DNA of 45,375 nucleotides from Methylococcaceae bacterium (GTDB lineage: Bacteria > Pseudomonadota > Gammaproteobacteria > Methylococcales > Methylomonadaceae): positions 1 through 45,375 of the forward strand of contig CANNKG010000020.1 in NCBI GenBank assembly GCA_947505105.1, given 5' to 3'. Both the position numbers and the translations under genes were made by a program. The notes below the pieces were generated by a model. The model searched no databases, was not told the DNA's origin, and worked only from the letters and a program-made list of their open reading frames with translations. Shown piece by piece: positions 1-45,375 of this stretch (position 1 is the first letter of the stretch; the number at the start of each line of letters is the position of its first letter).

Positions 1-162
1 ACCCGGCCTCACTGCTTGTTCGTGTTCCTACGGTCGTGCTTTTGCTACGCGCTTCTTTCAGGTTAGCCTCGCGGTTTGCACCCTTGCGTTTCGCTACGGT
101 TGTCGTTACTACTTCCGGTTATCTCCTTTCAGATAACAAGTTTTAGCCCGTGCTGGGCACAC
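1..162 (-). mobile_element. 5' end of a group II intron (runs off the left edge)
   Basis: Read on the minus strand, the segment begins GTGTG followed by a CCCAGCACGGG hairpin, which fits the GUGYG 5' end of bacterial group II introns. Next come a GTTATCT-GAAAGG-AGATAAC stem, an AACCGGAAGTAG stretch and an ACCGCGAGG...ACCTGAAAGAAGC stretch, all of which resemble domain I of proteobacterial group II introns as I remember them. The boundary is clear because the PKD reading frame upstream is good protein until exactly this point. The rest of the ribozyme, any reverse transcriptase and the 3' exon lie outside the window. Confidence 0.7.
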
Positions 163-780
163 TAGGGTCCCGACTTTCGCGCTTTGATTGGCACCGGCGT
201 CGGCAACCGGCGCACTGTTGCCGGTATTGATGATCAGCGTATCGCTTTCGCTACTGCGGCCTTCTTGACGGACCGTCAGCGTTAGCGTGTACACGCCGGC
301 TTTATCGATGCTTAGACTTGGATTGACGCTTTTGGCTTTGGCGAGTTTGGTTTTGCTGCCAGCGGGTTTGGTGACGAGTTCCCATTCATACTGTAATTTG
401 CCACGTTCATCGGCATCCGGATTATAAGAGCGACTGCCGTCCAGCACTACAGTTTGCCCAAGCGTAACCGATTGGTCAGGTCCTGCCACTGCTACTGGAG
501 CAAAATGCTGCTGAAACTTCCAGGTTAAGCTTTGTGGATTGAAGGGAGTGGCAAGAGTTTTACGGATTTTAAATAGGTTACGGCTGATCAACGCTGAGTT
601 GGCCGGAACATCGCCGAATTTTAGATCGGGATGGCTAAGCTTAATGGATTTATCGCGACTTTCGGCTTTGGCTTTAACGTTATAGGCCATAGCCGATGTC
701 GCATTGGTCAAGGTCGCTTGATAGCTGAATTCAAAAAGCGTGTCGTCGATCACTCTAACGCTGATTAATCCTAAAAACAT
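163..780 (-). pseudogene. PKD-domain surface protein, front end lost, interrupted by a group II intron
   Basis: About 206 codons. Residues 1-90 resemble the N-terminal repeat-like module found in secreted bacterial proteins (ends LTWKFQ). A PKD/Ig-like domain follows from APVAVAGPDQSV, and a second PKD begins at APVADAGANQSAKVGTL. There the coding sense stops at the intron boundary; the frame reads on to a stop at 109 through intron sequence. The expected signal peptide is absent. A MITE-like element ends 8 bp upstream of the ATG, and its terminal TTTTTAGG is the only Shine-Dalgarno-like sequence. I infer a secreted or adhesive protein truncated 5' by the element. If the intron still splices, the 3' exon would be rejoined in frame, because insertion is at a codon boundary (CTA|GTG). 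Confidence 0.7.
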
Positions 781-788
781 CAGTTGAA

Positions 789-955
789 CCTAAAAAGAGC
801 AGTTGAGACCTTAAAATTCCGTTCGCCCTGAGTTTATCGAAGGGTTGAACGGGATTTTAAGGTCTCACCACCTCGGTGAAAGCATAGAAAACCGTCCATG
901 CTTCGACTGGGCTCAGCATGAACGGTTTTCTATGCGTTTAACGGCGCTTTTTAGG
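789..955 (+). repeat. 167-bp MITE-like element, copy 1
   Basis: The termini are CCTAAAAAGAGCAGTT and AACGGCGCTTTTTAGG, an imperfect terminal inverted repeat. Inside are two long hairpins (about 808-850, arms ending in ATTTTAAGG; and about 888-936, arms GCATAGAAAACCG / CGGTTTTCTATGC) and a short CACC/GGTG hairpin between them. The loops contain the GTTCG...CTGAG...TCGAAG core typical of REP-like sequences. Copy 2 at 15692-15858 has exactly the same length and the same order of parts on the opposite strand. There is no coding capacity. Confidence 0.85.
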
Positions 956-1115
956 ATAAATAACCGGGGTGCTGGTAATGGGCGCCACTCGCCCAAAACG
1001 ACGCTTTGATCACTTGCTATCGCTTGTGCCAATAGATTTTAGTTGATTGTTTTTTGGGTAGGTAAAAGACACTACTTGATGGTATAAGAACGCAATGCTC
1101 GAAGCGGCCAATGCC

Positions 1116-1781
1116 TTATTGCGGCTCAGCCATTAATTTTTGAATTTGGCTTAAAATTCGCTGCTGTTGCGCAGGTGACAGTTGACCGAAAGCTTGTTCA
1201 AAGTCGGTCAAACTATAAGGTGTTTCTGTAACGGGAGCTTGATTTTGTGTAACACCACCACAATCAGCCAAGACATGCTTGACGGGTTCCACCACACCAT
1301 CAAGCGGTATCGATCCGGAAAGCACTCGGCGAATCATGGTCGTGACCCGAATAAATACCGATTGCCCGGATAATAGCGCATCGGCAACCGTTTTCGCCTG
1401 GGCATCGTTATAACCTTTACGTTTCGAATCCGGAAAAGTGCGCATCTGAATTTTGACCGGCGCTTGTTTATCGATCTGATATTCGACATCAAAATTACTA
1501 CCTTGGGAAGCAATCAGAATGTCTGAGTCGATCACGGCCAGCAATTTATTGTCCTTGCACACTAATTCCAGTCGAAGATCGTCATAAAGATCCCGGCGCG
1601 GCAAGGGGGAGCGCGCAATGCTGTAGCTACGATTAGTACTTGGGTCAGCTGTTTCGAGATAGCTCCATTGTTCAACAGCCCAACTTTGTGAGGCATACAG
1701 TAAAAAGATGCTCGAAAACACATTTCGCAATGGCTTGGATATTGTTAGTTTAGAGATGCTTCTGGTACAACGATTATGCAT
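1116..1781 (-). CDS. Exported protein with TagO/VasI-like domain
   Basis: 221 aa. I start at the ATG at 1781, which has GGAAA about 8 nt upstream; a TTG start 12 nt earlier would overlap that site. A basic N-terminus and hydrophobic run (VFSSIFLLYASQSWA) form a likely Sec signal peptide cut after SWA. The mature part has the pattern of VasI/TagO proteins: an early WSYLE, LELVCKDNK, a VEYQID segment, a long acceptor helix, then LDGVVEPV and a late Cys, the two Cys possibly paired. Those proteins are periplasmic accessories of type VI secretion, but no T6SS gene is nearby, so only the fold is suggested. The last 35 residues are a Gln-rich helix (LSPAQQQRILSQIQKLM). The flanks are spacers, so it is probably monocistronic. 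Confidence 0.55.
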   Translation of the reverse strand: MHNRCTRSISKLTISKPLRNVFSSIFLLYASQSWAVEQWSYLETADPSTNRSYSIARSPLPRRDLYDDLRLELVCKDNKLLAVIDSDILIASQGSNFDVEYQIDKQAPVKIQMRTFPDSKRKGYNDAQAKTVADALLSGQSVFIRVTTMIRRVLSGSIPLDGVVEPVKHVLADCGGVTQNQAPVTETPYSLTDFEQAFGQLSPAQQQRILSQIQKLMAEPQ

Positions 1782-1987
1782 GTGGGTTTCCAAAATACTG
1801 ATCCGGACGAATAGCTTAAATGCCTTATTTTAACAGCCTATGGCATAGTAGGATTCAGAATAATAAGAATCCACTCAAACCAAACCTGAAAACGCTCCAA
1901 GCATCTCGCAACCAATATGACCCTTTAACTCAATAAATCTCTGTTACACACAGATCGGCGTCATTATTGAACCGGTTGCTGCAATCT

Positions 1988-2260
1988 TTAATCTCTGACT
2001 TCTTCAGACCGACGACGGGCTTTAACTAAAGCCTTTTGAATCGCATCAGCCACCTGCTGCTCCATCGCTTCCTTATCTAAATCGGTAAAATGTGAATGCA
2101 AATCGACCAAACTTCGCACATAGCGTGCGGGTAATTCGTTCAATGCGATACACGCCACATCTTCCATGAAATCTTTATAATTTAATTCATTGATTTCTTT
2201 GGCCATATGAAGTAGCTGGGCCGTTACCAATTGCTCGTAATAGTTGTTGATATCTAACAT
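1988..2260 (-). CDS. ComFB family protein (possible c-di-GMP receptor)
   Basis: 90 aa, a complete single-domain protein. It starts at an ATG preceded by AGGTGAG, an excellent ribosome-binding site. The sequence runs NYYEQLV...MEDVACIALNELPARYVRS, matching the ComFB core (a D-ALN-LPxRYV motif after an N-terminal helix). The cysteines of some ComFB members are missing. ComFB was named from the Bacillus comF operon, and homologues in cyanobacteria have been described as c-di-GMP-binding proteins. The C-terminus is a charged helix (KARRRSEEVRD). It stands alone between spacers. The family call is firm from the motif; ligand binding here is inference, though a diguanylate cyclase and a FleQ homologue lie in the same window. 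Confidence 0.8.
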   Translation of the reverse strand: MLDINNYYEQLVTAQLLHMAKEINELNYKDFMEDVACIALNELPARYVRSLVDLHSHFTDLDKEAMEQQVADAIQKALVKARRRSEEVRD

Positions 2261-2332
2261 AGTCTCACCTGTTGCTTTTATTTGAATTATGGGAACATCG
2301 AGCGATTTTTAAACCCTCATATCTTGGGGCTT

Positions 2333-2424
2333 AGGAATAAGCTCAAAACAACTTAAAAATTTACCACCCTCTCCCCTGAGGAAATGCTGAGGAGAGGGAT
2401 TTAAGTTGCTCAAGTTATTGCATG
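2333..2424. repeat. Palindromic interspersed repeat, family 2, copy A
   Basis: An imperfect palindrome with left arm GGAATAAGCTCAAAACAACT and right arm TTTAAGTTGCTCAAGTTATT around a CCCTCTCC/GGAGAGGG stem. The right arm recurs nearly unchanged on the other strand at 18319-18351. It lies directly behind the stop codon of the alpha-2-macroglobulin gene, so the folded transcript may serve as its 3' terminator. Confidence 0.55.
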
Positions 2425-2428
2425 CGCA

Positions 2429-5400
2429 TTACTTAACAACCTGAGTCGAATCATCAAGCACCTTAATCCGGCTTAAAACGGTATTCGCTTGAATTGAAGG
2501 TTCATACATAGCCTGGGCATAACTTGGCGGAACCACAAAATCTCCAGCGCTGGTGGCTCTGATTTTATACCGATATTCGGTGAGCTCCTTCGATAACGTG
2601 CCGTATAATAGCACCCGGTCTTCTCTCACATCAGTATATTCACTCACCCAATTACCACCGACCGTTAATCGGTCATGCCAAATCGGCAGCGAGATCGGCT
2701 CAGGTTCCGCTCCTTCAGTTTCGGCATTGGCTTCCGCATCGGCTTCAGTCGTATCTTCCTCGCCAACACTTTCGTCGGTAGTCTCTTCAGTTGAGCCTTC
2801 ATCCGCGGCTTGATCACCCACCGGCACCAGATCAGTTTCTTCAGTCACCGGATTCTGCAGCACAGCTTCAAAGCCCCCCGGCAGCAGCTCTTGAATCGCC
2901 ACATTGCTGATATAGTCTCGCTCGGTCGCACGGATACGCAACAGGACCGTCAACTCTTCGCCCAAGGTAATTTGATTAACTTCTTCCCCTTTAGCATTCA
3001 GATAGCTGCGAAAAATTTCCAGTCCTTTGCGCTGCTCGACTTTTGGAGGTTCAACATCGAAGCCCGATTCTGAAATAGCATAGTAGAAGGGCTGATTATT
3101 ACCAGCTTCAAATAAAAGTTTTCGAATCGCTTCGGGGAATGTCACCCGCGGCGCCAAATTTGGCGGTAATGTTAATGGAGTCCTTTTACCTGAAGCCTCA
3201 ATACCCGTAATGCTCATTTGCTGCAACGCTTCAGGCGTAACGGTCTCGATATAAGCATTGTAAGCGAGCAGCAAATACGCCGAGGATAAGGTATTTTGAT
3301 GGTGTTGCTCTAAAGCCGCAGCGATACCCTGAAAAATCGTCGGCGGCATTGCGCGCAAACGTTCTGGAAAATGCTTCGCCAATAAGTAGATAGTTTGTGC
3401 GTCCCGAATTAATGGATCGTAATACGCTTCAAACCCATATTCTCCCTGAGCCTTTCCAAGTTGCTTGGCGGGTGTTTTAATCAAATCATCCGCAGCTGGC
3501 TGTTGCTTGAGCAATTGATAACTTGCCGCAAGGAAAGTGGCTACAGAATCATTACGCCATAGAGTTTCCTCAAAATTACTCTGCAAACTTTCACGCAAGG
3601 TCGCTAAAATCGCCGTCGTGACTGTTCCTTGTCGCGTCAACAAATACGCGGCATAGGCGCGATTACGTACCCCTGCTAACTCGGTGCTCGGTGAAGTGGC
3701 CAGATTTTGCAGATACTTAAGGCTATTCTGTAGCAAATCAGCCGGAACCGGTAAGCCATTCGCCAGCGCCTCAAGCAACAAGTGGGTCGCATAAACCGAC
3801 GCAAACTCATGCGCGACAGGTGATGCAGTCCATAACCCGAACCCGCCTTCACCATTCTGCCGGGTTCGCAGCACCGACAATAATCTCAAGAACTCAGTGT
3901 CGGCATTGGCTGCCGCTTTATCCAATGAAAATTCCGGGTGTTTGCCTAAGACGAGAATCGGCACCGCCTTACTGACTAATTGCTCGGTGCAGCTATGATT
4001 AAAATTTTCAAGATAGCTGGTCAACCCTGGAATCGCCACCAATGGTAGTGGCGAAATGCCCGCCGATACTCGTCGATAGGCCGGATAGAGCTGTCGCTCG
4101 ATATCGACTTGCTGTTGCCCTTTAAAATTACCGAAACGCAGGGTCGCTATTTTCGGCGAAGCGGGCCGCACACTTAAATCGCTGTGCATTCGCGTCGCAA
4201 TCGCGCCACTATCAGCGCTAAAATTCAGCGTCGCATTCCCTAACAGCGCCGCCGCACCGGACTGCGTTTTGAGCCGGAAACTGACCGAAGACTCATGCCC
4301 TTCGGCAATCGTCAAGCTCTGTTCCGCAGCCCCCTGCACGATAAATTGCTCAGGCACGTCAAGTTTGACATGAATTTTAGCGTCGGGACCTGATTGACTG
4401 ATATTGTTGGCAATACCGGCACTCACGACAAACTCATCCCCCGGCGCCACCATATACGGTGCGTTCGGACTAATAATCAAATCGCCGCGCACTTCGGTAT
4501 TCTGACTGATGCTGGCAATACGAGTATCGTTGACGGCAACCGCCATAACCCTCAACTTGCCGTTAAAAGTCTCGGGAATTAAGTAATTTAAGGTTTTTTC
4601 ACCATTCAACTCAAAAATCCCCGACCAATACACTGCGGGTTTATCGTGTTTGCGTTTGAATGGATTGAGCAATGAGCCCTGTTCGTCATCTTCGCCATCA
4701 CCACCCGGCACGGATGCCTGCATCAGTTTTTTAAATTCGGGCAAAATTAAATCCAGAATTTGAGTGGTATCGACCGCGAGTTGCCGCTTTTTGAAGAAAT
4801 AGCCGAGTGGATCGGGATTCTGATAACGGGCGACTTGTAAAATGCCTTCATCAATCGCAAACACGACCACCCGCGTGGCTTCCGGACTGTTCAAGGTCAT
4901 CGCCAAATTTTGCCCTGGTTTCAAGCGTTCCGGCACCTTCAAGGTCAAGGCTTGCGTTTGCGCCGCCAGACTGACTTTAAATGGCGCAACGCCATAAGAC
5001 AAAGGACTCATAAAGATTTCGTCCGAATCCGGCTCCCGAATATACTGAACCGTGACATAACCGTTGCCCTTTAACTCCGCCGGCACCTCAATGGTTTGCA
5101 CGAAGGATTGGCTATCGGCCTTAAACCAGACGCTCTGATAAACCTTTTCACGTTCGATCGTGATCAGACCCGCACCGGTATAAGGTGCCCGAATATTCAA
5201 GGCAATTTTGTCTCCTGGCGCATATTCTTCCCTGTCTAAGGTAATCTGCAATTCGGCATTTCGATCCAAACTGCGCGAGACATTGCCCTGACCTGCGACC
5301 GTGAAATCGATACGGCTTAACAGTAAACCGTCGGCATTGCGTACCAGATAGGAATAATTGCCGGGCGTTTGATTCTCCAAGCGCAAATCGAACCCGGATT

Positions 5401-8400
5401 TAGGAATCGTCAAATTATTTTTATGAATCGAGGTTTCTTTAGGCCGCGATTCATATCGATAAGTATTATCTTGCTGACGGGTTAACACCGATAACACTTT
5501 GCGTTCGAGCAATTCGAGCGTTAAATTATCGGCGTCGATCGCTTGCAATTGTGGGTCTATGGCCAACAGCCGGGTATGGCGTTCGGCATTGCGCGCGACA
5601 AAATCGAGTCGACCATCGGCTTTAAAACCAACCAGATAGGGTAAATCGGAGACTAAAATATCGGCTTCGGCCGCTACGCTTCTGCCGCCCTGTGCCTCGA
5701 AAGCGCGCGCGGCGAGGTGCAGTTGATAACTGGCTTGAGCATATTTTTCGAGATCAAGATCGAAAACCGCATTACCTTTTGCGTCAGAATGAACCGGCGT
5801 CAGTGTTTCATCATAGCCTTCTTTGGCATAATGCGGATCGTAGAACTTGTAATCAGGATAGGCTTTGAAACCGGGCAAAACCGGTTTTAAGGTCATACTC
5901 GCCTCGACCTGACGATTTTCCGCCGCGGTGCCGTAAAGGTTTTGCACATTTACGATCGCGTTTAAATCTTGCGGATGCAACCAGCCTACACTGGCAGGTT
6001 TAGAAAACTCGATCTTGGCTTTCATACGATCAGGTTCAAATTCTTCGACCTTAACCGTCGTTGAGCCGAGGTGTTGATCGGCATTGCCGTCCTTCACCGT
6101 GTATAAATTGACCGTATAGCGACCCGTCGCTGAATTTTCAAAAGTTTCAAAATTGAGCTCATTAAAGCCGCCCGCATAGACGTTAAATTTACTGCGTTTA
6201 ATCACTAAGCCACGCGCATCAATCACTTCGGCTTCGAACGGAATGCCTTCGAGCGGCATGGTCCATTGCTCGGCTTTAACAATCATGCCGATATTGATCA
6301 AGTCGCCGGGGCGATAAATGCCCCGATCCGAAAATAAATAGGCATTAAGCTGGTTGGCATCTTGAGGGTTTTCAACACCATCAATACTAAAACGTGAAAA
6401 ATCCAGTTTGCGATCTTCCCGACCGAGAGGTAAAAAGCTCATATCACCCTGATAGCGCACCAGATAAAACATCGGTTCGCGTTCGCGTTCCAAACCCGCC
6501 AGATTAGCAAAACGAACCTTACCGTCCTGATCGGTATTGCCCCTAAACAATACCAGTCCATTTTTACCCACCACCGCCACATCAGCATCGACTTGCGCCT
6601 GTCCAGACTGAATTGACTGCACAAAAACCACCTGCGAACCGTCCTGTTCATGTTTAACAATAATGCCGAGATCGGTCACCAGAATTAAGCGATTATCGAC
6701 GACTTGCCCATAACTTGGATCTTCGTCTAGTTTGGGTTTGGCGGGATCATAATTTTTAGTGGTTAACAGAAAAATGCCGCGTTTGTCTCGGCCCTCGGCG
6801 TTGACTAAATACTGACTTAAATCAACCGGCTGATAATAAGTCTCGCCATGTTTTAACGACGGCATCGGTAATTTCAACTCAAAACGTTCACTTAAATTAT
6901 CCTGCCCGAAATCGCCTGAAAAATCGGGATGGCTAAAATTGCCATAGGTTTGTGAAACCAGATGCTGCACCTGATCCGGCAAAACTCGACCGAGTTCAAC
7001 CTGAACCCCTAACAGGTCACGCGTCATCAGGGCGATTTTTTTCTCGCCGCTTAAGGTGAGTAGCGAGCCTTCTCCCATGATGTGCAATTCTTTTGGGAAC
7101 TCCGGCACCTGCAAGGTACGGTTAACGGTTTCCGCGAGCAAATAACCGCCGAACGCCGGAAGGTTCTTGTTGATTTTGACAAACAAATATCGTCCGACCT
7201 CAACCTCGGTTTTAAAGCTATGCATTTCGGTGAATTCACGCTCAGCCGGAATGGCCTGAAGCGTCACCTGGGTGCTTTGTTTCAAAATTTCGGGCGTCAC
7301 TTCATCAACTGACCAAGCATACGGCTGATCAGGATTGGTATCTTCGAGCGTCGGATGCTCGGGCGGCAAGATCCATACTTTTAATGCTTTGGCCATCTCC
7401 TGTTCATGAACCGGCACCGAACTGTTGATAATCAAGAGCTGCTCTTGCTGCTGGGTATTTGAATTGGCCGTCACCGTCAATTGGAGATCCTGAATCGATA
7501 AGGTGTTATAAAGCCCTGGAACTTCAACTTGGCCACTTAACGCTTCACTCAGCGACACATCGGCCGCATTGGCTTTAATTTTTTGATTAAGGGTTAATTG
7601 AACGAGCTGGTTTTGCTTTTGAATCGCGAGAGGTTTGGAATGGATAAAGGCGTTGAGTTTAAATTTATCGTAACTGACCGTGAACGGGAGCACTTCAGGC
7701 TTTTTAACGGCTTCATTAGGACTCTGATTTTCGAGCACCAGCTTGATTTGCTTATCAACCGAGCTCGTATCGACTGGATGACTGAATTTAATCTGGAAGA
7801 TAGCTTTTTTAAGCGCAGGATCAAGTGGGTCTTGATAAAATTCAGTTTTCTCAAGCGTCGCAGTGAATTTGGGGCTATCGAATTCAAATTCATGACGTGC
7901 TAGAAGAATTTGCTCGGCGAAGACTGTTTTGGCAAATTTAACCGTGATGACCTCATTAATCGGCCATTCTTGAGCGGGACGAAATTCCAGTTGTTTATCA
8001 TCGAGCCAACGCCAATTACCTTGCACAGCAGGCGACAACGTAATGCCTTGGGGAACTTCCTTGCCCACCAGCGCAAGCGGTGCAACGGAACCTGCAAAGC
8101 TGATCAACAGCGGTTTAGGCTTGGCTTTTTTTTCAATCTCCGTGCGGGTCGGCGCCTTGACTTCAAAATCAATGGTGACGGGTTTCGGACGCATCTGCCA
8201 AGCCTGATAACCATACCAAGCGCCGCCAAGCGTCAGAATAACACTTAACACAAGCCCACTGGTCAGCAGCGGTTTCTGTCGAATAAACAGCAGACCTTGA
8301 TTCAACCAGGATAAGAGTTTTTGCAACCACCCCGGCATCTGCCATTGCAAGTTACCAAAGAGACTTACTAACCAGGACTGAAGCAGTCCTCCCAGATAAC

Positions 8401-8425
8401 TTAAGGCCTTACTGCTGTTATTCAT
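2429..8425 (-). CDS. Alpha-2-macroglobulin family protein (YfhM-like), thioester type
   Basis: 1998 aa, somewhat longer than E. coli YfhM (about 1650 aa). The ATG has GGGGA 8 nt upstream. A membrane segment at about residues 52-72 anchors the protein instead of a lipobox. MG-type beta domains follow, with the bacterial macroglobulin signature AYLFSDRGIYRPGD near the middle. An intact CTEQ thioester begins at Cys1479, followed by the alpha-helical TED region. The C-terminal domain carries an Asp/Glu/Thr-rich low-complexity insertion at about 1870-1912. Bacterial macroglobulins are thought to trap attacking proteases in the periplasm, the thioester cross-linking the prey. The usual partner gene pbpC is not adjacent. 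The neighbours are a GRDP-like gene upstream and a palindromic repeat downstream; the gene probably has its own promoter in the 235-bp gap. Confidence 0.93.
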   Translation of the reverse strand: MNNSSKALSYLGGLLQSWLVSLFGNLQWQMPGWLQKLLSWLNQGLLFIRQKPLLTSGLVLSVILTLGGAWYGYQAWQMRPKPVTIDFEVKAPTRTEIEKKAKPKPLLISFAGSVAPLALVGKEVPQGITLSPAVQGNWRWLDDKQLEFRPAQEWPINEVITVKFAKTVFAEQILLARHEFEFDSPKFTATLEKTEFYQDPLDPALKKAIFQIKFSHPVDTSSVDKQIKLVLENQSPNEAVKKPEVLPFTVSYDKFKLNAFIHSKPLAIQKQNQLVQLTLNQKIKANAADVSLSEALSGQVEVPGLYNTLSIQDLQLTVTANSNTQQQEQLLIINSSVPVHEQEMAKALKVWILPPEHPTLEDTNPDQPYAWSVDEVTPEILKQSTQVTLQAIPAEREFTEMHSFKTEVEVGRYLFVKINKNLPAFGGYLLAETVNRTLQVPEFPKELHIMGEGSLLTLSGEKKIALMTRDLLGVQVELGRVLPDQVQHLVSQTYGNFSHPDFSGDFGQDNLSERFELKLPMPSLKHGETYYQPVDLSQYLVNAEGRDKRGIFLLTTKNYDPAKPKLDEDPSYGQVVDNRLILVTDLGIIVKHEQDGSQVVFVQSIQSGQAQVDADVAVVGKNGLVLFRGNTDQDGKVRFANLAGLEREREPMFYLVRYQGDMSFLPLGREDRKLDFSRFSIDGVENPQDANQLNAYLFSDRGIYRPGDLINIGMIVKAEQWTMPLEGIPFEAEVIDARGLVIKRSKFNVYAGGFNELNFETFENSATGRYTVNLYTVKDGNADQHLGSTTVKVEEFEPDRMKAKIEFSKPASVGWLHPQDLNAIVNVQNLYGTAAENRQVEASMTLKPVLPGFKAYPDYKFYDPHYAKEGYDETLTPVHSDAKGNAVFDLDLEKYAQASYQLHLAARAFEAQGGRSVAAEADILVSDLPYLVGFKADGRLDFVARNAERHTRLLAIDPQLQAIDADNLTLELLERKVLSVLTRQQDNTYRYESRPKETSIHKNNLTIPKSGFDLRLENQTPGNYSYLVRNADGLLLSRIDFTVAGQGNVSRSLDRNAELQITLDREEYAPGDKIALNIRAPYTGAGLITIEREKVYQSVWFKADSQSFVQTIEVPAELKGNGYVTVQYIREPDSDEIFMSPLSYGVAPFKVSLAAQTQALTLKVPERLKPGQNLAMTLNSPEATRVVVFAIDEGILQVARYQNPDPLGYFFKKRQLAVDTTQILDLILPEFKKLMQASVPGGDGEDDEQGSLLNPFKRKHDKPAVYWSGIFELNGEKTLNYLIPETFNGKLRVMAVAVNDTRIASISQNTEVRGDLIISPNAPYMVAPGDEFVVSAGIANNISQSGPDAKIHVKLDVPEQFIVQGAAEQSLTIAEGHESSVSFRLKTQSGAAALLGNATLNFSADSGAIATRMHSDLSVRPASPKIATLRFGNFKGQQQVDIERQLYPAYRRVSAGISPLPLVAIPGLTSYLENFNHSCTEQLVSKAVPILVLGKHPEFSLDKAAANADTEFLRLLSVLRTRQNGEGGFGLWTASPVAHEFASVYATHLLLEALANGLPVPADLLQNSLKYLQNLATSPSTELAGVRNRAYAAYLLTRQGTVTTAILATLRESLQSNFEETLWRNDSVATFLAASYQLLKQQPAADDLIKTPAKQLGKAQGEYGFEAYYDPLIRDAQTIYLLAKHFPERLRAMPPTIFQGIAAALEQHHQNTLSSAYLLLAYNAYIETVTPEALQQMSITGIEASGKRTPLTLPPNLAPRVTFPEAIRKLLFEAGNNQPFYYAISESGFDVEPPKVEQRKGLEIFRSYLNAKGEEVNQITLGEELTVLLRIRATERDYISNVAIQELLPGGFEAVLQNPVTEETDLVPVGDQAADEGSTEETTDESVGEEDTTEADAEANAETEGAEPEPISLPIWHDRLTVGGNWVSEYTDVREDRVLLYGTLSKELTEYRYKIRATSAGDFVVPPSYAQAMYEPSIQANTVLSRIKVLDDSTQVVK

Positions 8426-8660
8426 GAGCGATTCCCCACCAAAATATGCTTTGCCGTGTTTGGGTAGTACATTATTTCAAACAGGTAAGCCTGACTGAAG
8501 CGAAGCGGAATTCGGGGATTGTTGAAGGGGCGATCCTAAATTTCACCTTGTTACATTTTGACTACCTTGTTAGATTATTATTTTAGCTTAGATAAAGTGG
8601 CCATCAATAAAAGCTTAAATTTTTGAGTAATTTTAGCTCGCCATGACCGTTGATATTTAT

Positions 8661-9329
8661 TCAATCACCACCACAACCACCGCCAGAGTCGCCGCCACAT
8701 CCAGAAGTGTCTCCTGAGGAATCATCCCCACTTTCTCCTCCAGAATCTCCGGCACAACCGGATGAACAACCAATGTCGCCAGCACAATAATGAGGCCGCG
8801 AAGACGCTGATTTTCGACAATTAAGGCTATAGTAAAAACCGTTATCGATCTCTAAAAGCTTATCCAGAGCAAAGAGCAACGGGAGTCGAGTTGGGTGTTT
8901 AGGGTCAAGACGCTCTTGATAGCAAGCCAGACGCCACGCTCGTTGAATACCCACTTGAGCATGCGTCGGACTGCGCATTGCTTCCGCAGGAGTGTGATGC
9001 AAAAACCGGCCTAAGGCTTTTCGACAAAAATGTTGATAGTAGCGGGTGAATAAAATAAATTCATGCCAAGCGCTATCAACCGCCTGAGAAGGCATCGCCA
9101 CCATTTTTAACGGACTTTGGTGACACAATAGAAAGTAATCGCGTAACCCCCGGAAAATTAAGTCAAGCTGACGGTCGGATAATTTTGGATAACGGCGTTT
9201 GAGTTTATTCTTGATTGCAGGTGGAAAGGTAAACCGTTCAATGTAACGCCGTTGAAAAAGGTGCCGCGCTTGATACCAAGACTGATAAACCAAGATGACC
9301 AACAATAAGATCACGAAAAATTCGGACAT
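8661..9329 (-). CDS. GRDP-like membrane protein with Cys/Gly-rich tail
   Basis: 222 aa from the ATG at 9329 (a TTG lies three codons earlier; neither has a good Shine-Dalgarno). An N-terminal membrane helix (FFVILLLVILVYQSW) is followed by a basic helical region. The core contains DSAWHEFILFTRYYQHFC and LGRFLHHTP, which match the glycine-rich-domain-protein-like family (W-HEF, Y-FC, HH-P signature). The last 45 residues are almost only Gly, Ser, Asp and Cys (SGCGGDSGGGCGGD). Such tails occur in related bacterial membrane proteins, and their role is unknown; metal binding or disulfide chemistry is conceivable. Orientation and spacing do not prove an operon with either neighbour. Confidence 0.65.
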   Translation of the reverse strand: MSEFFVILLLVILVYQSWYQARHLFQRRYIERFTFPPAIKNKLKRRYPKLSDRQLDLIFRGLRDYFLLCHQSPLKMVAMPSQAVDSAWHEFILFTRYYQHFCRKALGRFLHHTPAEAMRSPTHAQVGIQRAWRLACYQERLDPKHPTRLPLLFALDKLLEIDNGFYYSLNCRKSASSRPHYCAGDIGCSSGCAGDSGGESGDDSSGDTSGCGGDSGGGCGGD

Positions 9330-9390
9330 GGGCGACAATCATTATTCATTCAATGCAATCGGATGCTAAACGCAGGTTCAACATATACGT

Positions 9391-11766
9391 TTATCTCTCT
9401 AGTTCATCCAACTTCGCCCGCGCTTTCGCGATACCCGGAAATTCGACATTATTGATCAACGCTTTTTTCAACGCACTTTTAGCATCGTCATTTCTATTTT
9501 TAGCGGCATAGGCCATCCCTAAGTGATAATGGAATTCAGCAATCGTAGAATTCAGTTCGACTGCCTTTTCCAAAGCGCTGATCGCGTCATTCACCTCACC
9601 ATTCAGAAAACTTAACCAGCCGAAGGTGTCAAGTAAAGCCGGCTCTTTTGCATCCTTGAAGATTTTAACCAAGGCATAAGCTTCATTCAGTCGTTTAGGG
9701 TCATCACTCGTATTAGCAATCAAGACCGCCAGATTATTTGCCGCCATTTGACTGTCGGGAGCTATTTGCAAAACTCTTGAATACATTTCGATGGCTAGAC
9801 CCGTTTGAGCGCTTTTATCGTGTAGTTCCGCCAAACCTAATAACAAATTTAGATTATCGGGAATAGCGTTTAAACCGGCCTGATAAGCCTGCTTGGCTTT
9901 TTCCAACTGATTTTGCATTAGATAGACTAAGGCCAAATTCCGATAGGCAGAATCGACATTCGGTTTTAACTCGATAATACGAGAAAATAACTTTTCAGCA
10001 TCGGCAAACTGTTGCTGACTTCGGTATAAAAAGCCTCGTAAATTAAGTAACTCTATATTTTCAGGGTATTTCACCAATAGCTTGTCCAGCTCGGCTGAGG
10101 CCTGACGAGCCTCCCCCATCGATAGAAAGGTTTCGGTCAAGCCAGTCAAAGCCTCAATAGAGAGCGGCTTTAGCGTCAACACCTTTTGATAACTCGCAAG
10201 CGCTGCAGGGTATTTTTTCTGCGCAAAGTAAACCTGGGCAAGTTTAAATTGAGATAAGCTATTCCGATCAAAAGATTGAATGCTTTTTGCCACTTCTTCA
10301 GCTTTTTCCCAGTTGGCCTTGACAATATATAAATCAACCAGCATCGCCAGCACGTCAATGTTTTGTGTTGTAGAGGGGCTACTATTTTCTAACAGATTAA
10401 TCGCGCTGTCTGGATCTTTATTTTTTACCAACATTCGCGCCAAATCTTTACGGGCATCTAAATTAGCCGGATTGATCTCAAGCACATTCTCCAGTGACTC
10501 CTGAGCCAAATCGAAATATCCACTTTTGATTTGCGTCCTGGCCGATAATAGGAGAGCCTTTTCCGAATTGGGTTGATCACTCAACACCGCGCGTAAATCG
10601 GCTATTGCATCATCATATTGACCTTGGTCACTACGTAGTGAGGATCGCAACATCAGTGCATTCAGATGATGCGCATCCTTTTTAAGCACCTGTTCAAGCA
10701 ATTGTAAGGCTTGATCTCGATCCCCCCTGCTTTGTGCGTATGCTGCCAGAAGGGTTTTAGCCTTTAAGCCACTTGGACCATTGCCATCAGCCTCGATAAT
10801 TTGCCTTAATACCTCGGCAGCCTTGTTCGGTTGCTTTTTGTATAACGCCACCAAAGCAAAGCTTAATTCAAAATCTCTTGGATTCTGTCGGCTAAATTCC
10901 AACAATACCTGTTCAGCTTTAGCTTCATTTTTCTGACTGATAAAATATTCAGCCAAGGCTATTTTGGGCTCTGACTCGAGGGGTTTACGTGAAATCAACT
11001 CTCGTAACAGTTGTTCGGCCTTATCGAATTGACGTGCCATGATGTAATATTTTGCGATCGCATAATACATGGGAGCATCATCAGGAAAACGCATCAATAA
11101 ATTCTGAATAACCGCCTGGGCTTGGTTCAATTGGTTCATTGAAGTCAAAAACTGAACTTTCAACAAGGCCAGATTCACGTCATCCGGATGATGACTAAGC
11201 GCCGTTTCGATAATACTGAGCGCCTTAACAGGCTTTTTAGCATTAAGGTTGACCAATAAATAGCTAGCGTCGACATTACCGACATCCAAGGTCAATACCT
11301 TGTCAAGCATCGCTTCAGCAGCAGCTCGATCATTATTTCGAAGGAACAATGCTGCTTTTAAGGTCATCGCATCAGTATTATTGGGCTCCGTCTTAAATAC
11401 CGCTTCAATTTTTTCAGCAACTTTTTCAAGATCGCCCCGCATTAAAAATAAGACACCCAATTTAAGTTGCGCTTCTAAAAAATCAGGTTTATCACGCGTG
11501 ATCGCTGATAACAAATCATACATTTTTTGCCAATCGTGATCTTTTTCAGCAAGTTTCACCAGCAAAAACCGTGCTTCGATATTTTTTGGATTAATTTGCA
11601 AAACATTTTTCAATTCAAGACGCGCTTTATCAAAGTTTTGCTGGGTTACATAATCTTTGGCCTTTTCCAGATATTGCTGTTCGCGTTCTTTCGAGCTACC
11701 ACAACCATTTAAAGTTATTAACAAAACTGCTGATAGCACCACTTTCAGGCCGATATTTTTTTTCAT
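9391..11766 (-). CDS. TPR-repeat lipoprotein, PrsT-like
   Basis: 791 aa. The signal peptide ends in a lipobox (LNGC), so it is probably a lipoprotein facing the periplasm. The remainder is a run of about 20 TPR units (for example ARLELKNVLQINPKNIEAR and AYRNLALVYLMQNQLEKA). The architecture and length are close to the PEP-CTERM-system TPR lipoprotein PrsT, which occurs in exopolysaccharide loci of environmental proteobacteria. No exosortase or PEP-CTERM gene is visible here, so the PrsT name rests on architecture. The start lies 12 bp after the stop of the WecA-like gene on the same strand; no Shine-Dalgarno is visible in the AT-rich gap, so translational coupling is likely. Role inferred: scaffold in polysaccharide assembly or export. 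Confidence 0.75.
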   Translation of the reverse strand: MKKNIGLKVVLSAVLLITLNGCGSSKEREQQYLEKAKDYVTQQNFDKARLELKNVLQINPKNIEARFLLVKLAEKDHDWQKMYDLLSAITRDKPDFLEAQLKLGVLFLMRGDLEKVAEKIEAVFKTEPNNTDAMTLKAALFLRNNDRAAAEAMLDKVLTLDVGNVDASYLLVNLNAKKPVKALSIIETALSHHPDDVNLALLKVQFLTSMNQLNQAQAVIQNLLMRFPDDAPMYYAIAKYYIMARQFDKAEQLLRELISRKPLESEPKIALAEYFISQKNEAKAEQVLLEFSRQNPRDFELSFALVALYKKQPNKAAEVLRQIIEADGNGPSGLKAKTLLAAYAQSRGDRDQALQLLEQVLKKDAHHLNALMLRSSLRSDQGQYDDAIADLRAVLSDQPNSEKALLLSARTQIKSGYFDLAQESLENVLEINPANLDARKDLARMLVKNKDPDSAINLLENSSPSTTQNIDVLAMLVDLYIVKANWEKAEEVAKSIQSFDRNSLSQFKLAQVYFAQKKYPAALASYQKVLTLKPLSIEALTGLTETFLSMGEARQASAELDKLLVKYPENIELLNLRGFLYRSQQQFADAEKLFSRIIELKPNVDSAYRNLALVYLMQNQLEKAKQAYQAGLNAIPDNLNLLLGLAELHDKSAQTGLAIEMYSRVLQIAPDSQMAANNLAVLIANTSDDPKRLNEAYALVKIFKDAKEPALLDTFGWLSFLNGEVNDAISALEKAVELNSTIAEFHYHLGMAYAAKNRNDDAKSALKKALINNVEFPGIAKARAKLDELER

Positions 11767-11778
11767 AAATTAAAATTA

Positions 11779-13395
11779 TTAATTTAAAATCCAAACTAAT
11801 TGCAAAATATTTAACATTCCTGAAAAAGCTAATATTCGTAACAATTTATATTTATAAATATCGCGTTGAAGTAAATATTCCAGGGCATATCCTAAACATA
11901 CCAAATATAAAATTGATCTGATTAAATATTCAATTTGAATAAGTAATACAGCAACCAAAATAAACAAAAAAACCAATAAATCTTGAGTATTAAACACAAA
12001 ATAAGATTTGCGAGTAATGCGAACAGCTAACCATGTTATTAAAAATAAAATGATAAAAAATGCGTTGGTCGTTTGATCTATGATGAATTGGTCAAAAGGT
12101 ATCAGCGTTTGTACGTAAACGATCAACATACTGCCCATGTAGACACTACACCGAATAATAATATCCTGGACTGAATAAGCCAAAAAATGGCACGCTAATA
12201 TAGCAAATCCCAAAATAAGCAATTCTATTTTATAAGAAATATTAACGCCATAAACGGTCGCAATCGATAAAAACAGCAAAAAAACGATGACCGATAATTC
12301 AATGTATTGACGCGTGAAAGTAAATAACCATGGCTTGCGCAATAATTGATTACTTCGACGATCTTGCTCGACACTTATGTCATTTAATTGCCATTGTTTC
12401 AGATCGGCTATAAAAAAACCACCCAAAACACTTGAAAAAAGCACAATATAAAAACCAAATAACTGCCAATCCTGCGCATAGCGAAGGTAAGCCGCCGCGA
12501 CTAAAAATAAACTTTGTAAAATATAAATGGCTGCTACAGCGTATTGATGCGGCAAACCATATTTGATCAACTTGTGATGAATATGACGTTTATCAGGCAT
12601 AAACGGCGAGAGTCCCATACGAATCCGCTGCGCCATCACCGAAACAGTATCTAAAATCGGCAATCCCAAAATAAGCAACGGTAAGGCGGAATTCATCGCT
12701 TGATTGATATTTTGGGTCAACAAAATAGCCAAATAAGCCGCCATAAAGCCGATAAATTGACTACCTAAATCACCCATGAAGACGATTGCCGGAAAGGTAT
12801 TGAATTTTAAAAACCCGACTAACCCCCCGCCAATCGCGAGCGCCATTAGCGCAATATCAGCTCCGTCAGCATCAACGGCAAACAACGCAATAAATGCCAG
12901 CGTTAACAACATAACGCCGGCGGCGAGACCATCAAGACCATCCGCTAAATTAACCGCATTGGTCACCCCAATAACGAATAGTACCGTCAGTGGATAACTT
13001 AACCATACCGGCGCGTCTTCCAGTCCTGAAAATGGCAAAACATGAAGATAAATACCTTGACTAACCACGTATATGGTGGCAATTATCTGTCCAAAAAACT
13101 TCCATTTATAATTAAGATTGAAAATATCATCCGCCAACCCAAAAACCGCGATAATTAACCCTCCCCAAAGCAATGGATAAGCAACACTCCCAGTGCTTAG
13201 CAAGGAAAATATTGCCAATAAAGCGCCAAATGCAATGGCAATCCCACCACAGCGCGGAATGGCCTGCTGATGAATTTTTCGAGCATCCGGAATATCGAGT
13301 AGCCTCATTCGATCAGCATATTTAATCAAGATCGGCATCAAAGTAATGCAACCGATTGTTGCTACCGCAAACGCTATCCACAAATCCATAAACAT
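11779..13395 (-). CDS. WecA/MraY-type undecaprenyl-phosphate sugar-1-phosphate transferase
   Basis: 538 aa, longer than E. coli WecA (367 aa). The first about 340 residues hold the family motifs: DIPDARKIHQ, the Asp-rich GLADDIF, NLADGLDGLAAG, FMGDLGSQF and DKRHIHHKL (the HIHH loop of GlcNAc-1-phosphate transferases). The remaining about 190 residues form a second block of membrane helices (SVIVFLLFLSIATVYGV onward) absent from WecA. The enzyme would load a HexNAc-1-phosphate onto undecaprenyl phosphate in the inner membrane, the first step of a surface polysaccharide. It is co-transcribed with the TPR lipoprotein gene. The exact sugar cannot be read from sequence. The extra domain looks like part of a polymerase-type membrane protein, but I cannot name it. 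Confidence 0.88.
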   Translation of the reverse strand: MFMDLWIAFAVATIGCITLMPILIKYADRMRLLDIPDARKIHQQAIPRCGGIAIAFGALLAIFSLLSTGSVAYPLLWGGLIIAVFGLADDIFNLNYKWKFFGQIIATIYVVSQGIYLHVLPFSGLEDAPVWLSYPLTVLFVIGVTNAVNLADGLDGLAAGVMLLTLAFIALFAVDADGADIALMALAIGGGLVGFLKFNTFPAIVFMGDLGSQFIGFMAAYLAILLTQNINQAMNSALPLLILGLPILDTVSVMAQRIRMGLSPFMPDKRHIHHKLIKYGLPHQYAVAAIYILQSLFLVAAAYLRYAQDWQLFGFYIVLFSSVLGGFFIADLKQWQLNDISVEQDRRSNQLLRKPWLFTFTRQYIELSVIVFLLFLSIATVYGVNISYKIELLILGFAILACHFLAYSVQDIIIRCSVYMGSMLIVYVQTLIPFDQFIIDQTTNAFFIILFLITWLAVRITRKSYFVFNTQDLLVFLFILVAVLLIQIEYLIRSILYLVCLGYALEYLLQRDIYKYKLLRILAFSGMLNILQLVWILN

Positions 13396-13622
13396 TAACT
13401 ATTAACCAGACGAATTAGCGACACTATGAAGATTTTAAAATTAATTAGGCGTACAACATAACTTAAACAAAATATAGCTCGGCATGGCAAGTAAATGAGC
13501 TGGTAGCATAAGCACCGACTGCAGATGCACGTTCTACCGTGTTTTTGTAAAAGTTAATGAATATTTGTTCCTTAGGAATAAAATTATCTTAAAACCGAGG
13601 CTGCCTTAACTCAATAAAAGCA

Positions 13623-13683
13623 GTTAGCCATACCAGATCCGTTTGCCCTTCGTCGGAAGGTGAACAGCTTTGGTATGGTTAAC
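13623..13683. repeat. Long imperfect hairpin
   Basis: GTTAGCCATACC and GGTATGGTTAAC form the outer stem, and GCCCTTCG / CGGAAGGTG continue it toward the loop. The shape and the GTTCACC...GAAGGGC content resemble REP-type elements, but there is no second copy in the window. Confidence 0.45.
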
Positions 13684-14370
13684 CCAAATCGGTGTAAAAA
13701 ACTATCATAAAGTTATGATGGTAAAAGCAACTGGGGCTATGTGAATCTAAACTGCGCCCAAGACACGCAATAAAACGATCAAAGCCACTCCTCTGTTTTG
13801 TGCTCAGCCTTTATCCCTATCGCACCATTTTACGCACAATAGCCTAATACTGTGAATTAAAGTTTTCCACTGTGTTTATCTTACACACATTCCCGCCCTT
13901 CCCGAATCGAATATTATTCAATCCACCCAACATAGGTCTGCATGCATCTCGGAACGACAATAACGTATATTAAATTGGTAAATGGATAATTTTTAAACTT
14001 CAGATGTAGGATTTTCGAATATCGTAAATTTGAACTTCAGATTTCCAGTGCCAGAACGCTTAGCAAGAGTGGACAACAAAAAATAATCTTTTATATCCAT
14101 TCAAGTCAATTTTCTGTAATTGTCATCACAATGCCCAGTAATTCCATACAGATTCAAATAAAATATCTACTCAAAGCTTCAAGTTGCAATTTAAAATGCA
14201 GTTTTTTCATTATCCTAAATTCTAAACATAAATGCATCATTATCTTGATAGTTCATGCTTTAAAAAAACTATAGCGTTATAGAAAATAAAAACTAACCGC
14301 GACAGCGGTTCGCATTCGATGTATTTATTTTCAATTTGTTGCGAGAGATATTCTTTAAAAAATGAAATTT

Positions 14371-14428
14371 GAGTCGCTATCACAATCGGCAATAGCGACT
14401 CAAAAAAAAGCTATCCAATTGGATAGCT
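14371..14428 (-). terminator. Tandem hairpins behind the GGDEF gene
   Basis: Read on the minus strand, the perfect palindrome AGCTATCCAATTGGATAGCT (14409-14428) is followed by eight T, a classic intrinsic terminator. A second hairpin (arms GAGTCGCTAT / ATAGCGACTC, 14371-14401) follows immediately and could act as a back-up. It lies about 95 bp after the stop codon of the diguanylate cyclase. Confidence 0.8.
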
Positions 14429-14524
14429 ATTTGTGAGGTGAGGTGCGAAACGCTTGATGTAAATTAATTCTACATTTGCAAAATAAACTGACGTTTTGAA
14501 GAACCAGATACTCAAAAACCAGTA

Positions 14525-15409
14525 TTAAGATTGAGCTACACGATTACGTCCATTGCATTTTGCTGAATACATCGCCTGATCAGCACGTTGAATAAATGTC
14601 GAAACAGTATCACCCTCCACAATTGTACTTACTCCAAGACTTGCGGTAATATCCAACACCTTCAAACCATAAGCTAATGCGTGACTGTTAATTTCAGAAC
14701 GAACGCGTTCAGCGATAAGTGTGGCGCCACCTAAATCAGTATCGCCCAAAACGATTACAAACTCTTCTCCACCATAACGAAACACAATATCTGTGCCGCG
14801 TAAAGCGTTTTTAATCCAGCTTGCTACTGATGCCAAAGCCATATCACCACATTCATGTCCGTGATTGTCGTTAAGCTGTTTAAAGTGATCGATATCTAAA
14901 AAAATCAATGATAAGTTGCGACCAGTCCGCTTTGCCAGATTGAATTCGCGATTGATCGTATCATTAAAAGCTGCCCGATTGTTCACTTTCGTTAATGGAT
15001 CGGTATAAGCCATCTGCACCGCTTGACGAAACAAGGTGGCATTTCTTAATGGATAAATCAAACAACACAATAATGTTTCCAACTGTTTGAGTTCCTGCTG
15101 CGAAAATTTTTGACCGCGCATCAGTTTTAATTCACCCAATTCCTGTTCTTCAATTTTTAAAGTATAGGTACAGGCATGGCGAGTAACGATTCCGTTTTTG
15201 ATGTTAAGCTCAAACAGCTCATTCGTATATTCAAAACCACTATGAGGAATAACACTTTGAATTTTATTGCAGAATATAACAACAAGCTCATTAAATTCTA
15301 AAGTAGTTTGCAATGCGCTGCTAATATCGTAATGATGAAGATCTAACGGTGTTTTAGACTCAAGTGTGTTATTAATAACAATCGCTAAATTGGCTGATTT
15401 ATTACTCAT
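14525..15409 (-). CDS. Diguanylate cyclase (GGEEF) with I-site
   Basis: 294 aa. I place the start at the ATG at 15409, preceded by GGGGATACGGTC; the frame stays open 63 codons further upstream but the extra sequence looks non-coding. Residues 1-130 form a small alpha/beta, GAF-like sensory region of unknown ligand. The GGDEF domain follows, with TDPLTKVNNR, FLDIDHFKQLND, an inhibitory site RGTD (204-207) exactly five residues before RYGGEEF (213-217), and the closing QRADQAMYSAKCNGRN. All catalytic features are intact, so it should make c-di-GMP from GTP and be product-inhibited. There is no membrane segment, so it is cytoplasmic. It is monocistronic, with a terminator pair behind it. Confidence 0.93.
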   Translation of the reverse strand: MSNKSANLAIVINNTLESKTPLDLHHYDISSALQTTLEFNELVVIFCNKIQSVIPHSGFEYTNELFELNIKNGIVTRHACTYTLKIEEQELGELKLMRGQKFSQQELKQLETLLCCLIYPLRNATLFRQAVQMAYTDPLTKVNNRAAFNDTINREFNLAKRTGRNLSLIFLDIDHFKQLNDNHGHECGDMALASVASWIKNALRGTDIVFRYGGEEFVIVLGDTDLGGATLIAERVRSEINSHALAYGLKVLDITASLGVSTIVEGDTVSTFIQRADQAMYSAKCNGRNRVAQS

Positions 15410-15691
15410 GACCGTATCCCCGGTTTTGAATGATTTAATTAACCTAACATAAGCGAGAGGCATGCCAAAAGTATTATTTTTCATAAAAAACAATATTTTA
15501 AAATAGATTATCAACTTAGAATACTTCGATTTCGGCAAAATATTGCCGACGCGCCAAAATTCAGTAAGTGATTTTGATGCCTGCCCGTTAAGCGTCAAAA
15601 AAATTACGCTATATAGAGCAACCCACCATTCTAAAAATGTCTTTGCATCTTGACTGTAGGGCTATTCATCACATAAACACCCATCCATAAT

Positions 15692-15858
15692 CCTAAAAAC
15701 CGCAGTTTAAAGCATAGAAAACCGTTCGTGCTGAGCCTAGTCGAAGCTTGGACGGTTTTCTATGCTTTCACCCATTGGGTGAACATCTAAAATCCCGCTC
15801 ATGCTTCGACAAATTCAGCACGAACGGGATTTTAGATAGATCAACTGCGATTTTTAGG
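15692..15858 (-). repeat. 167-bp MITE-like element, copy 2 (inverted)
   Basis: The termini CCTAAAAACCGCAGTT / AACTGCGATTTTTAGG form an inverted repeat. The two large hairpins (arms GCATAGAAAACCG and ATCTAAAATCCCG) and the short TCACCC/GGGTGA hairpin appear in reverse order relative to copy 1 at 789-955, with identical total length. ATAAT stands on both sides and may be a 5-bp target duplication. It lies about 96 bp upstream of the TonB-dependent receptor gene and may influence its transcript leader. Confidence 0.85.
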
Positions 15859-15954
15859 ATAATAGGAAATTTTCCTTTTTTAACGCACTAGCTACCCTTG
15901 ACAGGCATTTTTGGTTAGCATCAACGATTTTATTAGGTCGAGAACAAGAATAAT

Positions 15955-18285
15955 ATGAAAGGTTTTTACTACGGCGTCATGGGCCTTATGAGTATTTGCT
16001 CACACAATTATGCCTTCGGCGATGATCCGGCTACCCATCCAAAAGATAAGCAAACCCTTGCTTTACCCTCTATGGAAATCGTCGGTACGACGGCATTACC
16101 GGGTAGAGGCATAGCCGCCGACAAAATTCCGACGCCAGTACAAGTCGTAAAAGCGGACGATCTGCAAAAAACCCAAAGCTTAACGCTTGGCGACTATATG
16201 AATCGTTATTTAGGTAGCGTCAATATCAACGATGCCCAAAACAATCCGTATCAGCCCGATGTTCAATTTCGCGGCTTTACTGCTTCGCATTTATTGGGCT
16301 TACCTCAAGGTTTATCGGTTTACGTTAATGGCACCCGCTTTAATGAATCGTTTGGCGATTCAGTCAATTGGGACTTGATTCCGGAAGGCGCGATCGAAAC
16401 CATGACCGTGCAATCAGGTTCCAATCCTGCCTTCGGTTTGAACAGCCTCGGTGGCGCTTTGGCGATTCAAACCAAGACCGGCTTTTCAGCTCCAAAGCAT
16501 GAACTCGAAGTCAGCGGCGGCTCCTGGGGTCGCCATAGCGAAGAAATCACTTCGGGTTGGAATAACGGCACCTTTGGCTATTTTATCGACACCAAATTCT
16601 TCGGCGAAGATGGCTGGCGAGATTTTTCAGACAGTGAAGTCAAACAAGCGATGGGAACCTTCAGTTGGCGCGGGAGTCGTTCCGACCTCGACTTGACCTT
16701 GGCAACTGCTGACAATGCCTTGCGTGGCAATGGCACGTTACCAGTCGAATTGATGCAGGTTAATCGAAGCGCAGTGTTCACACATCCCGACATCACCCGC
16801 AACCGTTTATTCTTCAGCTCATTGACCGGGAATCATGACCTCACTGAAGAAATTCAATTGTCCGGCAATATGTATTACCGTCGTAACAACATCCGCACCT
16901 ACAATGGCGACGGCAGCGAATTTGGCGAATGCGCCGCTAATGGCAATGAGTATTTATGTGACGAAGAAGACGAATTACTTGAAGACTTAAACGAACAACT
17001 GATTCCATATAGCGACCGTGTCGAAGGTGGGACAATTAATACCTCAGAAGCCAAACAACAAGCGTTCGGCTTCTCACTCCAGACCGCTTTTAACCAGACC
17101 ATCCTGAAACATGATAATCATTTGGTCGTTGGATGGGCCTATGACTACGGCAGCGTGCATTTCCAATCAGACTCAGAAGTCGGCCAATTAACCGACGATC
17201 GCGGCGTCAATGGTTCAGGAATCTTACTTGAAGATTCACATGTTCGCCTAAATACTACGACCGAAACCAATGGAGCGTTTTTCAGCGACACTTTCACCTT
17301 GACCGAACAACTTAATCTAACCTTCGCCGGTCGTTACAATACCAGCGACATTAAGCTGATGGATCAATACGGCACCTCCTTGAATGGTCAACATCATTAC
17401 GATCGCTTCAATCCTTCAGCGGGCTTGACTTATGCTTTTCATCCGGAAGTCACAGTCTACGGCAACTACAGCGAATCCACCCGGATGCCGACCCCGATGG
17501 AGCTGAGTTGCGCAGACCCCGAAGATCCTTGTAAGTTGCCAAACGCCTTCGTTTCCGATCCGCCGTTAAAACAAGTCGTCGCCGAGACTTTCGAAGCAGG
17601 CTTCCGCGGCAAAACCCTCAGAATCCCCGAGACCTCGTTGACCTGGAACTTGGGCCTATTTCAAACCGTCAGCAATAACGACATCATTTTCCAAAGTACC
17701 GGCGGCGTAATTGCCAATACCGGTTATTTTGCCAATGTCGGCCGAACCCGGCGCCAAGGCATTGAATTGGGTTTGAATGCCGATGTCTTGGAACGCCTGC
17801 ATTTATCCACCCACTACACTTTTTTGGATGCGCGGTTTCGCACCGCCTATTTGTCGCATAGCCCTAATCACCCGGATGCTGATGCAAACGGCGATATTCA
17901 AGTTAAACATGGCGACCGCATTCCCGGCATCCCTGAACATTTGCTGAAATTTTCAGCCGATTACGATATTTTTCCGGAATGGACTTTCGGCATGAACATG
18001 CTCTTCAACGGCGAACAGTTCCTGCGCGGTGATGAAGCTAATCTGGCGACACCACTAGCTTCTTACATGCTGTTTAATCTGAAAACCGAATATCGCATAA
18101 ACAAGCATGTCGCGCTGTTCGGTAAAGTGGACAATTTGTTCGATCATCGTTATTCGAATTTCGGGACCTTCGGTAACACGGGGGATGTGCTTGAAGACAC
18201 GTTAGGCGTCGATGATCTAGCGACTCGCTTCGTCGGCGTTGGCGCCCCAAGAGCTGGCTGGGTTGGAATTCGTTTCACTCTGTAG
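15955..18285 (+). CDS. TonB-dependent outer-membrane receptor
   Basis: 776 aa. A short signal peptide (GVMGLMSICSHNYAFG) is followed by the plug domain: PSMEIVGTTALPG as a TonB-box region, then TPVQVVKADDL, VQFRGFTASHLLGLPQGLSVYVNGTRFNE, and a typical plug end NSLGGALAIQTKTG. The rest is a 22-stranded barrel closing with VGIRFTL. The barrel has an unusually acidic loop (CDEEDELLEDLNEQ) and a Cys pair (CADPEDPCK). Substrate is unknown: no siderophore, cobalamin or metal-specific neighbour helps. The ribosome-binding site is weak (AGAACAAG). It is monocistronic; a MITE lies just upstream and a palindromic repeat just downstream. Confidence 0.92.
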   Translation: MKGFYYGVMGLMSICSHNYAFGDDPATHPKDKQTLALPSMEIVGTTALPGRGIAADKIPTPVQVVKADDLQKTQSLTLGDYMNRYLGSVNINDAQNNPYQPDVQFRGFTASHLLGLPQGLSVYVNGTRFNESFGDSVNWDLIPEGAIETMTVQSGSNPAFGLNSLGGALAIQTKTGFSAPKHELEVSGGSWGRHSEEITSGWNNGTFGYFIDTKFFGEDGWRDFSDSEVKQAMGTFSWRGSRSDLDLTLATADNALRGNGTLPVELMQVNRSAVFTHPDITRNRLFFSSLTGNHDLTEEIQLSGNMYYRRNNIRTYNGDGSEFGECAANGNEYLCDEEDELLEDLNEQLIPYSDRVEGGTINTSEAKQQAFGFSLQTAFNQTILKHDNHLVVGWAYDYGSVHFQSDSEVGQLTDDRGVNGSGILLEDSHVRLNTTTETNGAFFSDTFTLTEQLNLTFAGRYNTSDIKLMDQYGTSLNGQHHYDRFNPSAGLTYAFHPEVTVYGNYSESTRMPTPMELSCADPEDPCKLPNAFVSDPPLKQVVAETFEAGFRGKTLRIPETSLTWNLGLFQTVSNNDIIFQSTGGVIANTGYFANVGRTRRQGIELGLNADVLERLHLSTHYTFLDARFRTAYLSHSPNHPDADANGDIQVKHGDRIPGIPEHLLKFSADYDIFPEWTFGMNMLFNGEQFLRGDEANLATPLASYMLFNLKTEYRINKHVALFGKVDNLFDHRYSNFGTFGNTGDVLEDTLGVDDLATRFVGVGAPRAGWVGIRFTL

Positions 18286-18318
18286 CCAAAATCGCCCGTC
18301 TATTTGACTTAGTGATAT

Positions 18319-18402
18319 GCACGGAATAACTTGAGCAACTTAAATCCCCTCAGCCCATATATGGACTCTTCCATTATTGCAAGTCAAACTTGCTCAAATA
18401 GG
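18319..18402. repeat. Palindromic interspersed repeat, family 2, copy B
   Basis: The left part GGAATAACTTGAGCAACTTA is the reverse complement of the right arm of copy A at 2392-2425 with only a few changes. The other arm (AAACTTGCTCAAATAG) pairs with it imperfectly. It sits between the convergent receptor and kinase genes and could terminate both. Confidence 0.55.
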
Positions 18403-18487
18403 GAGAAAAATGGTGTGATATTGCCTGATTTAAGTGATTTTAACCAAATCAGAAAGACAATAATCATAAGACCGACAGACTCCTAGC

Positions 18488-19813
18488 TCATTGAGTCATT
18501 ACGAGCGGAATACAGGCCGAGACTCTCATCCCCTCCTCTGGAGTCGCTTGAAGAGTCATGGCTCCGCCCAGACTTTTAACGCGCTCACGCATCCCCTGAA
18601 TGCCAAAACCCGCTTTCAGTTGCTCATCGGTACAACCTCGACCATTGTCTTGAACCACTAAGTGAAGTTGCGACTGATCATCGTTCATCGCCAGCACTAT
18701 CGAGGCCTCGCGGGCATCGGCATGACGCACGATGTTGGTCAAACACTCCTGAATAATTCTGAATATTTGAATCGTCACTTTGGAATCGATCTCATCGACA
18801 GCTTCAGAGCAATCTAAACTAACCTTCAATTCCGGATAACGATTGGCCCACTGATTGAGCTGATCTTCGAGACAAGCCTTCAAACCCAGTTCGCTTAAAG
18901 TCATCGGATGTAAATTACGCATCATCGAACGCACCACACCGACTAGGTGATCGCAAACTCCCATAATCGTATCGGTGATCGGTTCGATTTGAGTTTTTTT
19001 GTTTTTGACAGTCACCGCCATCACTTTAATCGCGGTTAACGATTGCCCGAATTCGTCATGCAACTCCTTGGCGAGATAGCGCCGTTCTTCTTCCTGAATT
19101 TCAAGCGAATGTAAAGTTAAGGCCCGATTTTGTTGATTCGTAGCCTCGAGGATCAGCGCCAGATGATTGATCGCATGCGCAATCGCGTTAAATTCCAACG
19201 TCGAGAATGGTGGTAATTTTTGCCGGTAATTGTCCTGTTCGATTTCTTTAAGCGCCTCAATAATGCGACTGATTGCTTGTAAGGCCTTATTAAAGACCAG
19301 ATTAACCGCCAGTATCGTCAGCGAAGTCATCAAAAGTAATGAACTAAAAAATATCCGGCTTTCCTTCCAGGCTTCACCGATTTCATCGAGAGGATTTGCC
19401 TGAATAATCAGGGTCACGAATTGCCCATTACCGATATTCAATTGCTGTTTTAATTCCGGATAATCGGTTGCAACAAGTCTGATAAACCATTCGGGCGGGT
19501 TGTCATTTTCAGCTTGCTGTTTTGGTTGCGCGGTAAATTTAACGATTTCGCCCCCTGCTTGTTGGTGCTGAATTTTAAGGTGGCGTGTTTGTTCAAGCGA
19601 CACGAATCGCGGTAGCCACACATTGATATCGACCGTCCCGGGTTGCGCGTCGGAAAAATTTAGCTGAATCAATTGCGCCGCCAGATTTAGTGAGGAATTA
19701 ATTTCCCGACTCACTGCGCCACGCGCCTGCCAGATTGAATAAACGCCGCCCAGAATGATGATCATCAAACTGGTCAAAACGATGCGCAGGTTAATCTGAT
19801 AACGTAAACTCAT
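18488..19813 (-). CDS. Sensor histidine kinase, HisKA_3 type, LapD/MoxY-like N-terminus
   Basis: 441 aa from the ATG at 19813 (a GTG two codons upstream is possible). An N-terminal membrane helix is followed by an about 120-aa periplasmic domain resembling the LapD/MoxY N-terminal family and a second helix (FFSSLLLMTSLTILAVNLVF). Then come a HAMP-like linker, the dimerisation helix with phosphoacceptor His252 (AKELHDEFGQSL) and a HATPase with NGRGC and GFGIQGMRERV. This is the NarX/UhpB/MoxY architecture. MoxY controls methanol oxidation in Paracoccus with MoxX, but no response regulator is adjacent, so the partner is unknown. Monocistronic, convergent with the receptor gene. Confidence 0.88.
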   Translation of the reverse strand: MSLRYQINLRIVLTSLMIIILGGVYSIWQARGAVSREINSSLNLAAQLIQLNFSDAQPGTVDINVWLPRFVSLEQTRHLKIQHQQAGGEIVKFTAQPKQQAENDNPPEWFIRLVATDYPELKQQLNIGNGQFVTLIIQANPLDEIGEAWKESRIFFSSLLLMTSLTILAVNLVFNKALQAISRIIEALKEIEQDNYRQKLPPFSTLEFNAIAHAINHLALILEATNQQNRALTLHSLEIQEEERRYLAKELHDEFGQSLTAIKVMAVTVKNKKTQIEPITDTIMGVCDHLVGVVRSMMRNLHPMTLSELGLKACLEDQLNQWANRYPELKVSLDCSEAVDEIDSKVTIQIFRIIQECLTNIVRHADAREASIVLAMNDDQSQLHLVVQDNGRGCTDEQLKAGFGIQGMRERVKSLGGAMTLQATPEEGMRVSACIPLVMTQ

Positions 19814-19979
19814 AAACACTTCACTTTAAATTTAAGTTAGAAAAAAAGTCCTTTTTTAAACTGATGCATTGTTTAAACAAATGCGTCAGCCAGATCAATA
19901 GCCGCGCAATTCATGACCCGGTAGGCCGTTTATCTGTTATATTGTGATTTTAAATCTCCTCACGTTGCTATTCTTGATC

Positions 19980-21272
19980 ATGAATTCTCGAGGCATTGCC
20001 GCTAAAATCTTAATCCGCGTCATCCAGGACAAACAATCCTTAACTGCCAGTTTGGACAGTGGCTTAGCAACGGTTAATAATCCTCAGGATCGCGCTTTTA
20101 TCCAAGCGCTGTGTTTCGGCGTGGTTCGACATTATTTTTCTCTGGAAGCCATTTTAAACTATCTGGTTCCCAAACCCCTGAAAGCCAAAGAATTGGAAGT
20201 GAAGATTCTGCTGTTAATCGGTCTGTTCCAGCTTAACTATATGCGCGTAAAAGAGCATGCTGCAGTATCAGAAACGGTTGCCGCACTAAAACGCCACGCC
20301 TGGGCCAAAAGCCTGTTAAACGGCATTTTTCGGCGCTTTTTACGCGAAAAAGACGCAATTCTTTTACATTTCGAGCAATCGACGTTAGTCCATAATGACC
20401 ATCCGGATTGGATCACTGCGCTAATTAGAGAAGCATGGCCCACCCAAGCTGAACAAATCTTCACTGCCAATAATCAGGCGCCGCCAATGACGTTGCGGGT
20501 CAACCAAACGCGCTACCGAACCGATGCTTACCTGCAACGTTTGATTGAGGTAGACATTCCCGCTCGAACCAGCGTCTATAGTCCAAATGCAATTATCCTG
20601 GAGCAGGCCGTTCAAGTGGCTCAATTACCGGACTTTGCCAGCGGCAGCGTGTCAGTACAAGATCTTGCGGCGCAACAGGCTGCGGTATTACTCGATCTGC
20701 AGGCAGGTCATCGGGTACTGGATCTTTGTGCCGCACCCGGCGGTAAAACGGCACACATCCTTGAAACGCAACCCGAAATTGAATCCTTGGTGGCAATAGA
20801 CGTTGACGCGACTCGACTCCAGAAAGTCCACGATAATCTTAATCGCCTGGGTTTACAGGCTACCATCAAGGTCGGTGACGCGACCAATTTGGACTGGTGG
20901 GATGGTCAAGTTTTTGACCGAGTTCTGGTCGATGCCCCCTGCTCGGCCCTCGGCGTAATCCGTCGCCATCCCGATATCAAATTATTACGCCAACCTGATG
21001 ATATCCAAGCCTTACAAACGCTACAGCAGACCATCCTCGATCAAGCGTGGCAAGTGTTAGCACAGGGCGGGCTGCTACTCTACGCGACCTGCTCGATCCT
21101 GCCCCAGGAAAACGAAAGCCAAATACTCAACTTTTTAGCACGACATGCCGATGCCATTGAAATAAAAATATTCGCCGATTGGGGGATTCCTGTGCAGATC
21201 GGGCGCCAAATTCTTCCCGGCATGGAAAATATGGATGGATTTTATTACGCAAAACTTCTTAAAAGCGTCTGA
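19980..21272 (+). CDS. rsmB: 16S rRNA m5C967 methyltransferase RsmB
   Basis: 430 aa. The true start is probably the ATG at 19980 (MNSRGIAAKIL), which fits the family; a GTG 36 nt earlier adds a spurious hydrophobic stretch. The N-terminal NusB-like RNA-binding domain covers about residues 1-140. The Rossmann methyltransferase domain has LDLCAAPGGKTAHI for SAM binding, DAPCSALGVIRRHPDIK and YATCSILPQENE. The two Cys in PCSA and ATCS are the pair used in RNA m5C chemistry. It methylates C967 of 16S rRNA during ribosome assembly. It is the first gene of a co-directional set with the DUF4390 gene, ntrY and ntrX; a comparable linkage is known in other gammaproteobacteria. Confidence 0.96.
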   Translation: MNSRGIAAKILIRVIQDKQSLTASLDSGLATVNNPQDRAFIQALCFGVVRHYFSLEAILNYLVPKPLKAKELEVKILLLIGLFQLNYMRVKEHAAVSETVAALKRHAWAKSLLNGIFRRFLREKDAILLHFEQSTLVHNDHPDWITALIREAWPTQAEQIFTANNQAPPMTLRVNQTRYRTDAYLQRLIEVDIPARTSVYSPNAIILEQAVQVAQLPDFASGSVSVQDLAAQQAAVLLDLQAGHRVLDLCAAPGGKTAHILETQPEIESLVAIDVDATRLQKVHDNLNRLGLQATIKVGDATNLDWWDGQVFDRVLVDAPCSALGVIRRHPDIKLLRQPDDIQALQTLQQTILDQAWQVLAQGGLLLYATCSILPQENESQILNFLARHADAIEIKIFADWGIPVQIGRQILPGMENMDGFYYAKLLKSV

Positions 21273-21289
21273 TTATAAAGGTCGTGGAC

Positions 21290-21841
21290 ATGCGTCGAAT
21301 TCTACTGTGTTATTGGTTGAGCCTCTTGACGAGCATCCCCGCCCACGCCGTCACCTTTCAGCCAGTGATTAACGATGCTCATGTGATATTACAGAACGGA
21401 CTCTATGTCCTTCATGCCGATATTGATTATCCCTTAAGCCCGTCGGCTAAAGAAGCGCTCCTGAAAGGTATTATCTTATCCTGGAATATTCCGATTCATG
21501 TTAAAGAGCATAGAAGCTTACTGTGGAATAAAGAGGTTTATTCAAATGAATTGCACTATCAAATTCGCTATTACGCTCTATTGAATATTTACCGCGTCAA
21601 AACCGACCATCAAAGCCAGCCGAGTAATTTTTCATCTTTAAGCAATGCCTTGAATTCGATTGCGACGTTAACTATTCCGTTATTGCCTGAAACGGATTTA
21701 TCCAAAACCAAAAGTTATCAAGCTGAATTTAGAATCGTCTTTAACCGCAACGCCTTGCCGATTCCGTTGCGCCCCTTGACCTATTTCGACAGCAACTGGT
21801 ATTTATCGAGTGAGTGGTTCATATGTTCTCTCCCAAAATAA
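21290..21841 (+). CDS. DUF4390 family exported protein
   Basis: 183 aa. The ATG at 21290 is chosen over a GTG at 21284 because AAAGG stands 8 nt before it. A signal peptide (ILLCYWLSLLTSIPAHA) is followed by the DUF4390 pattern: INDAHVILQNGLYVLHADIDYPLS, an aromatic-rich centre YQIRYYALLNIYRV, and the closing RPLTYFDSNWYLSSEW. The function is unknown. It lies 17 bp after rsmB and overlaps ntrY by 19 bp, so it is translated with the kinase gene. This conserved position suggests a periplasmic role linked to the NtrY sensor, though this is inference. Confidence 0.85.
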   Translation: MRRILLCYWLSLLTSIPAHAVTFQPVINDAHVILQNGLYVLHADIDYPLSPSAKEALLKGIILSWNIPIHVKEHRSLLWNKEVYSNELHYQIRYYALLNIYRVKTDHQSQPSNFSSLSNALNSIATLTIPLLPETDLSKTKSYQAEFRIVFNRNALPIPLRPLTYFDSNWYLSSEWFICSLPK

Positions 21842-23958
21842 AACTGCCTTTGGGTTTACTGGTAATTCTGTTATTTGCATTGATCCTGCTATCTTTGCAA
21901 CTGATGAGTACCGCTACCCAAGAATCCTCAGAGCTCAGCGCGATGTATTCCTGGCTGTTACTCATCAACGCCTTAGGTTCGATTGTATTATTAATTCTGA
22001 TTGGCGCGAACATCTACTCGTTGACCAAACAATTAAAAAAACGCGAGGCGGGATCGCTGCTCACTACCCGTATGATTGCGTTGTTCGTCCTCCTGGCCCT
22101 ATCTCCAGCCGGTATCGTATTTTACTTTTCGATGCAATTTTTACATCAAGGCATCGATAGCTGGTTCAACGTCGAAATCGACCGCGCGATGGAAGACGCG
22201 CTGGAACTAAGCCAAGCCTCCCTCGATCAACGCATGAACGCACACTTGAAACAAACGCAACACTTTGCCAGAGACCTCGAAAACAAGGAACCGAGTTCAA
22301 TCACCCTCGAAATCGAACGCATTCGTGATGCTGCCGAAGCGGCCGAAATTACCCTGTTTTCAAAACAAGGTCGCATTATTGCCTCCAGCAGCGTCGATCC
22401 GGGCGACATTCTGCCCTCTCTACCCGATGAGCACGCGTGGCTTTCGGTACGACAACACCAGAATTATGTCGCCCTGGATCCGGTCCGCGACGATGCGCTT
22501 AGAATTCAAGTCATGGTGACCATTAATGCTAAAGAAACTCAATATCTTCAGGCCCTATATCCGGTGCCGATGCGTATTGCCGATCTGGCCGACTCAATAG
22601 AATTTGCATTTTTGCGTTACCAGGAAATGAATTTCCTGCGTAACTCCTTGAAAATCAGTTTCTCACTGGCGCTGTCTTTAGTATTACTGGTCAGTTTGCT
22701 CGCCTCAATCTGGGTCGCATTTATCATTATTCGCAATATCATTGCGCCGGTAAAAGACCTCGTCAACGGCACCCGTGCGGTCGCCTCGGGACTCTATGAT
22801 CAACAACTGCCAGTCACCAGCAACGACGATTTAGGATTTCTGGTCGAATCCTTCAACGAAATGACCCGACGCATCGCCAAAGCGCGAGATATTGCAAAAG
22901 TCGCCAGTTTCGAAGTCGAAAATCAACGCGCCTATCTCGAAACCATTTTAGCCAATGTGATTGCCGGAGTAATCAGCTTCGACGCCTCTTTTACCATCCG
23001 CACGGCTAATCAGGCAGCGTATCGGATTTTGCATATTCCGGTGGTTCGATTTGTCGGTCACAGACTTTCCGATCTTTATACCGATTACGTCGAATTAACC
23101 GAATTACTCCAGGCTATTCAGACGCTACTCGAACAAGCCGATGATATTTGGCAAAAGCGAGTCGCCTTTATTGGTCCGAATGGTCGACAGGAACTACTGT
23201 GCCGCGGAACGCCGCTTTTTTCTCAAGACGGCGTCAGAGTCGGCGCGGTCATCGTCTTCGATGATGTCACTGACTTGATTCAAGCGCAAAAAAACGCCGC
23301 CTGGGGAGAAGTCGCAAGACGCTTAGCGCATGAAATTAAAAATCCGCTCACGCCAATTCAATTATCGGCTGAACGTTTACAATTAAAACTCGCCGCACAA
23401 CTGGATGATAAATCTCAAGATGTTCTACAGCGTTCGACGCGCACCATTGTGCAACAAGTTGAAGCCATGAAACGCATGGTGGACGATTTCTCCGAATATG
23501 CCAAACCCTCCAAGAAACATTTGCAACAGATCAATATTGCGGATCTGGTTCATGAAATTTTACAGCTGTACATGCTACAAGCGCCGGTGGTATTTAATAC
23601 CTCACTCGGCGTGGATTTGCCGAATGTCAATGTCGACCCTATCAGCATTCGACAAGTATTGCACAACATCATCAAAAACGCGCTCGAAGCTGAATGTAGT
23701 AAAATTGATATCACGATCAAACAAATACAACGAAACGAAGGCCGCTTCGTTGAATTGTCTTTTTATGACAATGGCGTAGGCTTACAAGAAAGTCAACAGG
23801 AGAAGGTTTTTGAACCTTATGTCACCACGAAGGCCAAAGGAACAGGTCTAGGTCTTGCCATTGTTAAAAAAATCATCGAGGAACATGCCGGTGCCATTTG
23901 GATCGATACCACACACACACCGGGAGCCGGTTTTATCATTCAATTGCCGGCCGTTTAA
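21823..23958 (+). CDS. ntrY: NtrY-type membrane sensor histidine kinase
   Basis: 711 aa. The ATG at 21823 (MFSPKIK) has GAGTGG just upstream and lies inside the end of the preceding gene. Three to four N-terminal membrane helices come first, then a periplasmic region (about 120-270), another helix ([19 protein letters not shown]), HAMP ([17 protein letters not shown]), PAS ([18 protein letters not shown]), HisKA with His503 ([19 protein letters not shown]) and HATPase ([28 protein letters not shown]). NtrY works with NtrX in nitrogen, redox and envelope responses of proteobacteria. It is followed 26 bp later by ntrX. All catalytic motifs are intact. Confidence 0.93.
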
Positions 23959-23984
23959 ATTTTAATAGCATTAATCTTAATATT

Positions 23985-25346
23985 ATGAAAACACAAGTGC
24001 CCTACATATTAGTCGTAGACGACGAACCCGATATTCGGGAATTGGTATGCGAAATTCTGGAGGATGAAGGATATGAAGTAGGCGTTGCTGAAAATGCGAC
24101 CACCGCTAATGCCCTCAAACTCAGTCGAAAACCGGATCTTATTTTGCTTGATATCTGGATGCCCGATACCGACGGTATTACCCTCTTAAAGTCCTGGGTC
24201 GCCGAAGATAAAAATCTATGCCCGGTCCTGATGATGTCGGGACACGGTTCCGTCGAAACCGCGGTCGAAGCCACTCGACTGGGTGCGTATGATTTTCTCG
24301 AAAAGCCCTTGTCATTAGCCAAATTGCTGCTCGTCGTTGAACGCGCGCTTGAAGCGGGTCAATTAAAAACCGAAAATGCCGGTCTAAGACTTCAACTTGG
24401 CCGGGGCATCGAACCGATCGGTAAAAGTGTCGTGGTCGAGCGCCTGAAAGAGCAATTACGCCGTCTCGCGCAACATGATGCGCGACTACTGCTCGTTGGC
24501 GAAGCAGGCTCAGGTAAAGAGCTCTACGCGCGTTATCTGCATAATCAGAGCACCCATCGTCAGGGGGCATTTGTTGATGTAGCCGTCGGTAGTATTGCGC
24601 CCGAGAATTCAGCGATCGAATTTTTCGGCAAAGAGGATGCGGGAAAAATTTACCCTGGCTTGCTTGAACAAGCGCATGGCGGCACCCTCTTCTTAGGTGA
24701 AGTGGCCGGGATGGATATGGAAACCCAAAAGCGCTTGGTCAGCGCCCTGGAATCCAGTTCATTCTTACGGGTCGGCGGCAGTGAAGCGGTGCGCGTGGAT
24801 GTCAGAGTGATTGCCTCAACCCGCGTCAGACTCGATGAAGAAGTTAAATTCGGTCGTTTCCGCCAAGATCTGTTTTATTTGTTGAATGAAGTGCGTTTAG
24901 ATATTCTGCCATTGCGCGAACATAGTGAAGACATTCCGGTACTGCTAAGCTTTTATGTCGACTTTTTTATGAATCAGGAAAAATTACCGTTCCGGCGCTT
25001 TTCGATGGCGGCGCAGAATTTCTTGCGCAATTACCTGTGGCCGGGGAATGTCCGTGAGTTGAAAAACTTAGTGCAACGCCTGATGATTCTTGGCGCGGGC
25101 AACGATATTGAACTTGACGAAGTCAAGGCCGCCATAGGCTCGGTCACCGAGAACAATCTCAATCTGGCGTCGATTCCGGAATTTTTTAACAAACCGCTCA
25201 AGGAAGCGCGCGAGCATTTTGAAAAAGCTTATCTCGAATATCATTTCGACAAAGCCGGCGGTAGCGTTGCAAAACTTGCCGAAGCGATTGGCATGGAACG
25301 CACGCATTTATATCGCAAATTACATTCACTCAACATCAAATTATAA
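23985..25346 (+). CDS. ntrX: NtrX-type response regulator with degenerate sigma-54 domain
   Basis: 453 aa from the ATG at 23985. The receiver domain has phosphoacceptor Asp56 (LILLDIWMPDTDGI). The AAA+ domain has a Walker A-like GEAGSGKE, but the sigma-54 contact loop GAFTGA is missing: after EFFGKED comes AGKIYPGLLEQAHGGT. Walker B reads GTLFLGEVAGM where GTLFLDEI is usual. The arginine-finger region (FRQDLFYLLNEVRLDI) and [11 protein letters not shown] are present. The C-terminus is a Fis-type HTH (SVAKLAEAIGMERTHLYRKL). It should receive phosphate from NtrY and bind DNA, but activating sigma-54 by ATP hydrolysis is doubtful. Loss of GAFTGA is described for some alphaproteobacterial NtrX, so regulation with sigma-70 or as a repressor is plausible. 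Confidence 0.92.
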   Translation: MKTQVPYILVVDDEPDIRELVCEILEDEGYEVGVAENATTANALKLSRKPDLILLDIWMPDTDGITLLKSWVAEDKNLCPVLMMSGHGSVETAVEATRLGAYDFLEKPLSLAKLLLVVERALEAGQLKTENAGLRLQLGRGIEPIGKSVVVERLKEQLRRLAQHDARLLLVGEAGSGKELYARYLHNQSTHRQGAFVDVAVGSIAPENSAIEFFGKEDAGKIYPGLLEQAHGGTLFLGEVAGMDMETQKRLVSALESSSFLRVGGSEAVRVDVRVIASTRVRLDEEVKFGRFRQDLFYLLNEVRLDILPLREHSEDIPVLLSFYVDFFMNQEKLPFRRFSMAAQNFLRNYLWPGNVRELKNLVQRLMILGAGNDIELDEVKAAIGSVTENNLNLASIPEFFNKPLKEAREHFEKAYLEYHFDKAGGSVAKLAEAIGMERTHLYRKLHSLNIKL

Positions 25347-25364
25347 ATTAAGCAGCAAAGATAG

Positions 25365-25393
25365 TTGAAAAGGTATCGAATCTTTAGTATGAT
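25365..25393 (+). promoter_or_regulatory. Sigma-70 promoter of rplM-rpsI
   Basis: TTGAAA (25365-25370), a 17-bp spacer and TATGAT (25388-25393) are near consensus in sequence and spacing. They lie about 45 bp before the rplM start codon and give a leader of about 38 nt. Confidence 0.75.
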
Positions 25394-25438
25394 TTCCAAT
25401 TTTACACAGCCTTAACCGAAAAGAAGAACTAAGTCATA

Positions 25439-25867
25439 ATGAAAACATTTAGTGCAAAGCCAGCAGAAGTTAAGCGCGATTGGTATGTAGTTGATGCAGA
25501 AGGGAAGACGCTTGGCCGACTTGCCAGCGAAATTGCACTGCGCCTTCGCGGTAAACATAAACCCGAATATACGCCGCACGTCGATACAGGTGACTATATC
25601 ATCGTCGTAAATGTCGAGAAAATCGGTGTAACCGGCAATAAAGAACAAGACAAGTTTTATCATAAACACACCGGTTTTATCGGTAATATGAAACATGTCA
25701 ACGTAAGCAAATTAAGAAAAACATTTCCTGACCGCATCCTAACCACGGCTGTTCAAGGTATGTTACCCAAAAATCCATTGGGACGCGCTATGTTCAAGAA
25801 ATTGAAAGTGTACGCAGGCCCTGAACACGACCATAAGGCTCAACAGCCTAAAGTTTTAGAATTATAA
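25439..25867 (+). CDS. rplM: Large ribosomal subunit protein uL13
   Basis: 142 aa, the normal bacterial length. The sequence is typical: [20 protein letters not shown] at the start, [26 protein letters not shown] replaced by [11 protein letters not shown], and [20 protein letters not shown] near the end. It is an assembly-initiating protein of the 50S subunit. It has its own sigma-70-like promoter and is followed 10 bp later by rpsI, the universal bacterial pairing. Confidence 0.99.
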
Positions 25868-25877
25868 AGGTTAAACT

Positions 25878-26270
25878 ATGGCAGCAGCTCAATATTATGG
25901 AACAGGTCGCCGCAAAAGCGCGGTAGCTCGTGTTTACGCCACCAGTGGCACCGGTAAGATCATTATCAATAAACAAACGATTGACCAGTATTTTGGCCGC
26001 AAAACCGACCAAATGTTAACTCGTCAGCCGTTAGAATGCGTCAATTTAGCTGATAAATTTGACGTTAACGTTATCGTAAAAGGCGGCGGTCCTTCAGGAC
26101 AAGCAGGCGCAATTCGCCACGGCTTGACCAGAGCATTGATGGAATATGACGAAACTTTACGTGCACCACTCAGAAAAGCAGGTTATGTAACCCGCGATTC
26201 ACGCGTGGTAGAACGTAAGAAAGTCGGCTTACATAAAGCTAGAAAACGTCCACAGTACTCAAAACGTTAA
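25878..26270 (+). CDS. rpsI: Small ribosomal subunit protein uS9
   Basis: 130 aa, the usual length. It shows [36 protein letters not shown] and the basic tail ending RKRPQYSKR, the C-terminal residues that reach the ribosomal P site. AAAGG precedes the ATG. Second gene of the rplM operon, ended by a strong terminator. Confidence 0.99.
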
Positions 26271-26279
26271 GACTTTCCA

Positions 26280-26309
26280 AAAAGGGCTGCATTGCAGCCC
26301 TTTTTTTGC
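26280..26309. terminator. Intrinsic terminator of rplM-rpsI, probably bidirectional
   Basis: AAAAAGGGCTGC, loop ATT, GCAGCCC and seven T follow the rpsI stop. The A-run on the left makes it usable from the other side for the convergent CheY-TPR gene. Confidence 0.93.
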
Positions 26310-26318
26310 CTCACTGAT

Positions 26319-27926
26319 TTAATAATAAGAGTGCGCTATTTTAGAAAATTCAAGCTGCAACTGATTCACCTTAAGCTGAGAAACGCCCAGTTGATCCGCT
26401 TTATGAATATAAGTCTTTGCCCTAGATAACTTCTCTTTATCTGCGCCATGCGTTTTCATGTCCATCAGCAAAATAGTAATCATATTCAACAAAATCGTTT
26501 TGTTATAAGGCATTTTCTCCGTCGCCTCTACCAATATAGCTAACGCCTCAGCAGAGTTACCCTCACGAAACAAACTAACCGCAGTATTATTGATACTCAG
26601 TAACTCTTGCTTAGAATCCTCAATCAACTTTTCCATATCATAGCTAGACTTAGCAATTTCCCGCACGCCATTCAAAAATTTTTCATCATCAACATTATTG
26701 ATAATTAATCGATTAATAATACCGGCGGCTATTTTTACACTCCCTGTCTGTAGAAGCGTTTTAGCGATATTCAATTGTAAATCGTTACACACATCATGCA
26801 TAAGCGACTGCATTTTATCTATTTTTTCATGCGCCTTCGTTAACATCGGGACATTTTTTTCAGCATGATAAAATTCCGCCTCTAAAATTGCCACCTGAAT
26901 TTGCGCTTCCGAATCATCGCCGTATTGACTACGCATATCCGCCAACAATTTATTCACCTGTTTTTTATCATCCCCTTTAAGATAAATTTTGACCAGCTTA
27001 AAAAAGTCATAAGAAGATTTATGTACCGAAAATTTTCCTAAATCAACGGCAACTTTAAAGGCTTTTTTGGCAATATCAATTTGATCAGATTGGATGGCAA
27101 TGTGCGCCAATTTCTGCTGACGTAAGATACTGTTTGGTGACAATTCCGCAGCTTGATTTAAGATACCAAGTGCAGCTTCGTTCTGATTAGTCGCCTCATA
27201 AGCCCTCGCCAACCAGTCGTAACTATCTAAAAACATCGGCGTTGTTGCAATAACTTGCCGGAACAATTCAATGGCTAAATCAAAATTATTTTGCAGCAAG
27301 GCGATTTTGCCCAAGCCATGTCGAGCCCATGGAAGATCTCTTTTATGCAGCACCTGCTGAAATTTTTGCTCAGCCGCATGTAAATCACCAACTCGAATAG
27401 CCAACTCAGCACGCATCTTGAGTAATTGGGTATCCATACCATGGTTATTAAGACGCAACAAATCGTCACAATGACGGATAGCGAGCATTAAATCGTCGCG
27501 ATCTAAGGCCTTGCCAATATTGAAAGTAAACTTTTTAATCAGGGCTTGCTTTTTCAATCGATTAATCAATTGAATAGCATTAAATGGTTTAAGCAGATAA
27601 TCATCGGGTTTATTTTCCATCACCCCCAACACCATGGATTGAGTATTATCGGCAGTTACCATGATAAAAATAGCATTATGCGATAATAATTTACAAAATT
27701 TGGCCTCTTCCAATAATTGCAAGCCATTTTGGCCTTCGCCCAAATTATAATCGCAGAGCACTATATCAAATCGCTCTTTACGCATTGCCATCAAAGCCAT
27801 TTCGGCATTTTTGGCTTCGTAAACAATCCTTACCGATATTCTGGAGAGTATCCCCCTAATGGTCGCACGCATTAGCGGACTATCTTCAACCAATAAAAAT
27901 TTTTTATCGTTAAAATTCACTTTCAT
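26319..27926 (-). CDS. Response regulator with C-terminal TPR array (VieB-like)
   Basis: 535 aa. A CheY-like receiver (residues 1-125) has the acidic pocket at VEDSP, phosphoacceptor Asp59 (VLCDYNLG), a Thr in MVTAD and Lys in DYLLKPF, all intact. Residues from about 135 form a TPR array (RHGLGKIALLQNNFDLAIELF, DSYDWLARAYEATNQNEAA) with an HTH-free, helical C-terminus. The layout matches VieB of Vibrio, where the receiver and TPR part inhibits phosphotransfer by a partner kinase. No cognate kinase or c-di-GMP phosphodiesterase is next to it. Output is therefore protein-protein interaction. The gene is convergent with rpsI and shares its terminator. Confidence 0.85.
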   Translation of the reverse strand: MKVNFNDKKFLLVEDSPLMRATIRGILSRISVRIVYEAKNAEMALMAMRKERFDIVLCDYNLGEGQNGLQLLEEAKFCKLLSHNAIFIMVTADNTQSMVLGVMENKPDDYLLKPFNAIQLINRLKKQALIKKFTFNIGKALDRDDLMLAIRHCDDLLRLNNHGMDTQLLKMRAELAIRVGDLHAAEQKFQQVLHKRDLPWARHGLGKIALLQNNFDLAIELFRQVIATTPMFLDSYDWLARAYEATNQNEAALGILNQAAELSPNSILRQQKLAHIAIQSDQIDIAKKAFKVAVDLGKFSVHKSSYDFFKLVKIYLKGDDKKQVNKLLADMRSQYGDDSEAQIQVAILEAEFYHAEKNVPMLTKAHEKIDKMQSLMHDVCNDLQLNIAKTLLQTGSVKIAAGIINRLIINNVDDEKFLNGVREIAKSSYDMEKLIEDSKQELLSINNTAVSLFREGNSAEALAILVEATEKMPYNKTILLNMITILLMDMKTHGADKEKLSRAKTYIHKADQLGVSQLKVNQLQLEFSKIAHSYY

Positions 27927-28047
27927 CGACTTAACAATACAAAATTTGAAAGCGCTATCTTAGCAAAGAAATTTCAAAAAACCCCAAAATGATTCGTTAT
28001 ATTATTAAAACCGACATTGCATAGACGAGCACAACCAGTTACTTGAT

Positions 28048-28560
28048 TTAACGTCTATCGAGCACCCCGACACGCACCAGTCGAACAGCAAACTTACTGG
28101 GCTTCAAATCAAAATGATTCCTACCATTAAAAAAACTCACATTCCAGGCACCATAAGGGGCGCTTATATTAACCGAGGATGACCAAAACCACGTCGGCAG
28201 CGTATTGGGGAAAATTTCGGCATTAATCGCAGGATTATTATTTTCTCGTTCAACAATACCTTCAAGCTCGTCAACACTCGGTAAACGCCAGGCATTTTTC
28301 AGCGCAAAATTACTGACTAGCTTCATTGCCTGATCATAGGTATATAAAATTGTCGTACCGATGCAGTTATTGTCTTCCCAAGTTTGCCCCTCCGCACAAC
28401 GCTTCCAGATCAATCCGGTAATTTTATGCGTGACCGTACCATCACCACGATCGACAAAATCGCTTGTTGGAGTCGATGGCGCAGCAAAGACTAACCGAGA
28501 TCCGCATAACAACAGCAAACATAATATGACTTTCATTAGTAGGGAGCTGGAAAACTGCAT
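28048..28560 (-). CDS. Exported Lcl/DUF1566 domain protein
   Basis: 170 aa from the ATG at 28560, with a GGA-containing site upstream; the open frame extends 17 codons further. The signal peptide (LLMKVILCLLLLCGSRLVFA) is followed by one Lcl-type domain: FVDRGDGTVTHKITGLIWKRC, WRLPSVDELEGIV, FPNTLPTWFWSSS and KFAVRLVRVG. This fold, related to C-type lectins, is found in surface adhesins such as Legionella Lcl. Two Cys (KRCAEGQTWEDNNC) are probably disulfide-bonded. Likely a secreted or periplasmic protein with a carbohydrate- or surface-related role. Monocistronic. Confidence 0.8.
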   Translation of the reverse strand: MQFSSSLLMKVILCLLLLCGSRLVFAAPSTPTSDFVDRGDGTVTHKITGLIWKRCAEGQTWEDNNCIGTTILYTYDQAMKLVSNFALKNAWRLPSVDELEGIVERENNNPAINAEIFPNTLPTWFWSSSVNISAPYGAWNVSFFNGRNHFDLKPSKFAVRLVRVGVLDRR

Positions 28561-28737
28561 GGCAAATCCATTAACATGTTGAAATGACTTACAGTGTATA
28601 GAGGTTATCACTCACTGGCAATTTATCGATAGCCGCACATAAATTAATCATTTTCAAGCTGCTTTTTTAAGCTAGAATTAGCCGGACGTACTCTCCTAAC
28701 GGACACCGCAATACATGCATGCAAGCTTTTATCTGTA

Positions 28738-29379
28738 ATGAGCATATCCAATAGAAAATCCGCATTACGCCAAGGAATAATTCGCTGTGAAACCTGCGGT
28801 TATCTTACCCCGATAACCGCTGAAGCTAACGCGGAATCCAGCAAACAATATTGCCCACGCTGCCATGAGCATCTCCATGAACGCATTCCGTTCAGTTTCC
28901 ATCGAACTTCGGCCTTACTTTGCAGCTCTTTCATTTTGTATTTCCCCGCCAATATCTTTCCAATCATGACCGTCACAAAATTTGGCGTCGGGGTACCGCA
29001 TACCATCATCGGCGGCATTATTGCGTTCGTCCATAGCGGGATGATCCCGATTGCCATATTGGTCTTTGTCGCCAGCATCTTGGTTCCGCTCATAAAAATG
29101 CTCGCTCTAACCATATTGCTATGGGCTACCTATCACCGTTGGCAAAAGAACTTGCGCTTACTCACCCAAATGTACCGAATCATCAGCTTTATTGGCCGTT
29201 GGTCCATGCTGGATATTTTTATGATTTCGATATTGGTTTCTCTCGTTGACTTGGGCGGAGCGGGTCAAGTGATTGCAGGTCCCGCTGCGACCTGCTTCGC
29301 TGCAGTTGTCGTGCTGACCATGTTTGCGACCAATAGCTTCGATCCTCGTCTACTTTGGGATCACAAAGGAATTCAATAA
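28738..29379 (+). CDS. pqiA: PqiA-type membrane protein (single unit)
   Basis: 213 aa. An N-terminal pair of CxxC motifs (CETCGYL and CPRCHEHL) forms a probable zinc or redox knuckle. Four membrane helices follow (for example ALLCSSFILYFPANIFPIMTV, IPIAILVFVASILVPLIKML, FMISILVSLVDLG). E. coli PqiA has two such modules in tandem; this protein has one, as in many species. PqiA is the inner-membrane partner of the MCE-type lipid-transport protein PqiB. The stop is directly before the ATG of pqiB, so the genes form an operon pqiA-pqiB-pqiC. Confidence 0.9.
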   Translation: MSISNRKSALRQGIIRCETCGYLTPITAEANAESSKQYCPRCHEHLHERIPFSFHRTSALLCSSFILYFPANIFPIMTVTKFGVGVPHTIIGGIIAFVHSGMIPIAILVFVASILVPLIKMLALTILLWATYHRWQKNLRLLTQMYRIISFIGRWSMLDIFMISILVSLVDLGGAGQVIAGPAATCFAAVVVLTMFATNSFDPRLLWDHKGIQ

Positions 29380-29380
29380 G

Positions 29381-31006
29381 ATGAGCGAATCTAAATCCCA
29401 CCTTGCTTCCGCAAAAGTGTCATTAAATAAACGCCCAGAATTGCCGCTCATCTGGATTTTGCCGATCATTGCCTTATTGGTTAGCGGTTGGTTGGTCTAT
29501 AAATCCATACTCGAAAAAGGCCCAACGATCACAATTCGTTTTGCAACGGCGGAAGGACTTGAGATAGATAAAACCAAAATTAAGTTTTTAAATGTCGAGA
29601 TTGGCAGGGTCACTAACATTACTATCGATAACGACCTCAAAACTATTCTGGTCACTGCCGCGATTAAACGCGGCTCCGAAAACTTATTACACGAACAAAC
29701 CACGTTCTGGGTCGTGCGTCCGCAAATAGGACTTGCGGGCGTATCAGGACTAGGCACCCTACTCTCGGGCGCCTATATCGAAACCAAACCCGGCGATGGT
29801 CAGGATCGACGCCATTTTGTCGGCCTTGAAGCACCACCGGTCGTCAGGTTTACCCAGGAAGGTCGTTATTACCATATTGAGACCAACGAATTAGGCTCTT
29901 TGCGCGCCGGCACTTCTATTCATTTTCACGGGATTCACGTTGGCGAAGTCACCGGCTACACATTAATTCCCGAAAGTGGACTGATTCAACTCTCAGTGTT
30001 CATTAACGCACCTTATGATCGCTTTGTGCGCAAAAATACGCGTTTCTGGAATGATGGCGGCATCGATTTCACAGCCAACGCCGAAGGCATCAAAGTCAGA
30101 ACCTCACCCTTAAGCGCCTTACTCACCGGCGGCATTGCTTTTGAAGCATCAAACGATGATGATATTAGTCAGGTAGCGCCTGAAAATAGCGTTTTTACCC
30201 TGTACAAGGATTACGCTCAAACGACTCAAAACACCTACAAAGACACCTTAAGATATGTCATGTATTTTAACGGATCGGTACGAGGTTTAACGGAGGGCGC
30301 CCCAGTTCAAGTCAGGGGGATTACCATCGGGATTGTCAGAAGCATTAATCTGGAAGTGGACGATCAATCTTCTGCAATTCGCATTCCTGTCGTTGTCGAC
30401 ATTAGCCTGGATCGGATCAAAGAAATGAGCAAAGATATTGTCAACGACGATCAAGCGCTCATTGCTGCACTGGTCAATAAGGGCCTACGAGCGCAATTAC
30501 AAACCGGCAGCCTGATCACGGGGCAACTCTTGATTGATCTGGATTTTTATCCCGACAGTAAACCGCGCGAAATCATTAAAACCGGCAAGTATCCGGAATT
30601 TCCAACCATCGCCAGTTCGCTTGAGCAATTTTCAAACTCTGCCAAAGTGATCATGAATAAATTATCCAAGTTGCCTTTGTATGAACTCACTACTGAATTG
30701 AATAAAACGCTGCAATCCTTGCAAAAAACGTCAATCGCCGCAACGCAGATGCTTAACGCCTCAAAAACAACCTTGAACACAGCAGACAAAACCATCAGTA
30801 CCGCAGCCAAGACGCTCACAACCGCTGATCAGGCCTTGGTTGCGGCACAACAAACGCTCAACACCTTTAAACCGGGCTCGGATTCCCAGTATCAACTTCA
30901 GCAAATGCTTCAAGAGTTAACCCAAGCTGCCAGCTCAATTCGTCAGATGGCCGATATTTTGGAACAACAACCCGAAGCGCTGATCCGGGGCAAACAGCAA
31001 CCTTAA
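29381..31006 (+). CDS. pqiB: MCE-domain intermembrane transport protein PqiB
   Basis: 541 aa. The start is the ATG right after the pqiA stop; the frame is open further upstream inside pqiA. One N-terminal membrane helix (LIWILPIIALLVSGWLVY) is followed by three MCE domains (IRFATAEGLEIDKTKIKFLNV, YHIETNELGSLRAGTSIHF, MYFNGSVRGLTEGAPVQVRG). The C-terminal third is a long heptad-like helix rich in Thr, Ala and Gln (TLNTADKTISTAAKTL), which in PqiB forms the coiled-coil needle spanning the periplasm. It conducts lipids between the inner and outer membranes. Confidence 0.95.
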   Translation: MSESKSHLASAKVSLNKRPELPLIWILPIIALLVSGWLVYKSILEKGPTITIRFATAEGLEIDKTKIKFLNVEIGRVTNITIDNDLKTILVTAAIKRGSENLLHEQTTFWVVRPQIGLAGVSGLGTLLSGAYIETKPGDGQDRRHFVGLEAPPVVRFTQEGRYYHIETNELGSLRAGTSIHFHGIHVGEVTGYTLIPESGLIQLSVFINAPYDRFVRKNTRFWNDGGIDFTANAEGIKVRTSPLSALLTGGIAFEASNDDDISQVAPENSVFTLYKDYAQTTQNTYKDTLRYVMYFNGSVRGLTEGAPVQVRGITIGIVRSINLEVDDQSSAIRIPVVVDISLDRIKEMSKDIVNDDQALIAALVNKGLRAQLQTGSLITGQLLIDLDFYPDSKPREIIKTGKYPEFPTIASSLEQFSNSAKVIMNKLSKLPLYELTTELNKTLQSLQKTSIAATQMLNASKTTLNTADKTISTAAKTLTTADQALVAAQQTLNTFKPGSDSQYQLQQMLQELTQAASSIRQMADILEQQPEALIRGKQQP

Positions 31007-31020
31007 GGACAGCACATCTC

Positions 31021-31599
31021 ATGTTAAAACCTTCGTTATTAACCCTTATTATCCTGTTGCTGATTTCCTGCGCATCGTCGGCTCCCACGTCTTATTACGA
31101 ATTAGCGACGGTCACAATAAATCCAATATCGTCGCCATCATCAGCCCATCAAGTCATCGGCATTGGCCCAACCACCCTGCCCGGTCTACTGAACCGCAAG
31201 GCCATCGTCACGCGTAATGCCGAGCACAATATTCAACTGGCCACCACCCACCAGTGGGCAGAACCGCTTGCGGAAAATATTCCACGCGTTATCGCTCGCA
31301 ACTTATCACTGCACCAACCCGGCAATTTATTTCATAGCTATCCATGGACGGCATTTGGACCAGTAAATCGAAGAATTGTGCTTGAGATTCTGCAATTTGA
31401 TGCGCAATTAGGCCAATTGGTTATTTTTGAAGCGATATGGTCAATTAAAGACGAGTCAACACAACAAATTCTGGCCCAGAAACGCACTAGAATTGAACGT
31501 CCGTTAAAATCGGATCACTATACGGAAATGGTTGGCACGATGAGTGAAATTTTAGGGATGTTTAGCGAAGAGCTTTCTGACGCTCTGCTGAAGCTCTAA
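31021..31599 (+). CDS. pqiC: PqiC-type outer-membrane lipoprotein
   Basis: 192 aa. The lipobox LISC ends a short signal peptide. The mature part has the ABC-transport auxiliary (DUF330) pattern: YYELATV at the start, IGIGPTTLPGLLNRKAIVTR, WAEPLAENIPRVIARNL and VLEILQFDAQLG. It is the outer-membrane docking partner of the PqiB needle. It lies 14 bp after pqiB and is the last gene of the operon. Confidence 0.93.
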   Translation: MLKPSLLTLIILLLISCASSAPTSYYELATVTINPISSPSSAHQVIGIGPTTLPGLLNRKAIVTRNAEHNIQLATTHQWAEPLAENIPRVIARNLSLHQPGNLFHSYPWTAFGPVNRRIVLEILQFDAQLGQLVIFEAIWSIKDESTQQILAQKRTRIERPLKSDHYTEMVGTMSEILGMFSEELSDALLKL

Positions 31600-31637
31600 A
31601 CGATATCTGGCACAAATACTTGCTTTTACGCCATCCA

Positions 31638-33104
31638 TTAACGTGATAGTTCGTATTTTTTAAGTTTTTCAACTAAGGTAGTCCGGCGCATATTCAGGCG
31701 CTTTGCCGCATGCGCAACAACACCATTGCACTCAGTCAAGGCCTGACGAATTAAATCGGTTTCCATATCACTGAGGTATTCCTTCAAATCTATACCATGC
31801 GCCGGTAATTTTCCAAAATCCATCGAAGCCTCGGCAGCCACCCCGAAACGCTCCGGCACAAAGTTATTTAGCTCAATGACTTCGTTTTCATCACCATCAT
31901 CATCGTTATTTGCCGAATTATCGAACAAATTCCCCAGCGGTTCAGGCTGCGCTGAATACACTCTAAACTTTTCCGGTAAGTCATTCACTTCAACCAAGCC
32001 ACCCGGTTTTAAAATAATCAGGCGCTCAATGAGATTGGCAAGCTCCCTGACGTTGCCCGGCCAATGATGTTGTTTTAAGACACTTAATGCCGATTCAGAG
32101 AAACGCACCGAGCCGCGCTTAGCTGCTTGCAAACGTGCGGTCAAATCGTTGACTAGATCAGGAATATCTTCAGGCCGTTCGCGCAACGCCGGCACCTCAA
32201 TCGGAAAGACGTTTAATCGATAGAATAAATCTTCTCGAAAACGATTTTCCTTGATCTCATGTTCCAAATGCCGATGGGTTGCAGCCACAATCCGAACATC
32301 GCACACGATGGTTTTATTACTGCCTACCCGCTCAAACGTTCTCTCCTGCAAAACCCTTAACAATTTAACCTGCATGGCCATCGGCATATCACCAATCTCA
32401 TCTAAAAAAAGCGTTCCGCCTTCCGCCATTTCAAAGCGTCCCTGTCTCGAATTCAACGCGCCGGTAAACGCCCCCTTTTCATGCCCAAACAATTCACTTT
32501 CAAGCAACTCAGCGGGAATAGCGCCGCAATTGACCGGTACAAACGGCTGATCTCGACGTGAGGACAATCGATGTAAGGTTTGCGCAACGACCTCTTTACC
32601 GGTGCCCGACTCGCCCAAAATCAAAACCGTCGCCTCGGAGTTTGCAACCTGCGCAATTAACTCCCGAGTACGCGCGATAGCGGTACTACATCCAGCTAGG
32701 CCTCGACTGCCGGATGACACAGCCACTTTGGGTCGATTTTGTTCATAGGTTTGCTTAAATTTACCGAGTTGTTCCTGAAAGACTGAATAAGTTGTAGGCC
32801 ATTCTTGCAAGCACGCGACCATTTTTTGAATAGGGCTTGCCACTTGCAGACTCGTTCCCCGATCAATTAACAACACTAGCGGCAATTCCTGAATCCGTTC
32901 AAGCAGATTTTTGATAATAGTCGCCTGTCTATCTATACCGTTACCGAGCACAATGACCATCACGTCGTCGAGATTTTGCAAATGCTCGTCATATTCACTG
33001 GATAGACAGCAGCTGATTGGATATTCCAAGAATTTAACCACCAATTCAAATTGCTGAGCTCTGGTTTTATTATCATCGATTAACAAAATACGCGGCAAAG
33101 CCAT
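31638..33104 (-). CDS. FleQ-like sigma-54-dependent transcriptional activator
   Basis: 488 aa from the ATG at 33104 (a TTG eight codons earlier is less likely). The N-terminal receiver-like domain lacks a proper phosphorylation site, as in FleQ. The AAA+ domain is complete: Walker [19 protein letters not shown], Walker [24 protein letters not shown] and [11 protein letters not shown]. An acidic linker ([11 protein letters not shown]) precedes the C-terminal HTH ([20 protein letters not shown]). In Pseudomonas FleQ binds c-di-GMP and switches between flagellar and exopolysaccharide genes. The family is clear, but without flagellar genes in sight the exact regulon is inferred. Convergent with pqiC; no flagellar operon lies beside it. 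Confidence 0.88.
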
Positions 33105-33561
33105 AATTAAATTCTCGTTACTCAGCAAAAAACATTGATTTCATTAGAAATAGTGTCGAAACAAATAAACGCACAACGACATATTAGATCTTCAGTTAGT
33201 AGAATTTTAGCTTATTTTTGAGAGTACGCTAGCTATCTTTGGAATTCATCCGAAGCTAACCAATTTCCCAATTCCCCATTAATGATCCTCAAACGTTACA
33301 TGCCTTAATATTGCAAAATTTGCAGTATTTAGCCAAAACCCCGCAATATTTGTCGCTTATCTACAATACAATCTCAATCAAATTAATTAAATATTAATTT
33401 TTTCTGAAGATTACCAAAAATATTATCTGGTACAATTAATGCTTAATAAGCTATTCCCTTTGAGCGAGATTTCACCAATGAACTCTATGAAAGATGCGCT
33501 ATCATCGCTCGAGCGAGTATTTTGAAACTGTTAACCAAGCAACTTTAGATTTTTGAAAATT
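33105..33561. other. Divergent AT-rich intergenic region
   Basis: It must hold the promoters of the FleQ-like gene (leftward) and the L,D-transpeptidase gene (rightward). A 15-codon frame at 33478-33525 is too short to judge. No strong hairpin or known RNA motif was seen. Confidence 0.45.
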
Positions 33562-34917
33562 ATGCTATCTCACCATCAGCAATCAACATATCATACAAAT
33601 CTGCTCACTAGCCTGCTGCTAATCATGTTTCTGAGCGGCTGCCAACAATTTCCGCTGTATTTTTCAGCGACGCAACCCACCGAATCGATATCGACGAACG
33701 TGTCGGATGAAACGCTTGCTCTGCATCAGTTTTCTATTACCAAAGAACAAGGCGTCATTGGCAAACTCGCGACCTTAACTAGCGAACAAAATGATTCATT
33801 ACCTGATATCGCCCGCCATTATGGATTAGGCTTTAATGATGTCAGCAATGCCAACCCGGAGCTTTCAGCATGGACTCCACAAACAGGCTCTCGGGTGTTA
33901 TTACCGGCGCGCTTTATCTTACCCGACGCTCCGCGCAAGGATATCGTTTTAAATTTGGCCAATATGCGCATGTTTTATTACCCCAAAAACGATTCCGCCA
34001 ATGTTTATACCTATCCAGTCGGAATTGGCCGTGAAGGTTGGAGTTCGCCGATCGGCCAGACCAAAATCATTTCTAAAACCGTTAATCCGACCTGGACCGT
34101 ACCGGCGTCGATTCACCAGGAACATGCCGAAAAAGGCGACAAACTCCCTAGCGTCATTAATCCTGGCCCGGAAAATCCGCTCGGCAAATATGCCATGCGT
34201 CTTGCCGTGCCTGGCTATTTGATCCACGGCACCAACAAACCATACGGCATAGGGCTACAGGTCAGCCACGGCTGCATTCAACTTTATCCGGAAGATATCG
34301 AAAGCTTATTTGACAAAATTCGCATCGGTACCTCGGTCAACATAGTCCATCAACCTTACCTCGTTGGCTGGGATGCCAACATGCTCTACTTAGAAGCAAA
34401 CTCGCCTCTTCAAAAATGGGCTAACCAAACCCCTCAACTTAAAAAACAACTTCTAAAACGCTTACAACAAATTGGTCACGAACGACAGGTCAGCATCGAT
34501 TGGGACAGAGTCGAATCAATCTTGGAACACGCCAATGGCATTCCAACGCCCATCATAAAAAATAGCCCAACCTTAGCCGAATTGACCACACTAGCACCTC
34601 AACTCAAGCATCCGGAGCAATTCTATCAACAACCCATCATTGAACCTCTCGAAAACGATGATTGGGCATTGCTGGTGGCAAGCTTTAATAATGAAACCGA
34701 AGCGCAAACCTTAGCCGCAATGTTGAATCATCAAGGCCCAATTATCCCGGCGCGCAAAGTTCACAAAGATAAAAATTATTATGTGATTGCTGGCCCCTTC
34801 AAAGACAAGTCGGAAATGCAAGCAGCAGCCAAACGTATCAAGCTGGATTTTGAATTAAAACCGACACCGCTCAAGCCATTAGCCGCCGCCGAGAAATTTG
34901 GTCAACAAAATTTATAG
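33562..34917 (+). CDS. L,D-transpeptidase lipoprotein with SPOR domain
   Basis: 451 aa from the ATG at 33562 (a TTG three codons earlier is possible). The signal peptide ends in lipobox LSGC (Cys27). A LysM-like segment (about 75-120, DIARHYGLGFNDVSNANPEL) is followed by the YkuD catalytic domain with the active-site pair HGTNKP and SHGCIQL. The C-terminal about 80 residues are a SPOR domain (DDWALLVASFNNETEAQTLA, YYVIAGPFKDKSEMQAA), which binds denuded glycan. The enzyme would cross-link peptidoglycan or attach lipoproteins, with the SPOR domain guiding it to the septum. A combination of YkuD and SPOR in one lipoprotein is not the E. coli arrangement. The gene's 3' end is echoed by a remnant near 35.25 kb. 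Confidence 0.9.
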   Translation: MLSHHQQSTYHTNLLTSLLLIMFLSGCQQFPLYFSATQPTESISTNVSDETLALHQFSITKEQGVIGKLATLTSEQNDSLPDIARHYGLGFNDVSNANPELSAWTPQTGSRVLLPARFILPDAPRKDIVLNLANMRMFYYPKNDSANVYTYPVGIGREGWSSPIGQTKIISKTVNPTWTVPASIHQEHAEKGDKLPSVINPGPENPLGKYAMRLAVPGYLIHGTNKPYGIGLQVSHGCIQLYPEDIESLFDKIRIGTSVNIVHQPYLVGWDANMLYLEANSPLQKWANQTPQLKKQLLKRLQQIGHERQVSIDWDRVESILEHANGIPTPIIKNSPTLAELTTLAPQLKHPEQFYQQPIIEPLENDDWALLVASFNNETEAQTLAAMLNHQGPIIPARKVHKDKNYYVIAGPFKDKSEMQAAAKRIKLDFELKPTPLKPLAAAEKFGQQNL

Positions 34918-34918
34918 A

Positions 34919-34990
34919 CAAAAAAAGCCTGGAAATCCCAAGCTTTTCATTTAATGGTGTCCTAAGGGGAGGCGGCGAACACTGTTACTG
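34919..34990 (-). pseudogene. Decayed copy of a terminator plus the tRNA-Glu 3' end
   Basis: AAAAAAAGCCTGGAAATCCC...AAGCTTTT and then ATGGTGTCCTAAGGGGAGGC...GAAC align with AAAAAAAGCCTGGAAGATCC...AGGCTTTT and ATGGCGTCCCCAGGGGGGTT...GAAC at 35279-35341. The second is the functional terminator and the 3' half of tRNA-Glu. Stem complementarity is lost here, so neither part should function well. Confidence 0.7.
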
Positions 34991-35077
34991 AATTTTTGAT
35001 TTTATAAATAATATTGGATTATCAAAACAAAGTGAAAACTTTCATCATTGCCTTTGCGTTATTGATGTTTATTTACA

Positions 35078-35108
35078 AACGAGCGCATCATGAATGCGCT
35101 CGTTTTTT
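35078..35108 (+). terminator. Strong intrinsic terminator without an obvious gene
   Basis: AAACGAGCGCATCATGAATG closes on CGCTCG followed by seven T. It may terminate the L,D-transpeptidase transcript now that the copy at 34.92 kb has decayed, or end an unrecognised small RNA starting in 34.95-35.08 kb. Confidence 0.8.
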
Positions 35109-35227
35109 TACACTGATTAGCGTGGTGGAGGTGGAGCTGTACTTGAAATCACAGGTTCTTGCGCTAACGAGATTACTTTTTGAATACTAAACCATACTGC
35201 GATGTGATAAATATTTGGATTACTTAC

Positions 35228-35275
35228 GAATTGAAGCCAATTGCCGCTTCGGAACGATTCTATGAACTAAATTAA
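35228..35275 (+). pseudogene. Remnant of an L,D-transpeptidase gene 3' end
   Basis: The frame ELKPIAASERFYELN-stop mirrors the last residues of the upstream gene (ELKP...PLAAAEKFGQQNL-stop). In both places the stop is followed within a few bases by AAAAAAAGCCTGG. Upstream of this point the similarity fades and the frame has stops. It is the other half of the duplication scar. Confidence 0.55.
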
Positions 35276-35278
35276 AGG

Positions 35279-35309
35279 CAAAAAAAAGCCTGGAAGATCC
35301 AGGCTTTTT
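35279..35309. terminator. Terminator behind tRNA-Glu
   Basis: AAAAAAAAGCCTGG, loop AAGAT, CCAGGCTTTTT. On the minus strand it ends the gltX-tRNA-Ala-tRNA-Glu transcript; A-runs on one side and T-runs on the other make it bidirectional. Confidence 0.9.
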
Positions 35310-35315
35310 ATTTTA

Positions 35316-35391
35316 TGGCGTCCCCAGGGGGGTTCGAACCCCCGTTACCGCCGTGAAAGGGCGGTGTCCTAGGCCACTAGACGATGGGGAC
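35316..35391 (-). tRNA. tRNA-Glu (anticodon TTC)
   Basis: 76 nt including an encoded CCA. The acceptor stem is GTCCCCA / TGGGGAC, the anticodon stem-loop is CCGCCCTTTCACGGCGG with TTC, and the T-loop contains GTTCGAA. It lies just behind tRNA-Ala and gltX, whose product charges it. The discriminator is G. Confidence 0.98.
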
Positions 35392-35416
35392 TAGAACTTG
35401 TTCAACTAATAACACT

Positions 35417-35492
35417 TGGTGGAGCCAGGCGGAATCGAACCGCCGACCTCAACACTGCCAGTGTTGCGCTCTACCAATTGAGCTATGACCCC
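35417..35492 (-). tRNA. tRNA-Ala (anticodon GGC)
   Basis: 76 nt with CCA encoded. GGGGTCATAGCTCAATTGG starts the gene, the anticodon loop is ACTGGCAGT, and the T arm is GGCGGTTCGATTCCGCC. The acceptor stem carries the wobble pair typical of alanine tRNA. It is spaced 25 bp from tRNA-Glu and 47 bp from gltX, likely one transcript. Confidence 0.98.
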
Positions 35493-35539
35493 TTAGTTGA
35501 GTCCTCATATTTTACAGGAATAATTAACTTTGTCTAATC

Positions 35540-36943
35540 TTAGTTTAAATTTTTAATATATTTAATCGCGCGCTGTAAGCGCTGCAAAGTTTTCTCACGG
35601 CCTAATAACGCCAATGTCACGTCAATAGCCGGTGATACGGCCGTTCCCGAGATTGCGATACGCAATGGTTGCGCCACTTTACCCAAATTTAATTGCAGAT
35701 GCTCAGCGGTCTTAAGGACAACTTCATGCAAAATTTCAGCTTCCCAGTCGACCACAGCGGCAAATTGCTCATGCAACTCTCCCAACACTTGCTCGGTTCC
35801 CGCTTTAAAATTTTTAGCAACCGCCTTTTCATCATAATCGTCAAATTCCTGATAAAAAAACCGACTGGCCGCCGCCATTTCGACCAAGGTTTTACACCGC
35901 TCTCGCTGCGCCTTGACCACGCCGACCAAATCGGGACCGGATGCAGGATCTATCCCCAAATTACCGATATGCCAGCTTAAATGGCGGGCAACATGCTCTG
36001 GTTCGCTATTCATCATATATTGATGATTCAACCAAAGGAGTTTTTCGGTATTGAATGTGGATGCTGAAACATTGACCTTCTCCAATTCAAACAAGGCCAC
36101 CATTTCGTCAAGACTAAACAACTCCTGATCACCATGCGACCATCCCAAACGGACCAGATAATTTAAGAGCGCCTCGGGCAAGTAGCCATCATCGCGATAT
36201 TGCATGACACTGACGGCGCCATGACGCTTTGACAGTCGCGCACCATCCGAGCCCAAAATCATCGGGACATGGGCATATTCTGGTAGTTTAGCCCCCAGCG
36301 CCCGCAAAATATTAATTTGACGAGGAGTATTATTAACATGATCGTCACCACGGATCACATGCGTGACCTGCATATCCATATCATCTACGACCACCGTTAA
36401 ATTGTAGGTCGGCGAACCGTCACCACGGGCAATAATCAAATCATCGAGCTCTTTATTCGCAACGACAATTTGGCCTTTGACCAAGTCATTGATCACAACC
36501 TCGCCATCCAGGGGATTTTTGAAGCGAATAACCGGCTGCACACCTTCTCTAACGACCGCATGCTCCCGGCAACGCCCATCATAACGAGGCTTTTCCTTAT
36601 TCGCCATCTGAGTCGTGCGCAATTCTTCTAGCTCTTCTTTGGAACAGTAGCAGCGGTAAGCATCGCCTTGATCAAGCAATTGCTGGATAATTGCCCGGTA
36701 ACGCTCAAAATGGTGAGTTTGATAAAAAGGCCCGGCATCATACTCTAATCCCAACCAATTCATGCCTTGCAGGATGGCATCAACCGACTCCTGAGTCGAG
36801 CGCTCCAGGTCAGTATCCTCAATCCTTAAAATAAATTTGCCGCCATGTTTACGCGCATGCAACCATGAAAATAATGCGGTCCGAGCACCGCCCACATGTA
36901 AATAACCTGTTGGGCTGGGTGCAAAACGTGTGATGATACTCAT
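35540..36943 (-). CDS. gltX: Glutamyl-tRNA synthetase
   Basis: 467 aa, the normal length. The HIGH-type motif is in [20 protein letters not shown] zinc-binding-type region reads [10 protein letters not shown]...RYDGRC. The KMSKS-type loop is [14 protein letters not shown], and the C-terminal anticodon-binding domain ends [11 protein letters not shown]. It charges tRNA-Glu and feeds both protein and tetrapyrrole synthesis. It is followed on the same strand by tRNA-Ala and tRNA-Glu, so enzyme and substrate may share a transcript. The presence of a C-x-C pair suggests the zinc-containing type. Confidence 0.98.
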
Positions 36944-37111
36944 GCTTTTTCTTAATCCCTCTTCATACTGTATTGGAGTTGTGTTAGCCAGATATTTTAG
37001 CAGAATGCCTATCGACTCTTTACACAGAATTATCTTTGATCAAATCCAGCCATTTGCTTACCAATATCCAACAAAATATACACATAAATCGTTAATTATT
37101 TTTTTCCTTAG

Positions 37112-37140
37112 TTATTGAATAACACCGATAACACTATAAA
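37112..37140 (+). promoter_or_regulatory. Candidate sigma-70 promoter of the leader/OmpA genes
   Basis: TTATTG and TATAAA separated by 17 bp, in an AT-rich stretch that would start RNA near 37148, about 25 nt before the leader ORF. Confidence 0.4.
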
Positions 37141-37171
37141 TTTTGTTAATAATAAAATAGGAGGTGCTACA

Positions 37172-37240
37172 ATGCAAAGTAAGACCGATTTAATCAATAA
37201 CCTATTTAGTTGTAAAAAATTCATTGGGAGCATTCTATGA
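37172..37240 (+). CDS. 22-codon leader peptide coupled to the VWA-OmpA gene
   Basis: A perfect Shine-Dalgarno (AGGAGGTG) stands 6 nt before ATG CAA AGT AAG. The peptide begins MQSKTDLINNLFSC and ends KFIGSIL. Its TGA overlaps the ATG of the next gene (ATGA), and GGGAG within its end serves as the second ribosome-binding site. This is the best ribosome-binding site in the window and belongs to the smallest frame. A role in translational coupling is the simplest reading; a functional micropeptide is possible. Confidence 0.6.
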   Translation: MQSKTDLINNLFSCKKFIGSIL

Positions 37241-38460
37241 AAAAAAACCTGTTTATTGCTGCCTCGATCACAGGCGCATTACTTTCAGGCTGCTCGATTC
37301 AGCCAATCAGAACGTTTGAGTCACCGACAATTGTCAATTTGCAAGAGCTCGTTGACTCAGGCGAATATAGCCAAAAAGCGAATATATTCTACGCGATCAT
37401 GGATGCCTCTTCCTCAATGGCTGAACCTTACTTAGGTTATGATTATCGCGGCGATTCAACGTCCACGAAATTTTCGATTGAGAAACTTTTACTTAAGCGC
37501 CTTAATAAAAGCGCTGCCAAGTTAACAATTGGAGCAGGAATACGCAGCTTCGGTTATACCCCCTGCATGCCTTTTGATATCACCGAACTCAACTACGGCA
37601 CAGACCAATATAAGCCATCTGAATTTGCCAAAAGCCTTGGAAAAACTGAATGCACCAGTGGCGGCTCTCCAATGACCCAAAGTATCCAACAAGCTGAAGC
37701 CAACTTATCGAAAAGTACCGGCAACATTTCAATGTTAATTCTGAGTGACGGTTACAATTTGAATACCTCACCGGTTAATGCTGTACAGTCACTCAAAGCC
37801 AAATTTGGCGACCGCCTGTGTCTTTACACTGTATGGGTAGGCAATAAAAAAGAAGTATCCGGCCAAGCCGTATTAGCCGAACTGGTAAACATTGCGGGCT
37901 GTGGCTTAGCGAAAACAGCTGACGAGGTTGCCAACGAAAAAAACTTTGATGAGTTTTCCAAAGAAGTGTTTTTAACCAAAGCTAAACCACGTCCAGTTGC
38001 CCCACCTCCACCACCGGTCAAAGCGCCTGATCCATGCACAGCCGACGATGATCAAGATGGTGTCAATAACTGTAAAGATAAATGCCCAAAAACTCCACGC
38101 GGCGCCAGCGTCAATGAAGTTGGCTGCTGGATTATCGAGGGTATTAATTTTGATTTTGATAAATCCAATATTAAGCCGCAATACTTCCCGAAATTAAATA
38201 ATGTCGTTGAAGTTATTCGTCGTAATCCAGGTCTCAAAATTGAAATCCAGGGTCACACCGATAATCATGGTACACCGGCGTACAATTTGCCACTCTCTGA
38301 TCGTCGCGCCAATTCGGTCATGGAATATCTGAGCACCCGTATCGGCAACAATGCGACGCTCTCGGCCAAGGGCTATGGCTTAACCCAACCGGTTGATACC
38401 AATGCAACCGCAGCGGGTCGCGCTAAAAACCGCCGAGTACAACTCAACATCATCGACTAA
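37237..38460 (+). CDS. VWA-OmpA lipoprotein
   Basis: 407 aa. The signal peptide ends in lipobox LSGC, so the protein is anchored in the outer membrane. Residues 48-240 are a VWA-like domain with an intact MIDAS start (DASSS) and a later SDGYN. A Pro-rich hinge (PVAPPPPPVKAPDP) and one calcium-binding TSP3-like repeat (DDDQDGVNNCKDKCP) lead to a C-terminal OmpA domain: INFDFDKSNIKP, IEIQGHTDNHGTPAYN, LSDRRANSV and GRAKNRRVQL. It would hold peptidoglycan while exposing a metal-dependent binding domain. This domain order is uncommon; most OmpA lipoproteins lack VWA. Translated from its own ribosome-binding site and through the leader; followed by a strong terminator. Confidence 0.88.
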   Translation: MKKNLFIAASITGALLSGCSIQPIRTFESPTIVNLQELVDSGEYSQKANIFYAIMDASSSMAEPYLGYDYRGDSTSTKFSIEKLLLKRLNKSAAKLTIGAGIRSFGYTPCMPFDITELNYGTDQYKPSEFAKSLGKTECTSGGSPMTQSIQQAEANLSKSTGNISMLILSDGYNLNTSPVNAVQSLKAKFGDRLCLYTVWVGNKKEVSGQAVLAELVNIAGCGLAKTADEVANEKNFDEFSKEVFLTKAKPRPVAPPPPPVKAPDPCTADDDQDGVNNCKDKCPKTPRGASVNEVGCWIIEGINFDFDKSNIKPQYFPKLNNVVEVIRRNPGLKIEIQGHTDNHGTPAYNLPLSDRRANSVMEYLSTRIGNNATLSAKGYGLTQPVDTNATAAGRAKNRRVQLNIID

Positions 38461-38490
38461 ACCAAAAAAGTTGATGCCAACTTAACCATG

Positions 38491-38526
38491 AAAGGAGTGG
38501 CCTTCAATGACCACTCCTTTTTTTTC
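38491..38526 (+). terminator. Intrinsic terminator of the VWA-OmpA gene
   Basis: AAAGGAGTGG, loop CCTTCAATGA, CCACTCCTTT followed by more T, 30 bp after the stop codon. Confidence 0.92.
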
Positions 38527-38869
38527 GTCAAATACGCCTATAATTTATTATCGATTCTATAATTAAATTTCAAGAATATCAGTCTGAAACCGATATATTT
38601 AATGAGCAGAGTAAACTCAGTTCGCATACTAACAAAACGAACCATCAGAGGCCGCCATGCACATAGGTGACCAGCTAAAGCGTGATTTGAATAATACCTA
38701 CAATATCCTGGGATATCTCGATATAGATAATTTCCTTAGCTTCTAAATAGGCGTTATGATATTCCGGGTATTTAGCATAAAAAATATCGTACTCTTATAC
38801 CCTACTAAAAGTACCTAAAATAACAACTAAACTTTTACGTCTTTGTACCCTTGATAAGGAGAATCATTC
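38527..38869. other. Spacer upstream of the ABC-like gene
   Basis: AT-rich. It should carry the promoter of the ABC-like gene. One 29-codon frame (38657-38746, MHIGDQLKRDLNN...) begins without a good ribosome-binding site and is left as doubtful. No other structure was seen. Confidence 0.4.
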
Positions 38870-40564
38870 ATGCCAGGTTCTAACGATTTTTTCCTCCAAT
38901 TTATCCGCCTTGCGGGTCCTTACTGGAATTCCGAAAACAAAGCAGTCATTCGCCAACAGACTTTATTCCTCATCTTGCTAACGATACTCCAAATTGTTTT
39001 AGCCGTTGTGATCACCGAATGGAACTCAGCCCTGTTTAACGCTTTAGAAAACCGTTCGATGTCGGATTTACTGACCCAAGTCGGTTTTCTGATCATAATT
39101 TTTCTAGCGAGCATGGCCGTCACCATGGCGCATTTGAAGATGAAAAGACAATTACAAATCGGCTGGCGCAACTGGTTGACTAGTAAAGTGCTGGGTCAAT
39201 GGATGACCGAAGGCAAGCATTGTCAAGTGTTGCACATTCATACCTCCGATCACGACAATCCTGACGGTCGAATTGCCGAAGACATCCGCATTGCCTGTGA
39301 TGAAGCCATTGGCTTATGCCATACTCTGGTCTACAGCGTCCTAATTTTGATTAGCTTTACTAAAATTCTGTGGACCCTGTCAGGAACCGTCATCCTGGAT
39401 TTAGGTATTTTTGAAACGCCCATTTACGGCTACCTAGTCTGGATTGCACTTTTATATGCCTTTAGCGCGTCTTTATTAGGCTGGTGGGTCGGTAGACCAC
39501 TAACGGTTCACACCAACGCACTTCAGACGGCAGAAGCTAATTTTCGCTTTGGTCTCGTCAAAGCCCGCGAAAACTCGCTGGCGATCGCATTAATCCATGG
39601 CGAAGCCAACGAGCGCAGTCACTTGTTCGGCTTATTTCAGGAAATAAAACACGTCTACGATTACCAAACACACGCCTGGGCAAATATTCTGTTATTCAAC
39701 TCCGGCTATTCAGTCATCTCGATGGCATTCCCAGTCTTGGTAACCGCCCCGCGCTTCATATTGGGCAGCATTACGCTGGGCGCGTTAATGCAATCGGTAC
39801 AAGCTTTTCAACAAATAGCCTCAGCACTTTCCTGGCCGGTTAATAACATTGCAGGTATCGCGCAATGGCGTGCATCAGTTGAACGAGTATTAGGCCTTGT
39901 TAAAGCTCTCAATGAACTTGATCAAGAATCGTCACGACCAGACCCACAACGTATCCAGATCGAAAAGCCTGACCAAGCCAGCCTGGAATTGCAAGATTTA
40001 TGTATTTTGAAATTCAATGGCGAAGTCGTTATTTCGGCTTTTAATGAACGAATCAATATGGGGGATCGCGTGCTAATCTCCGGCGATGCCGCCCGAGCCG
40101 CAAAATTATTCAAAGCGATTGCCGGCATCTGGCCGTGGGGACATGGCCGCATTATTCTACCGGATAGTGATCCAATGTTTTTTATGCCTCCCCGACCTTA
40201 TCTTCCAGATGGAACCTTACGCACCTCGATCTGCTATCCTGCGCCTGATTCTGCGTTCGATTCCACTACACTCGAAAATATTCTTCGATTGGTCGGAATG
40301 GATGAATTTATTGCCCAACTAGACCAAAACGATAGCTGGGAAAAGGCTCTTTCTCGCGAAGAACAACAACGCTTAGGCATTGCACGTCTCCTATTAAACC
40401 GCCCTAAATGGATTCTGCTTCAAGAAGCGTTAGACTCGCTATCTCCGCAGGACGAAATCGATATGATGCGTCTTATCTGTCAAGAATTACCAGATGCTGG
40501 CATTTTGACCTATACCAACCAACCCTCCGTCGAACCATTCCATGATCGACGCCTGCATTTATAA
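38870..40564 (+). CDS. SbmA/YddA-type transporter with a degenerate ABC ATPase domain
   Basis: 564 aa; GGAG precedes the ATG. Residues 1-340 are the ABC_membrane_2 domain shared by YddA, BacA/SbmA and peroxisomal ABCD proteins (VITEWNSALFNALENRSM, IGWRNWLTSKVLGQWM, NPDGRIAEDI). Residues 365-564 align with an ABC ATPase but the catalytic motifs are broken. The P-loop is ISGDAARAAKLF (403-414). The Q-loop region is FMPPRPYLPDGTLR, with Pro where Gln is usual. The signature is LSREEQQRLGIARLLL instead of LSGGEQQ. Walker B is WILLQE, with Gln518 for Asp. The H-loop His is absent (TYTNQPS). Substrate by family: peptides or modified nucleotides, possibly driven by proton motive force as in SbmA. 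The frame is open and the fold conserved. Confidence 0.87.
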   Translation: MPGSNDFFLQFIRLAGPYWNSENKAVIRQQTLFLILLTILQIVLAVVITEWNSALFNALENRSMSDLLTQVGFLIIIFLASMAVTMAHLKMKRQLQIGWRNWLTSKVLGQWMTEGKHCQVLHIHTSDHDNPDGRIAEDIRIACDEAIGLCHTLVYSVLILISFTKILWTLSGTVILDLGIFETPIYGYLVWIALLYAFSASLLGWWVGRPLTVHTNALQTAEANFRFGLVKARENSLAIALIHGEANERSHLFGLFQEIKHVYDYQTHAWANILLFNSGYSVISMAFPVLVTAPRFILGSITLGALMQSVQAFQQIASALSWPVNNIAGIAQWRASVERVLGLVKALNELDQESSRPDPQRIQIEKPDQASLELQDLCILKFNGEVVISAFNERINMGDRVLISGDAARAAKLFKAIAGIWPWGHGRIILPDSDPMFFMPPRPYLPDGTLRTSICYPAPDSAFDSTTLENILRLVGMDEFIAQLDQNDSWEKALSREEQQRLGIARLLLNRPKWILLQEALDSLSPQDEIDMMRLICQELPDAGILTYTNQPSVEPFHDRRLHL

Positions 40565-40579
40565 ACATACACCACCACA

Positions 40580-40610
40580 TTGATCCCTCTTCGCACTGAA
40601 GAGGGATCAA
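40580..40610. terminator. 13-bp perfect hairpin between convergent genes
   Basis: TTGATCCCTCTTC, loop GCACT, GAAGAGGGATCAA. There is no T-run, so it may be a weak or Rho-assisted end for the ABC-like transcript. Confidence 0.5.
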
Positions 40611-40625
40611 GCGAATACGTCAAAC

Positions 40626-40641
40626 GTTGAACATGTTCAAC
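40626..40641. promoter_or_regulatory. Perfect 16-bp palindrome
   Basis: GTTGAACATGTTCAAC is completely symmetrical. It lies between two convergent genes, so an operator role is not obvious. Confidence 0.3.
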
Positions 40642-40762
40642 CGCCCAAGAAGATGAAACAACCAAATCCTGGATATTCACAGGCAAAATAGCTGGGATAT
40701 TGTCCCAACTCATCCAACTTGGACGGGTCGAGCTTAAGCAATTTTCTTCTCAGATATTAAAT

Positions 40763-41440
40763 TCACACCAGTGATGGCCGATGAAGCAATGATAACTGGC
40801 CAACACCTGAATGTTTTAGATTCTCTACCAATTCACGTCGTCCGGTTTCACCCTTGCCGCGTAAAGAACGAAGTTCTGCAGGCGTTAACAAGGTTGCTGC
40901 GATTAATTGAATTGGACCGACAGGTGTGACTAACTTGGCTGAAGCGTGTTCAGGCTGCCACAATAAAGCACCGGCTCGACCTCGACCATTTTTTAAGTGA
41001 TCAATATTAAATTCTAGTGACAATAAATCGCCCGCCAGGAGTCGTTCGCATAAACGGGCGTAACTAGCCAAGGTGTGGCTGATTTCTGCCAGCATCGGAA
41101 ATAGCCAAGTATCAGCCAAAGCGTTGAGCGGAGCATTAGTGGCGATACCGGCATCAGGCGATTCGATAAATACTTCCAAACCTAATCCGATATCACCACG
41201 CTGTCGTTCCACCCATGGATCAGATAAACCATCGGAAATAATGCAAGCATTGTTTCCGTGACGAGCTGCCAACCAAGCAGCGCCGGCTGGCCATTCCGGG
41301 CCGTCACTCATGGGTCCCATCAGAGAGGTTAATGCTGCCAATTCCGAATTAAAGTAATTACTAATCGCCTGATGGCGTGCTTCGGAAGTGATACGCAGCC
41401 GGTCTGCATAACTGAGACCGACGATAAATTGATCATTCAT
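40763..41440 (-). CDS. Unknown conserved protein encoded with nifF and LRV
   Basis: 225 aa, without signal peptide, membrane segment or Cys cluster. The features are WPAGAAWLAARHGNNACIISDGLSDPW, GDIGLGLEVFIES, LADTWLFPMLAEISHTLASY and GPIQLIAATLLTPAELRSLRGKGE. The alpha/beta pattern and the LGLEVFIES segment recall SUFU-like proteins, but I cannot name the family with confidence. Its start overlaps the LRV gene by 8 bp (ATGAATGA), so it is translationally coupled to an iron-sulfur protein and lies in a nifF operon. A role in nitrogen fixation is inferred from context only. Confidence 0.7.
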   Translation of the reverse strand: MNDQFIVGLSYADRLRITSEARHQAISNYFNSELAALTSLMGPMSDGPEWPAGAAWLAARHGNNACIISDGLSDPWVERQRGDIGLGLEVFIESPDAGIATNAPLNALADTWLFPMLAEISHTLASYARLCERLLAGDLLSLEFNIDHLKNGRGRAGALLWQPEHASAKLVTPVGPIQLIAATLLTPAELRSLRGKGETGRRELVENLKHSGVGQLSLLHRPSLV

Positions 41441-42209
41441 GCTCTAAAATCCCCATAGACAGGATATTCCGGCGATGTTGAGCCGTCTGACGAACTTCGT
41501 CGTCGCTATCGTTCAGCATTTGCTCTACTATCTCAAGTGGGGCACGCAAGGCCACCTCGTAGCGAACGGTCCAGTCGTGATCTTGTGATATTAACAGCAA
41601 ATCATCAATCTCCATGCGCTGCGCGATAATGCGACGAATAGACGTTTCGGGGTCGTTGATCATCAAACCAAGGCTAACAGTGGGTATCCGTTTGGCGACA
41701 ATACGTCGAACTTCGGTGTCCGTATCGGCCAGTAACCGAAATAATCGACCTGTCGGCAGGCGTCGAGCAACATAAACGCGTACCAAATAATCAGGATCGT
41801 CGGCCATAAGTTCCAATTGGTGTTCAGGCAAACGGTCTGCAACGGTAATTCTGACTTCTCGATCAGTATCCTCACGGAGTTGCGCTAACCATTCCACTGG
41901 GACACGATAGGCGAGAACACGCCTGACAGCTTCGTCAGCATCGTGTAACATCGGCTCCAGGCAATTGATCGGCAAGTAACGGGCAGCAATGGCACGAAGT
42001 TCCCAAGAGACATGATCAATGTAATCTGCGGCTACGGTGGGATTGTCCTTAAAAAAACGATCAACCTGACGGCTACTTTTACTGTTTACACAACAAGCCC
42101 CGGGGTTACATGCGCCGGATTCAAGTAATGTGTCGCGATGAGAACACTCAATGCAATCGTTGAGTTGGGGTAAAGCGAATTCACCTAAATTCACAGCATT
42201 GGTAAACAT
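41433..42209 (-). CDS. LRV iron-sulfur protein (leucine-rich repeat variant)
   Basis: 258 aa. The N-terminus has five Cys: C19 and C22 (CIEC), then C34, C39 and C40 (ACNPGACC). Four of these would bind the 4Fe-4S cluster known from the LRV protein of Azotobacter vinelandii. From about residue 75 there are at least six 24-residue repeats of the type VRITVADRLPEHQLELMADD, each with VR at the start and an Asp-rich turn, stacking as a right-handed helical solenoid. The family is associated with nitrogen-fixing bacteria; its function is not established. It lies 3 bp after nifF and overlaps the next gene. Confidence 0.92.
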   Translation of the reverse strand: MFTNAVNLGEFALPQLNDCIECSHRDTLLESGACNPGACCVNSKSSRQVDRFFKDNPTVAADYIDHVSWELRAIAARYLPINCLEPMLHDADEAVRRVLAYRVPVEWLAQLREDTDREVRITVADRLPEHQLELMADDPDYLVRVYVARRLPTGRLFRLLADTDTEVRRIVAKRIPTVSLGLMINDPETSIRRIIAQRMEIDDLLLISQDHDWTVRYEVALRAPLEIVEQMLNDSDDEVRQTAQHRRNILSMGILEHE

Positions 42210-42212
42210 GTT

Positions 42213-42767
42213 CTAGCTGGCCTCCGTCACATTTTTTAGCAACAAAGGCGTAACCTGTTCCAGCCAAGTTTGTAAGCGTGCATCTGTCAAATGTGGCTGA
42301 CCACGTTGATCTAATACCAGACCTACAAACTGATTGTTAATAATGGAATCAGAATGCTTAAATTCATAGCCATCAATATCCCATTGACCGATAATCTCGG
42401 CTCCAAGCCCATAAAAAACGCGATAGAGTTGGATTAGCGAACTGGCAAACCGTGATGCGTAACGCTCTTGATGACCCAAACCAAATAAGGCTACACGCTT
42501 GCCGGATAAATTGACACCATCAAGATTGGGCACGAACTCCGCCCAGTTAGCTTCTTGGCAGCCGACTGCTAATCCAGGCATTTCGCCGATACCATAACTC
42601 GGTGTTCCCAGAATCAGCGCATCGTATGCCAGCAATTCGTCAACACGGGCACGATTGATATTTTTGGGCTTGTCCGCGATGATTGGGCCTAATATGCTGT
42701 AAATCTTTTTGGCAACCAATCGGGTACTACCGGTATCGGTTCCGAAAAAAATGCCGATTTTACTCAT
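42213..42767 (-). CDS. nifF: Flavodoxin, NifF type
   Basis: 184 aa, a long-chain flavodoxin. The FMN phosphate loop is FFGTDTGSTR. The isoalloxazine loops are GTPSYGIGEMPG and FGLGHQERYASRFASSL, and the long-chain insertion covers about residues 115-140. It carries electrons to nitrogenase reductase NifH. AGGT precedes the ATG, and a sigma-54-like promoter lies about 60 bp upstream. First gene of a three-gene operon with the LRV protein; no other nif gene lies in the window. A housekeeping flavodoxin is the alternative, but promoter and partner favour NifF. Confidence 0.88.
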   Translation of the reverse strand: MSKIGIFFGTDTGSTRLVAKKIYSILGPIIADKPKNINRARVDELLAYDALILGTPSYGIGEMPGLAVGCQEANWAEFVPNLDGVNLSGKRVALFGLGHQERYASRFASSLIQLYRVFYGLGAEIIGQWDIDGYEFKHSDSIINNQFVGLVLDQRGQPHLTDARLQTWLEQVTPLLLKNVTEAS

Positions 42768-42824
42768 AAATTACCTGTGATAAATGATTGCAAGATACGG
42801 TCTTACCGCTATTTTGTAATGTAC

Positions 42825-42841
42825 AAGCAAATATCAAGCCG
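42825..42841 (-). promoter_or_regulatory. Sigma-54 promoter of the nifF operon
   Basis: On the minus strand, CGGCTTGATATTTGCTT gives GG-N10-GC with the correct -24/-12 spacing and TTTGCT at -12. RNA would begin near 42815, giving a 48-nt leader. The -24 half is weaker than TGGCAC. No TGT-N10-ACA NifA site was found in the 150 bp upstream. Confidence 0.6.
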
Positions 42842-43149
42842 AGGTGGTTTTTTTATAAATTATATTTTATTTCAGATGGTTAGACAATTTAGATAGGGTG
42901 ATAGCTTGTGGTTTAAAGATATTTTCCAGACAATTATCAACAATTCTGAAATGTTTGCTACATTGGTTTTAATAGGAATATCCGCCAAAAGTACTTAAAG
43001 TTTCTATAAATACTCCTAACTTCATCTACTCTTTTCCTTCGCACTCTACAATGGCAGAACTTCCACTAAGGGTCTAACGAACCAGAACAGCCACTGTCCA
43101 CTCAGAATCCATCCGAACCGTTTTCGCGTCTCAACTTATGCGGGGTAGT
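42842..43149. other. AT-rich spacer upstream of nifF
   Basis: It should include any enhancer sites for the sigma-54 promoter. I saw no reading frame or hairpin of note. Confidence 0.4.
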
Positions 43150-43420
43150 CCATAAAATGCATGTATAGGATGCTGTCTATTTTTTTCTGGATCGCGAGCG
43201 AAATATCATCGCCCCCGACGCTTTTCTATAGATGCGTACTTCTTGCGTTGCTTCGTCAAACATTGTTTGACGCAGTAGTCACAGGAACAGCCGACTCGGC
43301 CTCAAACGGACGTTGCCACCCCCGATTTACCCCTCAATACCGGTAGTCTTGTCCGCTCAACCCAAGCAATATTGGCCTCGGTGGCAATCCCGACATCCAT
43401 CGCGACCACGCCCCGCCCTG
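43150..43420 (-). pseudogene. Decayed transposase remnant, IS1634-like
   Basis: On the minus strand the frame GRGVVAMDVGIATEANIAWV matches the DDE-centre segment of IS1634/IS4-type transposases (typically V-MDAGIATE-N-AWL). After one frame change come DYRY-stop and then AESAVPVTTAS, and after another DEATQEVRIYRKAS and RSRSRKK, each in the order expected downstream of it. At least two frameshifts and several stops are present, so the gene is dead. The segment is clearly richer in GC than its AT-rich flanks, which fits foreign origin. Ends of the element were not identified. Confidence 0.6.
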
Positions 43421-43795
43421 TGCGATTTTGGGGGGGAAGGTGACGAATGTGGTGTATGTGGTGCGCGCCGGTCGGTCGTTAGCGCTAAAAGTGTTGAAAT
43501 TTTCAATCGGGGTTAAGTGTTTATACGGCGGATTTTAAGCGAGTCATCAGGGCTTGATAGATGGTTTTGAACTAGCAAAAATTAAAGCAACCATAACTCT
43601 GCACTTTCAGGATTTTAGAAAAATAGCGGGAATTGCCGGTTCCAATAACTTTCATTTAGAGCACAAAACTTGTCACGTATTTTTTAAATTATTTTCGCTG
43701 AATAGTTACATTTTAATTTTTATAATTACATTTATAGCTTTTTAGATGGTATTTTGTAATAGTTAAATAAAAAATTTTAGGGTACTTTTATTCAT
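43421..43795. other. Spacer upstream of the PPC-domain gene
   Basis: The first about 130 bp share the GC-rich, possibly mobile-element composition of the preceding remnant; the rest is AT-rich. A 63-codon frame at 43554-43745 has a TTG start and no ribosome-binding site and is not credible. Confidence 0.4.
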
Positions 43796-45286
43796 ATGAT
43801 TCGTTCAATAAATAAATGGCAATTGCACACGATTTTCTATCTTTTAACGATGAATATATTATTGTTTTCAGTAGATGCTTTAGCAATTTCAAGTATTGAC
43901 GGCATTTGGGATTCCAACAGTCGCTTTGTAGATGCAAGTCCTGGATGTCTATTAAATCCGACTCAGTTAGCTGACCTGCAAGCTAATGATGCTGTACTGG
44001 GTAATTTTACAATGGCGACAGGACTCAATAGTCAAGCGATAATTATTGATGGCAATAATACATTCAAAGGTCTTCTGAATGGAAATACCTTTACCTATAG
44101 CCGGTTTTTAGGATTGGAAAACGTGATAGTCACCCTGGTATTCGATAATGGAATTTTATCTGGGCGCAGTTCGAGTAATTTTGGTTTTGGTTGTACTTTA
44201 AATTGGGTAATTAACGGCAGACAATTATCGTCAGTAAACCCTGACGCACCACCCATTTCCCTCTGGTCCACTCCGCTATTGTATTCACAGCCCGGCCAGT
44301 TCATTTCCTCAAATAGCTTTGTAGAACCGAATAATACTCCAGATCAAGCAACCCCCTTATTTGTTAACGACAAACCTTTATATCAATTGCTAGAGGGTCC
44401 TGATGAAGTTGATTGGTTTGAATTTCGAGCGATAGACGGTAAGCGATATACTATTGAAATACCAGGCAAAAGTATTGGCAACAATATTAATCCGGCGCTT
44501 CAGTTATTCGATATGACAGGTAATTCTTTAAGCGATTTAATAACACGTACCAATAGCGACCAAAATATTACCTTGGAAATTATTTTACCAATCTCCGCAA
44601 TCTACCGAATTCGAATTATCAATCAGCCGCCTTTTGCTAAGCGTTCCGAAGTTGATAATCAATATCAAATTCGGATATTTTTAACAGATCAACCGCAGCA
44701 AGGGATTATTAAGGGATTTGTGCTGAATGCCTGCACTCAAAATGGCATAAATGAAGCTGAAGTATCAAGTTTACTCGGCGGTATCGTTAATGATTCCACT
44801 TTAACGTTCAGTACCGGCGAATTTGGTTTGCCTCTCAACCCAGATATTTATCAAATAAAAAGTGTCGCCGTAAATTATCAGGATGAAACTCTTGCACCGA
44901 TAGGCGTTGCCCTAGAGAATATTACCCAGATTCGTCTAGATCAGAAACCCATTTTAGAATGTAATAATACTCAAGCAACCGAGTTAAGCCCAATCTTGCA
45001 GGAACAGCAGGCAGTTGCGGTTTATAATGATAAATCAGGTGTTTTGAGTATCCGAGATGTTGTGTATGGCGATCTGGCTTTTTACGTAGAGTTAACAGAT
45101 ATTGGTAATTTCCACTTTGAATTAAGTCGATATTATCAAATACCCGGCACAATTCATGCTAATCCAGGTGAATATAATATCTCAAGCGGTATAGCTTTGT
45201 TACCTGCCGTATTTGCGTATGGTAAAACGTGGAAAGTTCAAATTAAGAACTCATGGTTCGCCCATTTTGACACTCAGTTTTCCTAA
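43796..45286 (+). CDS. Secreted PPC-domain protein, probably cut at its C-terminus
   Basis: 496 aa. The signal peptide (IFYLLTMNILLFSVDALA) is followed by a first domain with two Cys (SPGCLLN and FGCTLNW). A pre-peptidase C-like beta domain spans about 185-300 (EPNNTPDQATPLFV, EVDWFEFRA, RYTIEIPG). Next is a carboxypeptidase-regulatory-like beta sandwich (GIIKGFVLNACTQNGINEAE, TGEFGLPLNPDIYQIKSV). The last dozen residues (SWFAHFDTQFS) lie in DNA that encodes the end of a convergent frame, so the native C-terminus may be missing. No PEP-CTERM or autotransporter sorting signal is present. Function is unknown: a surface or extracellular protein. Confidence 0.75.
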   Translation: MIRSINKWQLHTIFYLLTMNILLFSVDALAISSIDGIWDSNSRFVDASPGCLLNPTQLADLQANDAVLGNFTMATGLNSQAIIIDGNNTFKGLLNGNTFTYSRFLGLENVIVTLVFDNGILSGRSSSNFGFGCTLNWVINGRQLSSVNPDAPPISLWSTPLLYSQPGQFISSNSFVEPNNTPDQATPLFVNDKPLYQLLEGPDEVDWFEFRAIDGKRYTIEIPGKSIGNNINPALQLFDMTGNSLSDLITRTNSDQNITLEIILPISAIYRIRIINQPPFAKRSEVDNQYQIRIFLTDQPQQGIIKGFVLNACTQNGINEAEVSSLLGGIVNDSTLTFSTGEFGLPLNPDIYQIKSVAVNYQDETLAPIGVALENITQIRLDQKPILECNNTQATELSPILQEQQAVAVYNDKSGVLSIRDVVYGDLAFYVELTDIGNFHFELSRYYQIPGTIHANPGEYNISSGIALLPAVFAYGKTWKVQIKNSWFAHFDTQFS

Positions 45287-45375
45287 TTCCGGCGTAAGTC
45301 CCAAGTAGGTTTCCGCCGAAAATCCTATCAATGCCAGAATCCTTATTTGCACATCCGTTAACGGCGTCATGCAGT
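45251..45375 (-). CDS. C-terminal end of an unidentified reading frame, possibly a transposase
   Basis: On the minus strand a frame enters from the right edge and reads LTDVQIRILALIGFSAETYL...LSVKMGEP-stop. It is uninterrupted for about 40 codons and overlaps the preceding gene's 3' end by 36 bp tail to tail. I do not recognise the family. The position at the end of an apparently truncated gene would fit the 3' end of an insertion sequence. Confidence 0.4.
   Translation of the reverse strand, partial: CMTPLTDVQIRILALIGFSAETYLGLTPELGKLSVKMGEP

Follow-up and report, generated by a model that had tools for sequence, protein, structure and literature searches.

In the window, that is, the whole 45,375-nucleotide stretch of DNA from a Methylococcaceae bacterium that was analysed, the flavodoxin gene nifF is followed in one operon by a gene for an LRV iron-sulfur protein and by a third gene predicted to encode a divergent SUFU-fold protein. 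The operon, its sigma-54-type promoter and the SUFU fold are well supported, and the arrangement is best read as a cassette under nif control whose protein-binding accessory products act on NifF or on nitrogenase. The form of this reading that we favour, with a probability of roughly 0.4, is that the SUFU-like protein reversibly binds NifF or the NifF-nitrogenase complex, with the iron-sulfur cluster of the LRV protein as the putative sensitive element.

All three genes are encoded on the minus strand (Table 1). The spacing given in the sequence-only reading, a 3-bp gap between nifF and the LRV gene and an 8-bp overlap between the LRV gene and the third gene, was confirmed by the coordinates of the open reading frames. 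The third gene also starts inside the end of the LRV gene in related loci; of 29 such cases, 28 have an overlap of 8, 11 or 14 bp, as counted from mechanical gene calls in which the ATG nearest the LRV stop was taken as the third-gene start. The proposed single operon is supported. The terminator-like stem-loop downstream of the third gene is a weak feature, because the number of such structures in the region (2) is not above that in shuffled sequences (2.5); an Rfam search of the region yielded no match.

Table 1: Features of the nifF operon in the window.
Feature	Position	Strand	Remarks
Degenerate NifA-type upstream site TGTAGCAAACATTTCA	42947..42962	(-)	One mismatch to TGT-N10-ACA; at -195
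Sigma-54-type -24/-12 element CGGCTTGATATTTGC	42827..42841	(-)	First base lies 74 bp ahead of the nifF start
Long-chain flavodoxin, nitrogenase-linked type (nifF)	42213..42767	(-)	184 aa; flav_long/FldA subfamily over cut-off
LRV-repeat protein with N-terminal FeS domain, nifF-linked paralogue group	41433..42209	(-)	258 aa; PF01816 + PF05484
Divergent SUFU-fold protein (third gene)	40763..41440	(-)	225 aa; predicted fold + profile-profile match
Terminator-like stem-loop 3′ of the third gene	40690..40710	(-)	Pattern match alone; weak

The sigma-54-type element of the window reads CGGCTTG-ATAT-TTGC and taken by itself is at chance level, as the window contains 31 sites with up to three mismatches compared to 38.7 in shuffles. 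The window-only scan was therefore dropped as promoter evidence and conservation was used instead. An element at the same place (a GG-N10-GC match that scores 8 or more out of 11 and begins 50-90 bp before the flavodoxin gene) was detected in 55 of 65 nifF loci, a non-random set chosen from search matches that leans to loci with an LRV or third gene, includes near-identical genomes and is in some cases cut by contig ends (L165, L193, L194, L203). First-order Markov resamples of the loci gave a mean of 0.75 and a maximum of 5, and a comparable site precedes 32 of 617 mechanical control ORFs of at least 150 aa in the same loci. It is this conservation across nifF loci that makes the site convincing and on which the earlier promoter claim can stand. 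The element of the relatives often reads TGGATCG/A-N4-TTGC, and a promoter of the same kind precedes the arrangements nifF-LRV, nifF-SUFU, nifF-ANK and nifF-LRV-SUFU-ANK. Exact TGT-N10-ACA motifs were found upstream in 16 of the 65 loci (resamples: mean 3.1, maximum 8), in four relatives at -192 to -194; the NifA-type site of the window is weak because its own copy is imperfect.

The nifF flavodoxin of enterobacterial and Azotobacter operons is the electron donor to nitrogenase and is under nif control. For the window flavodoxin (175.6 bits against flav_long, cut-off 146.75), the NCBIfam search returned no match to a nifF-specific model and a call as flavodoxin FldA/flav_long. This would be expected of an ordinary FldA in a cluster unconnected to nitrogen fixation, as would the finding that some nifH carriers (G001, G003, G012) have no close orthologue of it. 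Such an explanation is highly improbable, given that a second flavodoxin, 55% identical, is encoded on contig C42 of the same genome, that the gene follows a sigma-54-type promoter, and that nifH was present in 56 of 60 tested carriers (in one of them through a partial match that stays under the cut-off) compared to one of 20 genomes without this flavodoxin, a favourable control group picked for no flavodoxin match at E<=1e-45 and in 19 cases also lacking LRV. The assignment to the nitrogenase-linked type is supported by the nifH content of its carriers. The likeness to the enterobacterial and Azotobacter operons lies in a flavodoxin as putative electron donor under nif control, whereas the placement of LRV, SUFU-like and ankyrin genes after nifF was observed here in Methylococcales.

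Conservation of the gene triad among nitrogen fixers, proposed as a check in the sequence-only reading, holds within part of the Methylococcales and is not general. The full triad was present on one contig in 28 of 301 Methylococcales genomes, and the third gene in 32 genomes from 5 of 50 genera, 28 of the 32 belonging to Methylomonas. In 31 of the 32 it comes shortly after nifF on one contig, and in the remaining one (G300) the contig ends; nifH was likewise detected in 31, the exception being a genome that is 78% complete. Other nitrogen fixers carry nifF alone or nifF-LRV, decayed copies occur beside intact nifF, and on the nifF tree, which covers loci of the same non-random selection, the label for the third gene changes at least five times. 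LRV is not an obligate partner of the third gene: in three genomes (G276, G126 and, in remnant form, G238) the third gene comes after nifF although LRV is missing. The unit is often extended by a fourth gene, as an ankyrin gene follows the third gene in 27 of the 32 genomes, and Methylomonas strain LW13 is among the carriers of all four genes. The ankyrin gene is absent from the window, and a search of the whole genome, run without a positive control, did not retrieve it. Because many nitrogen-fixing relatives lack them, neither the SUFU-like gene nor the nifF-linked LRV is generally essential.

The third protein had been described as unrecognised, a view which can no longer be maintained. A direct Pfam search with E values up to 1 retrieved no family and missed PF05076, no match was obtained in NCBIfam or PADLOC, and a profile of the third protein matched no PDB sequence; the family is seen only through intermediate homologues and the fold. 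An AlphaFold model built from the diverse alignment A2 (pLDDT 80.7) retrieved SUFU structures at Foldseek ranks 1-22 (best 3k5j, E=3.3e-5; 12 chains at E<=0.001), and in VIA reached Z scores of 13.1-13.6 for 12 SUFU entries, with the next entry at 3.0. An earlier model based on 18 closely related rows was of low quality (pLDDT 68.3; SUFU at Foldseek E 0.1-0.3), although SUFU already scored Z ~11 in VIA. In hhalign, A1 aligned to the SUFU set A3 at 99.6% (E=2e-23). The five rows of A3 are the homologue L112, two hypothetical proteins that match no Pfam family, and two proteins annotated in RefSeq as "suppressor of fused domain". L112, found by the third-protein profile (E=2.5e-20), is over the PF05076 cut-off of 25 with 33.8 bits; the two RefSeq proteins (16.7 and 17.2 bits) and the relatives L110 and L179 (16.6 and 13.3 bits) remain below it. 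Two further matches from the phylum sample (G584 and G610; 36 and 35 bits) look like chance stretches and were not used.

The motif of Imm-SuFu proteins is given as GxS, E, E, DxxR in PMC3482391. The third protein has GxS as G71-L72-S73, which does not vary across the 16 rows of A2, and its alignment contains invariant glutamates; DxxR was not located in it. No single partner is indicated by the conserved residues of the SUFU-like protein. Bacterial SUFU-domain proteins (PF05076; 3k5j from Neisseria; Imm-SuFu) share the predicted fold and the GxS motif with the third protein, which differs from them in being below Pfam detection by direct search and in lying in a nif operon where no surrounding immunity locus was recognised. 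With eukaryotic SUFU, the suppressor of the Hedgehog pathway (1m1l, 4km9), the likeness is in the fold of the N-terminal domain (Z ~13), but identity is 12-20%, the biological setting is unrelated, and judged by length the third protein has no counterpart of the C-terminal half, which in eukaryotes has a role in Gli binding.

Identification of the second gene product as an LRV iron-sulfur protein was corroborated by PF01816 (96.6 bits in five stretches, cut-off 21.6), by PF05484 over the N-terminal cysteine segment of the predicted cluster (42.5 bits, cut-off 27) and by a match to PDB 1lrv (E=3.9e-73, aligned over residues 15-245), which we take to be the Azotobacter vinelandii LRV protein. 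A crystal structure of LRV and its link to nif have been known for decades; to our knowledge, the protein has no assigned function. The window LRV resembles 1lrv in the cysteine segment and repeats, and differs in belonging to a nifF-linked paralogue group of methanotrophs that has partner genes of its own. One supported group of the tree unites all 44 nifF-linked LRVs and sets them apart from the nifHDK- and nifB-linked LRVs. Of 45 nifF-linked LRVs, 43 retain the cysteine pattern and the remaining two are broken copies. Other LRV contexts are mainly nifHDK- or nifB/nifZ-linked: the former paralogues, one of them in the window's own genome, come after nifHDK, nifT and nifY-like or DUF6129 genes (nifD, nifK and nifT named by eye), the latter in the order nifB-fdx-iscA-TPR/hypothetical-LRV-nifZ-nifZ-(one gene)-nifS-like. 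A 320-aa partner of the nifHDK-linked LRVs (8 members) showed no detectable relation to the SUFU-like protein (hhalign 0.2%) and no convincing Pfam family (best E 0.057).

We infer that the SUFU-like, ankyrin and LRV proteins would be accessory proteins working via protein binding, as SUFU domains and ankyrin and HEAT-like repeats do elsewhere. With NifF or its complex with nitrogenase as the most likely target, reversible binding by the SUFU-like protein would set the amount of reduced flavodoxin reaching the Fe protein, and the LRV cluster, sensitive to redox state or oxygen, may be what tightens or loosens this binding. A version in which the SUFU-fold protein is a dedicated nitrogenase accessory holding and releasing NifF, with LRV as redox switch and the ankyrin protein as adaptor, we consider unlikely. 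If true, such a mechanism would represent a post-translational gate on nitrogenase electron flow, assembled from binding domains of the types found in bacterial immunity loci, and the LRV protein would gain a function. Should the module control the electron supply, it would complement transcription and DraT/DraG as a further level of regulation and would be a candidate component for engineering nitrogen fixation into aerobic hosts. As this LRV paralogue group is tied to one electron carrier and an overlapping SUFU-fold partner, few binding and deletion experiments should suffice to ask for its function. Among the matches listed, we found no description of a SUFU/ankyrin module with nifF, and nifF with ankyrin or suppressor of fused with nitrogenase occurred in no paper found in the literature covered, most subscription papers and preprints lying outside this coverage.

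The LRV and SUFU-like proteins might instead be chaperone-type factors for maturation of nitrogenase or supply of its cofactor that merely share the nifF promoter, a minority possibility of some weight. The nifHDK- and nifB-nifZ-nifS-like contexts of the other LRV paralogues argue in this direction, as do the location of Bradyrhizobium LRV near NifZ, TPR and SufA-like genes (PMC3899966) and the classification of lrv under cofactor biosynthesis (PMC10521693). However, the LRVs retained next to nifF are a paralogue group of their own, the window's genome already possesses an LRV in its nifHDK region, and the SUFU-like gene follows nifF even where LRV is missing. That an immunity or defence cassette landed behind the nifF promoter and hitchhikes there with no role in nitrogen fixation appears improbable. 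Imm-SuFu, Imm-Ank and HEAT repeats are indeed among the immunity classes, and SuFu and Ank are joined in polyimmunity proteins, according to PMC3482391; the distribution is patchy with decayed copies, and the ankyrin protein of the relatives matches ankyrin-bearing PADLOC models (PDC-M72A, 56.5 bits), though ankyrin repeats match widely. Against this stand the retention of the module, together with its promoter and gene overlap, across 28 Methylomonas genomes, the presence of nifH in nearly all carriers, the absence of any PADLOC match for the LRV and third proteins of the window, and a sigma-54-type site of its own before a SUFU-like gene outside the order, in Pseudomaricurvus sp. HS19; this site also speaks for the favoured reading.

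Iron-sulfur clusters are commonly O2-sensitive, and a module protecting NifF or nitrogenase against O2 or NO would be expected in aerobic methane oxidisers. This protective role is rather unlikely as many aerobic relatives do without the module, and its main support comes from HS19. In this nifH carrier the site preceding the SUFU-like gene scores 9 of 11; of 595 control ORFs, 10 have such a site in front of them, a fairer measure than the site's own chance figure of 0.04, which is post hoc as the pattern was written after seeing the sequence. The five flavodoxin matches of HS19 are on contigs other than that of the SUFU-like gene, which counts against NifF as the target, although the contig with the SUFU-like gene ends just upstream. 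The globin link is confined to this one genome: phmmer with the HS19 globin, run with E values up to 1, retrieved no related protein from 67 nifF-region loci or from 60 loci of the first set (LRV regions and the window). In HS19 itself the SUFU-like gene overlaps the bacterial globin gene (PF01152, 90.9 bits) by 4 bp, a pairing that fits O2/NO handling as well as gating of NifF.

The sequence-only reading had placed three closely spaced genes, nifF, an LRV iron-sulfur protein gene and a third gene, behind a sigma-54-type promoter. Their coordinates and spacing (3 bp, then an 8-bp overlap) are as it described, and the GC content along the operon (0.45-0.49) lies inside the range of the window. 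Sites with up to three mismatches are not commoner in the window than by chance (31 vs 38.7 in shuffles), so that the window alone would prove nothing for the promoter element. Nevertheless, the promoter is borne out by conservation. Among 66 Methylococcales loci with flavodoxin orthologues, a non-random set picked from hits, 65 had enough upstream DNA; with start codons aligned, 55 of these have a GG-N10-GC site with a score of 8/11 or better, beginning at -50 to -90, often in the form TGGATCGAAATTTGC. First-order Markov resamples gave a mean of 0.75 and a maximum of 5, and an equivalent site was present in the same place before 32 of 617 mechanical ORFs of at least 150 aa from the same loci. 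NifA-type sites (TGT-N10-ACA) are also enriched upstream of nifF (16/65 loci vs 3.1 in resamples, maximum 8), the window's own being only a one-mismatch copy at -195.

Coordinates of the operon, its promoter element and further loci discussed in the text
Feature	Location	Strand	Detail
nifF (flavodoxin)	window 42213-42767	minus	
LRV gene	window 41433-42209	minus	
SUFU-like gene	window 40763-41440	minus	
Sigma-54-type promoter element	window 42827-42841	minus	CGGCTTG-ATAT-TTGC
HS19 SUFU-like gene	L110:167-895		NZ_WVVW01000015.1
HS19 sigma-54-type site	L110:116-130		TGGAGCGAATTTTGC; 9/11
HS19 site, SUFU-like gene and globin gene	L110:116-1356		
nifHDK region, window genome	L034 (G000:C46) 6067-14048		SIR2-like gene at its end
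nifF-ankyrin locus	L174 (G088) 2804-5568		
Fae gene	L062:3449-4000		
Lon-substrate-binding-domain protein	L176:6048-6701 (G276)		PF02190
Predicted 225-aa protein	window 8661-9338	minus	

The third protein, called unrecognised in the sequence-only reading, is recognisable from profiles and its predicted structure as a divergent SUFU-fold protein, a name chosen because direct Pfam scoring fails: the window protein matched neither Pfam nor NCBIfam. An 18-row profile of its family retrieved the Pseudomonadota protein L112 (E=2.5e-20), which passes the PF05076 SUFU cut-off (33.8 vs 25), and tblastn with the window protein yielded Shinella proteins with the annotation "suppressor of fused domain protein" (4e-10, 27% identity over 73%). 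Comparison of the family by hhalign with a five-row SUFU set, consisting of L112, two SUFU-annotated proteins (themselves scoring 16.7 and 17.2 vs the cut-off of 25) and two hypothetical relatives, gave 99.6% (E=2e-23). With an AlphaFold model based on an alignment of greater diversity (pLDDT 80.7, pTM 0.82), Foldseek ranks 1-22 were all SUFU (best 3k5j, 3.3e-5), and VIA-align gave Z scores of 13.1-13.6 for 12 SUFU entries and 3.0 for the next entry. All 16 rows of the family share the GxS motif given for Imm-SuFu; no place was found there for the Imm-SuFu DxxR motif.

The window flavodoxin matches flav_long and FldA subfamily models above their cut-offs and no nifF-specific model. Its genome carries nifH on contig C46 and a second flavodoxin, 55% identical, on C42. 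nifH was detected in 56 of 60 tested genomes with an orthologue of the window flavodoxin, three of the four others being only 76-80% complete, and in one of 20 genomes where no flavodoxin matched at E<=1e-45, a favourable control since 19 of the 20 also lack LRV. The converse does not hold: G001, G003 and G012 possess nifH or nifHDK but no close orthologue. The flavodoxin can reasonably be called NifF.

The LRV protein scores above the cut-offs of PF01816 and PF05484 and matches PDB 1lrv (E=3.9e-73). The LRV structure reportedly dates from 1996, and we know of no function for the protein. In a quick tree of 79 LRVs, all 44 nifF-linked copies fall into one supported group (SH-aLRT 96), which is separate from the nifHDK-linked LRVs and also holds L193, from a contig that stops short of nifF. 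Of 45 nifF-linked LRVs, 43 retain the FeS cysteine pattern, and the remaining two are broken. The second LRV of the window genome stands on C46 in the order nifH-nifD-nifK-nifT-fdx-DUF6129-LRV-unknown 320 aa-SIR2 (nifD, nifK, nifT and fdx named by eye). The 320-aa protein, whose gene begins 8 bp before the end of the LRV gene, has no convincing Pfam match; its family occurs in 15 fetched loci. A third context, nifB-fdx-iscA-like-TPR or hypothetical-LRV-nifZ-nifZ-one gene-cysteine desulfurase or aminotransferase, was found on Paraburkholderia and Methylococcus plasmids and is printed in part for Bradyrhizobium (PMC3899966, excerpt).

Of 301 Methylococcales genomes, 155 contain LRV_FeS and 145 contain flavodoxins at E<=1e-45, a count that takes in FldA-type ones. 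The sequence-only reading regarded the triad as a candidate functional unit, and its conservation is partial: LRV and SUFU-like genes follow nifF at 28 of the 66 loci, but the SUFU-like gene is present in only 32 of the 301 genomes (5 of 50 genera; 28 are Methylomonas). In 31 of these the gene sits 3' of nifF on one contig; the G300 contig stops before nifF is reached. All 32 SUFU-like loci were retrieved. The gene-order survey of the 66 nifF loci showed 3' of nifF LRV, SUFU-like and ankyrin genes at 25 loci, LRV and SUFU-like genes at three (the window, L066 and L194, the last truncated at a contig end), the SUFU-like gene alone at two (L176, L179), a SUFU remnant with the ankyrin gene at L180, the ankyrin gene alone at L174, LRV alone at 17 and none at 17. 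The ankyrin gene accompanies the SUFU-like gene at 27 of 32 loci, and LRV and SUFU-like genes overlap by 8, 11 or 14 bp at 28 of 29. As no LRV separates the SUFU-like gene from nifF in two genomes, nor its remnant from nifF in a third, nifF is its more constant neighbour. Minimum label changes on a quick nifF tree with a weak backbone were 5 for SUFU, 7 for LRV and 6 for the ankyrin gene. No SUFU-like gene is present in G001-G003, which belong to the window's own genus, so acquisition or widespread loss of the operon is possible.

Decayed genes were seen beside intact nifF: LRV is in two frames (L056) or truncated (L175), and at L180 the ankyrin gene is shortened. In L174, from another family of Methylococcales, the ankyrin gene comes directly after nifF (76% identity to the window copy), with apparent MsrQ/MsrP-type genes next (by eye). 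A formaldehyde-activating enzyme (Fae) gene lies within a few hundred bases 3' of the operon at five Methylomonas loci (L062, L064, L065, L069 and L070, one cluster; PF08714 in the single member scanned). In L176 a Lon-substrate-binding-domain protein gene follows nifF-SUFU.

Scanning named genomes for the SUFU-like family, with the search limited to two short conserved peptides, gave 18 loci, of which 13 were in Methylomonas records, four in other MAGs and one in Pseudomaricurvus sp. HS19, whose SUFU-like protein is 55% identical. HS19 possesses nifH, with one LRV ~5 kb from it. Of 595 control ORFs, 10 were preceded within 170 bp by a site as good as that before its SUFU-like gene. The 39,665-base contig carrying this gene stops 166 bp upstream of it, and all five flavodoxin matches of the genome are on other, longer contigs. 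These findings in HS19 speak for nif-type control of the SUFU-like gene separately from nifF, and against NifF as its only partner. A bacterial globin gene (PF01152) overlaps the SUFU-like gene by 4 bp; no relatives of this globin were found in two overlapping methanotroph ORF sets (67 nifF-region loci; 60 first-set loci; phmmer, E up to 1). Site and both genes, in a nifH-bearing genome, possibly form a second nif-linked SUFU unit.

SUFU, ankyrin and HEAT-like proteins act by binding other proteins. Given the adjacency, promoter, fold and cysteine conservation observed for the operon, we favour a reading in which the SUFU-like protein would reversibly bind NifF or a NifF-nitrogenase complex, with the FeS cluster of LRV as the putative redox-sensitive element; here we infer the binding partner, the direction of the effect and the role of the cluster. 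A maturation role for the nifF-linked accessory genes is a serious alternative, lrv being filed under cofactor biosynthesis (PMC10521693, excerpt), and so is a role in O2/NO protection. The genes might also represent a hitchhiking immunity cassette behind the nifF promoter: bacterial SuFu, Ank and HEAT repeats are listed among immunity-protein classes, SuFu and Ank often being combined (PMC3482391, excerpt), and the relatives' ankyrin protein matches ankyrin-bearing PADLOC models. Paper searches that combined nifF and ankyrin, or nitrogenase and suppressor of fused, gave no hits. In Methylomicrobium buryatense, nifF, nifLA and other nif genes are co-upregulated; LRV and SUFU are unnamed in that excerpt (PMC7154130).

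Elsewhere in the window, the predicted 225-aa protein has a C-terminal tail rich in Gly, Ser, Cys and Asp.
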